Assembly: GCA_938074205.1 (NCBI GenBank)
Contig: CALJES010000003.1
Location: 62,001-126,000, forward strand
Length of the DNA stretch: 64,000 bases
Source: an uncultured bacterium
GTDB lineage: Bacteria > Armatimonadota > UBA5829
Reading direction: 5' to 3'
In this document: positions 1-64,000 of the stretch, piece by piece
Layout: the number at the start of each line of letters is the position of its first letter
Position numbering within the stretch: position 1 is the stretch's first letter
Made by a program: the position numbers and the translations under genes
The notes under the pieces: generated by a model
Seen by the model: only the letters and a program-made list of their open reading frames with translations
What the model was told of the DNA's origin: nothing
The model's database searches: none

Positions 1-2
1 TA

Positions 3-764
3 TCGATCAAGTTCGCTTTCGTTCCTCGGGAAGTACGCGATTATAAGATTGACGCCGTCATCACCGGCAGAGTTTACGAGTCCGCTTCTGAACTAGGTAA
101 ACCGGTTGACTTCAAGGCTGCGTTTAATCTAGTAGTCAGACACCGTTACGGTCGACGCGAGGCTGACGGGCTACTACCTGTAGAAATCAGTCTGCTAAAA
201 GGAAACGCTTCAGCAGACGGTAGTACGCTGGAGCTTGCGCCAATGCTCTACCCAAGGTTAACAGTGCTCATTGATCGAGAGTGGCAGATAACAGACATAT
301 TCGGCATGCCCAAGGAACGGATGATGGAAACGCTTCCTGGCATAAACTACGCAAACCATATAATCCTTTTCTATATTCCGGGCGCCGACGAGCAACGCAG
401 TCCGGGCGAGAAATGGTCTTATACACTCAAAATACCCGGTCTGAGCGAGAGCTACGAGTTTACTAATCATGTCCTTCGAGAAGAAATAGTTGACGGAATC
501 CGAGCGGTTGTCATTAGGCAAGAGATCGCGCGCAAATTATATTCCATTCAGGAAGATGCGCGCAAGGCGAACTTTAAAGGTGTAGCCGAGAGCGCGTTCG
601 CCGTGAATAATGGACGACTCTTGAAGTCGCACGTAGAGTGCGAAATCAGCGTGCATTCTGCAAACAGTGCAACTCTGAGTAAGAATACGCAAACTAGCCC
701 GGCGCTTTCGCAAGCAACTGTGAAAATTGATATCTCGCCGGTCGAGAGTTCCAATTCGCAATAG
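3..764 (+). CDS. Hypothetical protein, 5'-truncated by the window edge
   Basis: The reading frame is open from the first complete codon (position 3) to the TAG at 762-764, so the true start lies before the window; the ATG at 243 is internal. The visible 253 residues alternate polar and hydrophobic residues as in a beta-rich soluble or periplasmic domain, with a Ser/Thr/Asn-rich tail. I recognise no catalytic motif, cysteine cluster or membrane segment. The stop codon abuts the GTG start of the next gene, so the two are probably co-translated. No function can be assigned. The coding call itself is fairly safe because the frame is long, open and contiguous with a real-looking downstream gene. 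Confidence 0.7.
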   Translation, partial: SIKFAFVPREVRDYKIDAVITGRVYESASELGKPVDFKAAFNLVVRHRYGRREADGLLPVEISLLKGNASADGSTLELAPMLYPRLTVLIDREWQITDIFGMPKERMMETLPGINYANHIILFYIPGADEQRSPGEKWSYTLKIPGLSESYEFTNHVLREEIVDGIRAVVIRQEIARKLYSIQEDARKANFKGVAESAFAVNNGRLLKSHVECEISVHSANSATLSKNTQTSPALSQATVKIDISPVESSNSQ

Positions 765-1562
765 GTGTCTCAAAACTGCAATACTTCAATACTATCAAGG
801 CATCCAACATCCAAGCCATACTATCAGTCAAGTGCAGTGGAACTTATCGGTGTCGTCCTAGTATGTGCGCTGCTCATTGCCGTGCTTCACTGGTGGTCCG
901 AAGGCATCATTGAAGCGTCAGAAGGTTTGATTCTAGTGGTCCTTTTCGGAGGTCTCACTGTAGGACTATTCTCTGCGCGCACTGCCTGGGAATTCCTGCT
1001 TGCATTTGTTCCACTAAGCGCTACAGGCATTTATCTTCTGTATACCTATCGCACAAGTGGGTTAAAGGCATACCTGAGGCGTCAGTGCGACGAATATGTT
1101 CGCGCTATCGCGTTTGATCCCAGAAATACAGGCGCGCGCGAATGCCTTGCCCGGGCACTCTATGAACTCGGCGAACTTGACAGAGCCATAGAAGAAATGC
1201 AGGTAGCTGTGGCAATGGGAGCTGGTTTTGAGGCGCAGTACACCTTGGACAGATGGGTGAAGGAACGTCATATGCGTGACGCGACGAAGGCGATCTGCCG
1301 TTGGTGTATGGCAGAGAACTCAGTGGGCGAACGTACGTGCTATAAGTGTGGCGCGGAACTGCCGGTGCAAAACTCCCTTCTAAGGTTTCTTATGGGGGGT
1401 AGCAAGGCAAGAAGTCGGTATTACCTGATCGTTGTATTGGGTATCAGTGTGCTGTGTGTCTCGGTTATACTGCTTCCGATCAGGTACGCCTTTGTACCGT
1501 TCGTGCTGTTCATGCTGACGCTCGTTGGATGGTCGCTTATGGCTTCGGCTAGAGGGTGGTAG
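765..1562 (+). CDS. Membrane protein with TPR and zinc-ribbon motifs
   Basis: 265 residues, GTG start immediately after the previous stop codon, which suggests translational coupling. Two or three hydrophobic segments at about residues 24-92 are followed by a TPR-like helical pair around 105-150 (pattern YVRAIAFDPRN...A..LYELGELDRAIEEM). A zinc ribbon with two CxxC pairs (CRWCMAEN...CYKCGAEL) lies around 178-198, and two more membrane helices close the protein. Known use of such parts: TPRs bind proteins and zinc ribbons stabilise or bind partners. The family is not recognised. The architecture suggests a membrane-anchored scaffold with the TPR and zinc ribbon on the cytoplasmic side (inferred). 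Confidence 0.75.
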   Translation: MSQNCNTSILSRHPTSKPYYQSSAVELIGVVLVCALLIAVLHWWSEGIIEASEGLILVVLFGGLTVGLFSARTAWEFLLAFVPLSATGIYLLYTYRTSGLKAYLRRQCDEYVRAIAFDPRNTGARECLARALYELGELDRAIEEMQVAVAMGAGFEAQYTLDRWVKERHMRDATKAICRWCMAENSVGERTCYKCGAELPVQNSLLRFLMGGSKARSRYYLIVVLGISVLCVSVILLPIRYAFVPFVLFMLTLVGWSLMASARGW

Positions 1563-1680
1563 TATAGCGGTAACAGTACCGTTTAGTAAATGGATACAAA
1601 GGGGTAATGAAGGAACAGACGTTAGAGCCGCTCTTCACTAAAAGTTGCTCACCTCGAACTCAGAAAGGAGGTACGAGGCA

Positions 1681-2229
1681 TTGTCAAGTCAACAACCCGT
1701 TAACCCCTCATCACCGAAGGAACCCGTACACATTCGAAGAAATGTCCAAGACTTTGACGATCCTTATATCCCCGATGAGCATCTGCCTGAGGGGACAAAA
1801 TGCAGTATTTGTGGCAGCGTACGGCACGAGAATCATTGGCATCTACCCTCTGACTATCAGCTGCCAGTGCGCAGAGGGCAGCATAAGAACGAGACTTCAG
1901 CACACAAGTACCTGTGCCCGGCGTGCCGTAAGATCCAGGACCACGTTCCCGGCGGCGTTCTTCGACTTACAGGGAGCTTTGTTTTTGACCACGAGGAGGA
2001 AGTACTAAACCTAATTCGCAACGAAGCGATTAAAGCTATGGGTCTGAACCCTCTTGAAAGAATAATAAGCCTCGATTTTGACGACGGAGGAATAGAAATA
2101 ACAACAACAAACGAGAAACTTGCTCAACGTATTGGCAAAGCGCTCCACAAGGCTTACAGCGGAAGCATAGAATATAAATGGTCAGAGGACACAAAGCTGG
2201 CTCGCGTTAACTGGCATAGGGAGACATAG
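1681..2229 (+). CDS. BCAM0308/NMD3-like zinc-finger protein
   Basis: 182 residues from a TTG at 1681, which sits 8-9 nt after a strong AGAAAGGAGG Shine-Dalgarno; a TTG at 1645 in the same frame has no such signal. Two CxxC pairs flank a His-rich stretch (CSICGSVRHENHWH near residues 41-54 and CPACRK near 79), enough for one zinc site. The C-terminal half is a mixed alpha/beta domain. The pattern resembles bacterial BCAM0308 proteins, distantly related to the N-terminal zinc region of the ribosome-export factor NMD3. Their bacterial role is not established; an RNA or ribosome link is only suggested by similarity. No partner is evident nearby. Confidence 0.7.
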   Translation: MSSQQPVNPSSPKEPVHIRRNVQDFDDPYIPDEHLPEGTKCSICGSVRHENHWHLPSDYQLPVRRGQHKNETSAHKYLCPACRKIQDHVPGGVLRLTGSFVFDHEEEVLNLIRNEAIKAMGLNPLERIISLDFDDGGIEITTTNEKLAQRIGKALHKAYSGSIEYKWSEDTKLARVNWHRET

Positions 2230-2306
2230 GAAACACACGGAGCCTCTTGCGCGTATCAGCAGACGATGGATTCTCTGGGCAAAGCGATCATAGGAGGTGA
2301 TCCGCA

Positions 2307-2651
2307 GTGAAGATGTTGGATGTATTGAAGAAGACCTTGGCGTTCGGATTGGGGGCTGCGGCGTTCAGTGTTGAGAAGATCAAACAACTGGCTGACGAGA
2401 TGGTGTCGCGAGGTGAAATTACTTCTGAGGAGGCTCGAAAATTTGTGGACGAGATGACCAAGAAGGCTGAGGAGGAGAAGCGGACAGTCCAGGAGTGGAT
2501 TCGTGAGCAAGTGTCCAAGGTGCTGCAGCAAGCTGGAGCGGTTGATGCAGCCCGCGTTGAAGCTCTTGAAAAGCGCGTAGCCGCAGTTGAAGAAAAGCTG
2601 GGAGTAACGCGACCAGAAGGCCAATGCGGTGACTTTCAAGGTGACAGCTAG
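2307..2651 (+). CDS. Phasin-like coiled-coil protein
   Basis: 114 residues, GTG start at 2307 preceded by AGGAGGTGAT, a near-perfect complement of the 16S rRNA tail, so strong translation is expected. Residues 1-20 are weakly amphipathic. From about 20 to 100 the protein is charged helix with heptad-like spacing (EKIKQLADEM...KKAEEEKRTVQEWI...VEALEKRVAAVEEKL). This matches small phasin-superfamily / PHA-granule-associated coiled coils in length and composition. The stop codon directly abuts the TTG start of the AarF/UbiB-like kinase gene. Small phasin-like genes next to aarF-type genes are familiar from other bacteria, which supports a working pair rather than true granule coating (inferred). 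Confidence 0.75.
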   Translation: MKMLDVLKKTLAFGLGAAAFSVEKIKQLADEMVSRGEITSEEARKFVDEMTKKAEEEKRTVQEWIREQVSKVLQQAGAVDAARVEALEKRVAAVEEKLGVTRPEGQCGDFQGDS

Positions 2652-4310
2652 TTGGTTCTCGAGAAGAGCCGGCGACATATACGCCGTTACAGAGAAATAG
2701 CAACCATACTGGCGAGGCACGGATGGGGCTGGTTCGTACAACGAATTGGTCTTGCTGAACATCTAGGCAGGCGAATACCCAAGCACCACGTAGAGGCACC
2801 CACTCATCTGCGTGAGGTTTTGGAAGAACTGGGGCCTACATTTATCAAACTCGGGCAGATGCTTTCCACCAGGCCCGATATACTTCCTCAATCCTATATA
2901 GCCGAACTCGAGAAACTTCAGGACACGGCTCCCACGCTGCCTTTCGAAGAAGTCCGCTCTGTCATCGAGTCGGAGTTCGGAGCCGGCGTTGACGAGATCT
3001 ATGCGGAGTTCGATACGGTTCCGATTGCGGCAGCATCCCTTGCCCAGGTGCACGGTGCAAAGCTTATCGACGGCACGCCAGTAATAGTCAAGGTGCAGAG
3101 GCCGCACATAGAAGAGCAAATCGAGACTGACATTGAGATTATTTACAAGCGGGTACAGTTTGCAGAAAAACACTGGGAGCGTGCAAAAACATACGGATTG
3201 ACGGAACTTGTTGACGAGTTTGCGAGCATTCTCCGTGAAGAACTGGATTACACCAGAGAAGCAAGAAATACGGACCGGCTTCGAGAGGTGCTATCGAGGC
3301 ACAAGCGAGTCAAGGTGCCATTAGTCTATTGGAAATACACTACAAAGCGTGTTCTTACCCTGGAGCGGCTCGAAGGTACGAAGATCACAGATGTTGTTCA
3401 CGAATCTAACCTGAGGCACGATCCAGCTGAACTTGCTGCTAGGCTCGCCTCTCTTTTCGTTGAGCAAGTGTTCGTGGATGGTTTTTTTCACGCAGATCCC
3501 CACCCGGGAAACATCCTGGTTACCACAGATGGAACCATCCAACTCGTCGATTGCGGCCAGGTTGGACGAATCGATCCTGAGACGAAAGCCGCGATCGTGA
3601 GAATGCTCATAGCATTTGAGCATCAAGACGTGCGCGCGTTTGCGGATGAGATACTGTTCCTTGGTATAGCTGAAAAAGACGTAGACGTCAGACGATTAAC
3701 GACTGACCTTGATCGGGTGTTGCGTGCATATTACGGGATGCCCGCCCGTGCAGTAAATATGGGTCAGCTGCTGAAACTGGTTCTCAACGTGTCGGCTAAG
3801 CACAAGGTCAGACTCCCGGCAAGCTTTGCAGTGCTTGGCAAGGTGCTGGCGACCATTGACGGTATTTGTCGTAGACTAGATCCTAACCTTAACTTTACTG
3901 AGATAGCTCAGAGCTATGTGGGCAAAGCTGTTCGCAAGGAACTGGTTTTTGAAGGGTCGACGGCTGAATTGTACAGGGCTTTGGTCGCGATGCGGAGCTT
4001 GGTTGTGAGCCTACCTGAACAGGTATCGCGGCTGATGCGGAAGGTAGTTGAGGGACATCTGCGGATAGAGTTCAAACATGAAGGGCTGGGGGAAGTAACC
4101 GAAGCGCTAAGAGCTGCTTCAAATCGAATTGCTATAGCCCTAATAGTCGCCGCTATAATAGTCGGTTCATCGCTTATCGTGGCTTCGTCAGGCGGACCTA
4201 TGCCGGGGTGGTTGGGAATACCTTCATTGGGTATGCTGGGATACTTGCTTGCAAGCATATTCGGAGTGTGGTTAATTGTATCCATCATAAGATCTGCCAA
4301 ACACAAATAG
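2652..4310 (+). CDS. ABC1/AarF/UbiB family atypical kinase
   Basis: 552 residues. The TTG start follows the previous stop with no gap; AAGGTGA at about 2638-2644 serves as ribosome site. UbiB-family landmarks are in order: the KxGQ motif (FIKLGQMLSTRPD, about residue 66), the alanine-rich loop AAASLAQVH (about 126) replacing the usual glycine-rich loop, the beta3 lysine in VIVKVQRP (about 147), DPHPGN (D282) and the metal-binding Asp in VDCG (D300). Two membrane helices close the C-terminus. The family supports ubiquinone/quinone synthesis or lipid handling by ATP hydrolysis at the membrane. The usual DFG is DCG here. The family call is secure; the quinone role is inferred. Confidence 0.93.
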   Translation: MVLEKSRRHIRRYREIATILARHGWGWFVQRIGLAEHLGRRIPKHHVEAPTHLREVLEELGPTFIKLGQMLSTRPDILPQSYIAELEKLQDTAPTLPFEEVRSVIESEFGAGVDEIYAEFDTVPIAAASLAQVHGAKLIDGTPVIVKVQRPHIEEQIETDIEIIYKRVQFAEKHWERAKTYGLTELVDEFASILREELDYTREARNTDRLREVLSRHKRVKVPLVYWKYTTKRVLTLERLEGTKITDVVHESNLRHDPAELAARLASLFVEQVFVDGFFHADPHPGNILVTTDGTIQLVDCGQVGRIDPETKAAIVRMLIAFEHQDVRAFADEILFLGIAEKDVDVRRLTTDLDRVLRAYYGMPARAVNMGQLLKLVLNVSAKHKVRLPASFAVLGKVLATIDGICRRLDPNLNFTEIAQSYVGKAVRKELVFEGSTAELYRALVAMRSLVVSLPEQVSRLMRKVVEGHLRIEFKHEGLGEVTEALRAASNRIAIALIVAAIIVGSSLIVASSGGPMPGWLGIPSLGMLGYLLASIFGVWLIVSIIRSAKHK

Positions 4311-4414
4311 TTTAGCGCGGAGGAACGAATGTTGACTTGCCGAATGGAAGCGCAGTAAACAATATATAGTGTGATGGGCGGTGGAATGCATACCATGGAA
4401 GGGGATGCGGAAAG

Positions 4415-4990
4415 ATGACATTTAGGGATTTGGTTTTAGCCAATCGGAGTTATAGGAGATTTGCTCAAAGCGAGCCCGTGTCTGAGCAAACATTGAGGGA
4501 TCTTGTGGATCTTGCAAGGCTTACGCCTTCGGCGGCGAATCTACAGCCACTGCGCTACGTCTTATCCTGGACTTCTGATCGCAATGAGCTGATCTTTTCT
4601 ACTCTCTCGTGGGCTGGATACCTTCCTGACTGGCCGGGTCCGCCTGAAGGGGAGCGCCCAGCGGCGTACATCGTTATACTCAGCGATACTGAAGTCACAA
4701 AAAGCGTAGGGTGCGACCACGGTATAGCAGCTCAAACCATTTGCCTAGGCGCCGTGGAGAAAGGATACGGCTGCTGTATGTTCGGTTCGATCGACAGAGA
4801 TGCCCTGCGGGCGCATCTGGGGATACCTGACAGATACCAAATACTCCTTGTTATAGCGATCGGCAAGCCTATAGAGAAAGTAGTATTGGAAGACATAGGT
4901 CCCGACGGCAGCATAAAGTATTATAGAGACGCCCAGCAGGTACACCACGTGCCCAAGAGAAGACTCGAGGACATTATTCTGAACTTATAG
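4415..4990 (+). CDS. Nitroreductase family FMN-dependent oxidoreductase
   Basis: 191 residues, ATG start. The N-terminal RSYRRF (about residues 11-16) matches the FMN-phosphate-binding RRSxRxF pattern of nitroreductases. TPSAANLQPLRYV (about 37-49) matches the conserved PSxxNxQPWxF segment. GCDHGIAAQTICLGAVEKGYGCCMFGS is the family's core helix and substrate face (about 99-125). The family reduces nitro groups, quinones or flavins with NAD(P)H as homodimers in the cytoplasm; the substrate cannot be read from the sequence. The gene stands alone, 104 nt after the kinase gene, with a possible weak TTGACT -35 near 4332. No oddities seen. Confidence 0.9.
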   Translation: MTFRDLVLANRSYRRFAQSEPVSEQTLRDLVDLARLTPSAANLQPLRYVLSWTSDRNELIFSTLSWAGYLPDWPGPPEGERPAAYIVILSDTEVTKSVGCDHGIAAQTICLGAVEKGYGCCMFGSIDRDALRAHLGIPDRYQILLVIAIGKPIEKVVLEDIGPDGSIKYYRDAQQVHHVPKRRLEDIILNL

Positions 4991-5141
4991 CCAAGTGTGT
5001 TCCTGCACCCGGTTCTAGGTGATTACCTAAGTCGAATAACAACGAAAATGGCGACGAAATAACAGTGTCTGCAAATATCCCAAATTACCTGCTGAGTTAG
5101 ACTCGCTGTGGGATTACGCGAGTGGTATGTAAGTCAGCGAT

Positions 5142-5858
5142 ATGAATGAAACGCAAATGTTTGGGGACTTTCGGACCGCACGACTGCCTCGCACTGCAAT
5201 CGAAGCTAATACGATAACCTATTTTCGGACAGCTGGTGGCACTAGACCTGATTTGCGCCTTGTGCAGCTTGGCTATCACCGTATTATCGTAAAGGATTTC
5301 AACCGCAGCGACGTGCTGTTCCGTATGATTGTGGGTCCTATCCTCATAAGGCGCGAACTCGGTGCTCTTCGCGTGCTTGATGGTGTTCCCGGTATTCCGA
5401 GACTTGTCGGCGAGGTAGACCGCTATGCACTCGCCATGGAGCACATACCTGGCCGGAGCCTCGACCGCGTCGAACCGGGCACTTTGCAGCCAAGGTTTTA
5501 CGAACGACTGCGAGAAGTAATAGACGCAATGCACGCCCGGGGAATAGCACACTGCGACCTAAGAAGCCGCGGAAACGTGGTTCTCGGTGATGATGGCGAG
5601 CCATATATAGTCGACTTTGCTGCTTGCGTGTTTCGCGGCCGCGGATTGAATCCATTCATTCGGTGGGTTTTCGAGCAGTTTGTGTTAGCGGACAGGCATG
5701 CGGTGCTTCTGATCAAACAGCGATTATCACCCGAGCTTCTAACGGACGAAGATCGCCGCCAACTCGCGCAGGAGCTCCCGTACGAACGACCCGCAAGGTT
5801 CATAGGCGAGAATGTACGTAAGCTCACACGCAAACTGCTTGTGCGCCGCGGTTGCTAG
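5142..5858 (+). CDS. Small protein-kinase-fold (RIO/lipopolysaccharide-kinase-like) protein
   Basis: 238 residues. Kinase-fold landmarks are visible: beta3 lysine in IIVKDF (about 48), a helix-C glutamate in RRELGALRVL, a hinge-like MEHIPG (about 103), the catalytic loop HCDLRSRGNV (H137, D139, N144) and IVDFA (D158) where DFG is expected. The loop HxDLxxxN and DFx pair match RIO and bacterial Kdo/heptose (InaA/WaaP-like) kinases better than Hanks kinases. The length suits such minimal kinases. Substrate could be a sugar of the outer-membrane glycolipid or a protein. No clear ribosome site precedes the ATG, so the start is only likely. The gene stands alone. Confidence 0.75.
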   Translation: MNETQMFGDFRTARLPRTAIEANTITYFRTAGGTRPDLRLVQLGYHRIIVKDFNRSDVLFRMIVGPILIRRELGALRVLDGVPGIPRLVGEVDRYALAMEHIPGRSLDRVEPGTLQPRFYERLREVIDAMHARGIAHCDLRSRGNVVLGDDGEPYIVDFAACVFRGRGLNPFIRWVFEQFVLADRHAVLLIKQRLSPELLTDEDRRQLAQELPYERPARFIGENVRKLTRKLLVRRGC

Positions 5859-5918
5859 TTTGCGGAGGTGCCGCCCAGGCCTGTATTTCTCGGCACGGCC
5901 AGTAGGTCGTGCGGGAGA

Positions 5919-6692
5919 CTATCGACTGCCAGTTCCAATACCCTTGTCGACTAAGTATCTGTAACTTTTCTTCACTGCTTCCAGCATGTCGGTGGCACAG
6001 GCGTCGAGCTCCACGATCAGCCACTGTAGGACAGTAGAATCTGCCGCGCCTATTATTGCAGGCATATTGAGCTTTCCTGAACCTACGGCGGTGTGAGTGT
6101 GATCTCCCTCAACGAGCATGCCGTCCTTGACGTGGAGCAGAGGTATCCGAGAACCGTGTTTAGACAGTACGGCAATAGGATCCGCCTTTCCATAAGCACA
6201 CCAATAAACGTCCAGCTCGCTGAACACGTCAGGTGCCTCTTCCAGCAGAATGTCGTATATGTATCTGTCGTCTCCTCGGAGCTTGTCGAATTCCCACCAG
6301 TGGTTATGAAATCCGAACGTCATCCCATATGGTTTCAGAAGCTCATATGCTTCCTGGAATTTAGCTGCCGCCGCCTTTATCGAATCGAGCGTATCGAAAT
6401 CTTTTGGTCCGAAACCTCCTATCACACGTGTATTTCCGAGAGTTGCCTGCTCGTCAGCGATCCGCTTTACCGTCTCGGCATCCGGCACTCCGACGTGTGC
6501 GGCACATATCGTTAGTCCCAGATCGGTTGCTACTTTGGCTATTTCTTTCGGATCGTATCCGTGAAGACCTGCTGTTTCGACACCGGCATATCCGATTTCT
6601 GCAACAGTTTTCAGGACATTGGGCAGATTGCTGCCGCCGGGATATACGTCTTCCCGTAGAGTGTAGAGCTGCAAAGCTAAAGGTTTTGCCAT
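5919..6692 (-). CDS. Sugar phosphate isomerase/epimerase-like (xylose isomerase-like TIM barrel)
   Basis: 257 residues; ATG preceded by AAGGAG about 9 nt upstream. It opens with LQLYTLREDV, the classic start of AP endonuclease family 2 / xylose-isomerase-like barrels. It then shows IGYAGVETAGLHG, AAHVGVP, FGFHNHWWEF (metal-ligand His region), FSELDVYWCAYGKADP and PLLHVKDGM, all at the usual strand ends. The catalytic/metal residues of this fold (Glu, Asp, His, Glu) have plausible counterparts. Members isomerise or epimerise sugars, sugar acids or inositol derivatives. No signal peptide is seen. It sits at the end of a minus-strand run after the alpha/beta-hydrolase gene but with a 150 nt gap, so co-transcription is uncertain. 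Confidence 0.88.
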   Translation of the reverse strand: MAKPLALQLYTLREDVYPGGSNLPNVLKTVAEIGYAGVETAGLHGYDPKEIAKVATDLGLTICAAHVGVPDAETVKRIADEQATLGNTRVIGGFGPKDFDTLDSIKAAAAKFQEAYELLKPYGMTFGFHNHWWEFDKLRGDDRYIYDILLEEAPDVFSELDVYWCAYGKADPIAVLSKHGSRIPLLHVKDGMLVEGDHTHTAVGSGKLNMPAIIGAADSTVLQWLIVELDACATDMLEAVKKSYRYLVDKGIGTGSR

Positions 6693-6843
6693 GGTCGTCT
6701 TCTCCTTATCGCAGGGCAGGATTTAATTGACAGGGTCTATTTCGCCGCCGGCCACCGCGATACCTTTGCCGAGTCAAATCTTGGGCAGCGGAATGCCCAG
6801 TGGTTGCGATCGGAGAATCATCTGTCGAATTTGCGAGCTGTGG

Positions 6844-7554
6844 TCAAATGCTTGAGTCTGCAGACTTAACCAGATGTTTTCTGAACCAGTCTGCTGTCAA
6901 GCGCGCCACTTCTTCCAGTGCACCAGGTTCTTCGAACAGATGTGTCGCACCCGGAACGATAACGAGCTCCTTTGGACAAGTCATTACCTCAAACGCTTCG
7001 CGATTTAAGGGGATTATCAGATAGTCGCAGCCGCCCACAATGAGCAACGTAGGACATTTGACTGAAGTCAAGAAATGAGCGGCCAAGTCAGGTCTCCCAC
7101 CTCGCGATACGACAGCGCCCACAGTGCTTCCAAGAACTGCGGCTGCCTGAAGGGCAGCTGCTGCGCCTGTCGATGCTCCGAAATAGCCGATCGAAAGACG
7201 TGAGGTGTCAGGATTGTTCATCAATAACTCTGTGGCACTTGCTAGTCGCTGTGCAAGCAAATCTATATCGAAGATCTTGTTCCGGTTTTCAGCTTCCTCC
7301 GGTTCCAGTAAGTCCATAAGAAGCGTGCCAAATCCTGCCTGCTGCAATATACCAGCGACGAACTGATTTCTCGGGCTGAACCTACTGCTGCCACTGCCGT
7401 GGGCGAAAACAATTACCCCACCAGCACCTTCTGGCACAACCAAAATCCCGGGCAAGACTGCCGAACCGGACATAACTTCGATTTCCCTATCGATCTGCAT
7501 TTTCATCTTTCGCCACCCCAACGTTGACATCACTTCCGTGGGAACCTTTCCCAT
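6844..7554 (-). CDS. Dienelactone hydrolase-like alpha/beta hydrolase
   Basis: Up to 236 residues. The serine-hydrolase triad is readable: nucleophile Ser in YFGASTGAAAAL (GxSxG), Asp in VGGCDYLI and His in GATHLFEE. FAHGSGSSRFSPRN near the N-terminus is the oxyanion-hole strand typical of DeoC/dienelactone hydrolase-like enzymes that act on small esters or carboxylated rings. The 7554 ATG has no clear ribosome site. Family members usually begin just before the MQIDREIEV stretch, so a start about 16-18 residues later is equally likely. No signal peptide. Cytoplasmic esterase/hydrolase activity is supported; the substrate is unknown. Confidence 0.85.
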   Translation of the reverse strand: MGKVPTEVMSTLGWRKMKMQIDREIEVMSGSAVLPGILVVPEGAGGVIVFAHGSGSSRFSPRNQFVAGILQQAGFGTLLMDLLEPEEAENRNKIFDIDLLAQRLASATELLMNNPDTSRLSIGYFGASTGAAAALQAAAVLGSTVGAVVSRGGRPDLAAHFLTSVKCPTLLIVGGCDYLIIPLNREAFEVMTCPKELVIVPGATHLFEEPGALEEVARLTADWFRKHLVKSADSSI

Positions 7555-7638
7555 AACTGGTGAAAGCTAAACGGGTCCGCAGCGCCACATTTTTCTGGGT
7601 GGTGTTGCGAAGTGTACGCTCCGGCGAAACGGGGGAGT

Positions 7639-8940
7639 TTAGCGAACGACTAGCCTGCGAGCAATGGCCGAATTGGGATTCTGAGCCCTGACAATTTGAT
7701 ACTCCTTTGCCGCTTCGGAGTGAAGGCCTAGAGATTCGTATACGACTGCAAGTGCTAGATGTGAACCAGGCATAGCGCGCTTAACGGTTGACATTAGGGA
7801 TAGTTCCGAAGAGGACAAAACACGAAATGCGCCAGCAGCCGAATTTGACCAGCCGTCGTTTTCGCCAAACCTTGCTCCGACACGCCACAGGTATAATCTG
7901 CCGCGCTGAAGTGGTTTATCGAGCTTAAATTGTGTACCGGTAACAGTTGCCTCGTAGACCATGTTGCCGCTCTGGTCGGCGATGACCAGCCTGTACGACT
8001 CAGCAAGGTCAGCTCTGGACCAACTGAATACTGGTCGATCCTCAATTACCGTAATTCCAACCGGCCGCAGCAACTTGGGTGCAGTCGGTTCGGGCACAAA
8101 CCCCGACGGATCCCTCAAGCGCACAGCGTTCAGCGCAACGCTTATGGGCTTCGCAGGCTTAACATTCCCAGTTCTGACCTTTTCGGCAATGAGCCTTGCC
8201 ACGCGAGCCTCAAGTGGTGTATTGATGGACCGACTGCGAGGGCCAATCAGCACATATCTTCCGTCAGACTTGACTAGTCTGTAATTGCCGTCCCGTAGCA
8301 AGACTTCGGTTACATTGGCATATTGACCCTGTTTCGGCTGCGCAGTAACAGCTTGAGCAAATGTCTGCTTGCCGGTTTGAGAGTTTGTCGGACGTGGGGT
8401 TTTTGCTGGGGTGGGGGCGTTTCGAGTTTCGATGCGTTTGGCGACTGCGGCGGGCCTGACGTCCACTTTGTCGGAAGGCTCGTTCAAAGTCAGTATAAAG
8501 GCAGCAAGGGCTACGGCAGCAGTGCCGGCCGCCACCACAACCTTCCACCACCTTGGCTGATATATAATACCTCGACTAATTATCTTTGGCTCGACGGTTA
8601 TCGGCCCACGCAAGTGCCCTTGTGCTCGCAGTTCTTGCATCCGTTGTACGTCGCGATAGCACAGGTGACACGAGTTGATATGCGATCTTACGAGGTCGGA
8701 ATCTGATTTGTCCAAGGCTTCATCCAGGAAAGCTGACAGGGTTTCGTAATCAGGACAATCTTGCAAGGAGGCAATCTGCGCTGCGAGCGAACCTACTGCC
8801 GCTTTCGTGAGGCGCAAGTTGTGCAAGCGGTTCTTACACTGCTCACACGTTCGCAAGTGGGCATCGGCCGCCAAAAGCGAAGCGCTATTCAGACGAGCTG
8901 ATATATATTGTTCCAGTTCTCTATCGTCTAAGCAGCTCAT
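7639..8940 (-). CDS. Membrane anti-sigma factor with two zinc fingers and an exported FN3-like/TPR tail
   Basis: 433 residues. Two HxxxCxxC zinc anti-sigma signatures occur in tandem near the N-terminus (HLRTCEQC about residue 27, HINSCHLC about 87). A transmembrane helix (VVVAAGTAAVALAAFIL, about 135-155) is followed by a low-complexity linker. The exported part holds a beta-sandwich like FN3 (FSWSRADLAESYRLVI ... LYLWRVGARF, about 290-370) and a final TPR-like helix pair. The gene follows the sigma factor in the same direction, 131 nt downstream. By family knowledge, such proteins hold an ECF sigma at the membrane until an envelope signal arrives. Two fingers instead of one is less usual. 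Confidence 0.85.
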   Translation of the reverse strand: MSCLDDRELEQYISARLNSASLLAADAHLRTCEQCKNRLHNLRLTKAAVGSLAAQIASLQDCPDYETLSAFLDEALDKSDSDLVRSHINSCHLCYRDVQRMQELRAQGHLRGPITVEPKIISRGIIYQPRWWKVVVAAGTAAVALAAFILTLNEPSDKVDVRPAAVAKRIETRNAPTPAKTPRPTNSQTGKQTFAQAVTAQPKQGQYANVTEVLLRDGNYRLVKSDGRYVLIGPRSRSINTPLEARVARLIAEKVRTGNVKPAKPISVALNAVRLRDPSGFVPEPTAPKLLRPVGITVIEDRPVFSWSRADLAESYRLVIADQSGNMVYEATVTGTQFKLDKPLQRGRLYLWRVGARFGENDGWSNSAAGAFRVLSSSELSLMSTVKRAMPGSHLALAVVYESLGLHSEAAKEYQIVRAQNPNSAIARRLVVR

Positions 8941-9071
8941 ATCAAAAATTCATCCCAACACTTATTTCAAGACGCAGAGAATTCAAGCTTATCGCCCAGG
9001 GATTCTATAAGCATGATTGTCTTCTCGAAGATTGATCTTGGTGCTTAAACCCAATGGGTTCTAGCGCGCTG

Positions 9072-10118
9072 CTAATCGTCATATGTCAATCCGGCCTTCT
9101 CTGTTCTTCGCCGGATGCGTCCCCAAGCCTTAAACCGGACACTCGGAACAGCCTTCGTCGGAATGTTTAACTCGTCAGCGATGACAGAATCCGGCAGAGG
9201 CAGCTCAGCAATTAAATCAGCCGCCCGTTCAGGCGACATTTCTAGAGCTGCCGCTACTTCTGAAAAGTCTACTACTGAAGCTATAGCCATCACTTGCTCA
9301 GGAGACATTCCGAGTATTATTGCTTTGCGTTGCTTGACTGACAGTTGGAGGAACTCATTCCAAAACCAATCCAAAACATGCCTAAACCACGCGGCGTCGA
9401 TAACCTGATCTTCTACGCCGGCGCCGGGAGAAATTAACCAATCCACAGGCGCTGAAGAATCGGAATCCGGATCGGAAACCGTATCAATGGACAGCGGATC
9501 CTCATTTTTTGCTTGCAGTAGCTCCGCGATGCAACCGGTAAGCGTATCCAACTCAACCGGTCCGCCGCAGTAATCTAGAACTGCAGCCGTTAATTCGTAG
9601 AGCGGAAGCTCCCGTGGATCGCGCTTTTCGAGGAAGTGCGATCTGAACTTTTCCTGGTTGTCAATAAGCCAACGGCACTTCGCAGTTGCTGAGCGGCTCT
9701 CCTGTTCCCACTGAGCGTACCCGCACATTCGCGCACCTGTCTTTTGGCATTGCCATATAGCAAAACCTGAGACACCGGTCTTGCCAGAAAGAGTTTCCAT
9801 CAGCTCAAGCTTGAGGTTGTACCACTTGGGACGCTTACGCCTTATGCAGTCACAGTACCTGTTGTGCACCGCTTGACGTACAAAAGCTTCCAAGTTGGTT
9901 ATGCTCGAGGTAGCGGTATCTCCGGAGGCTAGTGTTGCTATCTTACACCATACGGCAGCTACACATTCATCTTCGAAGTCGTCGAGGTCCGTTGTTGGAT
10001 ATCGGGCAACCGCTTTGTGGACAAGTTGCCTAACAATTCGGGCCAGCAGCTCCTCATATGTCCTGTTGTCGGTGCCTGAGCTGCCGAGATACGCTTCCAG
10101 AAGTTTCTGCGCGTTCAC
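9072..10118 (-). CDS. Divergent ECF-type sigma factor with a large internal insertion
   Basis: 348 residues, about twice the length of a standard ECF sigma. Residues about 20-100 fit sigma region 2 (LDDFEDECVAAVWCKI ... FVRQAVHNRYCDCIRRKRP). About 100-230 have no ECF counterpart. The C-terminal 110 residues fit region 4: LSVKQRKAIIL, then a helix-turn-helix ending DSVIADELNIPTKAVPSVRF and the basic WGRIRRR. GTG start, with a GAGGAT-like ribosome site. It lies 28 nt after the CHAT gene and before the anti-sigma gene, so it is likely co-transcribed and controlled by that partner. The insertion could bind the anti-sigma or the CHAT protein; this is conjecture. The sigma assignment is good, its regulon unknown. 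Confidence 0.8.
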   Translation of the reverse strand: MNAQKLLEAYLGSSGTDNRTYEELLARIVRQLVHKAVARYPTTDLDDFEDECVAAVWCKIATLASGDTATSSITNLEAFVRQAVHNRYCDCIRRKRPKWYNLKLELMETLSGKTGVSGFAIWQCQKTGARMCGYAQWEQESRSATAKCRWLIDNQEKFRSHFLEKRDPRELPLYELTAAVLDYCGGPVELDTLTGCIAELLQAKNEDPLSIDTVSDPDSDSSAPVDWLISPGAGVEDQVIDAAWFRHVLDWFWNEFLQLSVKQRKAIILGMSPEQVMAIASVVDFSEVAAALEMSPERAADLIAELPLPDSVIADELNIPTKAVPSVRFKAWGRIRRRTEKAGLTYDD

Positions 10119-10146
10119 AAAACAATCCTCACGGTGAGATAGCCGA

Positions 10147-13100
10147 CTACAATGGATTCCCGTAAAGAACGAAGCAAGCCCAGTAAAACGGGTGAGCGTA
10201 GCGTTTAGATTCTATCATACTCAGCATCGCGTTTCTGAGCGACTCGACACGCGTTCTGCCTCTACTCAGCTCGCGATAGAATAGACCCATCGCTTCGGCT
10301 GCTGCCTCATCGGAAACCTTCCAGGCGCTCCCAATAACAGCTTGTGCCCCGGCAAGAGTAAATAGCTCGGCTGCCCTTGCCGGACCAGACGAGAGTGGGT
10401 CGAGCGAACCTATAGTCTCGCAGGCCGAGAGCACCACCAGTTTAACATTCGAAAAGTTGACGCGAGAAAGTTCTTGAATGCCGATAGCGCCATCTGACTT
10501 TGAGTCCGGTGCCAGGCGCAATTGAAAGCCTGAAGGATTCGCGTCAATTCGGTGGTGGACGGCTATGTGTAGTACTCCTCCTTGAGCAATGGCGTTAAGA
10601 AAGTTTGTGGCTGTTGCTCTTTCCGGTCCTACGAACCATCTGCTGCAGATGTAGCCGTCTTTCACGTTTGTTGCTTCTTTTCGTGCACCTGGCAGGTTTC
10701 CTTCGGGATCAGCAAACACCCAGACCCAATCGGTTTTTGGGTCTATGGCGCAACACCTCTCATCACATACAAGATTCAGCATCCCCCTGCCGATGTAACT
10801 AACCCTGAATCTGCTGAGCACGAATTGCGGTTTACCGTCTTTTTCCATTGAGATGAGCGCATGCATTGGAATGCCTTGCAACTCAGTCGGGAGGGCAAAT
10901 ATCAGGTGCGATTTATCTTGTATCAAATCGCCGAGCGGTGCTAACAGGAGGGTGTAAAGCTCCTCAAGCGGCTGTTTTATTTCAAGGAAAGGTGGCTCCT
11001 GCCAAGTCGTTACAGGCGGCACTGGTATTCCGGCCGCCAGGTTGTCTTCGCAGTTCATAAGCAATCGTCGTAGCCGGTCGACCGCAGCTTCGACTGTGCT
11101 ACGGCTCGCTGTTATCTGCCGACAAATGGCTGCGGTATTAGTGCATGTGAACGCGTAAAGTGAAGGTCCGGTGACCAGGTACTCTACCAACACGGCTTCG
11201 TTCGAAAGTTTGCCACGAAGTCTGACCATGTCAAGAGGGTTGATGGGCAATGCCGTGTACTCGCGTGGGTATTGACTCTCCAGCCACCAACAGGCCTGCG
11301 CATACTGTGCCCAGTCGCTGCCAGAGGCTTTATCCACTGCCGCCTCCGTATTTACGATCAAATCATTTAGCGACCCAAGTTCTATTGTCCTCGCCCACTG
11401 TGCCACGGCGGGCTCTGAAACCTCATCCACCAGGTCTGACACTACGCGGTCAAACCAGCTATAGTTGCGAGCTTTTGCAAATAAGGCGCTAGCGCGCTCG
11501 GCATTACCTGCACGGACGTAGTACCGTGCGAGATCTCTGTAGAGGCTAGCGATGAGCTTTGAACGTTCCGGTCCCCAATCCTGCTCTGAACGTTCTGCTC
11601 CGTAGACACCCTCTATGCGTCGGATGGCGTCCTCTAAAGTGGCACAAGCAGCCTCAATCTGTCCTGCCTGTTGTTGAACCTTTGAAAGCGAAAGCGCAGT
11701 TTGTGCTCCGGACCAAACGTCGCCTGCTTGATCGATATACCGCTTTATTGCCAGTTTGTAGTCGTCGATCGCCGCATCGTAGTTCTTGTTCTCAGCCAAC
11801 AGAGCGGCCCTGGATTCCAACACGCCTGCGGCTCCTCTGACATTGCCTGTCTCTTCGACTATCGGTACAAGTTCCGTGAATCCTTCCAACGCATTCGAGA
11901 CGTCTCCCTGTTTGATGAACGAGTCGACTATATCTCGGACAATCTCTGCCGCCACTTCACCAAGTTTTGCAGCGCGTGCGAGCACAACTGCATTTCTGCG
12001 CACCTCTAGAGCTTTATTGAGCTGACCGTCGTATTCCAAACAAGATGCCAAAGCGCGCATGCATCTCAGCTGCTGATCAACCTGTGCTGATTTCTTGAAT
12101 ACTTCGGCTTGGCGGGACCACAGTACTGCCGCCCTTTGGTTTTCTCCAAGAGCTTGATATGCTAATGCTCCTTGTTCAACCACTGCAATGGATCTTGGAT
12201 CCACAACCTGTGATGGAGATATGCGCTGGAGTAAATTTTGCGACGCCGAATCAGCCTTTGCACCAGCTTCCAAGAGGATGCGCAATCTCTTGCTTCGCGC
12301 TGCAGTTTGATTTGCTGATTGGCCGAGCGCCGCGTATGTCTTGTCAAGTTCTTCGTACAGCTTAGCTGTCAACAGAGGATCTCCCTCGCGCTCACATGCA
12401 CCGTGAGCCTGTCTAAGAACGCTCAGGGCGTCGGAGGGATCACCAAGTGTGCGGCGCACCTCAGCAAGTTTGAACAGCGCACCAATAAGAGGAGTATACG
12501 ACTTTGCCAGCTCAGAGTAGCTGCGCAGTAATGGAATAGTCTTATTCCGTATGATTTGCACAGCGGTTCCAACATCACCTGCAGCCATTTGAGCTTCCCC
12601 AGCCTTCATATAGGCTAGACCCGCCAACTTCAAGCACTCAGCATTCTTGGGGTCTTCTTTGCTAATTTGCTCCCACTGCCGCGCAGCCTCAATGTAGTGC
12701 TGAGATGCACCGGAATACCTGCCAGCAGAAGAGTTTAACGTGCCCCAATCTTCATGCGTAAGTGCGAGTATCGATCTGCAACGATATGCTGCAAAAGTCC
12801 ACGCCGCACGCTCGTAATAGGTCTCTGCGGAACTCAGGCGTTCTAGATCGTAGCAATACACATCACCTAAAAGTTTCATAGTGAGTGCCTGAGATACGTC
12901 AAGGGACATTTTGCCGCACAAACTGGACACGTTCCGTAGGGCTTCTGCAACTTCAACACGCGAAGACCCTCGGTAAGCTATGGCAGCTGCAAATTGCGTC
13001 TTCAAACGAAACAGGTCGCTGCTATCAGTATCCGACTTTGGCGGCATCTTAACATCTGCGTCACCTCTGTTATTTGTGCTGAAAAAGTCAGCCGCCCAGT

Positions 13101-13425
13101 CGACAGTCGGATTTGCAAGCGCGCGTGCCACCATACCAATTATGCTGTCAACATTTGGGATATCTGATGGAATGCCAGCTGACTTTGATGCCCAAGTGTA
13201 GAAAGCCAAATCTATTGCAAGCTCAAACAATTCTTGAGGGTTGTTTTGAGCGAGTTGTACTGCTCGCTGACTAAGAAGCCGACCGGTAGTAGACTGTCGT
13301 AGCATTTGCAGCATTCTAGGCTTGGTCAAGCCGTCTGAATAGGCGGATCCTGTGACATCGAATCCGTAAACAATTACCGCGACGGCAAGCAGGGAGCATA
13401 TACAGATTGTACGCCGAGAACACAT
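10147..13425 (-). CDS. TPR-rich protein with C-terminal CHAT (caspase-like) peptidase domain
   Basis: 1092 residues. A hydrophobic N-terminal segment (residues 8-28) acts as signal peptide or anchor. About residues 100-700 are tandem TPR-like helical hairpins (AGEAQMAAGDVGTAVQI, YQALGENQRAAVLW). The final 330 residues form a CHAT domain: LSNEAVLVEYLVT, LIFALPTELQGIPMHAL, the His loop LHIAVHH (H957 the likely catalytic His) and VLSACET (C1002, the nucleophile). It ends with the usual AGAQAVIGSAWKVSD and FYWACFVLYGNP. CHAT domains are cysteine proteases related to separase and gingipain. It lies between the PagL-like gene and the sigma gene, so regulated proteolysis in an envelope response is a reasonable inference. 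Confidence 0.9.
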   Translation of the reverse strand: MCSRRTICICSLLAVAVIVYGFDVTGSAYSDGLTKPRMLQMLRQSTTGRLLSQRAVQLAQNNPQELFELAIDLAFYTWASKSAGIPSDIPNVDSIIGMVARALANPTVDWAADFFSTNNRGDADVKMPPKSDTDSSDLFRLKTQFAAAIAYRGSSRVEVAEALRNVSSLCGKMSLDVSQALTMKLLGDVYCYDLERLSSAETYYERAAWTFAAYRCRSILALTHEDWGTLNSSAGRYSGASQHYIEAARQWEQISKEDPKNAECLKLAGLAYMKAGEAQMAAGDVGTAVQIIRNKTIPLLRSYSELAKSYTPLIGALFKLAEVRRTLGDPSDALSVLRQAHGACEREGDPLLTAKLYEELDKTYAALGQSANQTAARSKRLRILLEAGAKADSASQNLLQRISPSQVVDPRSIAVVEQGALAYQALGENQRAAVLWSRQAEVFKKSAQVDQQLRCMRALASCLEYDGQLNKALEVRRNAVVLARAAKLGEVAAEIVRDIVDSFIKQGDVSNALEGFTELVPIVEETGNVRGAAGVLESRAALLAENKNYDAAIDDYKLAIKRYIDQAGDVWSGAQTALSLSKVQQQAGQIEAACATLEDAIRRIEGVYGAERSEQDWGPERSKLIASLYRDLARYYVRAGNAERASALFAKARNYSWFDRVVSDLVDEVSEPAVAQWARTIELGSLNDLIVNTEAAVDKASGSDWAQYAQACWWLESQYPREYTALPINPLDMVRLRGKLSNEAVLVEYLVTGPSLYAFTCTNTAAICRQITASRSTVEAAVDRLRRLLMNCEDNLAAGIPVPPVTTWQEPPFLEIKQPLEELYTLLLAPLGDLIQDKSHLIFALPTELQGIPMHALISMEKDGKPQFVLSRFRVSYIGRGMLNLVCDERCCAIDPKTDWVWVFADPEGNLPGARKEATNVKDGYICSRWFVGPERATATNFLNAIAQGGVLHIAVHHRIDANPSGFQLRLAPDSKSDGAIGIQELSRVNFSNVKLVVLSACETIGSLDPLSSGPARAAELFTLAGAQAVIGSAWKVSDEAAAEAMGLFYRELSRGRTRVESLRNAMLSMIESKRYAHPFYWACFVLYGNPL

Positions 13426-13503
13426 TCGTGTGCATCTCTAGAATTTACAATATTTGCTTTCAAGTTCATTGTAGCATCTTCAAATAAATGTTGAGCCAAA
13501 TCT

Positions 13504-14076
13504 CTACCTGTACCAGGAAACTCCTATATTCCAAATGCTTGCATTTATACCGAGGTTAGGTAGTCTCAATCCTGCGTTTGAATTGTGCGAGAAGACATAA
13601 CCGAGAGTCACCGCCGTATTTGAGCCAGTGGCCAAGTGCAGGGATATCCCCAGATGTTCTGTGAAGTTTATCCTTGTACTGTGAGCGATTAATCTTTTTT
13701 CGAAACAGACAACACCAAAACCGACGTCAAAAGCTACAGCGGCACTTCTCCTCACCGCGAGAAACCGTCGATAGCATCCTACAATGAACAATCCGTCGTT
13801 TTCAGGGCGCTCCTCTTCCTGTGCCAGAGCAAGTTCAATGGCATATTCTTCGCGCGGAGATACAAAGCTACCGCATCTCAGCTTCAGCAGTCGGAATGCG
13901 GTGAGATCAGTGGTTTTCCTAGGTATCCGGTGACTCTCGGCCTCAGCTAGAAACAGCGATAACTCTTGCTTACCTCGCTGGAAATCTTCGAAGCGCAACC
14001 GCTCAGCCAGTGCTTGAGTAGACACAGCTAAAATTAGGCTGATCAATATAGACAGAGAATTCCCTTTCAACACCAA
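13504..14076 (-). CDS. PagL-like lipid A 3-O-deacylase (acyloxyacyl hydrolase family)
   Basis: 190 residues with a signal peptide (about 1-24, ending TQALA). The C-terminal half is a short beta-barrel pattern ending in GVSWYR. The motif GYVFSHNSNAG (H164, S166) matches the catalytic HxSN of PagL. Fourteen residues after the His, where Pseudomonas PagL has the triad Glu, this protein has Asn (N178). Family members remove the 3-linked acyl chain of lipid A in the outer membrane. The start is one of TTG-GTG-TTG at 14076-14068. A TTGACC-18-TATATT promoter lies upstream. It is the first gene of the probable operon with the CHAT, sigma and anti-sigma genes. Confidence 0.72.
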   Translation of the reverse strand: MVLKGNSLSILISLILAVSTQALAERLRFEDFQRGKQELSLFLAEAESHRIPRKTTDLTAFRLLKLRCGSFVSPREEYAIELALAQEEERPENDGLFIVGCYRRFLAVRRSAAVAFDVGFGVVCFEKRLIAHSTRINFTEHLGISLHLATGSNTAVTLGYVFSHNSNAGLRLPNLGINASIWNIGVSWYR

Positions 14077-14113
14077 ATGCCAAATTCTGCAATTATTGCG
14101 GCCATACGCCGTA

Positions 14114-14143
14114 AATATAGTCCGTGCCTATCGTTATGGTCAA
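14114..14143 (-). promoter_or_regulatory. Predicted sigma70 promoter for the PagL-like/CHAT/sigma operon
   Basis: On the minus strand TTGACC (14143-14138) is followed by an 18-nt spacer and TATATT (14119-14114). Transcription would start about 30 nt before the PagL-like gene. The boxes match housekeeping consensus, so at least basal expression need not depend on the encoded sigma factor. Confidence 0.55.
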
Positions 14144-14219
14144 GCACATAGACTTAGCCGTGTTGACAAATCATAACTGCGTAGATAATAGTGCTCAACA
14201 GAAATCGCGCATTTACAGG

Positions 14220-14248
14220 TTGACAAGTCTTGTATTCTGAGGTAAAAC
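14220..14248 (+). promoter_or_regulatory. Predicted sigma70 promoter for the 14.5-kb secreted-protein gene
   Basis: TTGACA at 14220-14225, 17-nt spacer, TAAAAC at 14243-14248. A second TTGACA lies at 14163-14168 with a GATAAT 15 nt later. Start at about 14255 would give a leader of roughly 200 nt before 14464, long enough for the structured element described next. Confidence 0.45.
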
Positions 14249-14296
14249 GTTTATGGAAAGGGTAGTCTGCCCGCTCAAGGGTAATTTTAACAATTG

Positions 14297-14419
14297 TACT
14301 TGCAGATAGGAGATATCATCTTGTACCGCCATTTTCCGCATTTCTTGCTAAATGTAAACGTAGTGGCCGGTAACTTCCAGTGGACGGTGAAAGATGGTAG
14401 TGTGCATCTTCTGCAAGTA
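14297..14419 (+). promoter_or_regulatory. Candidate structured leader closed by a 10-bp inverted repeat
   Basis: TACTTGCAGA at 14297-14306 is an exact reverse complement of TCTGCAAGTA at 14410-14419, so the leader RNA could fold into a long-range stem enclosing about 100 nt. The left arm lies next to a TAGGAG ribosome site and the right arm lies inside the small ORF that starts at 14321. No known riboswitch consensus was recognised. Pairing could occur by chance, so confidence is limited. Confidence 0.35.
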
Positions 14420-14467
14420 ACTAGTAAAACTAACGCCCAAGAAAGTGAGAAAGGAGGATTCGCATGA
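14321..14467 (+). CDS. Candidate 48-codon leader ORF coupled to the secreted-protein gene
   Basis: A TTG at 14321 lies about 8 nt after TAGGAG and opens a 48-codon frame. It ends at TGA 14465-14467, overlapping the ATG of the next gene as ATGA. This is the arrangement expected for translational coupling. The peptide would have a hydrophobic, beta-like middle (LLNVNVVAGNFQWTV) and a polar tail. It lacks cysteines and a recognisable domain. The next gene also has its own AAGGAGG site, which lies inside this ORF. It may be a leader peptide, a small real protein, or a chance open frame; the ribosome site plus the exact overlap favour translation. Confidence 0.35.
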   Translation: MYRHFPHFLLNVNVVAGNFQWTVKDGSVHLLQVTSKTNAQESEKGGFA

Positions 14468-16983
14468 GAAAAATACTACTTACTACTGTCTTGCTGGCTT
14501 TGCTGTTTACCAGCAGCGCAGGCGCGCAAGGGTGGACCAAATTGGGGACCTGCGGATTCACCGCTAACCCAGCCATTATGCGCGATATCAACCGTATCCG
14601 ATTCAACAGCATCGCATTTGACGGCAGCGGTAACATATATGCTACCTGCTGCAATGCCAACAATGATGACGTTCCCGGTGGATTAACCATCTTCCAACCG
14701 GACGGCACCAAGATTGCAGATGTAGACCTCAATGCGCTGGGTTTCCCTGGGGCAATAACCAAGCTTGTCACGGGTGGTGACGGCGTGGTCTACGGTTTGC
14801 AAAACTGGCTGGAGATTAACTGGTCCTATGCTGCGGGTGTAAACCGCATCATTGCGATTCTGCCTAACGGTACTGTCCAGGAGGTTTGGAACTGCGGCGA
14901 GAAGAGTGATGCCAACCGCATTGGAGGTCTAACTGTCGGGGCCGATGGCAACCTCTACTGGATCACAAATGGCGCTAACAGCTACTGGAAATATCACTTC
15001 TTCTGGCGCTACGACGTGGCTGCGTCGGTTATCGAGGAATCTGGAGCCGCAGGCACCAACACTGGTTGGTCTGAAACCCACAAAATGTTTGGCCTGGAAT
15101 TTGTCGGCAACTCGCCAAATGGGTATGACTTCGCGGTCATTGCTCCCTACAGCGGGTATAATTGGCACTGTGATCCGATGTCTTGGACAGCGGGGCGAAC
15201 TCACGACGACGCCACGAACTGCAACCCAGGCTGGGGACGCGACTGGGTTACTGCGACTGCGTATGATCCGGTTAACGACGTGCTGTGGATCGGCGGCAGA
15301 GGTACTGGCAGTGGACCATGGAAGTGGAATGCAAGCAACTGGGGTTCCTCGACGCCTCCTGTGTCAAGTTGGAGCGTTGTAGACATCGGAGATGGTAACA
15401 AAGCCCTACGAATCAACAAAGGCACCGATTATGATGCCTACTTCCGCATTGACGGCAACCACCCTGTGCTTTCGGCAGCCGCGAGGTTCCGAGTCGAGAA
15501 CTATTCAGGCAACTATACTAACAATACTATACTTAACCTACGCGGTGTTGAGACGACCGACGGTATTCCCTGGCCCCTTCTTAAGGTAAAGGACGGCTAC
15601 TTCCGACTGGAGTTCGTAGGGGCAAGCACTGCAGTCTCTATTGCACCCTTAGACGATCAGTGGCACGAGGTGCTCATTATCACCAACGGCAACACCAACC
15701 AGGCTGTGTGCTACTGGGACGGCCAGAAGATCTATGAGGGGCAGCCTGACTTTCTGCGCAAGGATACAAGCGGATTCTTCTGCTTTGGTGCCACAACTCG
15801 CGAGTCCGGAATCTACACCGGATGTACCGCGACCGTGACCTTCGACTGGGTGCGCTATGCGAACAAAGCCGTGTTGCCCGGTGAGTCTTGGCCAAGTGGT
15901 TTAGGTTGGTACCTGGACGGTAGCGGAGACCCGACTCTATTTGCGTCAAGCAATATAATGAGCTACTGGAAGGGTAATGATGGCGAAGGTTTCTTCCCAC
16001 CAGAGTACTGCTACTCGTGGCATGCAAATGGCAACGACCCGAATACCAGCAGTCAATCTAATGGGGGCCGCTACTGGATCTCAGCGCTGGCGTGCAATCC
16101 AGAGACAGGCGAAGCGTGGATGAGCTGGTGTGGAGATGCTAACTATAACTACGACCCGACTGGTGCTGTCTGGACGCGGAAGGCTGTTCCTCTGCCCGGT
16201 GGTGTCTCGCCGCTCGGTTACGAGGGTGTTCCTGAACCCGGAGCCCAGACCGTTGCTCTTGGTTTCCACGATGGAAAGGTCTACGCCCTGACGTTCAACT
16301 TGACTACTGGAGAGTATTCGGTCTACTACAAAGAACCGAAAGCCCAGGAGATGTCCATCGCAGAGGCCAAACAAGCACCCGTGGGGACATTTGTGAGCAC
16401 CGGCACCTACAAGCCGGTCACATTCCCTGCGTTCGAAGGGTTCTCCGACTACTTCTACATCGAAGATGAAACGCGTGTTAGTGGCATTAAGGTGATTCCT
16501 GCTCCCGGCCAGCCGATTGCAATAGTCGGTCAGAAGGCCCTGGTCGAGGGGCGCACCGGCGTTCTGAACGGGGAAGCAGTGATATTCGCCTCCAAGGTTA
16601 TGGTTACTGAAACTGAGCTCACCGTTGAACCTCTCGGCATGAACGCGCGATGCGTTGGGGGGCTACCGCTTGGTATCCAACCTGTCACGCTCAGGGGCGG
16701 AAGCTCAAACTACCAGTGGCCGGACAATCTCAACACCACCGGTCTGCTCGTTCGCGTTGCCGGCACCTTGCGCGTTGATACGTCTACCTATCCATTTGTC
16801 TACAGGATAGACGATGGTTCTGGGTATCCAATCAGGCTGGTATACGATCCCGGCATTCCCGGCAACGATGGTGACATAGTCATAGTCACGGGCGTTGCCG
16901 GAGTTGCTTGGGACGGGGCGAATGGTTTCCGCATCCTGCTTCTGAGATCGGCTGACGACGTGCAGATACTGAGTCCTATGTGA
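14464..16983 (+). CDS. Secreted beta-propeller/LamG-like protein with C-terminal OB-like modules
   Basis: 839 residues with a signal peptide (1-22, ending SAGAQG); AAGGAGG precedes the ATG. Residues about 25-290 contain repeated blocks with NIYATC, GVVYGLQN, GNLYWIT and VLWIGG patterns, as in SMP-30/NHL-like propellers. About 290-480 resemble a LamG/concanavalin-like sandwich, with a damaged-looking return to propeller sequence to about 630. The last 210 residues hold the tandem module seen in other secreted proteins here: SIAEAKQAPVGTFVSTG, YFYIEDETRVSGIKV, then LGMNARCVGGLPLGIQ and FVYRIDDGSGYPIRLV. Extracellular binding is likely; no catalytic residues are evident. A strong terminator follows. 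Confidence 0.85.
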   Translation: MRKILLTTVLLALLFTSSAGAQGWTKLGTCGFTANPAIMRDINRIRFNSIAFDGSGNIYATCCNANNDDVPGGLTIFQPDGTKIADVDLNALGFPGAITKLVTGGDGVVYGLQNWLEINWSYAAGVNRIIAILPNGTVQEVWNCGEKSDANRIGGLTVGADGNLYWITNGANSYWKYHFFWRYDVAASVIEESGAAGTNTGWSETHKMFGLEFVGNSPNGYDFAVIAPYSGYNWHCDPMSWTAGRTHDDATNCNPGWGRDWVTATAYDPVNDVLWIGGRGTGSGPWKWNASNWGSSTPPVSSWSVVDIGDGNKALRINKGTDYDAYFRIDGNHPVLSAAARFRVENYSGNYTNNTILNLRGVETTDGIPWPLLKVKDGYFRLEFVGASTAVSIAPLDDQWHEVLIITNGNTNQAVCYWDGQKIYEGQPDFLRKDTSGFFCFGATTRESGIYTGCTATVTFDWVRYANKAVLPGESWPSGLGWYLDGSGDPTLFASSNIMSYWKGNDGEGFFPPEYCYSWHANGNDPNTSSQSNGGRYWISALACNPETGEAWMSWCGDANYNYDPTGAVWTRKAVPLPGGVSPLGYEGVPEPGAQTVALGFHDGKVYALTFNLTTGEYSVYYKEPKAQEMSIAEAKQAPVGTFVSTGTYKPVTFPAFEGFSDYFYIEDETRVSGIKVIPAPGQPIAIVGQKALVEGRTGVLNGEAVIFASKVMVTETELTVEPLGMNARCVGGLPLGIQPVTLRGGSSNYQWPDNLNTTGLLVRVAGTLRVDTSTYPFVYRIDDGSGYPIRLVYDPGIPGNDGDIVIVTGVAGVAWDGANGFRILLLRSADDVQILSPM

Positions 16984-17006
16984 TACGCGGTTGAACCGAT
17001 AACTCT

Positions 17007-17046
17007 TAGGCTGCCCGCATATGACGGCGGGCAGCCTACTTTTTGT
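17007..17046 (+). terminator. Rho-independent terminator after the secreted propeller gene
   Basis: An inverted repeat TAGGCTGCCCGC / GCGGGCAGCCTA with a short loop is followed by CTTTTTG. It lies 24 nt after the stop codon at 16983 and separates that gene from the metal-importer operon. Confidence 0.9.
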
Positions 17047-17086
17047 ACGCTACTTCCTAGATGTAATTTCACTCAACAGAGTTTGC

Positions 17087-17092
17087 TATAAT
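17087..17092 (+). promoter_or_regulatory. TATAAT -10 box directly before the metal-importer operon
   Basis: TATAAT ends 9 nt before the ATG at 17102, and no Shine-Dalgarno is visible between. Transcription from this box would start at about 17099, giving an essentially leaderless mRNA. No good -35 box was seen 17 nt upstream, and no clear Zur-type palindrome. Confidence 0.45.
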
Positions 17093-17101
17093 GAATGCGT
17101 T

Positions 17102-18001
17102 ATGGAATGGGTGTGCAGCCGAGCTTTCAGATCAGTGACTATTTTGGTTGTGATTGCTATCGCGTGTGTCCAAGGCTGTGGGAAACGCACTTCACCCATG
17201 CGGAACTCGAAGCTCATAGTAGCGGCTGGTATTGCGCCGCTGGCTTATTTCACGCAGCGAATCGGGGGTGGATTGGTGGATGTAGAGCTGCTCGTTCCAC
17301 CGTCCGCTAATCCCCACACGTATCAGCCTAATCCTCGTCAGATGAAAAAGTTGGCCAAGGCTTCGATCTTGGTTTTAAATGGTTTGGGCGTCGAGTTTTG
17401 GGCATCAAATGCGGTCGAAACGGCGCAAAACCCAAATCTCATAACTGTTTACACCTCCGAAGGCCTTCCGCTTATAGGCGCGGATAAAAGTGGGTCGAAC
17501 GCTAATCCTCACGTATGGCTTGATCCGTTGAACGCAATGCATCAAGTCAGGTTGATCGAAAAGGCTTTAGCAAAGGTAGATCCCAGTCATGCAAACGTTT
17601 ACCGCCGGAACGCGGCACGCTTGATTTACAAGCTTCGCGAGCTGGATAGCGAAATAAAGGAATCCCTCAAGCACTTGAAATCGAGAGCTTTTGTATCGTC
17701 ACATCCCGCATGGACCTATTTCGCGAAGCGCTATGGACTTGTAGAAGCGGCAGTCATTGAAAAAAGTCCGGGGCAAGAACCTTCTCCGGCTGAGATTAGA
17801 CAGATAATCGACATTATCAGGCGGCGTGGCGTCAAGGTTATATTTGTTGAGCCACGGTCCACTTTCAAGAAGGCGGAGACTATTGCAGAAGAAACTGGTG
17901 CAAAGTTGATAGTACTCGATCCCCTGGGTTCCCCACCTGGTTATGATTATTTCAAGACAATGCGCAAGAACCTAACCGTTATGTCGGAGGCTATGCGATG
18001 A
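17102..18001 (+). CDS. Metal (Zn/Mn) ABC transporter substrate-binding lipoprotein, ZnuA/TroA family
   Basis: 299 residues from the ATG at 17102; longer forms of this frame lack a signal peptide start. The N-terminus is a lipoprotein signal (VTILVVIAIACVQGC, lipobox VQGC). Cluster 9 binding-protein landmarks follow: ANPHTYQPNPRQ (first metal His), NPHVWLDPLNAM (second His), FVSSHPAWTYFAKRYGL (third His) and EPRSTFKKAETIAEETGAKL leading to the last acidic ligand in VLDPLG. No His-rich loop is seen, so zinc versus manganese cannot be decided. It overlaps the ATPase gene by ATGA, giving the order binding protein, ATPase, permease. Confidence 0.9.
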   Translation: MEWVCSRAFRSVTILVVIAIACVQGCGKRTSPMRNSKLIVAAGIAPLAYFTQRIGGGLVDVELLVPPSANPHTYQPNPRQMKKLAKASILVLNGLGVEFWASNAVETAQNPNLITVYTSEGLPLIGADKSGSNANPHVWLDPLNAMHQVRLIEKALAKVDPSHANVYRRNAARLIYKLRELDSEIKESLKHLKSRAFVSSHPAWTYFAKRYGLVEAAVIEKSPGQEPSPAEIRQIIDIIRRRGVKVIFVEPRSTFKKAETIAEETGAKLIVLDPLGSPPGYDYFKTMRKNLTVMSEAMR

Positions 18002-18783
18002 ATGACCAGGGGGCGCCAGTGGTCGGGTTGCATAACGTAACGGTCCGACACGGCGGGGTTGTCGTGCTTGAGGACGTAAACCTGGCTGTGAACAGGACCG
18101 ATTTCGTTGCGATTATTGGGCCCAATGGGGCCGGTAAAACTACGCTGCTGAAGGTCATCCTAGGCTTGGTGGCGCCAAGTTCAGGCGAAGTGCTGGTCTT
18201 CGGTAAGCCGCCGAATGAGCTCGGTTCAGAGAGGGCGAAAATCGGCTATGTGCCCCAGATAACTTCTATAGATCTACGGTTTCCCATCAGCGTCTTCGAG
18301 GCCGTGCTGATGGGGACATACGGCAGACTGGGTGTCGGCGCAAGACCCACAAAGGCAGAAAGGGAAGCAGCGCACAGGGCTTTGGATAGGGTAGGGGCTG
18401 CAGATCTGGCGGGTAAGCCGATTGGTCGTCTTTCGGCGGGGCAGCGTCAGCGGGTGTTTATTGCGAGGGCTCTTGTGGACGATCCCGAACTCTTGCTCCT
18501 TGATGAGCCTACCACCGGTGTGGATACCGCAGCCGCAGCTGGTTTCTATACACTCTTGCGGCAGTTGAAGCAGGATGGGCTAACCATTATCCTCGTCTCG
18601 CACGACATAGGAGTTGTAGCCTCTTACGTGGACAGCGTAGCGTGCCTAAACCGCTTCCTTTTTGCCCATTGCAGACCTGATGAGATCCAGTGCACCGAGG
18701 CCCTTAGGGCGATGTACGGTTGCGACGTGGCGTATCTGCACCATGGAGAGGCGCCACACATCGTTGTTGAAGAGCACAAATGA
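17998..18783 (+). CDS. Metal ABC transporter ATP-binding protein, ZnuC/TroB family
   Basis: 261 residues; ATG overlaps the previous stop (ATGA). Walker A GPNGAGKT (about 41), signature LSAGQRQR (about 145), Walker B LLLLDEPT (about 165) and the switch His in LVSHD are all intact. The C-terminal tail with CGCDVAYLHH-like His/Cys content is common in ZnuC/TroB-type ATPases. It energises import of Zn2+ or Mn2+ with the flanking binding protein and permease. Overlap with the permease ATG at 18780 shows a tight operon. Confidence 0.93.
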   Translation: MNDQGAPVVGLHNVTVRHGGVVVLEDVNLAVNRTDFVAIIGPNGAGKTTLLKVILGLVAPSSGEVLVFGKPPNELGSERAKIGYVPQITSIDLRFPISVFEAVLMGTYGRLGVGARPTKAEREAAHRALDRVGAADLAGKPIGRLSAGQRQRVFIARALVDDPELLLLDEPTTGVDTAAAAGFYTLLRQLKQDGLTIILVSHDIGVVASYVDSVACLNRFLFAHCRPDEIQCTEALRAMYGCDVAYLHHGEAPHIVVEEHK

Positions 18784-19595
18784 CAGAGTTACTTACCTAT
18801 GGATATATGCAGCGGGCGCTGCTAGCTGCTGTGTTGATCGGAGGAATATGCTCAGCTATTGGCGTTTACGTGGTGCTCAGAGGACTTTCGTTCATCGGGG
18901 CTGGAATCTCGCACGCTTCGTTTGGCGGGGTGGCAATCGGGGTTGCGCTTGGAGTGAATCCGATTGCATCCGCGATAGTATTTTGCCTTTTGGTTGCGTG
19001 GGCGATCGGTTTTGTTTCGAGAAAGGGTAGCATCAAAGAGGATACCGCAGTTGGTATCTTCTTTGCCTCGACGATGGCTGTGGGCGTTCTTATTGTAGGA
19101 CTCATGGAAGGCTACCGCGTTGATCTGATGAGCTACTTGTTCGGAAGCATTATCGCCGTGACTCGGCAGGACTTATTGATGACTTTTGCCGTAACAGCAG
19201 CAGTTGCAGTCCTTATTGCAGTGTTTTTCAAAGACCTGCTTTTTGTTGTTTTCGACCCTGAGGCAGCGCAGGTTGCGGGTTTGCCGGTGGAGTGGCTTTA
19301 CTATTTGCTGCTTTCGATGATGGCACTGGTAATAGTGACTTCCATCAAGGTCGTGGGGATAGTTCTAGTTTCGGCGTTAGTGGTCATTCCTGCCGCAGCT
19401 GCACTGCAGCTAACCGAAAGATTCAACAGCGCTGTGTTGATCTCGGTTGCTGTAGGGATTGGCTCGTGCGTATCGGGGCTATTTGTAGCTGATCAGCTGG
19501 GAGTTTCCCCCGGTGCAGCTATTGTCCTACTTGAGGCTGGGGTATTCGCTCTCAGTGCTTTGGCCTCGCCGGTCAGACGGCGAAATATGGGTTAG
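18780..19595 (+). CDS. Metal ABC transporter permease, ZnuB/TroC family
   Basis: 271 residues with about eight hydrophobic segments. The opening YMQRALLAAVLIGGICSAIGVYVVLRGLSF and the GISHASFGGVAIG segment are the hallmark of ABC-3 family permeases for zinc and manganese. LFGSIIAVTRQDL and VKVVGIVLVSALVVIPAAAA are also typical. ATGA overlap with the ATPase gene. The gene ends one base before the stop codon of the convergent c-di-GMP gene at 19597, with no terminator between, so transcripts from the two strands probably overlap. Confidence 0.93.
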   Translation: MTELLTYGYMQRALLAAVLIGGICSAIGVYVVLRGLSFIGAGISHASFGGVAIGVALGVNPIASAIVFCLLVAWAIGFVSRKGSIKEDTAVGIFFASTMAVGVLIVGLMEGYRVDLMSYLFGSIIAVTRQDLLMTFAVTAAVAVLIAVFFKDLLFVVFDPEAAQVAGLPVEWLYYLLLSMMALVIVTSIKVVGIVLVSALVVIPAAAALQLTERFNSAVLISVAVGIGSCVSGLFVADQLGVSPGAAIVLLEAGVFALSALASPVRRRNMG

Positions 19596-19596
19596 C

Positions 19597-21753
19597 TCAC
19601 GCAGCAGACTTTGCTGTTTCCCGCTGTGCCAACACGGCATCTACAACTCTGCAAGCAGCGCGCACAACATCAGGATCGAATTGCTTCCCGGCCTGCGCTA
19701 TAAGTTCCTGCTTTGCCTCTGCCAGTGTCATCTGACTCCGATAGGTTCTGGGCGAAGTCATGGAATCTAATGACCCTGCCACGTTTACAACGCGAGCCAT
19801 CAGCGGGATATCTTCGCCCTTCAGCCCTGTTGGGTATCCTGTGCCGTCCCAATTTTCGTGGTGATACAATACAATATCTGCAACCTGGGCAAGCTGAGGG
19901 CTCTGTGCGAGGATTGCTGCGCTCACTTTCGGGTGTAGCTTGACAGCCTCCATTTCTTGTTCGTTAAGCGCGTCGTTCTTCGTGAGGATACTGTCCGGTA
20001 CGGCTATCATTCCTACATCGTGCAGCAGGGCAGCCTTGAATATAAGGGAGATGTCATATGTCGAGAATCCCATCTCGCGAGCGATCGCCACTGCGTACTC
20101 TGCTGTCTTTTCGGAATGGCGGATGGTGTTTGGATCTCTGGCTTCGATAGCTGCGATGAGCGGTCTGATCGCAGATATGCTCGAATCCCGCATAAATGCG
20201 TCAATTATATTTGCCCGCTTTGGTTTCTCAACGTGTATAACATCGGCATAAGCGACTACCCTGTTTCTTGTACGCTTTGCTTCTCGTAGCGCAGCATCTG
20301 CAGCTTCCAATAACTCTTGGCGGGACGTGCCGCACTCGGGGTACGATGCTACTCCTGCACTTATAGTTACGTGGATCTCAACATCACTAAGGTGCTCTTT
20401 CGTGCGCACAGACTTCAGCATGATGGAGGTGTTTTCTATCGTCGCACGTATTCGTTCGGCAACCGCGACAGCCTCGGCGGCAGTTGTTTCAGGGCATACT
20501 ACAACGAACTCCTCGCCGCCATAGCGCGCCACCACGTCAGTAGATCTGAGCGTTTGGTTTAGGGTTGCAGCAACAGACTTCAGAACTATATCTCCCGCAT
20601 GGTGGCCATGAGTATCGTTTACGAACTTGAAGTGATCAACGTCGAGCATGATTACTGAAAGCTGTCGGTTGTAACGCTCGGCTAAATTTACCTGGTTTTT
20701 AAGGTACTCCTGAAGATATCCGTGGTTGTAGAGACCGGTTAGTTCGTCCCTATGAGCACGTAACGCTATGGTATGCTGGCGCATATACGCAAGTCCTACT
20801 ACTCCGGCAATTAAGCATACGATCATAAGTAGCAGCGTAGTTTGCCGAACGATGGTCAGGTTTTCAACCAAAGCTGTCCTAGAACGCACATCGATCAACA
20901 CGCCAACTAATCGATCCCTTATGTCCCTGACTGGCAGACATGAATACAGCAGCGAACCTTCCACAGATTTCTCCACGATTCGGTCGCGAGGCAGCTCTGC
21001 TGTGCGAAATATGCGCTCCAGGGACGGTGCCCAGTTCTGCCTAGGTCCCAACCATCCCAAGCCCACCGACCGTCCACTTTTGGTGTATACTGCCAGCCTA
21101 TGAGTGATACTGGGAGCCAATTCTTCTAACACGCTGTTGTCGAGAAGTCTCGCGACCAGCAACATACCTCTTGGCGAACCGCTATGGTCGCTTTTCAGAA
21201 CTGAGTATGCTGAGCACACGTATAGTCTGCCGCCCAGTAGAACTAGCCCAGCCTTTTCCTTTCCGGCCAGACAAGATTCAATAAGCCCATATTCCACAAT
21301 ATCGTGTGCAATTTGCTGAGTGACGCCTTTATAGAAGATGATCCTGCCGTCCGCTGCCTGGAATAGAACTATATCGTATCCAAAAGTATCGCCTGCAAGA
21401 CCGTTTGTCATATTTGTTTCTAGCCAGGCTCGGTCTGTTCCCTGCACCTGTTCATACGTGTCATCCCAGTGGGCGTAGTCGCGGCACGTTATTGAGTCTC
21501 TTCGGATGGCTCTTGCCAGACGCTCCTGCAGAGTATTAAGATCGAACCCAGCGAGCTTGCGTTCGTAAGACTCCGCATTTTTCGTATATACGGCTTGAAC
21601 GCTGTAGAAGTAAACCAGAAACGGCAGAGCCATAAGAAGCGGAGCCAAGCTGCAGATGCTAATGCGTCTGCGAGGTACGTTAAGTATGCAGTAGGAACCT
21701 AATAATTTAAGAAAATGTCTTATGGCTTTCCACACGAACATTAATTTCCACAT
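19597..21753 (-). CDS. CHASE4-GGDEF-HD-GYP cyclic-di-GMP metabolic protein
   Basis: 718 residues. An N-terminal membrane helix (about 33-55) precedes an extracytoplasmic CHASE4 sensor with the typical RDYAHWDDTYE; a second helix lies about 300-320. GGDEF domain: active GGEEF at 412-416 with the inhibitory RSTD site five residues before it. HD-GYP domain: HD at H578-D579, HHE at 631-633 and DGTGYP at 636-641. Both synthesis (diguanylate cyclase) and hydrolysis of c-di-GMP look possible; which one dominates cannot be read. A neighbouring stand-alone HD-GYP gene suggests a local signalling cluster. Confidence 0.93.
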   Translation of the reverse strand: MWKLMFVWKAIRHFLKLLGSYCILNVPRRRISICSLAPLLMALPFLVYFYSVQAVYTKNAESYERKLAGFDLNTLQERLARAIRRDSITCRDYAHWDDTYEQVQGTDRAWLETNMTNGLAGDTFGYDIVLFQAADGRIIFYKGVTQQIAHDIVEYGLIESCLAGKEKAGLVLLGGRLYVCSAYSVLKSDHSGSPRGMLLVARLLDNSVLEELAPSITHRLAVYTKSGRSVGLGWLGPRQNWAPSLERIFRTAELPRDRIVEKSVEGSLLYSCLPVRDIRDRLVGVLIDVRSRTALVENLTIVRQTTLLLMIVCLIAGVVGLAYMRQHTIALRAHRDELTGLYNHGYLQEYLKNQVNLAERYNRQLSVIMLDVDHFKFVNDTHGHHAGDIVLKSVAATLNQTLRSTDVVARYGGEEFVVVCPETTAAEAVAVAERIRATIENTSIMLKSVRTKEHLSDVEIHVTISAGVASYPECGTSRQELLEAADAALREAKRTRNRVVAYADVIHVEKPKRANIIDAFMRDSSISAIRPLIAAIEARDPNTIRHSEKTAEYAVAIAREMGFSTYDISLIFKAALLHDVGMIAVPDSILTKNDALNEQEMEAVKLHPKVSAAILAQSPQLAQVADIVLYHHENWDGTGYPTGLKGEDIPLMARVVNVAGSLDSMTSPRTYRSQMTLAEAKQELIAQAGKQFDPDVVRAACRVVDAVLAQRETAKSAA

Positions 21754-21943
21754 AAGCTAGCACTTTTCACATAGTTCTACAACTCTGGCAAAATGACTAC
21801 TACTCTGCCTCTCAGGCGTAGCCAAATTACGCTCCGCCTAGCTTGACTATGCATCCGACGTCGATCCATTCAGGATTTTGGGGCCTTTACTGGGTTATGC
21901 GGCACTTTACGCCTTTGCCCCAATAGAGTAGACGGACACACTA

Positions 21944-22609
21944 CTATTTGCCAGTTGAAAGCGTTGTGCTAAAGGTTATGCTGAGCTCTGCTCTACCTCC
22001 CCTAGAGTTGGGAATCCCGAAAGTTGCGAGGATAGAAGCACCGGAACCAACATCGCAGCTAATCCCTAAGCGCAGATAGTTGTCCATTCCCGGCAAATAG
22101 TCAATCGCAAACCACCAGTGGTCGGTGATGTCCATTTCGATTCCTGCCATTATTCCGTGAGCATAGGAACCTCGAATTACTCCCAGGTGTGTTCTCATGT
22201 TGCCGACCTGTTTTGAAGCCACTGCGTAAGACGTTGGAGTGCATCCCCGACGTAGGTCCATTAAGCCGACAGACAAACTGGGTTGTCTGTTATTCTCATC
22301 TATCAACCGTGCTTTGACGTTAAAATATGTCTCGATCGTGTCATCGGTCTCGTATCGGTCTATTCCGAACTCCAGGCGTTCACCGATACCAAACTGCGTG
22401 AGAATTCCCGAAACCGACTCCGTTGTGAGCAGCCTAGGGTAACCGCAGTTAGTTACTTCCAGCAGAAGCGAACCGGAGCCAACAGTTTCCGCGGTGGGAA
22501 TACGGTTGAGGGAAGTCGGATAACCGCAACACGCGGTTATTGCACAAACAGTGATACCTACAGATAGTGGTGCCGTTCTCGCAAAGTACCTTTCCAACTT
22601 ATTTCGCAT
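21944..22609 (-). CDS. Hypothetical beta-rich envelope protein, probable lipoprotein
   Basis: 221 residues from the ATG at 22609, chosen because AGAGGAAGG lies just upstream and the preceding gene ends at 22623; a longer frame to 22675 would overlap that gene. The start has a signal-like stretch (LSVGITVCAITACCGYP) with Cys at a plausible lipobox. The rest alternates as in beta-strands with many Gly turns (LEFGIDRYETDDTIETYFNVKARL; WWFAIDYLPGMDNYLRLGIS), suggesting a small outer-membrane barrel or barrel-like domain. It follows the HD-GYP gene by 13 nt, so they are likely co-transcribed. No family recognised. Confidence 0.65.
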   Translation of the reverse strand: MRNKLERYFARTAPLSVGITVCAITACCGYPTSLNRIPTAETVGSGSLLLEVTNCGYPRLLTTESVSGILTQFGIGERLEFGIDRYETDDTIETYFNVKARLIDENNRQPSLSVGLMDLRRGCTPTSYAVASKQVGNMRTHLGVIRGSYAHGIMAGIEMDITDHWWFAIDYLPGMDNYLRLGISCDVGSGASILATFGIPNSRGGRAELSITFSTTLSTGK

Positions 22610-22622
22610 CCTTCCTCTCACT

Positions 22623-23249
22623 TCAGCAAGATCCTTTGCTAGTATTCCATATATTATATTTGTCTGCCAATACAATGAAAAGAGCTGCTACCACTTCAGG
22701 ATCGAATTGAGTTCCTGCGCAGCGCCGGAGCTCGGCCAACGCAGATTTGTAGTCCATCGCGGGCCGCCAGGGTACATTACTGGTAAGTATGTCGAATGCT
22801 TCGGCCACCGCTATGATTCTGGAACCGAGGGGTATATTTATCCCGGAAAGTCCTGTGGGGTAGCCTTTGCCGTCAAATCTTTCGTGGTGGTGTTTGATAA
22901 GCTTTGCAGCAAGTTGCAGTTTCTCTATTCTCTCCAGCATTCCAATTGACAGCTCTGAGTAGCGTCTAAAGATTTCCAAGTCTTCGTCGGTCAGTCTGCC
23001 GAGTCTGTTGAGTATTCTGCGGGAGATGGCTATCTTGCCAATGTCGTGTAGAGCAGCTGCGTATTTGAGGTCTGTCAATTCATCGGGTGCAAGGCCAACT
23101 ACTCTGCCAATTGCTAGTGCATATTTGGTAACTCTCTCACTGTGTGCTCCTGCTGTCTGATCGCACTGCCTGGCTGCCGCTGCTAAAGCACTGGTCGTCT
23201 TCCGGTATGCGTCTTGTAGGCGCGCGCGATCCCCACGCTCGACATCCAT
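22623..23249 (-). CDS. Stand-alone HD-GYP phosphodiesterase
   Basis: 208 residues; ATG preceded by AAGGAGG. All HD-GYP residues are present: H36 in AHSERV, HDIGK at H68-D69, HHHE at 120-123 and DGKGYP at 126-131. The family hydrolyses c-di-GMP using a two- or three-metal centre. There is no receiver or sensor domain, so it is either constitutive or controlled by partners. It is followed by the envelope beta-protein gene with a 13-nt gap. Activity is supported by intact residues, but the substrate is only inferred from the family. Confidence 0.92.
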   Translation of the reverse strand: MDVERGDRARLQDAYRKTTSALAAAARQCDQTAGAHSERVTKYALAIGRVVGLAPDELTDLKYAAALHDIGKIAISRRILNRLGRLTDEDLEIFRRYSELSIGMLERIEKLQLAAKLIKHHHERFDGKGYPTGLSGINIPLGSRIIAVAEAFDILTSNVPWRPAMDYKSALAELRRCAGTQFDPEVVAALFIVLADKYNIWNTSKGSC

Positions 23250-24243
23250 CCCTATCCTCCTTGATATCTTTAAGTGCTACAGTAGGAGTTTCTGGCGCCA
23301 GCCAAAATCTGATGAGCCTCAGGTGGGGCAACGGTTCGCGTATAGAGAACGAAGGCATCTTGCACTATCCGTCCGAAAATCGGCGGTTCGTACCCCTGAA
23401 ATGCTCACTTAGATCTTCGGCATCCGGCGTCTCGCTCTGCAGGGCTATGGCTCGGCTTTCCAACTGTTGTCCGAGCAGAGCACCGCTGCCGACCTGTGAG
23501 AAAACCGACACCACTCTCGCCTTCGGGGCCGGCATTTGCAGGTTGTTAATAAGGCGTGCCAAGTTTCTTGCTTGGCGCTCTACTGTCACGGACGTGGCGG
23601 GATAAAGCGGCAATCACGGGGATATAAGTTGCAGGGTTTCCTAACCGGTAACAAACTATCGGCGTGCCTCTACCGGGATCCGCGCTTGCCAGTTTATGCG
23701 TCTACCATTCAGCGAGCTGTGCTCCGATGCTGCAGCGATCAAGACTTCGATGGCTCGCTGCTCAAGACCGCGCCCTGGTCCAGTGTGGATAATGATTCCA
23801 GTGGCGTTGATTCTCAGGCGCAAGGACATTTGCGTTTTGTGAAGCAGAATCTTTTAGTCTGATTCGAGTATTGCGCTGGGATCACGTTCAGACGTTCCCT
23901 GCGCTATAGCGTAGCGATCCCGCTGCAGAGCTTTCCTTGTGCGCTTGGCACTACTGAGCTTCCGGAGTATCGCGACAACAGAGAGTTCGCCCGGTTATCT
24001 TTAATCAGCTCATCAACCGAAGGAAGCTTGCGGTATTCATTTGGCTTCGAATCTCGTGTCACACAAGGTATAAGCTATTCCAACTCAGCAACCAAATGGG
24101 GTATGGGCATATTTGAACGTTCGTTGAAACAACCTGATACGGCAGGTCTTAGTAGAAGCGATCTATGCGTGCGGCTATCGCTTGCTCATAGAAACAAGTT
24201 CGTGAGCACATAAGACTTAAGTGTGACGTTCTGAGCAATTTGC
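23250..24243. other. Stretch without a convincing intact gene
   Basis: About 1 kb lies between the HD-GYP gene and the promoter of the PEP-CTERM gene. Several open frames of 60-150 codons exist on both strands, but none has a good ribosome site with plausible sequence from start to stop. The only protein-like part is the plus-strand frame ending at 24213, listed separately. A minus-strand frame at 23365-23613 contains VVSVFSQVGSG, loosely like a MinD-type P-loop but lacking the lysine. Confidence 0.5.
23863..24213 (+). pseudogene. Possible remnant of an outer-membrane beta-barrel protein C-terminus
   Basis: The frame is open from 23863, just after an in-frame TGA at 23860-23862, to TAA at 24213, with no convincing start. 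Its last 90 residues alternate as barrel strands: EGSLRYSFGFESRV, GISYSNSATKWGMGIFE, and the end DLCVRLSLAHRNKF, where a terminal Phe is typical of barrel proteins. The same frame continues upstream of the TGA to about 23536, but that part looks less protein-like. This fits a decayed gene, or a gene broken by a stop and frameshifts. It could also be a chance open frame. Confidence 0.3.
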
Positions 24244-24271
24244 TTTACAATCTGCGAAAACATGGTATAAT
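24244..24271 (+). promoter_or_regulatory. Predicted sigma70 promoter for the PEP-CTERM gene at 24.4 kb
   Basis: TTTACA at 24244-24249, 16-nt spacer, perfect TATAAT at 24266-24271. Transcription would start near 24278, giving a leader of about 130 nt. AT-rich AGCAATTT lies just upstream of the -35, as in several other secretome promoters in this window. Confidence 0.7.
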
Positions 24272-24407
24272 CGCCATTTGACTGTGCCTCGCACCGGTAA
24301 TACAAAGGTAGTGTGTGGTAGCAGCGATGTATGTCGCCGTTTATGCTCTCAGTTTTGCGGTGCAGAACATTGCCGAAGTATTTTAGAGGAAAGGAGGAAA
24401 AGAAGAT

Positions 24408-25148
24408 ATGAGACTGTTGTACACAGCGTGCCTTGTCGCGCTTACGGTGAGTGCAGCCCTTGCAGCTGGCTACAGTGCCGGCGGATTTGAGCCGCCAACG
24501 TTCGCACTTGGACCTCTTAACGGCCAGGACGGGTGGAGCGCAGGCACTTCAGGCAGCGGCGCAGTTGAGCCTTGGGTTGTGGTCTGGCCTGATCCTGTAT
24601 ATGGCGAGCAGGCTATTCGATTGGCGGTCAGCGGCACACAGGGCAGCGCTTCGTGGATGGAGCATGCTATTCCTGAGGTCCAGGTGAGCTATCTCAAGAA
24701 GGTGACCGTAAGTTACGACATCTTCAGACTCAACCCGGATACCGACCAGAACCTCTGGTGGTGGTGGGATGCCGGTGAACCAACCTACGGTTTGCAGTGG
24801 GATCTCAACGGCACTTTCCCGCACGGCTGGAATCCGGGCGCAGGTAGTGCGCCGACCGTTTTCGGTGCTTACGCCAACCTTAAGATGGTCTGGGACTTCA
24901 CCACGATGAAAGCGTATTCGTGGTATAACGGCGTGCTTGTCGACAATGGCATACCGATCACCAACATCACGAAGCTCAGCGGCTGGACCATCTATTTCAG
25001 CCATGACGCCGATTCAGGACCGGTTGGCGACGTTGCTTGGATCGACAATTTCGTCATCGATGTCGAGGTCATTCCGGAGCCTGGAAGCCTGGTAGCTCTT
25101 GCTACGGGGTTGATCGGATTCATCGGTTTGGCAAGACGCAGAAGATAA
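24408..25148 (+). CDS. PEP-CTERM secreted protein
   Basis: 246 residues; AGGAAAGGAGG precedes the ATG. Signal peptide about 1-20 (ending LAAGYS). The body is a beta-sandwich rich in Trp and Gly (NLWWWWDAGEPTYGLQWDL), resembling LamG/CBM-type carbohydrate-binding folds. The C-terminus is a textbook PEP-CTERM tag: IPEPGSLVAL, a hydrophobic helix, then ARRRR. By family knowledge an exosortase removes the tag and the protein is exported and surface-linked; no exosortase gene is in this window. The gene is alone, with its own promoter and terminator. A role in surface or biofilm matrix is likely but unproven. Confidence 0.9.
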   Translation: MRLLYTACLVALTVSAALAAGYSAGGFEPPTFALGPLNGQDGWSAGTSGSGAVEPWVVVWPDPVYGEQAIRLAVSGTQGSASWMEHAIPEVQVSYLKKVTVSYDIFRLNPDTDQNLWWWWDAGEPTYGLQWDLNGTFPHGWNPGAGSAPTVFGAYANLKMVWDFTTMKAYSWYNGVLVDNGIPITNITKLSGWTIYFSHDADSGPVGDVAWIDNFVIDVEVIPEPGSLVALATGLIGFIGLARRRR

Positions 25149-25174
25149 AAACTCGAGGTTTCGAGCCAACATGA

Positions 25175-25214
25175 ACCGGTCGGCAGCTAGAACTCACTGC
25201 CGGCCGGTTTTTGT
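25175..25214 (+). terminator. Rho-independent terminator after the PEP-CTERM gene
   Basis: AACCGGTCGGCAG pairs with CTGCCGGCCGGTT across a short loop and is followed by TTTTTG. It sits between the convergent PEP-CTERM and beta-helix genes; the U-tract is on the plus-strand side. Confidence 0.9.
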
Positions 25215-25235
25215 GCTTAGAGTGAAAAATCGGAC

Positions 25236-26597
25236 CTACAGATAGCCGCCGACCAAGCCTAGATTGTTACGTATCAGTGTATCCAGGCAGTCGTCTTGCC
25301 TGATGTTGGCTTCTACATTGCGGTTTATCGTGTTGTTTTCGATGATCGTTCGATCTGCGCAGTAAAGCTCTATGCCTATCCGGTTGTCCTCAATGCGGTT
25401 TGCCCGGATCACGTGGTCGTGCGGACGCTGTTCCTCAGTGCCTCGTTCCTCCTCCGGCAGCGCTCTTATGCCGTGGTCGCGGTCTGCCCCTATATAAATC
25501 CCTTTGCCGTTGCGGATGAACGTGTTTTGTTCGATTGTCCAGTTGAAGCTCGTAACGGATTCCGGGTAGGCCTTCACGAAATCTCCCGGTTTCCTAGTCC
25601 AAAGCAGTATGCCGTGGCCATTGGAATGGAACTCGTTGCCGCGAACGACCATACCATGTCCGTTCTCGACGGCAATCCCTGCTTGCCGGTTGTGAACCAT
25701 TCTGTTGTTTTCGATCACGCAGTCCCAAGAAAACCCTAGCCAGAATCCGTAGTTACACCTGTCGGCGCGATTGTTGCGGAACACGTTCCCTCTTGAAAAG
25801 GTGGCTTCGAATGCTATGTTTGGCGAGAGCGAGCCGTCGTTTTCTTCGAAGAGGTTGTCGTTACAGGGCACCTTTTCCATTCGCGGCGACAGACCCGCCA
25901 AGAAGAATCCGTCGCCGCCAAGTCTCGCGAAGTTTCGGCGGAACACGTTCCGGCAGGAGTTGTGCACGATCAGGAAACCGGTCGCGTCGGCGCCCATGTG
26001 GCCCAGTTGATGGATTCCCAAATCATTGCTACGTTTATTCCACCGGCAGCAGTAATCTGCGTAGTTATCCTCGAATATGCTGTCGCTGGTCTCAAAAAGG
26101 TGTATGCCGAATCCGCTCGAGTAGCTTGCGTTGTTGTAGCGAACCTGGAGCCGGCTGCAGTAATACGTCAGTAGACCGTTCATCTGATGCTGGACATCGT
26201 TGTCCTCGATAAGGCTGTCGGTAACATTCCAAAGCAGCACTGCTCCGCCGTAAGCTTGCTCTGCGGGAAGCCAGATATCAAGAAATATGGTGTTAGCCTC
26301 TACCTCGGCAGTAGATCTGACTTCATTCTTGGTAATGCGAAGGTTCTTAGAATCTTGGCAATAAATGCCGTGGTAGTAATCACGGATCCTAGCTCCTTTG
26401 ATGGTAACGCCTGAGCGACCGACACAAGTTATTCCTCGCCCCTCTTGATTCGATCCGACGAGCACAGCACCATTGCAGTCTAGCGTTATATTGTCCGCAT
26501 CAATTACAATGCCGTTCGGCAAGTGGTAAACCCCCGGCGCTAGGGTAGTATCCTCTCGGATGGTCATTCCGTTTTCTGGCACTCTCAGTTCAGTCAT
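25236..26597 (-). CDS. Right-handed parallel beta-helix (NosD-like) protein without a signal peptide
   Basis: 453 residues; ATG with AGGAG 7 nt upstream. It is built from about 17 short repeats of the PbH1 type, such as NITLDCNGAVLVG, SGVTIKGARI, NLRITKNEV, SLIEDNDV, CVIENNRMV, GMVVRGNEFHSNGHGI and TIIENNTINRN. The Asn-rich ladder is typical of NosD/pectate-lyase-fold proteins that bind or cleave polysaccharides. No clear catalytic set is visible. Unlike its neighbours it has no signal peptide. It lies 9 nt after the secreted metallopeptidase-like gene and is likely co-transcribed. It could stay in the cytoplasm or use another export route. Confidence 0.85.
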   Translation of the reverse strand: MTELRVPENGMTIREDTTLAPGVYHLPNGIVIDADNITLDCNGAVLVGSNQEGRGITCVGRSGVTIKGARIRDYYHGIYCQDSKNLRITKNEVRSTAEVEANTIFLDIWLPAEQAYGGAVLLWNVTDSLIEDNDVQHQMNGLLTYYCSRLQVRYNNASYSSGFGIHLFETSDSIFEDNYADYCCRWNKRSNDLGIHQLGHMGADATGFLIVHNSCRNVFRRNFARLGGDGFFLAGLSPRMEKVPCNDNLFEENDGSLSPNIAFEATFSRGNVFRNNRADRCNYGFWLGFSWDCVIENNRMVHNRQAGIAVENGHGMVVRGNEFHSNGHGILLWTRKPGDFVKAYPESVTSFNWTIEQNTFIRNGKGIYIGADRDHGIRALPEEERGTEEQRPHDHVIRANRIEDNRIGIELYCADRTIIENNTINRNVEANIRQDDCLDTLIRNNLGLVGGYL

Positions 26598-26606
26598 TTC
26601 AAACTC

Positions 26607-28673
26607 CTACTTACTATTCTGGGAGAGCACTGTCTCAACAAACTCGCTTTCCATCGACAACTCTCCCAAACTGGACACCGCGAATCTGTTGGTTCTAGTA
26701 AACCAATAAATATCGTCTGGGTACTGGGTCATATCCACTGTAAACTCGCGAGCTTCTGGTCCCAGCGTGGCGACCGGAAACCACGGGCGGTCGTTCAAGC
26801 AGTCGCTTCCCACGCGGCGGTAGATACGGTATCCGATTATGCGGTCGAGATACTGTTGTTCTCTGATAACCTCAGGAGCATCCCACGTCACACGAACCTT
26901 ATTTTCTCCTAATTCTTCGGCTTTCACAGACTTGGGAGCAAGGGGACTGCTCACCGATCCATAAGGCGTTTTTAGAACTATCGTGAAATCGTCTTTTTGC
27001 CCCCGGAACCAGGCGACATTGAAGTCGTAGATCTCAAGCCAGAAGTAGCTGGGCCGATTGTCCTTGGTGATTTTGACCAACATGTCGCCGCGCTGCCCGA
27101 CCACGTTGATATTGCCGAACGGGTTCGGCTGCCTATAAAACCCGTTGAGGGTGCGAACTTCCTTTACCGGCCTATTCGGCAGCCTGAGTATTCCGTTGGC
27201 GTCGGTCACGCCGACAATGACAGGATCCTTCGACAGAGGTCGGTCGAAATTGCCGTCCTCTATGACGGGGTAATACTTGACTCCCTGGTCCTCTCCAGGC
27301 TGAGCGTTCTTATCTACTTCGCATCCTCGTTGGTAGATCTCCACTTTAGCTCCAGGGACTCCTATTCCGTTGACGTCGACAATTCTGAGGTAGTTGTTTC
27401 TCGGAATAGCGAAGTAGTAATCCCCAAAGTGTCCGCGCGGCTTGTCCCAAGTCATATTGAGATAACCTGCGTCAACTTCACCATACAAGTGCGGACCATG
27501 CCAGTGCATCATCTGAACCGGATGGTTTTGAAAGTGCGTTACTTTTTCTCTTGTGTCTGGCCATAGGTGATCGTCATCTCCTCCGTAGTCGAGAACGTAC
27601 CAATCGGTCAATCCAAGCTGATGACCCAGTTCATGTGGCAGCGACCACTCTGTGGAGTTTCGCCATTCCTTGGTCGGAGGTTCCCACTTCTTGTTGCGGT
27701 CTTGATCATCGATCCAGTTCCAACCGCCTTGATCGTAGCGGATACCGTCCGGAGCAATGAGGCTCGCGATAGCCTTCTCTACGTCGTCCGCGTACACTAT
27801 TCGGTCAAGTCTCACTCGTGCTTTGATTCCGTCTGGAGATGACGGAAACTTGCTCGCCTCGAAGAGCTTGTTCATGATATCCAGATGCCAGCGGTAGTAA
27901 TCTTCGAAGCAAAACGTGCCGTATGCAGTGCGGTTTTGGTGCCACGCGGCGACACGTCCTTTTGAAACTACATATGTGAACGTAAATGCCCAGAGGGGAT
28001 CTGTGGCGGTGTCGTTAATGGTTGCGATCTGAGGTTGGTCTGTCTTGACGGAGAAAGTCGTCGTGTGAAAGCCTTCCTGCCACTTCCACTTCAGCGGGAA
28101 AGAAACCTCTTCCATCTCTTTAAGGGATTTCTCGTAAGTTCCAGACTTGATTTCCTTGCCGTCTATGAGCCACGTATATTTGAACGGCTTGGCTACCGCG
28201 AAACCGACGTTCTTTACGTGCGCGGTGAGAGTTACCTCCTCTCCCGGTTTGTACTTCAGCTTGAGGTTTTTGACTGCATCCTCAGGTCGCATCGCGGTTT
28301 CTTCGCCTAGGTCGAGTATGGGACCGCCTCTGAGTATTGGTCTTCCCCATTGATCGTAGTCTACACGCCCGTGCAGCCCAGCAAGCTTCGGGTTGATTTC
28401 TATGAATGTTACCGTCAGATCAGGCAGATTGGGGTGCTTATCCCAGTCATCGCCTCTCTGGACTTCGAATCGCTTAACTTTACTCCTGGGATAGACGACA
28501 TACTTAGGAGTTCCAACATCGGTTAAGTTTTTCCAGACTACGAGCTCGACGCCTTCATCCCTAACGTAGCAGTTTTGAATGATGCTACCGTCTTTTAGTT
28601 CGAGCGTATCCGCAGACGCCGCAACTGAGAATGAGAGTTGAAACGCCGTTAGCAGAGCTAAGAAGAATCGCAT
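26607..28673 (-). CDS. Secreted metallopeptidase-like protein with CARDB and FN3 domains
   Basis: 688 residues; AGGAGG precedes the ATG and a signal peptide spans about 1-21. A CARDB-like beta-sandwich lies about 125-215 (VTLTAHVKNVGFAVAKPFKYTW). The middle domain carries PHELGHQLGLTDWY, a zinc-binding HExxHxxGxxD (H347, E348, H351, D357), as in some metzincin-like peptidases. A beta domain follows (VDVNGIGVPGAKVEIYQRG, about 420-560), then an FN3 domain (KVRVTWDAPE, about 595-680). It likely cleaves or binds an extracellular protein. The same middle and following domains recur at 41749-45633. Probable operon with the beta-helix gene 9 nt downstream. Confidence 0.82.
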   Translation of the reverse strand: MRFFLALLTAFQLSFSVAASADTLELKDGSIIQNCYVRDEGVELVVWKNLTDVGTPKYVVYPRSKVKRFEVQRGDDWDKHPNLPDLTVTFIEINPKLAGLHGRVDYDQWGRPILRGGPILDLGEETAMRPEDAVKNLKLKYKPGEEVTLTAHVKNVGFAVAKPFKYTWLIDGKEIKSGTYEKSLKEMEEVSFPLKWKWQEGFHTTTFSVKTDQPQIATINDTATDPLWAFTFTYVVSKGRVAAWHQNRTAYGTFCFEDYYRWHLDIMNKLFEASKFPSSPDGIKARVRLDRIVYADDVEKAIASLIAPDGIRYDQGGWNWIDDQDRNKKWEPPTKEWRNSTEWSLPHELGHQLGLTDWYVLDYGGDDDHLWPDTREKVTHFQNHPVQMMHWHGPHLYGEVDAGYLNMTWDKPRGHFGDYYFAIPRNNYLRIVDVNGIGVPGAKVEIYQRGCEVDKNAQPGEDQGVKYYPVIEDGNFDRPLSKDPVIVGVTDANGILRLPNRPVKEVRTLNGFYRQPNPFGNINVVGQRGDMLVKITKDNRPSYFWLEIYDFNVAWFRGQKDDFTIVLKTPYGSVSSPLAPKSVKAEELGENKVRVTWDAPEVIREQQYLDRIIGYRIYRRVGSDCLNDRPWFPVATLGPEAREFTVDMTQYPDDIYWFTRTNRFAVSSLGELSMESEFVETVLSQNSK

Positions 28674-28765
28674 TGGTGCCTCCTACTACTTGCCTGTCGA
28701 AATCTACGAACGAATATGGTTTTACCAAGAGCGTCTCTTTTTCCTACGTTTGAATCCGTCGGATG

Positions 28766-28798
28766 AAAACTGCCGATCCTGAAACCAGGACCGGCAGT
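28766..28798 (-). terminator. Rho-independent terminator of the pilin-like gene
   Basis: On the minus strand ACTGCCGGTCCTG pairs with CAGGATCGGCAGT (one mismatch) and is followed by TTTTC. It lies 46 nt after the stop codon at 28844 and before the metallopeptidase gene. Confidence 0.88.
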
Positions 28799-28843
28799 GC
28801 AACACATCCAAACACCTAGTATGATCACAAGTCTTCGGAATTG

Positions 28844-29554
28844 TTAGTCTGTAGCCGAGATCGGCGCAAACGTCATTTTTCCGGGTATCCACTCTGTGAT
28901 ACGCGAAACGTGCCCGTCGCCGTAGACTACGTTGACACCCTTGTTATGGGGGCCAGGAAGTCTTAGCCAAAAGGGAGCTCGCACTGGGCCATAGGTCTTT
29001 CCGTTTTTGTCTGTCCAAGACTTGTCGTATACCTCTCCGTCGCCTTGATCGTCGTTGGTGAGATCCCAGTCGCCGTAGTCCAGAGCTCCTTTATTTGCTG
29101 GAGAAACCTCGAATGCAAGTATGAAAGTCGGTCCTGACACAAACGTTATGTGTCCCTGGGTAGGCTCAGGGCTTGAATAATCAGTACTGGTAACTGCTCT
29201 CCAATTCAAGGCGTATGACGGTGTCTTCTCCATCGTGAGCTCTTTGCAAATAAAAATGTCACGCTCTTCCCCCACGTAGGTCCAGATTCTTCCCGTCCAC
29301 GCCTTGGGATCGGGTCTTTTCTCGCTTGCCAGCCAAGTGTAGTAGTAACCAGCTGGAGGCATATAACCCGACCAATCACTTGCGTATTCCTTGAGTGCTT
29401 TGCCGATCTGACGTATATTGGAGAGGCAATCGGCTGCGCGGCCTGCGGCGCGAACCCGGGCGAACACCGGAAAGAGTATCGCGGCCAATATACCGATTAT
29501 AGCAACAACGACCAGAAGCTCAATCAGCGTAAAACCGAACTTCTTTTTAGCCAT
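28844..29554 (-). CDS. Type II secretion/type IV pilin-like protein with H-X9-DG tail
   Basis: 236 residues; GAGGGGGAT precedes the ATG. The short basic leader AKKKFG is followed by FTLIELLVVVAIIGILAAI, the class III prepilin signal cut by PilD-type peptidase before Phe, with Glu at +5. The globular part ends with HNKGVNVVYGDGH, exactly the H-X9-DG signature of the prepilin-type processing-associated proteins common in Armatimonadota and Planctomycetota. In those phyla such proteins are abundant and of unclear role, presumed surface or pseudopilus subunits. It is transcribed alone between its terminator and the divergent 29.7-kb genes. Confidence 0.9.
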   Translation of the reverse strand: MAKKKFGFTLIELLVVVAIIGILAAILFPVFARVRAAGRAADCLSNIRQIGKALKEYASDWSGYMPPAGYYYTWLASEKRPDPKAWTGRIWTYVGEERDIFICKELTMEKTPSYALNWRAVTSTDYSSPEPTQGHITFVSGPTFILAFEVSPANKGALDYGDWDLTNDDQGDGEVYDKSWTDKNGKTYGPVRAPFWLRLPGPHNKGVNVVYGDGHVSRITEWIPGKMTFAPISATD

Positions 29555-29704
29555 ACCAAAATATCCCCCTCGAAAAGCATGTGAAGCTGAAAAAGCAAAC
29601 AGTGAAAAGATGCTTGCAGGTATTTTGACGTCTTCAGTGAAGCACCTTGTTCCCCCGCGATTTCCGCGTCAAGGCCGTCACCATGGTGCCACAATTGACC
29701 TTAC

Positions 29705-29733
29705 TTGTCAACTACTCCCGCGCGGCGTAGAAT
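29705..29733 (+). promoter_or_regulatory. Predicted sigma70 promoter for the 29.7-32.1 kb gene pair
   Basis: TTGTCA at 29705-29710, 17-nt spacer, TAGAAT at 29728-29733. Start near 29741, about 22 nt before the ATG at 29764. The complementary strand of the -35 reads AGTTGACA, like other secretome promoters, but no -10 was found on that strand. Confidence 0.5.
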
Positions 29734-29763
29734 CTAGAACGTGTGAATGTTAGGAGGTGTCTG

Positions 29764-30864
29764 ATGAACAGGTTAATCAGGGCAGCGTTACTAGCAACGC
29801 TAGTTCTTGAGGCGATACTATCTTACTCGCCTGCCACGTCGGACGGCATTGGCAAGAAAACGGTCAACGTCATCGTTATCATTTACGATCCGGTTCTCAA
29901 GACCCGTGGCAACCAGAAGCTCACTCAGTATATGAAATGGAATGACCCGCGCAAGCTGACGCAGACAATGATTGAGGACGTCAAGAAAGCTAGCGGTGGC
30001 TACGTGAACTACAGGATCGTGGATACAATCGAGTACGACGGTTTTCCCACAAAGCGCACGGGTTACACATACGACGAAAAGACTTTTCTGGAAGTGTGGG
30101 AGAAAGACCGCAGCAAAGCAATTCCTGGGATGACTAGTTTCAAACGCATGTTTAGGCAGTTCAATTTGACAGAGCGAATCAAGAAAGAAAACATATCGGA
30201 AATCTGGTTGTGGGGCGCTCCTTACTTCGATTGGGATGAGTTTCACTGGAAGACACCAGGTGACAAAATCCCTTATCAGACGGACAACCCGTGGTTTTAC
30301 CGTCCTTACGACATACCTGACGTAGGAAGAACAATCTGGATAATGGGCTGGAATTACGAGCGCGGCGAAGGAGAAATGCTCGAAAGCTACTGCCACAGGA
30401 TCGAGAGCGTGCTTTCCCTCACGGTTGGTAAGGGCATCTGGGATCACAAACGCAATGGCGACAACATCTGGAATCGATTCACCAGAGTAGACAAGGACTT
30501 TCCTGGCGAGTCCGAGGTGGGCAGTGTCCACTATGCGCCGAACTCGGAAAGTGACTATGATTGGGACAACATGCGCGAAGTGTGGACCTATGCGGACGAC
30601 TGGCTCAACTATCCCAACCTTCCGCGCAAGAAAAAACTGCTTAACGCCAAGACGGGTGGGTGGGGAAGCAGCGAGACAGCACCTGCAATTGTCAATCACC
30701 ATATTTGGTGGATGACTCGCATTCCCAAGGCGCCGGGCGTCACCGACGGATTCTACAACAACTGGTGGGAGTATATCGTAAACTACGACGAGGCGATAAA
30801 GAAACTTCCGCCGCCGGGTGCGACTTTTCAGAAAGCCAAGATAGCCATGTATGCGGAGGATTAG
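29764..30864 (+). CDS. Secreted protein of an unrecognised family (member A)
   Basis: 366 residues from the ATG at 29764, chosen because AGGAGGTG lies 6-7 nt upstream; an in-frame GTG at 29743 lacks this. Signal peptide about 1-27. The mature protein opens with a Rossmann-like strand (VNVIVIIYDP) and contains EIWLWGAPYFDWDEF, then GWNYERGEGEMLESYCHRIE, then HYAPNSESDYDWDN. The same three blocks occur in the C-terminal half of the 39250-41535 protein. The spaced Glu, His and Arg residues look like an active or metal site, but no known family is recognised. It is followed after 3 nt by a related gene, so they form an operon. Confidence 0.8.
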   Translation: MNRLIRAALLATLVLEAILSYSPATSDGIGKKTVNVIVIIYDPVLKTRGNQKLTQYMKWNDPRKLTQTMIEDVKKASGGYVNYRIVDTIEYDGFPTKRTGYTYDEKTFLEVWEKDRSKAIPGMTSFKRMFRQFNLTERIKKENISEIWLWGAPYFDWDEFHWKTPGDKIPYQTDNPWFYRPYDIPDVGRTIWIMGWNYERGEGEMLESYCHRIESVLSLTVGKGIWDHKRNGDNIWNRFTRVDKDFPGESEVGSVHYAPNSESDYDWDNMREVWTYADDWLNYPNLPRKKKLLNAKTGGWGSSETAPAIVNHHIWWMTRIPKAPGVTDGFYNNWWEYIVNYDEAIKKLPPPGATFQKAKIAMYAED

Positions 30865-30867
30865 GAT

Positions 30868-32145
30868 ATGAACACGCTTAAGAGCATTCTTACGCTGGGG
30901 TACGTGTGCGCGGTGATCGGCTTGGCGTCGGCTGACTCAGATATAGCTAGACCCAACTACTCGAAGGACCTGACGGTTTGGCCCAACGCTGTTAGTAAGG
31001 CAAACTCGGATCAATGGATTGCCGAAAACCACGGCAAGATCAGAAAGATGAACCCCCGGGTTCTAGTCCTCAACTTTGCAAACGGTTTCAGTCAGGAGAA
31101 GGCCAGCCAGATGGCTGATCAGCTTTGTCGTGCTCTGACCGAAGGTACTCGCTATCACGGTTACAAGAACAAGAATGCTCCGCCGTTTATTGAGTGGAAA
31201 GTGTTAAAGATAGTCGATCTTCGTGATCCTGAACCCTATCCTGAGACACCCGACGGTAACTCGACTAAGTATCCCCGAGTGCACAATTGGAAACAGGGTA
31301 TCAATTTCGTCTACTCCGAACTGTACACAGACAAGTTCGCGCAGTACTACGGCATAAAGGATCCCGACAATCCGAGGAGATACTTAAAGCTGCACGAGCT
31401 GGTGGACAGAGGTATTATTCACGAACTTTGGTTCTTTGCGTACCAACGCAATGCAGGTGCACCGTTCGAATGTACCGAACTGAAGCCCGTTTACGATGAA
31501 AACTTCAGGAAAGTGAAAGGAGAGTACCGCCACGCAGGCAATGGCGGTGATCCTAACGAGCCCTGGCACGGCCGAAGCCTGCGGATCAGCTTTATCAATG
31601 CAGAGCGCGGTATCGGATGCAATGTAGAAAGCCTCAGCCACGCGATGGAAGGCATGGCACACGTCCGAGTGATTCCGTACTTCACCAGGTATTTCTACGA
31701 GTACGCGGGCATGGATCTCGACAAGCGGTACGGTCTGCCGTTTAGCTCATTCTACGCTCTATGGGGTGAGGGCAAAGGTATTCAGTATCCGGATCCCCAC
31801 ACAGCAATAATCAAGGACGGCGAGAAGGAATACAAAATTGAGAATTATGTCTGCACAGGCGGCAACGTGCATTTCACCCCAAATGGCCGCCACCACTATG
31901 ATCTGGCAAGCCCGTTTGCCGTGATGTCAACAATAGAGCACTATCGCTTGTTTGATGGTCCCGACGGTAAAGATTTAGCTGAACCGTGGACCGTAGACAA
32001 GTTCCAGCAATATAGAAACCTCGCTCCCGACTGCATGGGTGCGTGGCTAGTCTATTGGCGCCAGAATATGCCTGGGCTGGACAATAAATGCAAAGATGAT
32101 CAGGGCAAACCGATGAAGAACTGGTGGCCATTCCTCTTCTACTAG
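30868..32145 (+). CDS. Secreted protein of the same unrecognised family (member B)
   Basis: 425 residues; GGAGGATTAGGAT just before the ATG, which lies 3 nt after member A. Signal peptide about 1-22 (ending LASADS). It shares the family order with more divergence: strand RVLVLNFANGF, then IHELWFFAYQRN, then the block INAERGIGCNVESLSHAMEGM, where ER-x-G and the Glu/His pair align with GWNYERGEGEMLESYCHRIE of member A. The C-terminal 150 residues are extra (GGNVHFTPNGRHHYDL, LAPDCMGAWLVYW). Function unknown; extracellular hydrolase or glycan-binding protein is possible. Ends at a strong bidirectional terminator. Confidence 0.78.
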   Translation: MNTLKSILTLGYVCAVIGLASADSDIARPNYSKDLTVWPNAVSKANSDQWIAENHGKIRKMNPRVLVLNFANGFSQEKASQMADQLCRALTEGTRYHGYKNKNAPPFIEWKVLKIVDLRDPEPYPETPDGNSTKYPRVHNWKQGINFVYSELYTDKFAQYYGIKDPDNPRRYLKLHELVDRGIIHELWFFAYQRNAGAPFECTELKPVYDENFRKVKGEYRHAGNGGDPNEPWHGRSLRISFINAERGIGCNVESLSHAMEGMAHVRVIPYFTRYFYEYAGMDLDKRYGLPFSSFYALWGEGKGIQYPDPHTAIIKDGEKEYKIENYVCTGGNVHFTPNGRHHYDLASPFAVMSTIEHYRLFDGPDGKDLAEPWTVDKFQQYRNLAPDCMGAWLVYWRQNMPGLDNKCKDDQGKPMKNWWPFLFY

Positions 32146-32186
32146 CTTTGGGCGTCCATTACGTTTCAGCTTACGCTGCAAAAGAA

Positions 32187-32214
32187 AAGCCCCGCGCTCT
32201 GAGCGCGGGGCTTT
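32187..32214. terminator. Bidirectional terminator between convergent secretome genes
   Basis: AAGCCCCGCGCTC and GAGCGCGGGGCTT form a 12-13 bp GC-rich stem, flanked by AAAAGAAAAG on the left and TTTCATCTT on the right. It can end transcripts from 30868-32145 on the plus strand and from 32240-35284 on the minus strand. Confidence 0.92.
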
Positions 32215-32239
32215 CATCTTAGTTCATTTGGCTCTTGGC

Positions 32240-35200
32240 CTACCAGGGAACGACTGAGTAGGGCAAGATCAGCGGAACCTTCTCGCCGGTGCCAGCTGGG
32301 TCGTTGACCATAAGTCTGAGAACCATGCCGTAACCACCCGTGATGTTGTTCACCTTCATCAGGATGTGGTTCCAGCCAGGGTTCAAGACATACAGGTCGC
32401 CGCCCATCCAGTCGACGTTCGGTATCTTGTCCTGATCTCTGCCCACACCGCGCCATACGTTGTTTTCGTAAATCGCGGTGCCGTTCCAGTAGACCTTGTA
32501 ACCGTCATCCGTGCCGATCCACAGCTCCAGACCGTCGCCGCTCTCGCCGGTATAGGTCCTGTCAGCCCAGACCCACACACTGGCGTAGATGCAAGTCTGG
32601 TTCTGGCCAGAGGGCTTCCACGTCGGTTTGTTGAGGTCGATTATCGCTTCCCAAGGCTTGATGGTCCATACGAACCACTGAGCACCGTTGGGGCCGACGT
32701 CTCCAGGCTTGGGCTGGATGTTTGCTTCGCCGCCCTGCGTGGCAAGGAAATCGTTGTTCAGATTGGCCTGCTGCCAGTCGTATTCGTTGCCACCAGGATT
32801 CGGGACTGAATATCCACCGTGCATCAGCCAGCTTCGGATGTAACCGTCAAACGGCCACTCGAAGATCTTGCCGCCGCCGGCCAGCGCACCACTCACGGTG
32901 ACAAATGCGCCAATCTCAGGCGCCGGACCGCTACGCTTGACCTGGATATCAACCTGGTTCGGCGCACCTATGTTGTCACTGATCATGAACTGATCCGGGA
33001 CCATGTCGGTGACCTTGCCCCAGGTCTTCACGCGAATTCCCCAAGGATTCTTCGTCTCGACACAAGCCTTGTTGTTCATAGCTTGCGGGGCGAATTCGAT
33101 ACCGAGGAATGCCCAGGTCTGGACCTCCGTTGCTTGCACGTAGCGCTCACCAGTCACAGGGTCAGTTTCGATCGTGCCCTTCACGTAATCCCACTCTCCA
33201 GGCCACGCTACGGGTTGATCGTACTCAACCCTGATACCGCTGGCGTTTGAATCTTGGAGCCAGAACGTGTTCGGGAAGATCTTGCTGTTGCCGAATTCGC
33301 TCGCGCCGGAGACCGACACCACGCTGAAGAGTTCCACGGGAGATCCGTCAGGAAGCTGCTTCGCGGCGGCTATGCTGATTGGTGGCGTTCCCGGATTCGT
33401 GTTGTGGACAACAAACTCATAGGCCGAGTAGTTACCCTGCCACCACTGCGAGAACGCCATGCAGTGGAACCGTATTCCGCGAGCCCTCTGAGGCGCTGCA
33501 AATCCGATGGCATCCAAGAAGTGACCGTATCCCATATCGAATCCGCCACCACCTTTGGGGCAGGTGTAAACATTTGTCCATGTCGCGCTGCCAGACGGAT
33601 TCGGATCGTCACTGGTAAAGTCTATTTGATAGATGCCCGGCCGTGCTGTCTCCCAGTAGATGGTCAATCCAGTTATGTCCTGGACGGAACCAAGATCGAT
33701 GATGTAATAGTGGTCTGCACCGGTTCCGCCCTCAGTCGACCACCTAGACCACATGTCATTGTCCACAGCGCCGCTTGCCGGTTCGTTGCCGGTCTGACTG
33801 CTGACATATACTGTTGATCCTGGTGCGATGTTTTGCCCGGCTGCCTCGGTTATCTGAAGATCCAGTTTCTGGGGCTCTGCACCCATCACTAGAACCTTGT
33901 CGGCGCACGGCTTGTAAGCGTAGCGCCACGCAGCCACGTAGTAATCACCTGGCGGCACAGCGACGCTGTAGCGTCCAGCTCCATCCGTCAACGCATAGTA
34001 CTGAGCATCTGCCGTGGCGTAAGGGCCTCTACCCTTCTTCTTGACCGCTACTACGCACTGTGGCAATGGATTGCCGTCAGGACCGGTCACAACACCGGAG
34101 AGTTCTTCGCCGCCGGCTACCCAGTCTTGGTATGGGAAGTACGCTGGATCATCGGGTAGTCGACTCCACGTCAAGGAAGGAGCATTCACGTTGGCTTTCC
34201 ACCATGGTTCATAGGTCAAGTATTGACCATTTTGCCTGCCGGCACCAACGTAGATATCTCCCGTAGCTGGATCGATGCATCCGCCATGTCGGCTCATTGC
34301 AACAGGCAGGGTACCCAGCAGGGTCACGCTCCTACTCACAGGGTCGAATACCTGGATCCCATCATAGTCACTGCCATCAGCCTTTTGTCCGCCGATGATG
34401 TATAGCTTACCATTGTAAACACCAACAGCAGCTCGCTCCACACCGACAAGCAAGTTTGCTATTGGACCCGGCCCTGTTCCTCCAGGTGGTGATGACCAGA
34501 CCCCGGTTGCACAGTCGTACTCGTAAATACCGGTCTGGCAAGCGACCCCTCCTTGGTTGCCGCCCGCTAGGTACAGTTTGCCGTTGATGACGGCTCCAAC
34601 GTGGCTTATCATAGCTACCGGCATATCGGGAAGCTCAGTCCACGTGTCAGACTGAATGTTGTACTTGGCGAATGACTTGTTATCTGGTCCCCAGAATCCG
34701 CCTCCTGCACAGAACACCCAGGCCTGAGTGGGGCTCTCTTCCCATAGGGCAGCAACGCCCAAGTACTGAGCCTTGTAACCCCCGTCGCTGAAACCCGGGA
34801 ATTTTCCGACCCTGGTCCACTTGTTGGCCGCAGGATCATAAACGAAGAAATACCCGTCCCACTCAGGGTAACCGGCGTGAATCCAGATCTCCTTCTTTCC
34901 ATCACCGTTGCGATCATAGGCGAACATCTGGCATGTGCCTGGGTAGGTTCCCTCGGATTCGCCTACTATTCCGTCCCCGTTGTTGTCGATTCCGGCGGGT
35001 GATTGCGGATCATCGCTCCACTTCGAGGACGACCAGGTGTTGGTAAGGGGATCGTAGATACTGTAGCCCGATTGGCGGTTGTTATAGTAGGTTTTTCCGC
35101 TGACTGGGTTGGTTACCGTGGTCGCATAGCCACCAGCCCAGTGCACTTTGCCATCGGCAAAGATGGCTTGTGCATTGAATCTCGGATGCGGATCAGGCGG

Positions 35201-35284
35201 TAGATACACTGCTGCAGCGCTCGCCAACGCGAGTCCTGCAAGCAGCGCCATTGCCAGCAGTAAAATGCTGAATTTCCTATCCAA
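32240..35284 (-). CDS. Secreted kelch/CarboxypepD-reg/discoidin/OB-module protein
   Basis: 1014 residues from a TTG 8 nt after AAAGGAGG; the ATG between them hits a stop at once. Signal peptide about 1-24. Kelch-type propeller repeats fill about 30-390 (GKLYLAGGNQGG, GKLYIIGGQKADG). Next come a carboxypeptidase-regulatory-like sandwich (SGVVTGPDGNPLP, about 395-475), an F5/8 type C discoidin domain (about 480-640), tandem OB-like modules (SIAAAKQLPDGSPVEL onward, about 645-810) and a C-terminal sandwich with GLELWIGTDDGYKVYWNG (PA14-like, about 850-1000). All parts suggest extracellular glycan binding. Its second half is paralogous to the next gene upstream. Confidence 0.87.
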   Translation of the reverse strand: MDRKFSILLLAMALLAGLALASAAAVYLPPDPHPRFNAQAIFADGKVHWAGGYATTVTNPVSGKTYYNNRQSGYSIYDPLTNTWSSSKWSDDPQSPAGIDNNGDGIVGESEGTYPGTCQMFAYDRNGDGKKEIWIHAGYPEWDGYFFVYDPAANKWTRVGKFPGFSDGGYKAQYLGVAALWEESPTQAWVFCAGGGFWGPDNKSFAKYNIQSDTWTELPDMPVAMISHVGAVINGKLYLAGGNQGGVACQTGIYEYDCATGVWSSPPGGTGPGPIANLLVGVERAAVGVYNGKLYIIGGQKADGSDYDGIQVFDPVSRSVTLLGTLPVAMSRHGGCIDPATGDIYVGAGRQNGQYLTYEPWWKANVNAPSLTWSRLPDDPAYFPYQDWVAGGEELSGVVTGPDGNPLPQCVVAVKKKGRGPYATADAQYYALTDGAGRYSVAVPPGDYYVAAWRYAYKPCADKVLVMGAEPQKLDLQITEAAGQNIAPGSTVYVSSQTGNEPASGAVDNDMWSRWSTEGGTGADHYYIIDLGSVQDITGLTIYWETARPGIYQIDFTSDDPNPSGSATWTNVYTCPKGGGGFDMGYGHFLDAIGFAAPQRARGIRFHCMAFSQWWQGNYSAYEFVVHNTNPGTPPISIAAAKQLPDGSPVELFSVVSVSGASEFGNSKIFPNTFWLQDSNASGIRVEYDQPVAWPGEWDYVKGTIETDPVTGERYVQATEVQTWAFLGIEFAPQAMNNKACVETKNPWGIRVKTWGKVTDMVPDQFMISDNIGAPNQVDIQVKRSGPAPEIGAFVTVSGALAGGGKIFEWPFDGYIRSWLMHGGYSVPNPGGNEYDWQQANLNNDFLATQGGEANIQPKPGDVGPNGAQWFVWTIKPWEAIIDLNKPTWKPSGQNQTCIYASVWVWADRTYTGESGDGLELWIGTDDGYKVYWNGTAIYENNVWRGVGRDQDKIPNVDWMGGDLYVLNPGWNHILMKVNNITGGYGMVLRLMVNDPAGTGEKVPLILPYSVVPW

Positions 35285-35483
35285 TTAGCATTCCTCCTTT
35301 CTTTGTGCTAGCACCATTGGTAGGTTGGTAGGTTAGGCCCCGGACCACGCACAGCCCGCCTCTGTGCCGTCCGTCCGCCGCTCCCCGTTAATTATCGGTG
35401 TTTCCGGCCACTACCTGCAGTCTGTTTTGCTCTTGGGATAGCGGCGCTAGACCTGTAGATACTACTTGGTGCCACTAATTCGC

Positions 35484-35528
35484 ATGATTGCCGCCGCAGA
35501 GGTCTTTTGTCAACTGGTAAAATTGCTG
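35484..35528 (-). promoter_or_regulatory. Predicted promoter with shared secretome motif, gene at 35284
   Basis: On the minus strand AATTTTACCAG directly precedes TTGACA (35513-35508); AATCAT follows after 18 nt (35489-35484). The -10 is weak, but the upstream block is nearly identical to that before 38220 and related to that before 39043. Confidence 0.45.
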
Positions 35529-35571
35529 GGTCTTTGATTTGATGTGGTCGTGGGTCCCGACATTTGAGAAA

Positions 35572-35603
35572 AGAAAAGCCTCACTATGGGTGCGTGAGGC
35601 TTA
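35572..35603 (-). terminator. Rho-independent terminator of the 35638-38220 gene
   Basis: On the minus strand TAAGCCTCAC pairs with GTGAGGCTT around a short loop, followed by TTCTTTTC. It lies 35 nt after the stop codon at 35638. Confidence 0.85.
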
Positions 35604-35637
35604 TTCGTCAACCACAATTCAATATAATAAAACCGTT

Positions 35638-38220
35638 TTATGGACTATACGGATACTCGATCGGCGAATAGTACGGCAGTGCTAACGGGTTCGCGCCGTT
35701 GTCCCGCATTAACCGTACTCCAAAACCATAACCTCCGTAGATGTTGTTGACCTTAATCAGGATATGGTTCCATCCTGGCTGCAAGGAATACAGGTCGCCT
35801 TCCCAAGACATGGCGGGGTACCTGTCCCACGCTTCAACTGGCGGAACCCCTCTCCAAATGTTGTTCTCGCCGATTGGATTTCCATTGACCCAGATCTTGT
35901 AGCCGTCGTCTGAGCCCACCCAGATTTCAAGCCCGTCATTCGTGCCGTCATACACCCTGTCAGCCAGCACCCAAGTGCTCGCATAAGCACATATCATGGC
36001 TTTACCAGTCGGTACCCATGGGACGGGCGGATTATTTAGCCCAAATACGTAAGATTCCCACGGCTTTCGGCTGTATCCGAACCATACTCCGCCATTCGGA
36101 CCTATATCTCCAAACTTGGGCGATATGTTTGCTTCACCGCCGTGCGAGGCCAGAAAGTCCGTCTGCAAGTTCAATCCTTGCCACACGTGCCATTTGGCAG
36201 AGAAATCGTTTGGATCTCCCATTCCCTGCCCGGGAAGTGGATCGTCCACGCAGTAACCGCCGTTCATCAGCCATTGGCGTATGAAACCATCAACGTTGTC
36301 CTTTTGTTCGTAAATAGCAAGCGGCCCAGGTTTCAGCGCACCTTCCACCACTACAAATGCACCGGGCGGGGGCAGAGGCTCCTCTTTGACAACTTTTACC
36401 TGCTGAGCTGAACCGTCACTTAAGAGGTAACCATCAGGCTCGTATCCAACAACTTTTCCGGCAGTCTTGACTACCAGTCCCCAAGGCAAATCAGTTTCTG
36501 ACATTGATTTGATGCTCATGCTATACGGGGCGGGGATAGTACCAAGATCGGCGAAGTAGCCGACGCTTGTCGCCTGGATGTATCGCTCGCCGGTTGCCGA
36601 ATCTGTTTGTACTGTCCCTGACACCTGATCTAGCTCTCCAGGCCAGCAGTAATGGCCAGGCGCTTCTACGCGGATACCACACGAGCGGTCTTCTTCCTCG
36701 AGCCAAAAGGTATCCCTGAAGAGACTGCTTTCTCCGCCGTTGTAGACTCCCGATACCGACACCCACTTTACTAGCTCAACCGGGGTGTTATCCGGTAACT
36801 GCTTGACCTCCGAAATTCTCGAATATGCGTGTCCAGGTTCGGTACCGTGTATCTGGAATTCCCAGCACGAATATACCGGATAAGGTCCGAATTTGGTTAC
36901 GTGGAAGCGGATAGCACGAGCGGTGATAGGTGGGTCGAATCGGAAAGGGTCAGCGTGCATTGCGTAGCCGAAGTACCAACCGCCGTTTGATCCTGTGGTC
37001 GAGTAGATAACCGTCCACGCAGGCTCTCCCCACGGGCTTGGGTCATCAGAAGTGATTTCTATCGAATAATCGGACGGATACGCGTTTTCCCAGAAGATAG
37101 TGATTCCGGTTATAGTTCTTTCAGTACCGAAGTCGATGATCCACGACTGGTCCTGTTGACTATCCGGCAGGGGGTTAGTCGTGGTCCATCGTGTACTGAA
37201 ATTGCCGTCCGCTCCTTGTTCTTTGCCCATTTGCCCCCCGGGATCTTCGCTTGTAGCATACAAAGCAGCATATGAGGGAGCAATGTTAGCATTTGCCTTG
37301 GTGTCAAGCACGAGGTCTTGAACTCTTACGTCCGCCGACTGAACTGTGACTGGCACATCTGGTGTCGGAAGATACCCATAGCGCCAGGCAGCAATGTAGT
37401 ATGTACCGGGATCGACCTTGAATTCATAGGCCCCTGCTGAATCGGTTGTTTTGTAGAAGAGAGGATCTGCGACAGCGTGCCGCGAAGCTTTGATACCGAC
37501 CACCGCGCCCTTTATGGGTTTACCCGACTCGTCCTTGACAACGCCGCGCACAAACCGAGGTTTCGGAACCGTGTATATTCGAAAACTCTTAACATCCACG
37601 AAGTCCTGGCCTTTGCCGTAAGTATCCTTCCCGTAGAATCGGCACCTGTGGACCTTCGCCGGGTTGAAGCTCCCACTTTCCGTGTAGGGCCAGAGGGTGG
37701 GTTCAGTCAACGGGAACGCTTTGTATGTCCAATTTGGATACCACGATTCACCTGTCGGACCGTAGAATACTCCGTAGTCGCGAAAGCCCTTGTAGGTTAT
37801 ATTGTTGTCATCATAGGTGTAAAGCCGAAAGTAAATGGGTGCTTCTGCATACGGCCTCGTGTTGGTAGCTGGGTCTTGATAATAGCGACACTTGACACTG
37901 AGATAATAGATGACCGATGGAACTGTCAGATTTAAGGCACCAATGCCTGCCTTCACAAAATCTATGCAGGGACCGTAATACCAGCTTCCTGCACCGCCGC
38001 CGGCAACAATATTAAGCCGTGCCCAACCGTCTGGTTCCTCGGGCGGGGCGGCAGGTTGAAACGTCAGGACGCTGCCATACAGGGGATATATTGCATCGCC
38101 CTGACCAGTATTGATCTGGCGATCCATAGGTATGTCCACGATTACGCCTGCAAAAGCGGGTAGGATGGCGATCGCATGTGCGAGACAAAATGAGAAAGCG
38201 GCAAGTCTAACTGGGAACAT
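35638..38220 (-). CDS. Secreted CarboxypepD-reg/discoidin/OB-module protein
   Basis: 860 residues; GGGAGG precedes the ATG; signal peptide about 1-24 (ending PAFAGV). An N-terminal beta domain of about 200 residues, unlike the kelch region of its neighbour, precedes a carboxypeptidase-regulatory-like domain (RGVVKDESGKPIKG, about 220-300). A discoidin domain follows (NIAPSYAALYATSE to WEFQIHG, about 305-470), then tandem OB-like modules (RISEVKQLPDNTPVEL, about 475-650) and a C-terminal PA14-like domain (GLEIWVGSDDGYKIWVNG, about 760-850). Domains 2-5 align in order with the 32240-35284 protein, showing duplication with N-terminal exchange. Likely an extracellular carbohydrate-binding protein. 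Confidence 0.87.
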   Translation of the reverse strand: MFPVRLAAFSFCLAHAIAILPAFAGVIVDIPMDRQINTGQGDAIYPLYGSVLTFQPAAPPEEPDGWARLNIVAGGGAGSWYYGPCIDFVKAGIGALNLTVPSVIYYLSVKCRYYQDPATNTRPYAEAPIYFRLYTYDDNNITYKGFRDYGVFYGPTGESWYPNWTYKAFPLTEPTLWPYTESGSFNPAKVHRCRFYGKDTYGKGQDFVDVKSFRIYTVPKPRFVRGVVKDESGKPIKGAVVGIKASRHAVADPLFYKTTDSAGAYEFKVDPGTYYIAAWRYGYLPTPDVPVTVQSADVRVQDLVLDTKANANIAPSYAALYATSEDPGGQMGKEQGADGNFSTRWTTTNPLPDSQQDQSWIIDFGTERTITGITIFWENAYPSDYSIEITSDDPSPWGEPAWTVIYSTTGSNGGWYFGYAMHADPFRFDPPITARAIRFHVTKFGPYPVYSCWEFQIHGTEPGHAYSRISEVKQLPDNTPVELVKWVSVSGVYNGGESSLFRDTFWLEEEDRSCGIRVEAPGHYCWPGELDQVSGTVQTDSATGERYIQATSVGYFADLGTIPAPYSMSIKSMSETDLPWGLVVKTAGKVVGYEPDGYLLSDGSAQQVKVVKEEPLPPPGAFVVVEGALKPGPLAIYEQKDNVDGFIRQWLMNGGYCVDDPLPGQGMGDPNDFSAKWHVWQGLNLQTDFLASHGGEANISPKFGDIGPNGGVWFGYSRKPWESYVFGLNNPPVPWVPTGKAMICAYASTWVLADRVYDGTNDGLEIWVGSDDGYKIWVNGNPIGENNIWRGVPPVEAWDRYPAMSWEGDLYSLQPGWNHILIKVNNIYGGYGFGVRLMRDNGANPLALPYYSPIEYPYSP

Positions 38221-38281
38221 ATCGTTTCTCCCTCCCGCAAGTCAGCCCATTTGCGCAAAACGATTCGAGGACTGTATCTGG

Positions 38282-38320
38282 ATTGTTTCACATTGCATTG
38301 ACGCTGTCAACTGGTAATGC
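38282..38320 (-). promoter_or_regulatory. Predicted promoter with shared secretome motif, gene at 38220
   Basis: On the minus strand CAGCATTACCAG precedes TTGACA (38310-38305); AACAAT follows after exactly 17 nt (38287-38282). The upstream block TTACCAGTTGACA is identical to that at 35508-35519. Confidence 0.6.
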
Positions 38321-38340
38321 TGTTTAGCCTTTGGCAACAC

Positions 38341-38368
38341 AAAAATGGGCCTGCCGCAGGCAGGCCCA
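38341..38368 (-). terminator. Rho-independent terminator of the PEP-CTERM gene at 38.4 kb
   Basis: On the minus strand TGGGCCTGCC pairs with GGCAGGCCCA around a tiny loop and is followed by TTTTTG. It lies about 30 nt after the stop at 38399. Confidence 0.92.
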
Positions 38369-38398
38369 CAAAGTTCTCATAGTTCGACTTCAGGCAGG

Positions 38399-39043
38399 CT
38401 ACATTCGCCTGCGAACGAAAGCGCCAAATCCGCCCAAACCAGCTACCAATGCAAGTATAGAGCTCGGCTCAGGAACGTAGGTGATTCGGAAATCGTCGAT
38501 TGAAATCTTGTTCGGTGAGAACATCGGATCCCAGTAGACTACATCGAAGCGGAACTTGTACACGTTCGCCGGATCCAACGGAACTCCCCCATAAAGATCT
38601 TCAGGAGCATCCACCGACTTCGTTCTGGTTGTCCAGCCTTCGCCGATTCTTGCCTCAAAGAAATAACCGGCGCGTGCTACGAAGTTCCAGGACTTATCCG
38701 GGTTCTGCGTGCCTGAGTATACGCGCAGCCAAAGCCCTATCGGTCCAGTCGGCGGTTCGTCCGATCCGGTGTAGTCGATGCGCCAGGTCAACGTAATGTC
38801 TCCACCGGTTATATTGATGGGCTCCGTGTAGCCACTGTAGTACAGGTCAAGCATCAGGTAACCAGTGGTGCCGGTCGGGGTATTGGCTGACACAGCCGTC
38901 CCGCCGTAATCAAGATATGGCGCACTTAGTGGAGCTCGCGTGGACCACCCTTCTAACGATGAGCAGTCGTTGTAGTAGCCGTTCAGAGCGAACGACGCGG
39001 TGCCCAGCGCAAGAAGTGCCAGACACACAAAAAGCGTTCTCAT
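38399..39043 (-). CDS. PEP-CTERM secreted protein
   Basis: 214 residues; GGAAGGAGG precedes the ATG. Signal peptide about 1-19. The body is a jelly-roll-like sandwich (GGDITLTWRIDYTGSD, FRFDVVYWDPMF, ISIDDFRI), as in carbohydrate-binding or LamG-like modules. The tag at the end reads VPEPSSILALVAGLGGFGAFVRRR: PEP motif, hydrophobic helix, basic cluster. It resembles the 24408-25148 protein in size and plan but not closely in sequence. Expected fate is exosortase processing and release to the surface. It has its own excellent promoter and terminator, so it is a single-gene unit. Confidence 0.9.
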   Translation of the reverse strand: MRTLFVCLALLALGTASFALNGYYNDCSSLEGWSTRAPLSAPYLDYGGTAVSANTPTGTTGYLMLDLYYSGYTEPINITGGDITLTWRIDYTGSDEPPTGPIGLWLRVYSGTQNPDKSWNFVARAGYFFEARIGEGWTTRTKSVDAPEDLYGGVPLDPANVYKFRFDVVYWDPMFSPNKISIDDFRITYVPEPSSILALVAGLGGFGAFVRRRM

Positions 39044-39117
39044 TTTTTATATTCCTCCTTCCTCTTGCCTCTGCATTGAGGTCATTTTTCGATGCGGAGA
39101 GCGCTTCGAACATTCGC

Positions 39118-39160
39118 AATATATCACTGGCTCAGGAGAGGGTCAACTAGCAAAATTACC
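39118..39160 (-). promoter_or_regulatory. Predicted sigma70 promoter with shared motif, PEP-CTERM gene at 39043
   Basis: On the minus strand TTGACC (39146-39141), 17-nt spacer, TATATT (39123-39118). The block upstream, AATTTTGCTAG, is a variant of AATTTTACCAG seen before 35284. Confidence 0.7.
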
Positions 39161-39249
39161 AGTATCTTGTATCCAGAGTAGCTGATCTTTATCCTGATTC
39201 TTTCAAATAGACCAAACTCCTACCAAAACCAACCTGGTGCTATCACCTT

Positions 39250-41535
39250 CTACCTGCTTTCCGGGTAGCTGTTGAAGTCGCAGATGTACTTCCACCAGTT
39301 GTTCTGCTTGCCGTCTGCATTTACGCCGGGTCTGCGCGGGATGTGTTTCAACCACCAAAGATGGTGCAGCCTCATGTCACCGTTGCCCCACTCGGAGCAG
39401 TTTACCCATCGCTTGATGCCGATGAGGTTCGGCCAGTTGTAAAGCCAATCGTCACAGTAGCTCCACACGTAGGTTGTGTTGCCCCAGTCGTAGTCGGATT
39501 GGCTGTTGGGTGCATAGTGGCACGTACCAAGGGCAGCCTCTCCGGCTTTGATCTTGTCGTACATCCTGAATCGGTCCCAATTGTTTGTAATAGGCCATGT
39601 AGGGAACCACCACTGCGGCGGTCGATAGACCCTGCTCATTATGCATTCGGCCCTGTGGCAGAAATCCTCGAGCATGCAGCCTACTTCGCGCTCATAGTTG
39701 AACCCCATAATCGCGAAGTTGCGCTTTGCTGAGGGCACGTAATATGTGCCGCCGTTAATGAAATAAGGTGAGGGGCCTGCCATTGCCGCCTCCCAGAACG
39801 CGCATCCAAACGGAGGACCAAACATAAACACTTCATCGATTTCCCCTGCTGCAACCTTGGCTGCTATTCCGAAGTCGTTGATTATTCTGTAGTAATCTGC
39901 CGTCCCAGAATGCCAATTGCAGCCACCGCCGCAGGAGCGCCACATATCGTAGAACTCCTGCGCTGTGTACTGGAAGCCGTCGGTGAAATGGGCTAAATAA
40001 TTCACCTCGTGCCATTCGGCGATATGATACTGTGCCCAACACGCGCTCATTTCCTTGAGATCGTTGATGTATGTAATTGTGTGTGACCACGGATCATTCC
40101 AACCCAACGCCTCATGCAGTTTCTTACCTACCGATGGGACAATTGGATCAAAGTTAATCACCATGACCTTGAATATTTTCAGGGAGTAGTTGGTGAAGTC
40201 TACAGTAGAGCGCAGCCTAACGAGCCGGTGGATACGTCCACCATATGAGTAGAGGCTACTTATGCCCTCAGCGACGATATTATGACCTACCTGACATTCT
40301 GGGCGCATCACCTCTTCAATTTCGGAAAGGTCTACCCTAATGCCCGGCGTGGCGCTTCCGTCGTCTATCGACGATCCGTCGCTGACATATATATAACTTC
40401 CATTGGCAGACTTGCCGGTCACTTTGCCACAAACTTTGACCAGCAATCCAACGTTGTTAGCACCGCTTCCCCCGTGGACGCCTTGCTGAAGCCCAAGTGG
40501 ACCCCCACCGAGAGCCTGCAGGTTCATAGCAACAGGTTTGACTTTACCAGAGCCCGTGACCTGGTAACCGGCTGTAGCTTGGACGTACCTCTCTCCGGTT
40601 TCAGAGTCGGTCGCCATCGTTCCTGTGAGTGAGACCTTTTGATTTACGAAAGGTTGCGGCCCGATACACCTCACTTGAATCCCGCAGGGTGTGCCGTCAG
40701 ATTGCTGGATGTAGAAACGTGGTGGATCAATATTCAGGAATACTGCACTAACGGTTCCGCGCAGCGTTACTTCTGCCCCATCGTCGAGCGATTTTGCTTC
40801 CGATATCGAGACGGCAACCGGAATAGGATGGCTGGTCAGAACGATGTTGTCTATCTCCCATATATCGTTGTTGCCGTCAGGCCCCGCGAGGTATATTTCG
40901 AGAAGATCGGCCTTATTGCTTGTATAAGCGAAGAACCAACCAGGCTGTGGATACTGGACCCCGTCGAATGAAACGCTTACGAATTCCTTTGTGGCGTAGT
41001 TGAGCCGCCATACTACCGTATGCCAACCTGTATCCGTCCACGCCGGGCCTCCGGGGGCCCAGCCGTTACTTGTCCCGTACTTTGCATAAGCTTGAGAGGC
41101 GGGCCCAGCGCCTCCGTCGTAGTGCATATTGCCTATGGCCGGATAGCCGGTCGAGCTGTCCAAAACCCTGAAGCGGAAGGTAGTCGGATATTTGAGAGAT
41201 CCATTGGTTACGTTTCGAACGTCGTACTGGATGGTCAGCACCTTATTATCCGCAACCAAATCTGCGACGCTTTTTCTCAGAGTGATATAATTGCCGTTCA
41301 AGTTGTCTACTCGCACGCATTTGCTTCCGGGAAGTGATGGTCCGTTGCCCGAGTAGATCTCGCCCCTTCCTGTCCCACTGACTTTCGTCCAGCCCTGCTG
41401 ACCAGCGAGCGTTCCTATCGAATAGGTTTCAAAGTCTTCGACATAAATGGCTGATCGTGCCGGCAGGCACAGACAAATTAACATTAACAACGCCAAGCAC
41501 ATCGCCATTTCTGAAAACACCGCAAATCTTTGCAC
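39250..41535 (-). CDS. Secreted protein: jelly-roll, tandem OB modules and an unrecognised C-terminal family domain
   Basis: 761 residues from a GTG at 41535, chosen because TTGGAGGT lies about 10 nt upstream; a TTG at 41553 would sit inside that site. Signal peptide about 1-28 (ending ARSAI). About 30-235 is a LamG/jelly-roll-like domain. About 240-450 holds the clearest copy of the tandem OB-like module: SISEAKSLDDGAEVTLRG, RFYIQQSDGTPCGIQV, TGERYVQAT, GPLGLQQGV, GLLVKVCGKV, YIYVSDGS. The last 310 residues match member A of the 29.7-kb family (GFNYEREVGCMLEDFCHRAE; HYAPNSQSDYDWGN). The fusion suggests the unknown domain works on the ligand of the OB modules. Promoter TTGACT-17-TATTCT. Confidence 0.83.
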   Translation of the reverse strand: MQRFAVFSEMAMCLALLMLICLCLPARSAIYVEDFETYSIGTLAGQQGWTKVSGTGRGEIYSGNGPSLPGSKCVRVDNLNGNYITLRKSVADLVADNKVLTIQYDVRNVTNGSLKYPTTFRFRVLDSSTGYPAIGNMHYDGGAGPASQAYAKYGTSNGWAPGGPAWTDTGWHTVVWRLNYATKEFVSVSFDGVQYPQPGWFFAYTSNKADLLEIYLAGPDGNNDIWEIDNIVLTSHPIPVAVSISEAKSLDDGAEVTLRGTVSAVFLNIDPPRFYIQQSDGTPCGIQVRCIGPQPFVNQKVSLTGTMATDSETGERYVQATAGYQVTGSGKVKPVAMNLQALGGGPLGLQQGVHGGSGANNVGLLVKVCGKVTGKSANGSYIYVSDGSSIDDGSATPGIRVDLSEIEEVMRPECQVGHNIVAEGISSLYSYGGRIHRLVRLRSTVDFTNYSLKIFKVMVINFDPIVPSVGKKLHEALGWNDPWSHTITYINDLKEMSACWAQYHIAEWHEVNYLAHFTDGFQYTAQEFYDMWRSCGGGCNWHSGTADYYRIINDFGIAAKVAAGEIDEVFMFGPPFGCAFWEAAMAGPSPYFINGGTYYVPSAKRNFAIMGFNYEREVGCMLEDFCHRAECIMSRVYRPPQWWFPTWPITNNWDRFRMYDKIKAGEAALGTCHYAPNSQSDYDWGNTTYVWSYCDDWLYNWPNLIGIKRWVNCSEWGNGDMRLHHLWWLKHIPRRPGVNADGKQNNWWKYICDFNSYPESR

Positions 41536-41578
41536 TGAAGTAATAACCTCCAAATATAGTGGGGATTACCCAAAATGC

Positions 41579-41607
41579 AGAATAGCTTATAAAGCGACCT
41601 TAGTCAA
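41579..41607 (-). promoter_or_regulatory. Predicted sigma70 promoter for the 39250-41535 gene
   Basis: On the minus strand TTGACT (41607-41602), 17-nt spacer, TATTCT (41584-41579). AATTAACCCAGTCG lies just upstream, loosely like the AATTTTACCAG block of other secretome promoters. Confidence 0.6.
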
Positions 41608-41655
41608 CGACTGGGTTAATTTGTCGGATGTTCCAGCGTTTATCAGGAAGCTGCG

Positions 41656-41684
41656 TTGACAGACAACTATGCCGCGGATATACT
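41656..41684 (+). promoter_or_regulatory. Predicted sigma70 promoter for the 41749 gene
   Basis: Perfect TTGACA at 41656-41661, 17-nt spacer, TATACT at 41679-41684; start near 41691, about 58 nt before the ATG. It diverges from the 41602 promoter about 50 nt away. Confidence 0.72.
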
Positions 41685-41748
41685 GCGAAAAGCGGCACGC
41701 GTCTTGTAAGAAGACTCTCCGCTCACCCGCGTCCGGAGGATTGAACTC

Positions 41749-44700
41749 ATGCTGAATAATCGTCACCAGAATGTTTTCGTAATAGCACTCGTCGTCGCGC
41801 TTGCTGCTTTAAGTTTGTGTTCACACGCCGCGACTTGGCATATGAAGCAGCGCGATATGTCTCGTACTGGTAGGGCGTCGTTCACAATGCCTGCGAGTCG
41901 TTTGAACGATAAGTTTTTTGATGTTTTCCTCTGGCAGAAACCGACACCTGGTTCGCCAAATGAGGGGAACCTTTCCAGTACTCAAATGACTTTCTTCGAC
42001 AGGGTAGGACCGGGAGGCGCGGATATTGTCGTGGGTGGTTACCACTGGCCAAAGGGTGTGCAAGGTATGAACCGATGGACCGGAAAAAGATTATGGTATG
42101 GATTGCCCGCAGGGGGAGAAACCATCGGTACTATTGCTCCTGCGTTCTCTAACGATGGGTCTACAATCTATGTTGTTAACGACGCAACGAGTAGCACTAC
42201 CTACCCAAACGGCCATCCTCTGATGGCGTTTTCTACTACCGTCGGCCCCTCGGTGTTCCGCCACAACGGTCTAGACCCCAATCCGTGGCAGCTTTCGATG
42301 GGTTCTCCCACGATTGCTCCGGACGGCCGAATATTCCTACACGCATGGGTCGACAGACCGTACGCGGGGACCGATAACGGCAGTGCGATTTTTACAACTT
42401 GGTTTGCCGAAACACGTGCTGATTGTGGTCTGGCAGAGCCAGCCCTATATAACGACAATGGTTTGCTTCGAGTGGTTATCGGCGGTCGCAATGGCTGGGT
42501 GTACTGTTATGATGGAGATACTGGCGAGCATATATGGTCGCTTTATGCTGCGACCATAGACGCCCCCGCAACTATTGATCCGACAAATGGCAACATATAC
42601 ATACCTGCCGGGTCGGACAATATATACGTAGTAGGTCTGAGCAAAGACGGAGTGCCGCTTTGGTCTAATGCGGCTATGCTCGTCCACAGTTATATCCCGG
42701 GCGTGACAAATCCACAGAGGGCGCAGTGCGGCGGATGTTTGAGCCACGACGGCAGCACGTTCTATTTCCAAACGGTGAGTCAGCACGGCGACGGACGGTT
42801 GTACGCCATAAACACGGCCGACGGATCAGTAAAGTGGTCATATGCGACTGGCAGCAAGGGCTGGGAGCTAACAGGTTCGTGTCCCATAGTTACGCAAGAC
42901 GGCGTGATTATAGTCGGCAATAACGACGGGGGTGTGTACTATGCGATTAAGGATACTGGCAGCGCTCCGCAGCTTGTCGATACTCTCGCAGTCGCGTATG
43001 ACGGAAACGCTCGCTCAAGTGCTTCCCTTTCTCCAGAGGGATTGCTATACCTGCCGCTTCGCACTACATGGACAACATCAAACGGCGACGGTGAGGCTCC
43101 GACATTCCGCACGGAGAATCTCTTTTGCTGCATCGATCTGCGAGAGGGAGCGAGCGTTAAATTGGCTCCTCCGCCGTGGCAAGCCGGCATTGCACTAAAC
43201 CACGCAGTCAAGATCACTTGGCAGCCGGTCGCTGATCCCACAGGTGCATTCCACCACTATGCTGTCTACCGATCTACAGCACCATTTAACTCCGTAGAAG
43301 GCAGAACTCCTTTAGCTATAGTAGCTGGCCTTACGACGACTGAGTTTATTGATACCACCGCTCAGAACGGCATGCGCTACTACTACGCAGTCACTACCGT
43401 TACGATAACCGGCAACGAAGAGAAAACGATTTCCAGCATTGGGCCCTATACGCCGCGCGACGAGACCGACTTGCATGTTGTCTGCATCAGCCGCACACCG
43501 CGCTACCCCAGATATGCTGCTCAATATACCTACTACAATATAACGGAACCATCCGGCTTCGGTCCTTACTGGTTTAGCGCATCGACTTCGCTTGGAATGG
43601 GACAAACGGCCACAACTAAGCGCTGGCCTGATATTGGCGAAACAGTAACTTACATAGCCACCGTCCGCAATCGTGGCACCAATACCTGGTCCGGAACACT
43701 TACTGCCGTTTGGAGCGTTGATGGCGGTAGCACTTACTACCAATCCAAGTGGGTAAATCTCTCGCCTGGCGATACCACCACCTACACTTTAACACGAATT
43801 TGGGACGGGCAGTCGCACGAGATAGCCTTCAGACTACAAGTAGCTGATGCACGAACCTCAAACAATACTCTCAGTATTAACACCAAATCGGTTGCGTTCT
43901 TGACTTATGCTGACATCACGAAGATTGAGCAATTCAGAGAGAATACAAGCCTGTCGTATCCCCAGGCGAAGACTGATGACTTGTTCGATTGGCTCAACAG
44001 ACATATGGCTCGGTTCAACGAGCTTTTTGCCGCAGCGGGGTGTCAAAAGAGAGTACACTACGACGTGCTGCAGGCGCTGAACGACTACGATCCAGACCCG
44101 GCAGTCGAAACGATTAACTTTGCCATATTTCCTTTCCGTTATCGCAAGGGGGAAGGGGATCCGCGGCTTTCGGGTTATTACAATGCAGCCGACGACATAG
44201 ATTATGGCTTGCTTCACGAAATGGGTCACCAGCTTGGCATGATCGATATCTACCAATTCGACGTTCCTCCGAGCGCAAATCAGGTGTCCAGTCAGGGCTA
44301 CTCTGCTGTCCCGTGCCTAATGCACGGCTGCAGCCCAGTGATATCGGAGTTCCACGCGCTTGCAATGAACCACTGGCTTGACAAAGCGCACGGATACTAC
44401 GGCCAGTTCATGTACAATCTGCCGGCTGAGATTCGGATGCGGCTGTTGTCTTCCACTGGACAGCCTCTGCGCGGTGCGGTTGTCAAGATGTATCAGTACT
44501 GCGAGCGCTCAGGCCTGGGCAAATTAATCACGCCGCAGATAAAAGCTCAAGGGGTGACAGATGACAATGGCATTTTTGTTCTACCTAATGTTCCGATTAA
44601 TCAGAACTTAGTGCCCCCAGTGTATACAGGCGACACGCTCAGACCGAACCCGTTTGGTTACGTCGCGGTAGTCGGAACCAATGGCGTCTTGCATTTCAGA

Positions 44701-45633
44701 GTCGAGTATCAAAACGCGGTTGACTACTGCTGGCTTGACATCACCGAGGCTGTGGTGCGCTATTTCAAGGGCGACACCGAGGTTGCCACTTTTGATCGGA
44801 CGTTGAACCTTGGCGGACCCGTTCAGCATTATCCGCCCGATGATTTAGCTGAACTGAATGCAGTCGACTGGTATGCTTGGGCCGAAGGGTCTGACCCGGA
44901 ACATACATATGTGACAGATGATACCTCAAGAAAGATTGCCGGGCTGGGCTCGGTCAAATTCGTGACGAATGGTGGGTTCGACACTTGCCTAGGTTACCCT
45001 CGAACCCTGAACGCACAGTGGGACTTGCGCACCGCCACAGCGCTGCAGATAAGTTTCTATGCGGTGAACAACACTCCCGGCTTCCAAAATGGAAGTCCTT
45101 GGATAAGGCTGAAGGACGCGAACGGGAACTACTTCCAGTACCAATACTATATGAATGGCTATCCGTATGACCTATTAAATGCTGCTCGCAACCGCTGGCA
45201 ATCGTACACAATCCCGCTTTGGACCAGCGCGCCAGGCAATGGTTGGAAGCAGACTGTGTTCGGCAGTCCTGACCCCGCTCACATCACCAGTATAGAAATA
45301 CATGCTGATACGTGGGATTACGGATTCAACTTGTGGGTAGATGGAGTTCGATTCGTGTTCCCATCGGCGCCAGTGGTCGATTTGCCTGCTGTGAAGGCTA
45401 CAGCGGACGAAGTTCGCGCTGAGCTAAGAGACGTGTGTGTTTCGGCAGTGTGGCCCGATTACTTCTACGTCCAGACGCCCGAGCGCACTGCGGGCATTCG
45501 GGTAGACAAACCCGCTCATGTACTAACGGAAGGAGATCGCTGCAGCGTCTACGGGATACTGCGCACGTCTGACAATGGCGAACGTTTCATAGACGCCTCG
45601 TGGGTAGAATCGACGGGCAAATGCGCGATGTAG
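41749..45633 (+). CDS. Large secreted PQQ-propeller/metallopeptidase-like/OB-module protein
   Basis: 1294 residues; GGAGG 10 nt before the ATG; signal peptide about 1-27. About 30-470 is a PQQ/WD-like propeller (GWVYCYDGDTGEHIWSLYA, GRLYAINTADGSVKWSYA). An FN3 domain follows at about 480-570, then a CARDB-like domain at about 620-710 (VTYIATVRNRGTNTW). The peptidase-like domain has LLHEMGHQLGMID, a HExxHxxGxxD (H823, E824, H827, D833). It and the beta domain after it (STGQPLRGAVVKMYQ) align with the 26607-28673 protein. A jelly-roll domain lies about 1040-1205 and a single OB-like module (VKATADEVRAEL ... GERFIDASWV) closes it. Probably an extracellular proteolytic or adhesive factor. Confidence 0.85.
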   Translation: MLNNRHQNVFVIALVVALAALSLCSHAATWHMKQRDMSRTGRASFTMPASRLNDKFFDVFLWQKPTPGSPNEGNLSSTQMTFFDRVGPGGADIVVGGYHWPKGVQGMNRWTGKRLWYGLPAGGETIGTIAPAFSNDGSTIYVVNDATSSTTYPNGHPLMAFSTTVGPSVFRHNGLDPNPWQLSMGSPTIAPDGRIFLHAWVDRPYAGTDNGSAIFTTWFAETRADCGLAEPALYNDNGLLRVVIGGRNGWVYCYDGDTGEHIWSLYAATIDAPATIDPTNGNIYIPAGSDNIYVVGLSKDGVPLWSNAAMLVHSYIPGVTNPQRAQCGGCLSHDGSTFYFQTVSQHGDGRLYAINTADGSVKWSYATGSKGWELTGSCPIVTQDGVIIVGNNDGGVYYAIKDTGSAPQLVDTLAVAYDGNARSSASLSPEGLLYLPLRTTWTTSNGDGEAPTFRTENLFCCIDLREGASVKLAPPPWQAGIALNHAVKITWQPVADPTGAFHHYAVYRSTAPFNSVEGRTPLAIVAGLTTTEFIDTTAQNGMRYYYAVTTVTITGNEEKTISSIGPYTPRDETDLHVVCISRTPRYPRYAAQYTYYNITEPSGFGPYWFSASTSLGMGQTATTKRWPDIGETVTYIATVRNRGTNTWSGTLTAVWSVDGGSTYYQSKWVNLSPGDTTTYTLTRIWDGQSHEIAFRLQVADARTSNNTLSINTKSVAFLTYADITKIEQFRENTSLSYPQAKTDDLFDWLNRHMARFNELFAAAGCQKRVHYDVLQALNDYDPDPAVETINFAIFPFRYRKGEGDPRLSGYYNAADDIDYGLLHEMGHQLGMIDIYQFDVPPSANQVSSQGYSAVPCLMHGCSPVISEFHALAMNHWLDKAHGYYGQFMYNLPAEIRMRLLSSTGQPLRGAVVKMYQYCERSGLGKLITPQIKAQGVTDDNGIFVLPNVPINQNLVPPVYTGDTLRPNPFGYVAVVGTNGVLHFRVEYQNAVDYCWLDITEAVVRYFKGDTEVATFDRTLNLGGPVQHYPPDDLAELNAVDWYAWAEGSDPEHTYVTDDTSRKIAGLGSVKFVTNGGFDTCLGYPRTLNAQWDLRTATALQISFYAVNNTPGFQNGSPWIRLKDANGNYFQYQYYMNGYPYDLLNAARNRWQSYTIPLWTSAPGNGWKQTVFGSPDPAHITSIEIHADTWDYGFNLWVDGVRFVFPSAPVVDLPAVKATADEVRAELRDVCVSAVWPDYFYVQTPERTAGIRVDKPAHVLTEGDRCSVYGILRTSDNGERFIDASWVESTGKCAM

Positions 45634-45678
45634 CAGCCTGCGTCGATTTATACGGGGCAGTAGTGCAACGTGGAGTTT

Positions 45679-46524
45679 CTAACCTTTCAGTGCACCGGCG
45701 GTCAACCCCTCAGTTATATGGCGCTGAAAGATAAGGTATACAACTAGGGTGGGGAGCATCACCATCACGAGTCCAGCAAAGAGCGCTCCCCAGTCGGTCT
45801 CGTAATGCTGCACCATAAGTAGGTTTGCTATTCCTAGCGGCAAAGTGCGCAAGTTCTCCGAAGCAATAATGACAAGCGCCAGAGGGTATTCGTTCCAGAT
45901 CCCGAAGAAATTGAAAATACCTGCGGCTATAAGTCCCGGCTTTGCAAGCGGAAGCATAATTCTAAGGAACACGCTGTACTCGGAACAGCCGTCAATCAAC
46001 CCTGCCTCAGCAAGCTCGCTCGGAAGCTGTCGGAAAAACCCTGTGAGGACGAAAATAGTAAATGAGAGCGAGTAAGCGACGTAGGCAGTTATCAGCCCGA
46101 GGTAGTTGTCCCACATACCGAGACGGCGAAGAAGCAAGAAGAGGGGTACTATTCCCAAGAACACTGGAAACATCATCCCGCTTGTGAAGCTTGCGTGGAT
46201 AAGCCCTCTGCCGGGAAAAACCAGCTTTGCCAACGCATAGGCTGCCATAGATCCTATTAGCAGGATGAAGAACATAGACACGGCGGTGACGAATACACTG
46301 TTCAGAAAGTATCTCCCGATACCTGCCTTCGTCCAGGCGTTGGCGAAGTTAACGAATTGCGGATTAACTGGGATGCCCCACGGGTTCTCGAATAGATCCC
46401 GGGAGCTCTTCAGCGATGCTAGCAGCAGCCAGATCATCGGGTAGGCAACTATCACGGAGTACAAGAGGAGGATCCCATGAGTCAATGCACTTGTTGCCTT
46501 GCACATGCGTAAATACGTTCGCAT
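45679..46524 (-). CDS. Carbohydrate ABC transporter permease, MalG family
   Basis: 281 residues with six membrane helices. The EAA loop EAGLIDGCSEYSVFLRIMLPLAKPG (about 185-209) is the ATPase-docking site of CUT1 permeases. The N-terminal ILLLYSVIVAYPMIWLLLASLK and C-terminal GLTAGALKG are typical of MalG. It lies 2 nt after the MalF-like gene. Substrate is probably an oligosaccharide, in view of the binding protein and the divergent GH78 rhamnosidase. No ATPase gene is adjacent, so a shared multi-substrate ATPase (MsiK/UgpC type) elsewhere is expected. Confidence 0.92.
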   Translation of the reverse strand: MRTYLRMCKATSALTHGILLLYSVIVAYPMIWLLLASLKSSRDLFENPWGIPVNPQFVNFANAWTKAGIGRYFLNSVFVTAVSMFFILLIGSMAAYALAKLVFPGRGLIHASFTSGMMFPVFLGIVPLFLLLRRLGMWDNYLGLITAYVAYSLSFTIFVLTGFFRQLPSELAEAGLIDGCSEYSVFLRIMLPLAKPGLIAAGIFNFFGIWNEYPLALVIIASENLRTLPLGIANLLMVQHYETDWGALFAGLVMVMLPTLVVYLIFQRHITEGLTAGALKG

Positions 46525-46526
46525 CT

Positions 46527-47417
46527 TTACAACTCAACAGTCTCGCGTCTCATCAGCCTTCCGGCAACCAGCGAGACTCCAAGGATTAGTGCGAACACGA
46601 CAACTCCCAGCGCTGTGGCGTATCCGAAGTTGCTCTGAACGAACGCTTGCCGGTAAAGGTAAGTCAGCAGGGTTTCAGTGTGGTAATTGGGGCCGCCCTC
46701 CGTCATAACCCACACTAGACCAAAGATGTTGAGGGTGTGAATGATCAGATAGATCACTGCGAGCTTTAGAATTTCCCAAACCAGCGGTATGGTCACGTGA
46801 CGGAACGACTGCCACGAGCTAGCGCCGTCCAAGGCTGACGCCTCGTAGAAATACGTCGGGATACTCTTTATGCCTGCAAGGAGCAGAACGATGTAGAAAC
46901 CAAGCGAGTACCAAATGCTAGTGATGATCACACATAAGAGCGCATATCTCGGCTCGCCGAGCCAGCCTGTTGCCAACCTTCCCAAACCGATGCTCTTGAG
47001 CAGCGAGTTTAAGATTCCAAATGTCGGGTGGTAGACAAACGACCAGAGCGCTGCCACTGCTACGATCGAGATAACGTTCGGAAATAAGAAAACGCCGCGG
47101 TAGACTTCGGCGGCACGTATGTGGCCAGCCAGCACACTTGCAAAGAAGAGAGACAAGGGGATTACAATCAGAAATGAGACAATTAGAAACATCAGATTGT
47201 GAGATAGGCACTGCCAGAAAACCGGGTCACCCGTAAAGAGTTTTCGGAAGTTCTCGATGCCGACGAACTGCTTGGCTATGGATACGCCGCGCCAGCGAAA
47301 GAGTGCAACGTAAAACGCCTGCAGCATCGGCACCACGAAGAACATGCCGTACAAAGCTAGAGCAGGTGCCAAAAAGACAACGGCAGCTTTCAGCTTGTGG
47401 TGCTTGTTCAAGGTCAT
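46527..47417 (-). CDS. Carbohydrate ABC transporter permease, MalF family
   Basis: 296 residues with six membrane helices. It starts with a cytoplasmic Lys-rich tail and VVFLAPALALYGMFFVVPMLQAF, typical of MalF/UgpA-like permeases. The EAA loop reads EASALDGASSWQSFRHVTIP (about 205-224). It is followed 2 nt later by the MalG-like gene and lies 21 nt after the binding-protein gene, giving the order binding protein, MalF, MalG. Forms the heterodimeric channel of the importer. Confidence 0.92.
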   Translation of the reverse strand: MTLNKHHKLKAAVVFLAPALALYGMFFVVPMLQAFYVALFRWRGVSIAKQFVGIENFRKLFTGDPVFWQCLSHNLMFLIVSFLIVIPLSLFFASVLAGHIRAAEVYRGVFLFPNVISIVAVAALWSFVYHPTFGILNSLLKSIGLGRLATGWLGEPRYALLCVIITSIWYSLGFYIVLLLAGIKSIPTYFYEASALDGASSWQSFRHVTIPLVWEILKLAVIYLIIHTLNIFGLVWVMTEGGPNYHTETLLTYLYRQAFVQSNFGYATALGVVVFALILGVSLVAGRLMRRETVEL

Positions 47418-47438
47418 ATGAACACTTCGAGCGAAAAC

Positions 47439-48749
47439 TCAGTGTTTCGGTATTGAGGGATCGTTTCTGGTTTCCTCAGCGGCTCTTTCCATTCGTTCGC
47501 AGCACTCCTCCGGAGAGATTTCTCCGGCAAGCAAAGCCGCAACTGCGGCTTCTATTTCCTTGTTCATCGCCTTGTACCAATCGGAGAACTCAGCATCCCA
47601 TGTCGCCTTGGCGCTACGAAGATAGCGGGCAGGCAGCACCAAGTCGGGTGGAAGCTTCACCCGATCGCTTCCCTTTATGGACATAAGCGTCTGTTTCTCT
47701 TGCACAAACCTCTTCGCCATCTTTAGAGATGTCATAAACCGAAAGAAATCTGCGCCGATGTCCGGGTGCTTCGCCTCTTTCGGTACAATCCACGTTTCCG
47801 CGCTTGCTTGAGTAATGGACGGGTCGCCTTTGCCATTAGCCAGCACCGGTGGGTTGAAGTAAGCCATCCTGAATCCCGGTGGGATCTGTTTTTGCATTTC
47901 GGACCGAAGCCACGTGCCGCACGGAATCATAGCGGCCCTACCAAGTACGAACTCCATTTGGGCACCTGTGTGGTCCATTCCCATGGCGCCTTTTTGGAAG
48001 TAGCCCTTGTCGCGAAGCTCGGCCATCATTCTTGCAGCCTTCAGAAACGCAGGACTCTTCCATGCTCCCGGTTCGAGTTTCTGAGCAGCTTCAAAAGCTT
48101 CCAGTCCACCAGCGCTTATTGCCCAGGGTATTAGAAACCCTCGAATCATATAGGCTGGATATTTGCCTTGGTAGGTTATAGGGGCTATACCCGTCTTCTT
48201 AATCTGCTCACAGAGCTTGAGAAGCTCTTCGTAGGTTTTTGGAGGCTTCCACCCATGTTTTTCGAACAGGTTAACGTTGTACCACCAGCCAAAAACGTTG
48301 TTGTTGAAAGGCAGGATGTAATAGTGACCTCTATACTTGCCTTTTTCCAGGAGATCCGGCAGGAATGTATCCTTCCACTTGAGATTTTGGTCGTAGGCTT
48401 TTTGGTTGAGGTATTTGTCCATCTCCATGACTTTCCCGTCATACACCAGTGCCCAACTGTCCATTCCCCAACCAGGCCAGCATAGATCTGGAACATCGCC
48501 TGCCACGAAGCGCGTACGCAGTTGCTCCCATATTCTGGGATTGCCCCAGACCTTGATCTTGACATTGGGATGTAGCTTTTCGTACTCGCGTGCTGCCTTT
48601 TCGAAGAAATCTAAACCGTATCCCCCTTGAAAGACCGCAACTTCGATTTCTATTTTGTCTGAGTTTACTGCACTAGGTTTTTTCTTAGCACATCCCGATA
48701 ACGCAAAAATGCAGATTACCGCCATTACAGCGCATCCAATCGGTCTCAT
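47439..48749 (-). CDS. Carbohydrate ABC transporter substrate-binding lipoprotein (family 1)
   Basis: 436 residues with a lipoprotein signal (IGCAVMAVICIFALSGC, lipobox LSGC at about residue 20). The family 1 fold is visible: IEIEVAVFQGGYG, AAREYEKLHPNVKIKVW, DVPDLCWPG, YYILPFNNNVFGWWYN, MDHTGAQMEFVLGRAAMIPCGTW. Trp and Tyr residues around the cleft suit sugar stacking. Exported and anchored outside the inner membrane, it delivers sugars to the MalFG-like permeases encoded just downstream. It diverges from the GH78 gene across a 193-nt gap, which probably carries a shared control region. I found no convincing operator. Confidence 0.92.
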   Translation of the reverse strand: MRPIGCAVMAVICIFALSGCAKKKPSAVNSDKIEIEVAVFQGGYGLDFFEKAAREYEKLHPNVKIKVWGNPRIWEQLRTRFVAGDVPDLCWPGWGMDSWALVYDGKVMEMDKYLNQKAYDQNLKWKDTFLPDLLEKGKYRGHYYILPFNNNVFGWWYNVNLFEKHGWKPPKTYEELLKLCEQIKKTGIAPITYQGKYPAYMIRGFLIPWAISAGGLEAFEAAQKLEPGAWKSPAFLKAARMMAELRDKGYFQKGAMGMDHTGAQMEFVLGRAAMIPCGTWLRSEMQKQIPPGFRMAYFNPPVLANGKGDPSITQASAETWIVPKEAKHPDIGADFFRFMTSLKMAKRFVQEKQTLMSIKGSDRVKLPPDLVLPARYLRSAKATWDAEFSDWYKAMNKEIEAAVAALLAGEISPEECCERMERAAEETRNDPSIPKH

Positions 48750-48942
48750 CTTGTGCGTTCAACCGTCCTCTTTGTATACGTAAAGTGCCAACTAACTTTT
48801 ACATGAGCCGAAGCCTAAATCCTTCGAAACATATCCTCAGTAAAATTTAGCGTGATATCTAATCTGAATGAAGCAGGATAACAGCCTAGCTTCTGGTGAA
48901 AATTAGCTGTGTTGCGAAAGTAGCAAACAGGAGTCAATTCGC

Positions 48943-51606
48943 GTGCGCGCTATATTACTGGGAGTGTTTGGAGCGATGAGTATGACTATACCTTTACAAA
49001 CAGCAACAGCAAGTTCCGCAGTGAAGGCGGTGCAACTTCTGACTGAGTACCTTTCAAATCCCCTGGGAATCGATAACCACGCACCGCGCTTTTCTTGGCA
49101 AATAGCGTCCGATAGGCGTGGCATCAAGCAAACTGCCTACCAGATCCAAGTAGCTTCCGATAGCTCTTTATTGGAATCAGGTAAACCTGACATGTGGGAC
49201 ACCGGCAAAGTCAACTCTTCCGTCCAGACGGCCGTGCCATACCATGGTAAACCTCTGTCGAGTAGACAGGTTTACTATTGGCGCGTGAAAGTGTGGGACG
49301 AAAAGGGCATCCCGGGAGATTTCAGCCAGACGGCAAGCTTTGAGATGGCATTCCTTAGTCCCGGCGACTGGAAAGCGAAATGGATAGGTCTCGAGGAAGG
49401 CATAGATGCCGCTCCGTTGTTTAGAAAAGAGTTCGAGTTGACAAAGCCGGTTAAAAGAGCAAGGGTATACGTAACCGGCCTGGGCTACTATGAGCTGCGG
49501 CTGAATGGGAAGAGGGTGGGGGATCGAGTACTTGATCCACCCTATACGAATTTCCACAAAAGGGTGTACTACAGTGTCTACGACGTCACGCGGCTTTTGA
49601 GGAAAGGGCACAACTGCGTGGCTGCTATGGTCGGCAAGGGTTGGTGGCAGAAGGGTCCTCGGCTACTTGTGCAACTAGAAGTCACACATACAGATGGAAC
49701 TTCCTCGCTACTGGTCACAGACGAGAGTTGGCGCTGGTCACTCGGGCCAATAATTGAGAACTCACTGTACAACGGAGAGACCTACGATGCACGCTTGGAG
49801 CAGGAGGGCTGGGACAAGCCTGGTTTCGATGACAGTGACTGGAAGTCGGTTGCGCTCTTAGAAATGCCCGGGGTAGAACTCTCCGCGCAAACGATCCAGC
49901 CCATCAAGGTCGTCCAAACACTGCAGCCTAAGTCGGCAAGTGAGCCCAGGCCGGGAGTCTGGGTGTTCGATTTTGGGCAGAACTTCTCCGGCTGGTGCAG
50001 GTTGAAGGTGTCAGCTCCGGAAGGAACATCGGTAACTCTCAAACACGCCGAAGTTTTGTATCCAGACGGTACAGTTAACCAGGAAAACCTGCGGACAGCT
50101 CGATCGACAGATACTTACATTGCCAAAGGACAAGGAGAAGAAACCTACGAGCCACGGTTCACCTATCACGGGTTTCGGTATGTGCAGTTGGAAGGTTTTC
50201 CTGGCAGACCTACCCTGGATACTCTGCGCGGGTGTGTTGTACACACGGCGATAGAACCTCGGGGGGAGTTCCTTTGTTCCAACAAATTGATCAATCAAAT
50301 TCAGAACGCGTGCGTGTGGGGTGAACGTACCAATTTCCACGCTGTGCCCACTGACTGCCCACAGCGCGACGAGAGACAAGGCTGGATGGGGGATGCTCAG
50401 GTCTCAGCTTATGCCATGCTATATAACTTCAACATGGCGCCTGCGTATTCAAAGTTTCTTCGTGACATTCAGGACGCCCAGGGCAAAGACGGTAGCATCC
50501 CGGACACTGTTCCGCACGTTTGGGGGACCAATCCGGGAGATCCGATGTGGTCGGCGGCTTATCCTGTAATCTTGTGGCTGACTTACCTGCATACCGGCGA
50601 CAAAACTCTTCTAGAAGAACACTACGAAGGGGTCAAGCTATATGTTGACTCGCTGCGTAAGGAAGTTGGAGAGGAATACATTCTCACACGCAACAACTAC
50701 GGCGACTGGATTGCTATTGTAGAGACCCCCAGAGATTTGGTCTCAACGGGCGCTTTCATCTGGGTTGCGGACATACTCGCGTTCATTGCTGGCCAACTGG
50801 GCAAATCGAATGACGCCCAGTTATACCTAGACGTCAAGAAGAAAGCAGCCGACGCATTTAACAGGCAGTTTTTCGATCCAGCCACATCAAACTACGGAAA
50901 CGGCAGCCAGTCATCTAATGCCATTCCGCTGGCACTTGGAATTGTGCCGGAAGAACACAAGCAGGCAGTTCTGGATAACATCGTCAAGGATATACAGTCG
51001 CGGGGTGGTCATCTGAGCACTGGATTTGTTGGGACGCCGTTCCTTATGAAAGCGCTCACCGAAAATGGTTTTGCGGATGTTGCTTATACCATTGCAACAC
51101 GTGAAGACTACCCAGGTTGGGGTTATATGATCAAGATGGGCGCTACGACTATCTGGGAGCTTTGGAAGTACGAGGTCGGGCCACAGATGAACTCGCACAA
51201 CCATCCGGCATTGGGATTTGTCAGCGGTTGGTTTTATGAGGCGCTGGCAGGTCTCACACCGAGTGCTGGTGCTCCTGGTTGGGAACGCGCTAGAGTCAAG
51301 CCTTATGTTGTAGGCGATCTCAAGTGGGCAAGGGCTCGAGTCCAGACTGTGCGTGGCCTGTTTGTTTCCGATTGGAAAAGAACACAAGGCGGGATAGTTC
51401 TTTCGGTTACTGTGCCGGCAAATGCTAACGCGGAAGTCTTCGTGCCAAAGATGGGCAAGGCTGATTGTCAAATTAGTGAAGGAGAGCGAACGGTCTGGCG
51501 AGATAACACGTTTTTCCCAGCGGAAGGTATAACTGCAGGCTCAGACGAGGGACAGTGGATCAGGTTCGAAGTCGGCTCTGGCGATTACAAGTTCACTTTG
51601 AGGTAG
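48943..51606 (+). CDS. Alpha-L-rhamnosidase, GH78 family
   Basis: 887 residues from a GTG with AGGAG 10 nt upstream. The start is a signal peptide (about 1-25). N-terminal FN3/BACON-like domain: LLTEYLSNPLGIDNHAPRFSWQI is diagnostic for GH78. Beta-sandwich domains follow (ARVYVTGLGYYELRLNGKRVGD; FDFGQNFSGWCRLKV). The (alpha/alpha)6 catalytic domain carries TDCPQRDERQGWMGD, with D476 and E477 in the conserved acidic cluster, and the C-terminal sandwich follows. The enzyme removes terminal alpha-L-rhamnose from plant or bacterial glycans, probably outside the cytoplasm, feeding the divergent sugar importer. Confidence 0.95.
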   Translation: MRAILLGVFGAMSMTIPLQTATASSAVKAVQLLTEYLSNPLGIDNHAPRFSWQIASDRRGIKQTAYQIQVASDSSLLESGKPDMWDTGKVNSSVQTAVPYHGKPLSSRQVYYWRVKVWDEKGIPGDFSQTASFEMAFLSPGDWKAKWIGLEEGIDAAPLFRKEFELTKPVKRARVYVTGLGYYELRLNGKRVGDRVLDPPYTNFHKRVYYSVYDVTRLLRKGHNCVAAMVGKGWWQKGPRLLVQLEVTHTDGTSSLLVTDESWRWSLGPIIENSLYNGETYDARLEQEGWDKPGFDDSDWKSVALLEMPGVELSAQTIQPIKVVQTLQPKSASEPRPGVWVFDFGQNFSGWCRLKVSAPEGTSVTLKHAEVLYPDGTVNQENLRTARSTDTYIAKGQGEETYEPRFTYHGFRYVQLEGFPGRPTLDTLRGCVVHTAIEPRGEFLCSNKLINQIQNACVWGERTNFHAVPTDCPQRDERQGWMGDAQVSAYAMLYNFNMAPAYSKFLRDIQDAQGKDGSIPDTVPHVWGTNPGDPMWSAAYPVILWLTYLHTGDKTLLEEHYEGVKLYVDSLRKEVGEEYILTRNNYGDWIAIVETPRDLVSTGAFIWVADILAFIAGQLGKSNDAQLYLDVKKKAADAFNRQFFDPATSNYGNGSQSSNAIPLALGIVPEEHKQAVLDNIVKDIQSRGGHLSTGFVGTPFLMKALTENGFADVAYTIATREDYPGWGYMIKMGATTIWELWKYEVGPQMNSHNHPALGFVSGWFYEALAGLTPSAGAPGWERARVKPYVVGDLKWARARVQTVRGLFVSDWKRTQGGIVLSVTVPANANAEVFVPKMGKADCQISEGERTVWRDNTFFPAEGITAGSDEGQWIRFEVGSGDYKFTLR

Positions 51607-51619
51607 GATAACTCAGCTC

Positions 51620-52300
51620 TTACTCCACAACAGGTTCGTCGGATTCAAGCAGGCCGTCTCTGAACCGCAGGATCCGGCGTGCGTATCTGGCTATGTCTAG
51701 TTCGTGGGTTACTACGACGACCGTCTTTCCTTCCTCGTTTAGCTTGCGAAAGATCGACATAATTTCTCTTCCAGTGGCGGTATCGAGATTACCGGTGGGC
51801 TCATCTCCTAGAATGATGGGCGGATCGTTAACCAAAGCCCGTGCGATGGCTACTCTTTGCTGCTCGCCGCCTGAAAGCTGCATCGGCGTATGGTGAAGCC
51901 TGTGTCCAAGCCCTACGGCTTCCAGTGCTTCGCGGGCGGCACGTCTGTTTCTCCGGCGATACCCGTACATCATCGGCAGCAACGTGTTTGCTAGAGCGCT
52001 CATTCGCGGTAGAAGGTTAAAGCTTTGAAAGACGAAGCCTAGCTTGGCATTCCTGATTTCTGCGCGTGCCGCATCGCTCAGACGACTCACATCTCTGCCA
52101 TCAAGTATGTATCTTCCGCCTGTGGGTCGATCCAAACATCCGATAATGTTCATCAACGTCGACTTACCGGATCCGGACGGTCCCATTATCGCCACAAATT
52201 CACCGGGCTCTATAGAGAACGTAACGCCGCGTAGAGCCGGAATATCTACCGTTCCGATTCTATAGGTCTTCTTCAGATCGTAAACTTCTATTAGCGCCAT
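51620..52300 (-). CDS. MacB/LolD-like ABC ATPase
   Basis: 226 residues. Walker [10 protein letters not shown] (about 40), Q-loop [11 protein letters not shown], signature LSGGEQQR (about 141), Walker [13 protein letters not shown] (about 161) and switch VVVTHE are intact. The MxxIGxLDRPTxG segment is typical of the MacB/LolD/FtsE branch. It pairs with the FtsX-like permease gene upstream (13-nt gap) in an operon with adaptor and TolC. Unlike E. coli MacB, the ATPase is a separate polypeptide. Drives mechanotransmission rather than classic transport in known MacAB-TolC. Confidence 0.93.
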
Positions 52301-52313
52301 TTCTATTTCTTCA

Positions 52314-53618
52314 CTATCCGTATCTGAGAGCTTCTATGGGATCAACCATGGCGGCGCGAACTGCTGGGTATAGTCCAAATATGACCCCGACCATTGCAGC
52401 AACGCCGAATGACACCACTACTGCCTGGACAGAAACTACAGTTCGCCACTTGGCGTAGTCCGCAATCGCGTGAGCTCCACCGATTCCACCGAATATGCCT
52501 ATCATGCCTCCAACGCACGTTATTACCAGAGCTTCTAGCATAAATTGGCGGATTATGTCCCACCGCGTAGCACCAACGCATCGACGAATCCCTATCTCTC
52601 TGGTGCGCTGGCTTACAGTTGCAAGCATAATGTTCATAATCCCGATGCCGCCAACCAAAAGGGATATACTCGCAATTGCAGCCATAACAATGTTGAAAAT
52701 ACGCTGTGTCTCTTGGCTTTGGCGCAGTAGTTCGGCAGGGATAATGATCTCGTAGTCTCGGATGCCCCGATGTGCTCTATTCAACACTGACCTAATGACA
52801 GAGGCGGCAGGCACTGTCGCAGCCTCATTTTCAACCTGTATGATTATCTCGCTTATCGGTGTCTTCTCGCGCGCCTGTCTACTTCGCATCCGTTGATACA
52901 TTTCACGGAGAGTTTGCATGGTTGCAGGAACTGCTTGCTGTGTGAAAATTTGAAAATCAGTCATGGATATAGTGATGGGAATGTACACGTCGGAGTTTAG
53001 GTCACGAAGAGCTGCAAACGCTTTCGCAGCACCGATTTCTTTTGCCTGCATTTGACCAACGACTCGGAATTTCCGCATCCCTATCTTTATGGTCTTGCCA
53101 ATCGGGTTGTCGAAGCCGAAAAGTTCACGCTTCGCTGCAGCGCCCAAAACACACACCGGCTTGTTCTCAGATATGTCGACCCACCGTAAGAACCGGCCGC
53201 GCTCGACAATGGAGCGAGTCACCTGTTCATAGCCAGGTATGGTGCCAACCACCTTCACAGACACAGGCCTCTCCTCAACTTTGACGTCTGCGAATACTTC
53301 ACGTAAGGGAACAGCCTTTCTTGCAAATGTCATGACATTGCGCAGGTCCTCGGCATCCCCGTATTTCAAACCGTAGGGCGACCTCTCCTGAGCCTTTTCC
53401 AGGAGTTCTCCAGCGATTACGGCACGCCGAACGTGCACAACATCTATGCCCATTTGTTTAATTTGTTCCAGTGTTTCCTGCTTTGCACCCTCACCGATTG
53501 ATACCATAGTTATGACAGCGGCAACCCCAAAAATCACGCCCAGCATAGTCAGGGCGGAGCGGAGTTTGTGAGACCACAGTTCCGAAAGTCCTGTGCGTAT
53601 TGCGTCAATAATCCCCAT
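52314..53618 (-). CDS. MacB/FtsX-like ABC transporter permease
   Basis: 434 residues. One N-terminal membrane helix ([24 protein letters not shown], about 17-40), a large periplasmic domain (about 45-310), then three helices with the FtsX signature ([30 protein letters not shown]). The start follows the adaptor stop by 2 nt. Works with the ATPase and the TolC-like channel to export a peptide, toxin, polyketide or lipoprotein; substrate unknown. Confidence 0.93.
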
Positions 53619-53620
53619 GC

Positions 53621-55024
53621 TTACTTTCCAGCGGGAACTGGAATGGGTGCTGAACTTTTCTCACGAGATTTTTCGGCGCCTGGAGCAGCGCTGCCCGCTT
53701 CTTGCTGTTCTAAGGGCCTTGTAGGATCACGCAAAGCAACCAATTCGCCTTTTCTGAGTCCGCGGATTATACAGACGAAGTTGTCGTTATAGGCGCCGGT
53801 CTTAACGGGTGTTCTCCGCCAGTTCTTGCCGTCCTTTACGAACACATAGGTTTGGCCATTCCGCTCAATAACAGCCTCGATCGGCACGTAGAGGGCCTTT
53901 TCGATGCGACGAACAATAAATTCCACGTCGGCAGTCATGCCAGGCTTGAGATTCTTTGGGTCTGATTCTTTGATTTGGATGGTGACGTCAAAGTTCTTTT
54001 TGCCGGGCGTGGCTCCGCCTTCCCAGGGATCTTGTTCAGTAGCGAGGCTCGATATGTCAGTTACGAACCCGTGGTATGTCCTATTTCTGACCGCTTCAAG
54101 GCGTATAAGAGTGGGCATTCCAATGTAAAGCTTGGGAGCGTCGCTTTCCCCCACCGCTACTTCGACCTGCATGCTGCGTAGATCCGGCAAGCTGACAAGG
54201 GTCATCCTCCGCCACGGAGTGTCGCCCTCTTTGACCTTTCTTCGTCCTTCGGGGGTGTAGATCTTGCTCAGCACCACCATCCCTGCGGCAGGTGCAGTCA
54301 GTACCGCTCTCTTCAGGTGTCTTTGCGCTTCTTCCAATTCAAGACGAGCCATCTGAAGCGCAAATTCTTTGGTCCGGACATCAGCCCGTTTCTGACTTTC
54401 TTTTGATTCGGCGTCTTTCTGCTGCAGTGTGAGATCCATCCGTCCCTTTTCGACCTGTAGTTCTTTCGCTCGGAGATTGATCTCCGCCTGTTCGGCTTCG
54501 GTTCTGGGAATAAGTTTGTCGTTGGCAAGTTTGACCTTAGCGTCGCGCTGTTCGCGGGCTGCGTCTCTTTCGGCTTCGTTGAACTGCAAAGTCTTCTCTG
54601 CTTGCGCTATACGGGTTTTGTTCTCCTCGATGAGGATCTCAAGTTCTGCTTTTGCGCGACGCACTTCGGCTTCTGCATTCGAAACAGCTAGTTCTCGTTC
54701 ACGCACTCTGCGTAGCAACTCGGTTGTATCGAACTCGACAAGCTTATCACCAGGCTTTACGATTGTCCCTTCGGGAGCCAAATATATGATCTTAGCCTCG
54801 ATATCGGAACTCACAGACACAGAGCGTTCGGCTTTTAACGAGCCTAGGTCGTGAAAACTTATAGTGAAGGGACCTTCTTTGACCGCCGCAGTCGGAACGT
54901 ATACCTCTGTCTTCTTCGGCGCAAAGTATTGTTTATATATGGGGATGCCCCAACGATATCCGGCGTATACGATCAGACAAGTGACGAGCACCCGTGTGCC
55001 CCAGATTTGGAGTTGTCTCAGCAT
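53621..55024 (-). CDS. MacA/HlyD-like periplasmic adaptor protein
   Basis: 467 residues with an N-terminal membrane helix (VLVTCLIVYAGYRWGIPIY). A lipoyl-like half motif (SSDIEAKIIYLAPEGTIVKPGDKLVEFDT) leads into a coiled-coil hairpin of about 130 residues (AEVRRAKAELEILIEENKTR...EAQRHLKRA). The returning lipoyl half (VLTAPAAGMVVLSK) and barrel/membrane-proximal domains follow. It has a Pro/Ala/Glu/Lys-rich tail. ATG overlaps the TolC stop as TAATG. Bridges the permease and the outer-membrane channel. Confidence 0.92.
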   Translation of the reverse strand: MLRQLQIWGTRVLVTCLIVYAGYRWGIPIYKQYFAPKKTEVYVPTAAVKEGPFTISFHDLGSLKAERSVSVSSDIEAKIIYLAPEGTIVKPGDKLVEFDTTELLRRVRERELAVSNAEAEVRRAKAELEILIEENKTRIAQAEKTLQFNEAERDAAREQRDAKVKLANDKLIPRTEAEQAEINLRAKELQVEKGRMDLTLQQKDAESKESQKRADVRTKEFALQMARLELEEAQRHLKRAVLTAPAAGMVVLSKIYTPEGRRKVKEGDTPWRRMTLVSLPDLRSMQVEVAVGESDAPKLYIGMPTLIRLEAVRNRTYHGFVTDISSLATEQDPWEGGATPGKKNFDVTIQIKESDPKNLKPGMTADVEFIVRRIEKALYVPIEAVIERNGQTYVFVKDGKNWRRTPVKTGAYNDNFVCIIRGLRKGELVALRDPTRPLEQQEAGSAAPGAEKSREKSSAPIPVPAGK

Positions 55025-56448
55025 TATTTGAACATTGCCCCCAGGTCTTCGCCCATCGCGTTCTTCAGGTTCAGGATAGCGATATACAAGCCCGTCTTTG
55101 CGGACAAGATGTTTGCTTCTGTTTGTGTCAGAGCTGCCTGTGCATCGAGAACGTCGCGGTTTGTTCCGCTTGCTTCTTCCATCATTCTGTTTGCAAGGTC
55201 GAGGTTTTCTCTTGCGGTTTTCAGGTTGTTGGTGTAAATCTCCAGTGAGGTCTTCTCAGACTGGTAAGTTCTGTAAGCTCTACCAACCTCCTCAGCAATC
55301 GATTCGAGCTGATAATGGCTAAGCCGCTTGAGAATTTCGAGATTCCTTTCGACTGTCTGCTGTTCCTCGAGGAGCGCGCGCTTGTCCAGGGCTACCCTAT
55401 ACTCTAGTCCGGCGATCAACGTCCCGGTTTCAATAGCTGAACCTGAAATCAACCCCTCGCCAGTGCTTACTGAATTAAATTGTGCCACAGCGTTCAACTC
55501 AGGTCTGAGTTGGTCTTTGGCAATTGCCAGAAGTCGCTGTTGTTCTTCTATTTGCAGGTCAGACACAATTAACTCAGGACGGTTCTTCAGTGCCCTGTCT
55601 AAGGCTTCATCGAGACTTGGAATCTCAGGAAGGACTTCAGGAACGGTGTCGACCAGTTCGGGCACTTCACCGACTCCGACACCTATTGCCAACATCAAGG
55701 ATTCAAGAGCGCTCTTGGCGGCTTGCTGCTGGATCTGGAGCTGGTTCTTTACGTCTGCTACGCGCAGTTCCGCGCGAGTCGCCTCGATGCCTGCAGCGTA
55801 ACCGGCTTCGGCTTTTCGCCTGGCTGCATCTGCGACTCGCTGGGCAATTTCCACTGCTTTCTCCTGGACTTTGACCTGCTCGCGAGCGTTCACTGCTCGA
55901 AGGTACGCGCTTACCACTCTCAGAGTGGTATCTTGTCTCGCTTGGTAAAGTTGTCTGTCACGGATCACAACCTGATTTCTTGCCGAAACCCACCGATTGT
56001 ACCGGTCGCTCAAATTGCCTTTGCCTCTTAGCAGTGGCTGTTTAAGAGATAATGCGATTGAATTCTGCCGGCTGCCCACGGCGAATGGCGATAGGTCTAC
56101 CCTTGCCAGTGTACCGAAAAGGCTGGTATATCCGAAACTTCCAAATATGCGGCTCGAGAGTTGGTTGTCGCCGGGATATCGTTCTAGTGATGCTTCGGTG
56201 CCGAAATCGAGAGTAGTCTTCATCCCGGCTATCCTTAGGGTTGAGAGAGCCGTCAGGTAACTTGCTTCTGCTTCTTTGAGGCGGGGGTGGTTTTTGAGAG
56301 CTAGTGATACGGCTTCGGAAATGGTGAGTTTGCTAGGGATTGTCTGTTGTGCGTAAACCTGAGGTCCGATTAAAATCGAGACGACTAACACACTTAACGA
56401 CGCTGCGTGCACAGCGAGCAACTGCCAAATGCTTGAAGAAACTATCAT
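55024..56448 (-). CDS. TolC-like outer-membrane efflux channel
   Basis: 474 residues with a signal peptide (about 1-33). The mature start LTISEAVSLALKNHPRLKEAEA and the long helical repeats (QAQ-like TLRVVSAYLRAVNAREQVKVQEKAVEIAQRVADAARRKAEAGYAAGIEATRAEL) match outer membrane efflux family duplicated TolC units. It is the first gene of the four-gene operon channel-adaptor-permease-ATPase. No clear ribosome site or promoter was found just upstream. Confidence 0.92.
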   Translation of the reverse strand: MIVSSSIWQLLAVHAASLSVLVVSILIGPQVYAQQTIPSKLTISEAVSLALKNHPRLKEAEASYLTALSTLRIAGMKTTLDFGTEASLERYPGDNQLSSRIFGSFGYTSLFGTLARVDLSPFAVGSRQNSIALSLKQPLLRGKGNLSDRYNRWVSARNQVVIRDRQLYQARQDTTLRVVSAYLRAVNAREQVKVQEKAVEIAQRVADAARRKAEAGYAAGIEATRAELRVADVKNQLQIQQQAAKSALESLMLAIGVGVGEVPELVDTVPEVLPEIPSLDEALDRALKNRPELIVSDLQIEEQQRLLAIAKDQLRPELNAVAQFNSVSTGEGLISGSAIETGTLIAGLEYRVALDKRALLEEQQTVERNLEILKRLSHYQLESIAEEVGRAYRTYQSEKTSLEIYTNNLKTARENLDLANRMMEEASGTNRDVLDAQAALTQTEANILSAKTGLYIAILNLKNAMGEDLGAMFK

Positions 56449-56797
56449 CGTAACCCTTGCGTTCCTGCTCGTATATAGACGCTATCATACAAGGTCTCGG
56501 TTACATCCAATTAGGCAGATTCGAGCAGGGTTCAAGGAAAACCTTCCTACTAACTGGGCTTCGGTTATCGCGGATCCTGCGAATAACTGCCCTAGAGTGT
56601 ATGGATGTCCGCCAGCAAATTTGTAGCAGGTTGAACAACCAATCGAAACGACACTAGTTTTTAAACTACGCGTACGGGTTTAGCAGTCTTTAGTAGACAA
56701 ATAGTCCCTTCGACCTATTGACCTTTGCCACTAAATTGCCCATAATACGAATGAATGGGAATGGGCTGAGTATAGAGATAGACTAGGGGTGATAAAT
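56449..56797. other. Divergent intergenic region upstream of the TolC-like and pilin-like genes
   Basis: It contains the promoter and ribosome site of the pilin-like gene. No convincing promoter was found for the tolC-like operon. Open frames of about 65 codons on the plus strand have no ribosome sites and unnatural composition. No RNA gene was recognised. Confidence 0.5.
56718..56746 (+). promoter_or_regulatory. Predicted sigma70 promoter for the pilin-like gene at 56.8 kb
   Basis: TTGACC at 56718-56723, 17-nt spacer, CATAAT at 56741-56746; start near 56753, about 45 nt before the GTG. Confidence 0.6.
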
Positions 56798-57508
56798 GTG
56801 AGCAGGCTGCGGAATGGTTTTACGCTCATTGAGCTTTTAGTTGTGATTGCGATCATCGCCATACTCGCAGCTATTTTATTCCCTGTGTATTCTTCGACCA
56901 AGGCAAAGGCGCTTCAGAGCTCATGCTCGTCGAACATAAAGCAGATAGTCATGGCCCTCATCCGCTACGCAGACGATTGGAACGGCACGCTACCTGGGCT
57001 GAATGCTTTTGGTGACCTTGTTGATGCCAGCAATACGAAGCCTAACAGAGGGCCATTGTGGCAGTATGTCAAATCCACGGAAGTCTTCAAGTGTCCTGCC
57101 CAGATTTGGAAGAGAAATCCGACCAATAGCCTCTCCCCACACAAGTTCAACTACACGTATACTATAAACGGCTACATGACCATTGCAGAGCGTAACCGAG
57201 GACTTGCGGACTATGTCGGTGAGAAGGTCAGCAAGTCTAGAAATCCGTCCAGGACTATTCTTCTAGTTGACGAGAATTGTGATGAAACGAAGAATGAAGG
57301 CCAATACGTAGTCAATGACGCACTCTTCATATGGGAGGACCGCACTGGCGACCGGCATCCGGGCGCAGAACACGTGACTACAATTAACGGGGTGCGCTAT
57401 CTCTGCAGTGGGAGTGCGACAGTCGGATACCTAGATGGACACAATGGTATTGTGCCAGGACTCATAAAATGGCAGAGCCCCGAGGGAAAGGCCCTTTTCT
57501 ACAAGTAG
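56798..57508 (+). CDS. Type II secretion/type IV pilin-like protein
   Basis: 236 residues from a GTG at 56798, 5 nt after AGGGGTGAT; an earlier GTG at 56789 lies inside that site. Leader MSRLRNG then FTLIELLVVIAIIAILAAI, the class III prepilin cleavage motif with Glu+5. The globular part resembles the 28844-29554 pilin-like protein (CSSNIKQIVMALIRYADDWNGTLPG against CLSNIRQIGKALKEYASDWSGYMPP). Its C-terminus carries YLDGHNG in place of the exact H-X9-DG, with an insertion between the His and the DG. Monocistronic; terminator not seen. Confidence 0.88.
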   Translation: MSRLRNGFTLIELLVVIAIIAILAAILFPVYSSTKAKALQSSCSSNIKQIVMALIRYADDWNGTLPGLNAFGDLVDASNTKPNRGPLWQYVKSTEVFKCPAQIWKRNPTNSLSPHKFNYTYTINGYMTIAERNRGLADYVGEKVSKSRNPSRTILLVDENCDETKNEGQYVVNDALFIWEDRTGDRHPGAEHVTTINGVRYLCSGSATVGYLDGHNGIVPGLIKWQSPEGKALFYK

Positions 57509-57552
57509 GCGCTGATTGAGTTTTTCTACGAACCCCTGCGAAAAATGAAAAA

Positions 57553-57629
57553 TGGTAGCGGAGGTCGGGCTCGAACCGACGACGCCCCGGGTATGAGCCG
57601 GGTCCTCTAACCAGCTGAGGTACTCCGCC
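57553..57629 (-). tRNA. tRNA-Met (anticodon CAT), CCA encoded
   Basis: The minus strand folds into a cloverleaf. Acceptor GGCGGAG pairs with CTCCGCT (G-U at the end), followed by discriminator A and CCA. The D arm contains CCTCAGCTGGTTAGAGG, the anticodon stem CCCGG/CCGGG closes the loop CTCATAC and the T loop is GGTTCGAGCC. It lacks the three G-C pairs of initiator tRNA, so it is an elongator tRNA-Met or, if lysidine-modified, tRNA-Ile2. Confidence 0.96.
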
Positions 57630-57639
57630 ACCTATTTAA

Positions 57640-57669
57640 ATAATACCAGAACCGAGCGAGTTGCGTCAA
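57640..57669 (-). promoter_or_regulatory. Predicted sigma70 promoter of the tRNA gene
   Basis: On the minus strand TTGACG (57669-57664), 18-nt spacer, TATTAT (57645-57640); start about 5 nt before the tRNA. The -35 abuts the stop codon of the HNH gene at 57670. Confidence 0.65.
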
Positions 57670-58233
57670 TTACAATCGCGGGATGCGGCACTGTTTCTTT
57701 ACGTTTTCGGCGTCTTCTTCGTGGTGGAATACAGGAAGGTAATCGCGCCATACTTCGTTCTGAACACCCGCAATAAACTTTGTTAGGCTAATGAATGGGA
57801 CGTAAGTCGGCTTTCGCGGCTTTTGACGAAGGTGGAACCCAGCTTCCTCGAGAGTCTTGTCTCCCTTGAGATTGTTACATTTCTTGCAGCAGCAGACCAA
57901 GTTTTCCCACGTTGTCGGACCGCCTAACCTTTTTGGGACTACGTGGTCTACTGTTAGGTCAGGTCCAACGTAGCCGCAGTACTGACAGGTGTAGTTGTCT
58001 CTAGCAAGTATGCTACGCCGCGACAAACGAAGTTGAGGCCGTGGCCGCTTGACGTGGTTTCTCAGCCTGATCACCGATGGCGATCGAAACGTTTTAGAAA
58101 CAGTATGGACAACCACAGAGTCTTCATGTAGGACGTCGACTTTGCCAAGGAAGACGAGATTAAGCGCCCGCCTGAGCGTGCATATGTTCAGCGGTTCATA
58201 GTCGCTATTCAAGACCAGAACTTCGTTGGCCAC
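57670..58233 (-). CDS. HNH endonuclease family protein
   Basis: 187 residues; GTG with AAGGGGAAC 9 nt upstream. The first 75 residues (VLNSDYEPLNICTLRRALNLVFLGKVDVL) are the N-terminal domain found in a large class of chromosomal HNH proteins. The HNH core is RDNYTCQYCGYVGPDLTVDHVVPKRLGG...NLVCCCKKCNNLKGD: the catalytic His in VDH, two Asn and two CxxC pairs for the structural zinc. These proteins are widespread, not tied to restriction systems, and their role is uncertain. A terminator and short transcript lie directly upstream, a possible attenuator. Confidence 0.9.
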   Translation of the reverse strand: MANEVLVLNSDYEPLNICTLRRALNLVFLGKVDVLHEDSVVVHTVSKTFRSPSVIRLRNHVKRPRPQLRLSRRSILARDNYTCQYCGYVGPDLTVDHVVPKRLGGPTTWENLVCCCKKCNNLKGDKTLEEAGFHLRQKPRKPTYVPFISLTKFIAGVQNEVWRDYLPVFHHEEDAENVKKQCRIPRL

Positions 58234-58253
58234 TTGGCTACTGTTCCCCTTCT

Positions 58254-58292
58254 GACAAAAAAACCCACTACGACACGCGTGTCGTAGTGGGT
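58254..58292 (-). terminator. Terminator/attenuator 20 nt before the HNH gene
   Basis: CCCACTACGACACG and CGTGTCGTAGTGGG form a perfect 28-base palindrome (58264-58291), followed on the minus strand by seven T residues (58263-58257). It ends any transcript begun at the 58468-58496 promoter unless RNA polymerase reads through into the HNH gene. Confidence 0.93.
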
Positions 58293-58426
58293 CACGCTGC
58301 TAGCTTCACATGGAATAGATGTTGTCGGACACATGCACCGTCTTCCAGCATCCGCAGACTTCGTGCGAGAGCGCCAGCGTGATAGTACAAGCGATATTTC
58401 GGATAAGTCAAAGCCAAATCAAACAT
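58292..58426 (-). CDS. Candidate 44-residue leader peptide or small protein on a short transcript
   Basis: ATG (58426-58424) to TGA (58294-58292) on the minus strand. The frame fills most of a roughly 200-nt transcript that starts at a near-consensus promoter and ends at a strong intrinsic terminator. The peptide opens MFDLALTYPKYRLYYHAGAL and has a basic C-terminal part; no known family. Only a weak AGAG site precedes it. GCTAG...CATG at its start can pair with CATG...CTAGC at its end, so the transcript could equally be a non-coding RNA. Its position, directly before the terminator of the HNH gene, resembles an attenuation leader. Confidence 0.4.
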   Translation of the reverse strand: MFDLALTYPKYRLYYHAGALARSLRMLEDGACVRQHLFHVKLAA

Positions 58427-58467
58427 GTTCTCTAGCCCTGTGCACAAAGGGGCAATACGCTAGTTCT

Positions 58468-58496
58468 ATTGTAGCAGTCGAATCTGTCTGTGTCAA
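58468..58496 (-). promoter_or_regulatory. Near-consensus sigma70 promoter of the short transcript/HNH gene
   Basis: On the minus strand perfect TTGACA (58496-58491), exactly 17 nt, TACAAT (58473-58468). Start near 58461. It is the only strong promoter seen upstream of the HNH gene and lies back-to-back with the rnpB promoter. Confidence 0.82.
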
Positions 58497-58516
58497 CACA
58501 GACTTGTGTGGGATAA

Positions 58517-58546
58517 TTGAAAGGGGCCCGGGTTGGGTAGTACAAT
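58517..58546 (+). promoter_or_regulatory. Predicted sigma70 promoter of the RNase P RNA gene
   Basis: TTGAAA at 58517-58522, 18-nt spacer, TACAAT at 58541-58546. The start near 58551-58553 coincides with the 5' strand of the P1 helix. Confidence 0.7.
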
Positions 58547-58550
58547 ATAG

Positions 58551-58911
58551 GTGAGCGAGTCGGGTGACCGCCCCGAGAAATCGGGGAGGAAAGTCCGGGC
58601 TCCGTAGGGCAAGGTGGTTGCTAGCGGCAACGGTCGTGAGACACGGAAAGTGCCACAGAAAAGAAAACCCTGTGGTGCGGCAGCCAAATCTGGTTCCGCC
58701 GGACTGCAGGAAAGCTGAAACGGTGGTGTAAGAGACCACCAGCTCCGTCGTGAGGCGGAGGCTTGGCAAACCCCACCTGGAGCAAGGCTGAATAGGGGAG
58801 GGTTGAAGCTGCCCGCTGACCTCCCGGGTAAGCCGCTTAGAACCGCGCGGCGACGCGCGTGTCTAGATAGATGGTCACTCTCGACAGAACCCGGCTTACA
58901 GACTCGCTCAC
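58551..58911 (+). ncRNA. rnpB: RNase P RNA (bacterial class A)
   Basis: The RNA subunit of RNase P trims the 5' ends of tRNA precursors. Ends GTGAGCGAGTC and GACTCGCTCAC pair as helix P1. The universally conserved GAGGAAAGTCCGGGCTCC (near 58588) and ACAGAACCCGGCTTACAG (near 58883) are present, as are the CGGCAACGGTCGTGAGAC and GGGTAAGCCGCTTAGA blocks. Length about 360 nt is normal for type A. No clear terminator was seen after 58911. Confidence 0.98.
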
Positions 58912-59127
58912 CGTCTTGGTTTCTTCTTGCGTAAAGCTACCACAGTTGTCTTTTCTTCGAACACTTGCTTGCTTCGCCTTTTCATCCTTTTATCAAAGTC
59001 TGCGGTTCCCACTTGGGTGGCAGGTATATTTCCCAAGTAGGTCGAAAATTCCAACTAGCAAACCCACAATAGAAGCATTGCGGATCGCTAACAAACACAA
59101 ACACAACGATATGGAGGTTGTTTGCAC

Positions 59128-60282
59128 TTGGAGAAGTTGAGAATCGGTGTTATTGGTGTATGTGGACGCGGCACGCTGGCAGAGAACTGGAAAGATAACG
59201 AGCGGGCAGAAGTGGTTGCCGGTATGGACATAAAGGAGGAGCATCTTGCGGACTTCCGCGCAAGGATGGTTGAGCACGTTTTTGTTACGTTGAACTACCG
59301 AGAGCTTCTGGATCGCAAGGATGTCGATGCCGTCGCCATTATGTCTCCCGACTATATGCACGAAGAGCACGCCGTTGCAGCTCTCGACGCGGGGAAGCAT
59401 GTATACCTAGAGAAGCCAATGGCGATTACCATAGAAGGCTGCGACCGCATAATTGAAGCACAGCGTCGGTCGCAGAAGAAATTGATGATAGGATTCAACA
59501 TGCGATGTCACAACATGTGGCGCACAATGAAAGATATTGTTGATAGCGGAACGATAGGGGAGATTAAAGCTGTTTGGGTGCGTCACTTTGTGGGAAGGGG
59601 TGGTTATTTCTATTACCACGATTGGCACGGCAGACGCGCCAATGTTACATCGCTGCTGCTTCAGAAAGGCTCACACGATATTGATCAGATACACTGGATA
59701 ACAGGTCGATATACAAAACGTGTTGCTGCGTTCGGCGGATTGGACTTCTACGGCGGAAACAAACCGAACGACCTGCATTGTCCCGACTGTGAAGAAAGGA
59801 GAACTTGTACTGAAGCCTCGTTTGTTCGGTTGACGCAGTGTGCTAAACGTAGCGAGATAGATGTTGAGGACAACAATGTTATGATTATGGAACTTGAGGG
59901 CGGCATCAAAGCTGCTTATCTACAGTGTCATTTCACCCCCGACTATCACAGGAACTATGTATTCATCGGCACAGAAGGAAGAATGGAAAACTCTGAGCCT
60001 GATGGTGTGGTTTGGGTGAAAACTCGTCGATCGAACTCCTGGAAGGAGCTTTCAGATCGCACATATGTTATCAAAAAGGCGGCAGGAACACACGGCGGAT
60101 GCGACCCCGTAATCTGCGAGGAGTTTCTCGATTACGTCTTGGAAGACAAAAAACCGGTTGCTACTCCGATCGACGGTCGTATGGCTGTAGCTGTTGGGGT
60201 ATGTGGAGCCCAGTCGATGCGTTCGGGCGGAGTGCCCATTGATATTCCACCGCTACCGAGTTGCGCTGTCGGTTACGACTAA
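59128..60282 (+). CDS. Gfo/Idh/MocA family oxidoreductase
   Basis: 384 residues from a TTG at 59128, about 10 nt after GGAGG; an in-frame TTG at 59122 is too close. Rossmann start LRIGVIGVCGRGTLA binds NAD(P). The EKP motif YLEKPMAIT (about 94-102) carries the catalytic Lys, and HDIDQIHWITG supplies the second-domain active-site His/Asp. A Cys cluster CPDCEERRTC (about 214-223) may bind a metal. The family oxidises or reduces sugars, inositols or sugar acids. It is followed 24 nt later by an alcohol dehydrogenase gene, so a two-step polyol or sugar pathway is likely. Confidence 0.93.
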   Translation: MEKLRIGVIGVCGRGTLAENWKDNERAEVVAGMDIKEEHLADFRARMVEHVFVTLNYRELLDRKDVDAVAIMSPDYMHEEHAVAALDAGKHVYLEKPMAITIEGCDRIIEAQRRSQKKLMIGFNMRCHNMWRTMKDIVDSGTIGEIKAVWVRHFVGRGGYFYYHDWHGRRANVTSLLLQKGSHDIDQIHWITGRYTKRVAAFGGLDFYGGNKPNDLHCPDCEERRTCTEASFVRLTQCAKRSEIDVEDNNVMIMELEGGIKAAYLQCHFTPDYHRNYVFIGTEGRMENSEPDGVVWVKTRRSNSWKELSDRTYVIKKAAGTHGGCDPVICEEFLDYVLEDKKPVATPIDGRMAVAVGVCGAQSMRSGGVPIDIPPLPSCAVGYD

Positions 60283-60306
60283 CCGCGCGTTCTAGGAGTC
60301 AGCCGA

Positions 60307-61395
60307 GTGAAAAAATTTAACCTGCCAAAGAAAATGCGAGCTGTTGTAACGTACGGCCCGGGAGATTATAGGTTGGAGGAGCTTCCAGTTCCGAGTCCGA
60401 AAGCTGGGGAAGTGCTCATAAAGGTCGATCACGCAGGTGTATGCGCTAGTGACGCCAAGTGCTTCTATGGTGCCAAGCACTTCTGGGGAGACGAAACACG
60501 TGACGGCTACTGCCAGCCTCCGATCACCGCCGGTCACGAATTTGCAGGACTGGTGGTTGCGTTAGGTGATGGAGCGGAGGAGAAGCACGGTGTGCGGGTT
60601 GGAGACATGGTAGTCGCTGAGCAGATAATTCCGTGTGGGCGCTGCCGGTACTGCATAACCGGCAGGTACTGGATGTGTCTACTTCACGACATATTCGGAT
60701 TTCGTCAGTCAGTTCCGGGGTCATGGGCTGAGTTTATGATACTGCCTGCTGCTTCCAGAATCTACAAACTCCCGGACGGCATGAGCGGCCGAGAGGCAGC
60801 AGTTATAGAGCCGCTGGCATGCTCTATACATGCCGTGCAGAGAGCAGAGATACAACTTGGGGATGTCGTAGTTGTAGCTGGTGCTGGGACGTTGGGCTTG
60901 GGGATGTTGGCAGCCGCTAAACTGCGCGGTCCTTCTCTCTTGATTTCTATTGATCCGAGGGAATATCGGCTGCGTGCTGCAGAGAAGATGGGGGCGGATC
61001 TTGTGCTGAATCCTCGCAAGGAAGATGTTGTGTCAAAAGTCAGGGAACTGACTGGCGGCTGTGGATGCGACGTATACATAGACGCCACAGGATATGCCGA
61101 TTCGGTGCTTCCCGGCTTGCTCATGCTTCGGAAGCTGGGCACTTTTGTCGAGTACGGCGTGTTTGCTGAGCCTGCCACGATAGACTGGACCATTATCGGC
61201 GACATGAAGGAGCTAAACATACACGGTGCCCACTTAGCGCCATACACGTTTCCGCTTGCGATAGATTATATCCACCGCGGGGTAATCGATGTATCTAATA
61301 TCGTTACCCACGAACTGCCTCTGGAAAAATACCCAGAAGCTCTCAAGATGGTTCACGAGGCTAAGGAATCCATCAAGGTTCTGCTCCGACCATAA
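60307..61395 (+). CDS. Zinc-dependent medium-chain alcohol/polyol dehydrogenase
   Basis: 362 residues, GTG start. Catalytic zinc ligands appear in GVCASDAKCF (Cys) and GHEFAG (His-Glu). The structural zinc lobe is CGRCRYCITGRYWMC with four Cys. The Rossmann dinucleotide site is VVVAGAGTLGLGML (about 180-193). The sequence resembles sorbitol/threonine/erythritol-type dehydrogenases acting on polyols or amino alcohols with NAD. It is coupled by a 24-nt gap to the Gfo/Idh/MocA gene. A 10-bp inverted repeat (ATGGCTTCGA at 61395-61404, TCGAAGCCAT at 61450-61459) lies at the end of the gene but has no U-tract. Confidence 0.94.
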   Translation: MKKFNLPKKMRAVVTYGPGDYRLEELPVPSPKAGEVLIKVDHAGVCASDAKCFYGAKHFWGDETRDGYCQPPITAGHEFAGLVVALGDGAEEKHGVRVGDMVVAEQIIPCGRCRYCITGRYWMCLLHDIFGFRQSVPGSWAEFMILPAASRIYKLPDGMSGREAAVIEPLACSIHAVQRAEIQLGDVVVVAGAGTLGLGMLAAAKLRGPSLLISIDPREYRLRAAEKMGADLVLNPRKEDVVSKVRELTGGCGCDVYIDATGYADSVLPGLLMLRKLGTFVEYGVFAEPATIDWTIIGDMKELNIHGAHLAPYTFPLAIDYIHRGVIDVSNIVTHELPLEKYPEALKMVHEAKESIKVLLRP

Positions 61396-61529
61396 TGGCT
61401 TCGAACTAGCCTGGACTACTAGCTTGTACCGGGTTTCTGCTCAGAGGAATCGAAGCCATAGACAACTCGCCTGTCCTGTTTGTGAAGCTGCATTTGCTTT
61501 GCGAGCGGATAATAGGTGGTTTCCGTGGC

Positions 61530-63512
61530 CTAGGCCCCAAAAAAGTTGTAGTAAGGGATCCCGAATGTCATTCCTATGATTCCCCACATACAACCCATAG
61601 TCAGCTCGCCGACAATCATACCGAAAAAGAAAGGAAGTGCAGAGCGATAAACGCGCAATCCCCCATAGCGCAGTATATTCACTTTAATCAACCATGCAAT
61701 TAGAAGCGGCATCCATACTAGATGAGCTTGGTAAGTGCCCGATATTACGTAGCCGATCGGGTGGAAAGGGAAGCTAATTATCCGCATTCTTGTTATGCCC
61801 AGCGCGACACAAAAGAGGAACCCAGCAATCACGGCAATACTTGCGGGTATGTTGGGCGATGCTATGTCGGATCCGCGTATCCACCAATTATGCATCAGTT
61901 TTGTTATAGTCCAACCCCATGCTGCACCATAGTTCCACTTCTTTTCCAAGCCGTATTGGTATGCCAAGTGCAGGTACGCCCATAGAGTTGAGATCGACCC
62001 GACAACAGTGGCGGCTATCATAGCCCAGAACATCTTTTTCTGGCTGGATTGGGTTGCGGAAGCTAGCTTCATTGCTTCTAAACCAATCGGCATGGGGTGT
62101 GCTCGATAGGCTCCGTGAACTGCATGCAAGTAACCCATTCCGAGTATATCGCCGTTGGACATACGGCCTACGCCAAGGGTAGAGGTAATTAAGTAATCCG
62201 GCGTAAACGGCATGTCGTGTACAGGAGGACCTAGTTCTGCCCTTATTCGGGTTATAACTATCGCCAGCATGAAGTACAGGAAAAACGCTCCGAGCGCGAA
62301 TGTCGGTGACATGCCTATAGCCTTCATAAAAGCGGACAATAAAACAATGCCTGCCAGCGCGCCGAAAGCAGCTCCACGGTAAGAAATTGGTTCCTGGGAA
62401 TCGTTTGATGAGTGTGTACCAATCGCCCGCATCCACACATCCTTCAGATATCCGCGACTTGCCCAGATCAGCATTAAGAAGAGTGCAATGGCGCCGCCTG
62501 CCTCCTGGTGTCTGATGTATGGATCGTCAAATCCGACCTCCATCCCCATAATACACGCGAAAAGCTTTTGCACCTTCCAAGTAAGGTAGAAGAACCAAAC
62601 GGAGAAGCACAGGTCTGTTGGTAGCAGATAGCCGATGCCGATTACAAATGGATAGAAGGTATACGGCAGCCAGCCGATAGCGCTCCACGGCTTTGCAGTT
62701 ACGTTTTGCATTAGGTTGTGGTCTCGTTCGGTCAAGTTTAACTGAGGAATCGCAGGCCAATAGACTGACAGACCGTTGATTAGCTCAATGCCGAAACAGA
62801 CGCTGAAGCCTATCCAGAACAGCCTGTTTCGCCAAATCTGTGCGGTCGGTTCGGTCATCGCAAGTGGGAGTTGCACAATTGGAAAGGTTAACCGTTCATG
62901 TTCCAGCCAATGCTTGCGGATCAGCGTGTTTAAGCACATCATGGTCCATACGAGGACTACAAAGAATCCGCACCAGGCTGTGCCCGGCACAATCCAGGCA
63001 GGCCAGTGTTGGTTGACGTAGAGGCTCGAATCCCCTTCATACAGCGGTTTGATCACTTCCGGATTGGATACGTGAAGCCATCTCGGCAGATGAGGAAGAA
63101 AGGTGTCGTTCCAAGCAGGATTGGTCGATACAGCGCGATATGGGTAGCTCATGAAAGCTATTACCGTGGGCATCATATCATGGCCTGCTAGTGCTGCTGC
63201 TATTGTGGTCATGCTGTAGACGACCAACATCTCAGCAGTTGTAAACACAATTCGACCTCGCACTCGCTTAAGCGCGGAGTTGATAAGCACCAGCAGGCTG
63301 AGGATGAACACAGTGTTGGCAAAAAGAGCGATTACTGTAGGATAAGGTCCATTATTCACCTTTTCCATTGTAATGACCCAGTAGTTATCCAGGGGGATCA
63401 GCAATAGGCCGATCAAAAACGCACGAGGCCTTATTTCGGATGGATTGGGGATGTTGGTGTTTCGCAGAGAAATTCTGTCGTCTTTACTCTGCTTTAGCAA
63501 ACCGCTGCTCAC
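61530..63512 (-). CDS. DUF6784/DUF6785-type polytopic membrane protein
   Basis: 660 residues from a GTG with AGGAG 7 nt upstream. About fourteen hydrophobic segments, conserved GLLLIPLDNYWVITME near the start, MMPTVIAFMSYPY, YFMLAIVITRIRAELGPPVHDMPF in the C-terminal half and GCMWGIIGM at the end. This pattern matches the large membrane proteins annotated as DUF6785 plus DUF6784 in Armatimonadota and Planctomycetota, distantly like oligopeptide (OPT) transporters. Substrate unknown. It faces the two oxidoreductase genes, and genes of this kind often occur among carbohydrate genes in these phyla, which fits this setting. Confidence 0.82.
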   Translation of the reverse strand: MSSGLLKQSKDDRISLRNTNIPNPSEIRPRAFLIGLLLIPLDNYWVITMEKVNNGPYPTVIALFANTVFILSLLVLINSALKRVRGRIVFTTAEMLVVYSMTTIAAALAGHDMMPTVIAFMSYPYRAVSTNPAWNDTFLPHLPRWLHVSNPEVIKPLYEGDSSLYVNQHWPAWIVPGTAWCGFFVVLVWTMMCLNTLIRKHWLEHERLTFPIVQLPLAMTEPTAQIWRNRLFWIGFSVCFGIELINGLSVYWPAIPQLNLTERDHNLMQNVTAKPWSAIGWLPYTFYPFVIGIGYLLPTDLCFSVWFFYLTWKVQKLFACIMGMEVGFDDPYIRHQEAGGAIALFLMLIWASRGYLKDVWMRAIGTHSSNDSQEPISYRGAAFGALAGIVLLSAFMKAIGMSPTFALGAFFLYFMLAIVITRIRAELGPPVHDMPFTPDYLITSTLGVGRMSNGDILGMGYLHAVHGAYRAHPMPIGLEAMKLASATQSSQKKMFWAMIAATVVGSISTLWAYLHLAYQYGLEKKWNYGAAWGWTITKLMHNWWIRGSDIASPNIPASIAVIAGFLFCVALGITRMRIISFPFHPIGYVISGTYQAHLVWMPLLIAWLIKVNILRYGGLRVYRSALPFFFGMIVGELTMGCMWGIIGMTFGIPYYNFFGA

Positions 63513-63808
63513 TACTTACTCCTGCACTGAATAGCTCGTTGTCAAATGTGATATTCAAGTTGAAACCAATGATGTATTCTAACCGTTAGGCGTGTGCACA
63601 GGGGTTACCTTCTTCAGGTCTCCGGTAGCACTTGTAAAACACAGTTACTGCCGCAGTGCGCCTACGGAAAATGATATATAGTACCAGCATGGAAACTCCT
63701 GAGCGCCTTGCTTCGTTTTGCCGCCTTGAACTCGGAGTGCAGCCTAAGCCTCCCTGGTAAGCTAGCAGGTATTCGTTGTCGACATTTATAATAAAAGTTA
63801 ATGGCGCT
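63513..63808. other. Divergent intergenic region before the last gene
   Basis: A TATAAT at 63787-63792 lies 16 nt before the ATG of the last gene, without a good -35. A 23-codon frame begins at an ATG near 63690 but has no ribosome site. TTTGACA occurs on the minus strand near 63541 but without a spaced -10. Nothing else recognised. Confidence 0.4.
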
Positions 63809-64000
63809 ATGACATCTAAAAACAACAATGAGTCCGATCTGTACGAATCGCGGTCGGCAAAAGAAGAAGAGCTCCCGATCGGCATTGCGCGTCTGCGTGA
63901 GGAGTGGCGCGCTGCCGGTTTGATTCAGCCGCTGTCGGAGTCTGAGGACGAGGAACTGCCTGTCGTATTCTCGGAAGTAGAAGGAGGAATAGGCGTCGGC
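63809..64000 (+). CDS. Hypothetical protein, 3'-truncated by the window edge
   Basis: The frame is open from ATG 63809 to the end of the window, 64 codons. The visible part is hydrophilic and acidic, with an opening MTSKNNNESDLYE and a helix around PIGIARLREEWRAAGL, then a Ser/Asp/Glu-rich stretch. No signal peptide or membrane helix is seen. TATAAT lies 16 nt upstream and no strong ribosome site is visible. Product unknown; might be a cytoplasmic regulatory or structural protein. Confidence 0.6.
   Translation, partial: MTSKNNNESDLYESRSAKEEELPIGIARLREEWRAAGLIQPLSESEDEELPVVFSEVEGGIGVG

Follow-up and report, generated by a model that had tools for sequence, protein, structure and literature searches.

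A CHAT-family, caspase-like protease encoded next to a sigma factor and a membrane anti-sigma factor raises the question of whether the protease controls the sigma factor by cutting its inhibitor. Such an arrangement occurs in the 64,000-nucleotide stretch of Armatimonadota DNA analysed here (the window). An initial annotation proposed that four minus-strand genes at this locus form an envelope-stress operon behind one promoter and mount a protease-gated response to outer-membrane damage. We compared the proteins, promoters and gene order of the window with those of relatives, of which those that bear names are Armatimonadota metagenome bins.

Proteins and promoters of the locus

The four open reading frames were confirmed on the minus strand at 13504-14076, 10147-13425, 9072-10118 and 7639-8940. 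They encode, in that order, PagL-like, TPR-CHAT, sigma and anti-sigma proteins and are separated by 78, 28 and 131 nt, the first and last of these gaps being those given by the annotation. The features of the locus are listed below.

14114..14143, minus strand: sigma70-type promoter TTGACC-18-TATATT of the PagL-like gene
13504..14076, minus strand: PagL-like outer-membrane protein, 190 aa (PF09411, E=4.3e-12; His164, Ser166, Asn178)
13468..13476, minus strand: extended -10 element TGCTACAAT upstream of CHAT, conserved in the family
10147..13425, minus strand: TPR-CHAT protein, 1092 aa, with a hydrophobic N-terminal export/anchor segment, TPRs and a C-terminal CHAT domain
10420..10557, minus strand: CHAT dyad His957 ... 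Cys1002, invariant in 10 orthologues
9072..10118, minus strand: divergent ECF-type sigma factor, 348 aa (sigma2 ~21-106, inserted middle ~110-240, sigma4 ~258-342)
8970..8996, minus strand: ECF-type promoter GGCGAT-N16-CGTCT of the anti-sigma gene (strict pattern in 13/14 orthologues)
7639..8940, minus strand: membrane anti-sigma factor, 433 aa (zf-HC2, E=4.5e-5; 8-sequence alignment; Fn3 fold)
8836..8934, minus strand: zinc finger 1 (C3, H28, C32, C35; 4/4 residues invariant in the 8-sequence alignment)
8659..8757, minus strand: zinc finger 2 (C62, H87, C91, C94; 4/4 residues invariant in the 8-sequence alignment)
8485..8541, minus strand: predicted single transmembrane helix, residues 134-152 (hydropathy peak in 8/8 orthologues)
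7645..8088, minus strand: extracytoplasmic Fn3-like domain and C-terminal helical (TPR-like) hairpins (AlphaFold model, Foldseek Fn3 matches)

Pfam searches bore out the TPR-CHAT identity of the largest protein (CHAT domain PF12770, E=1.4e-47, 163 bits; TPR_12, E=8e-18), and the annotated His957 and Cys1002 were found intact at those positions. The protein thus has the domain and His/Cys dyad that define CHAT proteases, with proteolysis itself predicted. Hydropathy revealed a hydrophobic N-terminus in 9/10 orthologues, and CHAT is predicted to be exported or anchored. No second CHAT gene was found in the genome, and a sequence search of solved structures with CHAT returned no match.

The ECF-like call for the sigma factor held through its relatives. 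A Pfam search of the window protein alone gave no match above cut-off, but 11/13 relatives matched TIGR02937 (sigma70-ECF; best E=4e-8), and Sigma70_r2 was matched weakly in 7/13. The ECF arrangement of sigma2 and sigma4 without sigma3 was therefore recognised via these relatives, the window protein itself falling below cut-offs and carrying an extra insert. The best Foldseek neighbours of an AlphaFold model of moderate confidence (pLDDT 76, pTM 0.46) were all weak; they were sigma32, sigmaA and sigma28 (E 0.03 and above) and, from the RslA complex, the sigma4 domain (TMt 0.70). By profile comparison, the middle insert shows a weak similarity to the winged helix of the delta subunit of RNAP (E=0.007).

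The two-finger membrane anti-sigma factor was likewise upheld, by a zf-HC2 match (PF13490, above cut-off), two invariant zinc sites and one transmembrane segment by hydropathy. These are the hallmarks of the ZAS/zf-HC2 group: an HX3CX2C finger with an upstream Cys and, usually, a single transmembrane segment. Foldseek matched its outer part to Fn3 domains with E from 2e-5 to 1e-3, and the Pfam match to TPR_14 was weak. This membrane zinc-finger protein is predicted to hold the cognate sigma back. Nearby, a gene for a ZnuA-type zinc-binding protein lies on the opposite strand (window 17021-18001). Downstream of the anti-sigma gene and on its strand are dienelactone-hydrolase-like and xylose-isomerase-like genes (window 5919-7554), a pair conserved in that place within the genus only (L018, L019).

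The claim that all four genes follow one promoter failed. The TTGACC-18-TATATT sequence is present at 14143-14114, and TTGAC-18-TATATT is conserved upstream of PagL in the congener L033. CHAT and the anti-sigma gene, however, are each preceded by a conserved promoter of their own, and on this ground we reject a single four-gene operon. Every family member examined carries TGNTANAAT upstream of CHAT (background 0.014 per 150 nt). A housekeeping-type promoter therefore probably drives CHAT, which for that reason would be an upstream input rather than a target of the sigma factor.

The promoter of the anti-sigma gene has a different character. ECF promoters take the shape of an AAC-like -35 and a CGTC -10, and GGC[A/G]AN-N16-CGTC precedes the anti-sigma gene in 13/14 orthologues drawn from two families (chance expectation ~0.003 per gene, 130 nt), the fourteenth (L163) being off at the last base. 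In the ten orthologues first examined, the site lies 48-85 nt before the start. Unlinked anti-sigma genes keep it too (L164, L165 and L166, and L163 with its last-base change), which speaks for the site being part of the anti-sigma gene's own regulation. At the anti-sigma genes of more distant members (L029 and beyond), the pattern was not found. Both this and the extended -10 pattern were picked after viewing the sequences, with counts far above chance. We expect from the promoter sequence that the cognate sigma feeds back on the anti-sigma gene. A genome-wide search with the exact ECF-type motif gave no excess over reversed-pattern controls and no regulon member besides the anti-sigma gene. 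In individual genomes, isolated matches precede an ORF by 45-68 nt (L141, at G013:C55:17846; L137; L142); by eye, one of these ORFs is cyclase-like and two are exported-looking.

Conservation of the CHAT, sigma and anti-sigma genes

CHAT, sigma and anti-sigma genes recur in the same order and strand at L018, L020, L021, L022, L023 and L027, and also at L029, from a different family. The synteny anticipated for four genes was thus conserved for these three, in several genera and one other family, but not for the PagL-like gene. Across 61 genomes, sigma and full-length CHAT were both present in 13, sigma alone in 1 and CHAT alone in 1 (Fisher p ~3e-11, a value that ignores phylogeny). The sigma-only genome is 67% complete, with its contig broken at sigma; in G003, CHAT and anti-sigma are present, no sigma was detected and the contig ends just after CHAT.

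Loci where the cluster is broken were also informative. In genus g4, CHAT is on another contig and sigma and anti-sigma are still together; G005 and G009 keep CHAT away from sigma; and G003, G014, G015 and G017 keep the anti-sigma gene at a separate locus. Genus g5 and family f3 are without sigma and CHAT, and their anti-sigma matches are weak zinc-finger ones or none. Because the genes are mostly co-retained where the cluster is broken, they behave as a functional unit, beyond chance adjacency, and by this comparative evidence they are a conserved three-gene module in Armatimonadota. Family f2 has its own arrangement: after the CHAT-sigma pair come genes for a second, canonical ECF sigma and the zf-HC2 protein that goes with it (L038 4727-6517, L039 4781-6495), and the two-finger anti-sigma is located elsewhere.

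A candidate protease-gated switch and its alternatives

The topology and dyad of CHAT, the zinc sites, transmembrane helix and outer part of the anti-sigma factor, and an M50 site-2 protease encoded in the genome together suit regulated intramembrane proteolysis in which CHAT would be the site-1 protease, a role that we infer from sequence. We therefore propose, with confidence evenly balanced, a protease-gated transcription switch in which exported CHAT cleaves the anti-sigma outside and frees a sigma that restocks its inhibitor. At rest, the two cytoplasmic zinc fingers of the inner-membrane anti-sigma would hold the divergent ECF sigma, leaving the Fn3-TPR region outside. The TPRs of exported CHAT would meet a periplasmic signal, whereupon this site-1 protease would cut the outer part of the anti-sigma; the M50 site-2 protease and cytoplasmic proteases would then complete its breakdown and release sigma. 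Freed sigma would transcribe the anti-sigma gene from a GGCAAC-N16-CGTC promoter (restoring repression) and also a small putative regulon.

The tie between CHAT and the sigma/anti-sigma pair is well supported by conserved synteny, co-retention when unlinked and the ECF-type promoter that precedes the anti-sigma gene. In favour of the switch, we further counted distant sigma/anti-sigma relatives found beside caspase C14, subtilase S8 and M14 genes, and the precedent of Csx29/Csx30. Against it, we counted G003 (no sigma detected), the lack of a genome-wide motif excess, the moderate sigma model, some distant sigma relatives beside kinases, FHA or NTPases, and an export of CHAT that is read from hydropathy only. 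Of the annotated response to outer-membrane damage, the tie of CHAT to sigma and anti-sigma is upheld; nothing specific speaks for the damage signal apart from the predicted exported location of the parts. In a broader version, which we hold tentatively and at somewhat less than even confidence, extracytoplasmic CHAT is a dedicated site-1 protease of the ECF anti-sigma, and the same chassis has been paired repeatedly with CHAT, caspase C14, subtilase and carboxypeptidase across Armatimonadota, which would make it akin in logic to Csx29/Csx30/CASP-sigma but independent of CRISPR.

CHAT might instead be a TPR sensor or scaffold, or process another periplasmic protein, and so be only functionally related to an anti-sigma freed by ligand or by Zn/redox sensing via its fingers or Fn3 domain. 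Many anti-sigma factors of the zf-HC2 type function with no dedicated protease linked to them, CHAT is unlinked from the sigma/anti-sigma genes in G005 and G009, and distant sigma relatives are accompanied by kinases or NTPases rather than proteases. A sensor or scaffold role is nevertheless rather unlikely in our view, given the strict conservation of His957/Cys1002, the co-retention of the genes and the repeated presence of various peptidase families in this neighbourhood.

We consider it improbable that the module is an envelope-stress operon with the PagL-like deacylase as its output and lipid A or outer-membrane damage as its signal. LpxC is encoded in 21/21 genomes searched; we accordingly take the relatives to be lipid A-making diderms and reject a host without lipid A. 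The PagL-like gene adjoins CHAT at four loci (co-directional in the window and L018, divergent in L020 and L022), and the annotated family (PF09411, 46.8 bits versus a cut-off of 23), His164 and Ser166 were all confirmed. Yet the two genes share a direction in the genus and nowhere else. At L024, the PagL-like gene lies 6 kb from sigma, with CHAT on another contig; it is distant in G004 (another contig) and G009, and absent from G007, G013, G015, G017 and G037, all of which keep the module. Its own promoter is of the sigma70 type, and no ECF-type site was seen upstream of it.

The protein itself also departs from its namesake. Like PagL lipid A 3-O-deacylase, it has the PF09411 match, an H-x-S-N-A-G motif and an N-terminal signal-like segment. 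The PagL catalytic triad includes a Glu, however, and alignment to P. aeruginosa PagL (PDB 2ERV) places Asn178 at the Glu140 position, an Asn found in all 13 homologues read in the window's lineage. The Ser-His-Glu triad is thus incomplete, and the PagL-like protein may be inactive or changed. On distribution and gene order we reject PagL as a core member; the gene is probably loosely linked and not part of the module, and the annotated placement of a lipid A enzyme in the same unit was not sustained.

An anti-phage or cell-suicide module, with CHAT as a caspase-like effector and sigma turning on defence genes, is similarly doubtful: TPR-CHAT, ECF sigma and inhibitor do reproduce the Csx29/CASP-sigma/Csx30 layout (PMC10028731), sigma relatives lie near NACHT, NB-ARC and caspase genes, and caspase conflict systems have been described with ECF sigma genes nearby (PMC8195603), but PADLOC models gave nothing beyond noise on the four proteins, the CASP-sigma model scored far below its cut-off (13.5 bits versus 100), CHAT is predicted to be exported, the module is mostly single-copy and kept along the family, and a search of viral contigs found no relatives.

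Known systems and the wider sigma family

Most bacterial CHAT proteases have, to our knowledge, no known physiological substrate. In the module, the outer region of the anti-sigma is a candidate one, the GGCRAN-N16-CGTC promoter could serve as a readout, and C1002A would be a simple mutant. If the proposed switch is true, sigma release gated by CHAT is not confined to CRISPR and can operate across the inner membrane, which would hint at the non-CRISPR counterparts of Csx29-type circuits.

Among the closest parallels in logic is the type III-E CRISPR circuit, in which Csx29 (TPR-CHAT) cleaves Csx30, the inhibitor of an ECF sigma (PMC10028731). There, too, a TPR-CHAT protein, an ECF-type sigma and an inhibitor are encoded together, and the protease lifts sigma inhibition. 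Unlike that circuit, the window has a CHAT with an export-like N-terminus and, as inhibitor, a zf-HC2 protein of the membrane whose outer part is Fn3-TPR, and no Cas7-11 or CRISPR array was noticed among the genes neighbouring the module. Membership of type III-E Craspase was rejected on the score of the CASP-sigma model (NF041236) and the empty PADLOC result.

ECF54 sigma genes occur with CHAT, subtilase and carboxypeptidase genes, and proteolytic control has been proposed for them with no anti-sigma factor described (PMC8999054). The wider set of relatives shares this context (CHAT, subtilase and M14 carboxypeptidase genes), but a two-finger membrane anti-sigma is present here, a distinction drawn from the published description of ECF54. 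With SigmaE/RseA/DegS-RseP, the module shares a membrane anti-sigma, expected stepwise proteolysis, an LPS-making diderm host and an M50 site-2 protease in the genome. It differs in having a CHAT cysteine protease in place of the PDZ-trypsin DegS and a tandem zinc-finger protein with Fn3-TPR in place of an RseA-type domain. Overall, protease, sigma and anti-sigma genes make up a three-gene module for which the sequence gives evidence of autoregulation and the proposed mechanism is plausible. It appears to be a protease-gated stress circuit, so far uncharacterised.

The neighbours of distant sigma relatives, some of which adjoin kinases, FHA or NTPases instead of proteases, hint at exchangeable input modules around the sigma family.

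Among individual loci, an anti-sigma-like gene adjoins the sigma relative beside caspase C14 (L110 6333-10919), beside subtilase S8 (L111 3880-9502) and on plasmid pIAD-21, where a subtilase gene lies ~2 kb further along (L158 7899-14637). The relative beside M14 carboxypeptidase (L115 8372-11190) is without one. Further sigma relatives lie near BTAD/cyclase/NB-ARC, NACHT, WD40 or Ser/Thr kinase genes (L109 3614-9389, L113 7853-12298, L114 7054-14033, L112 6780-8903).
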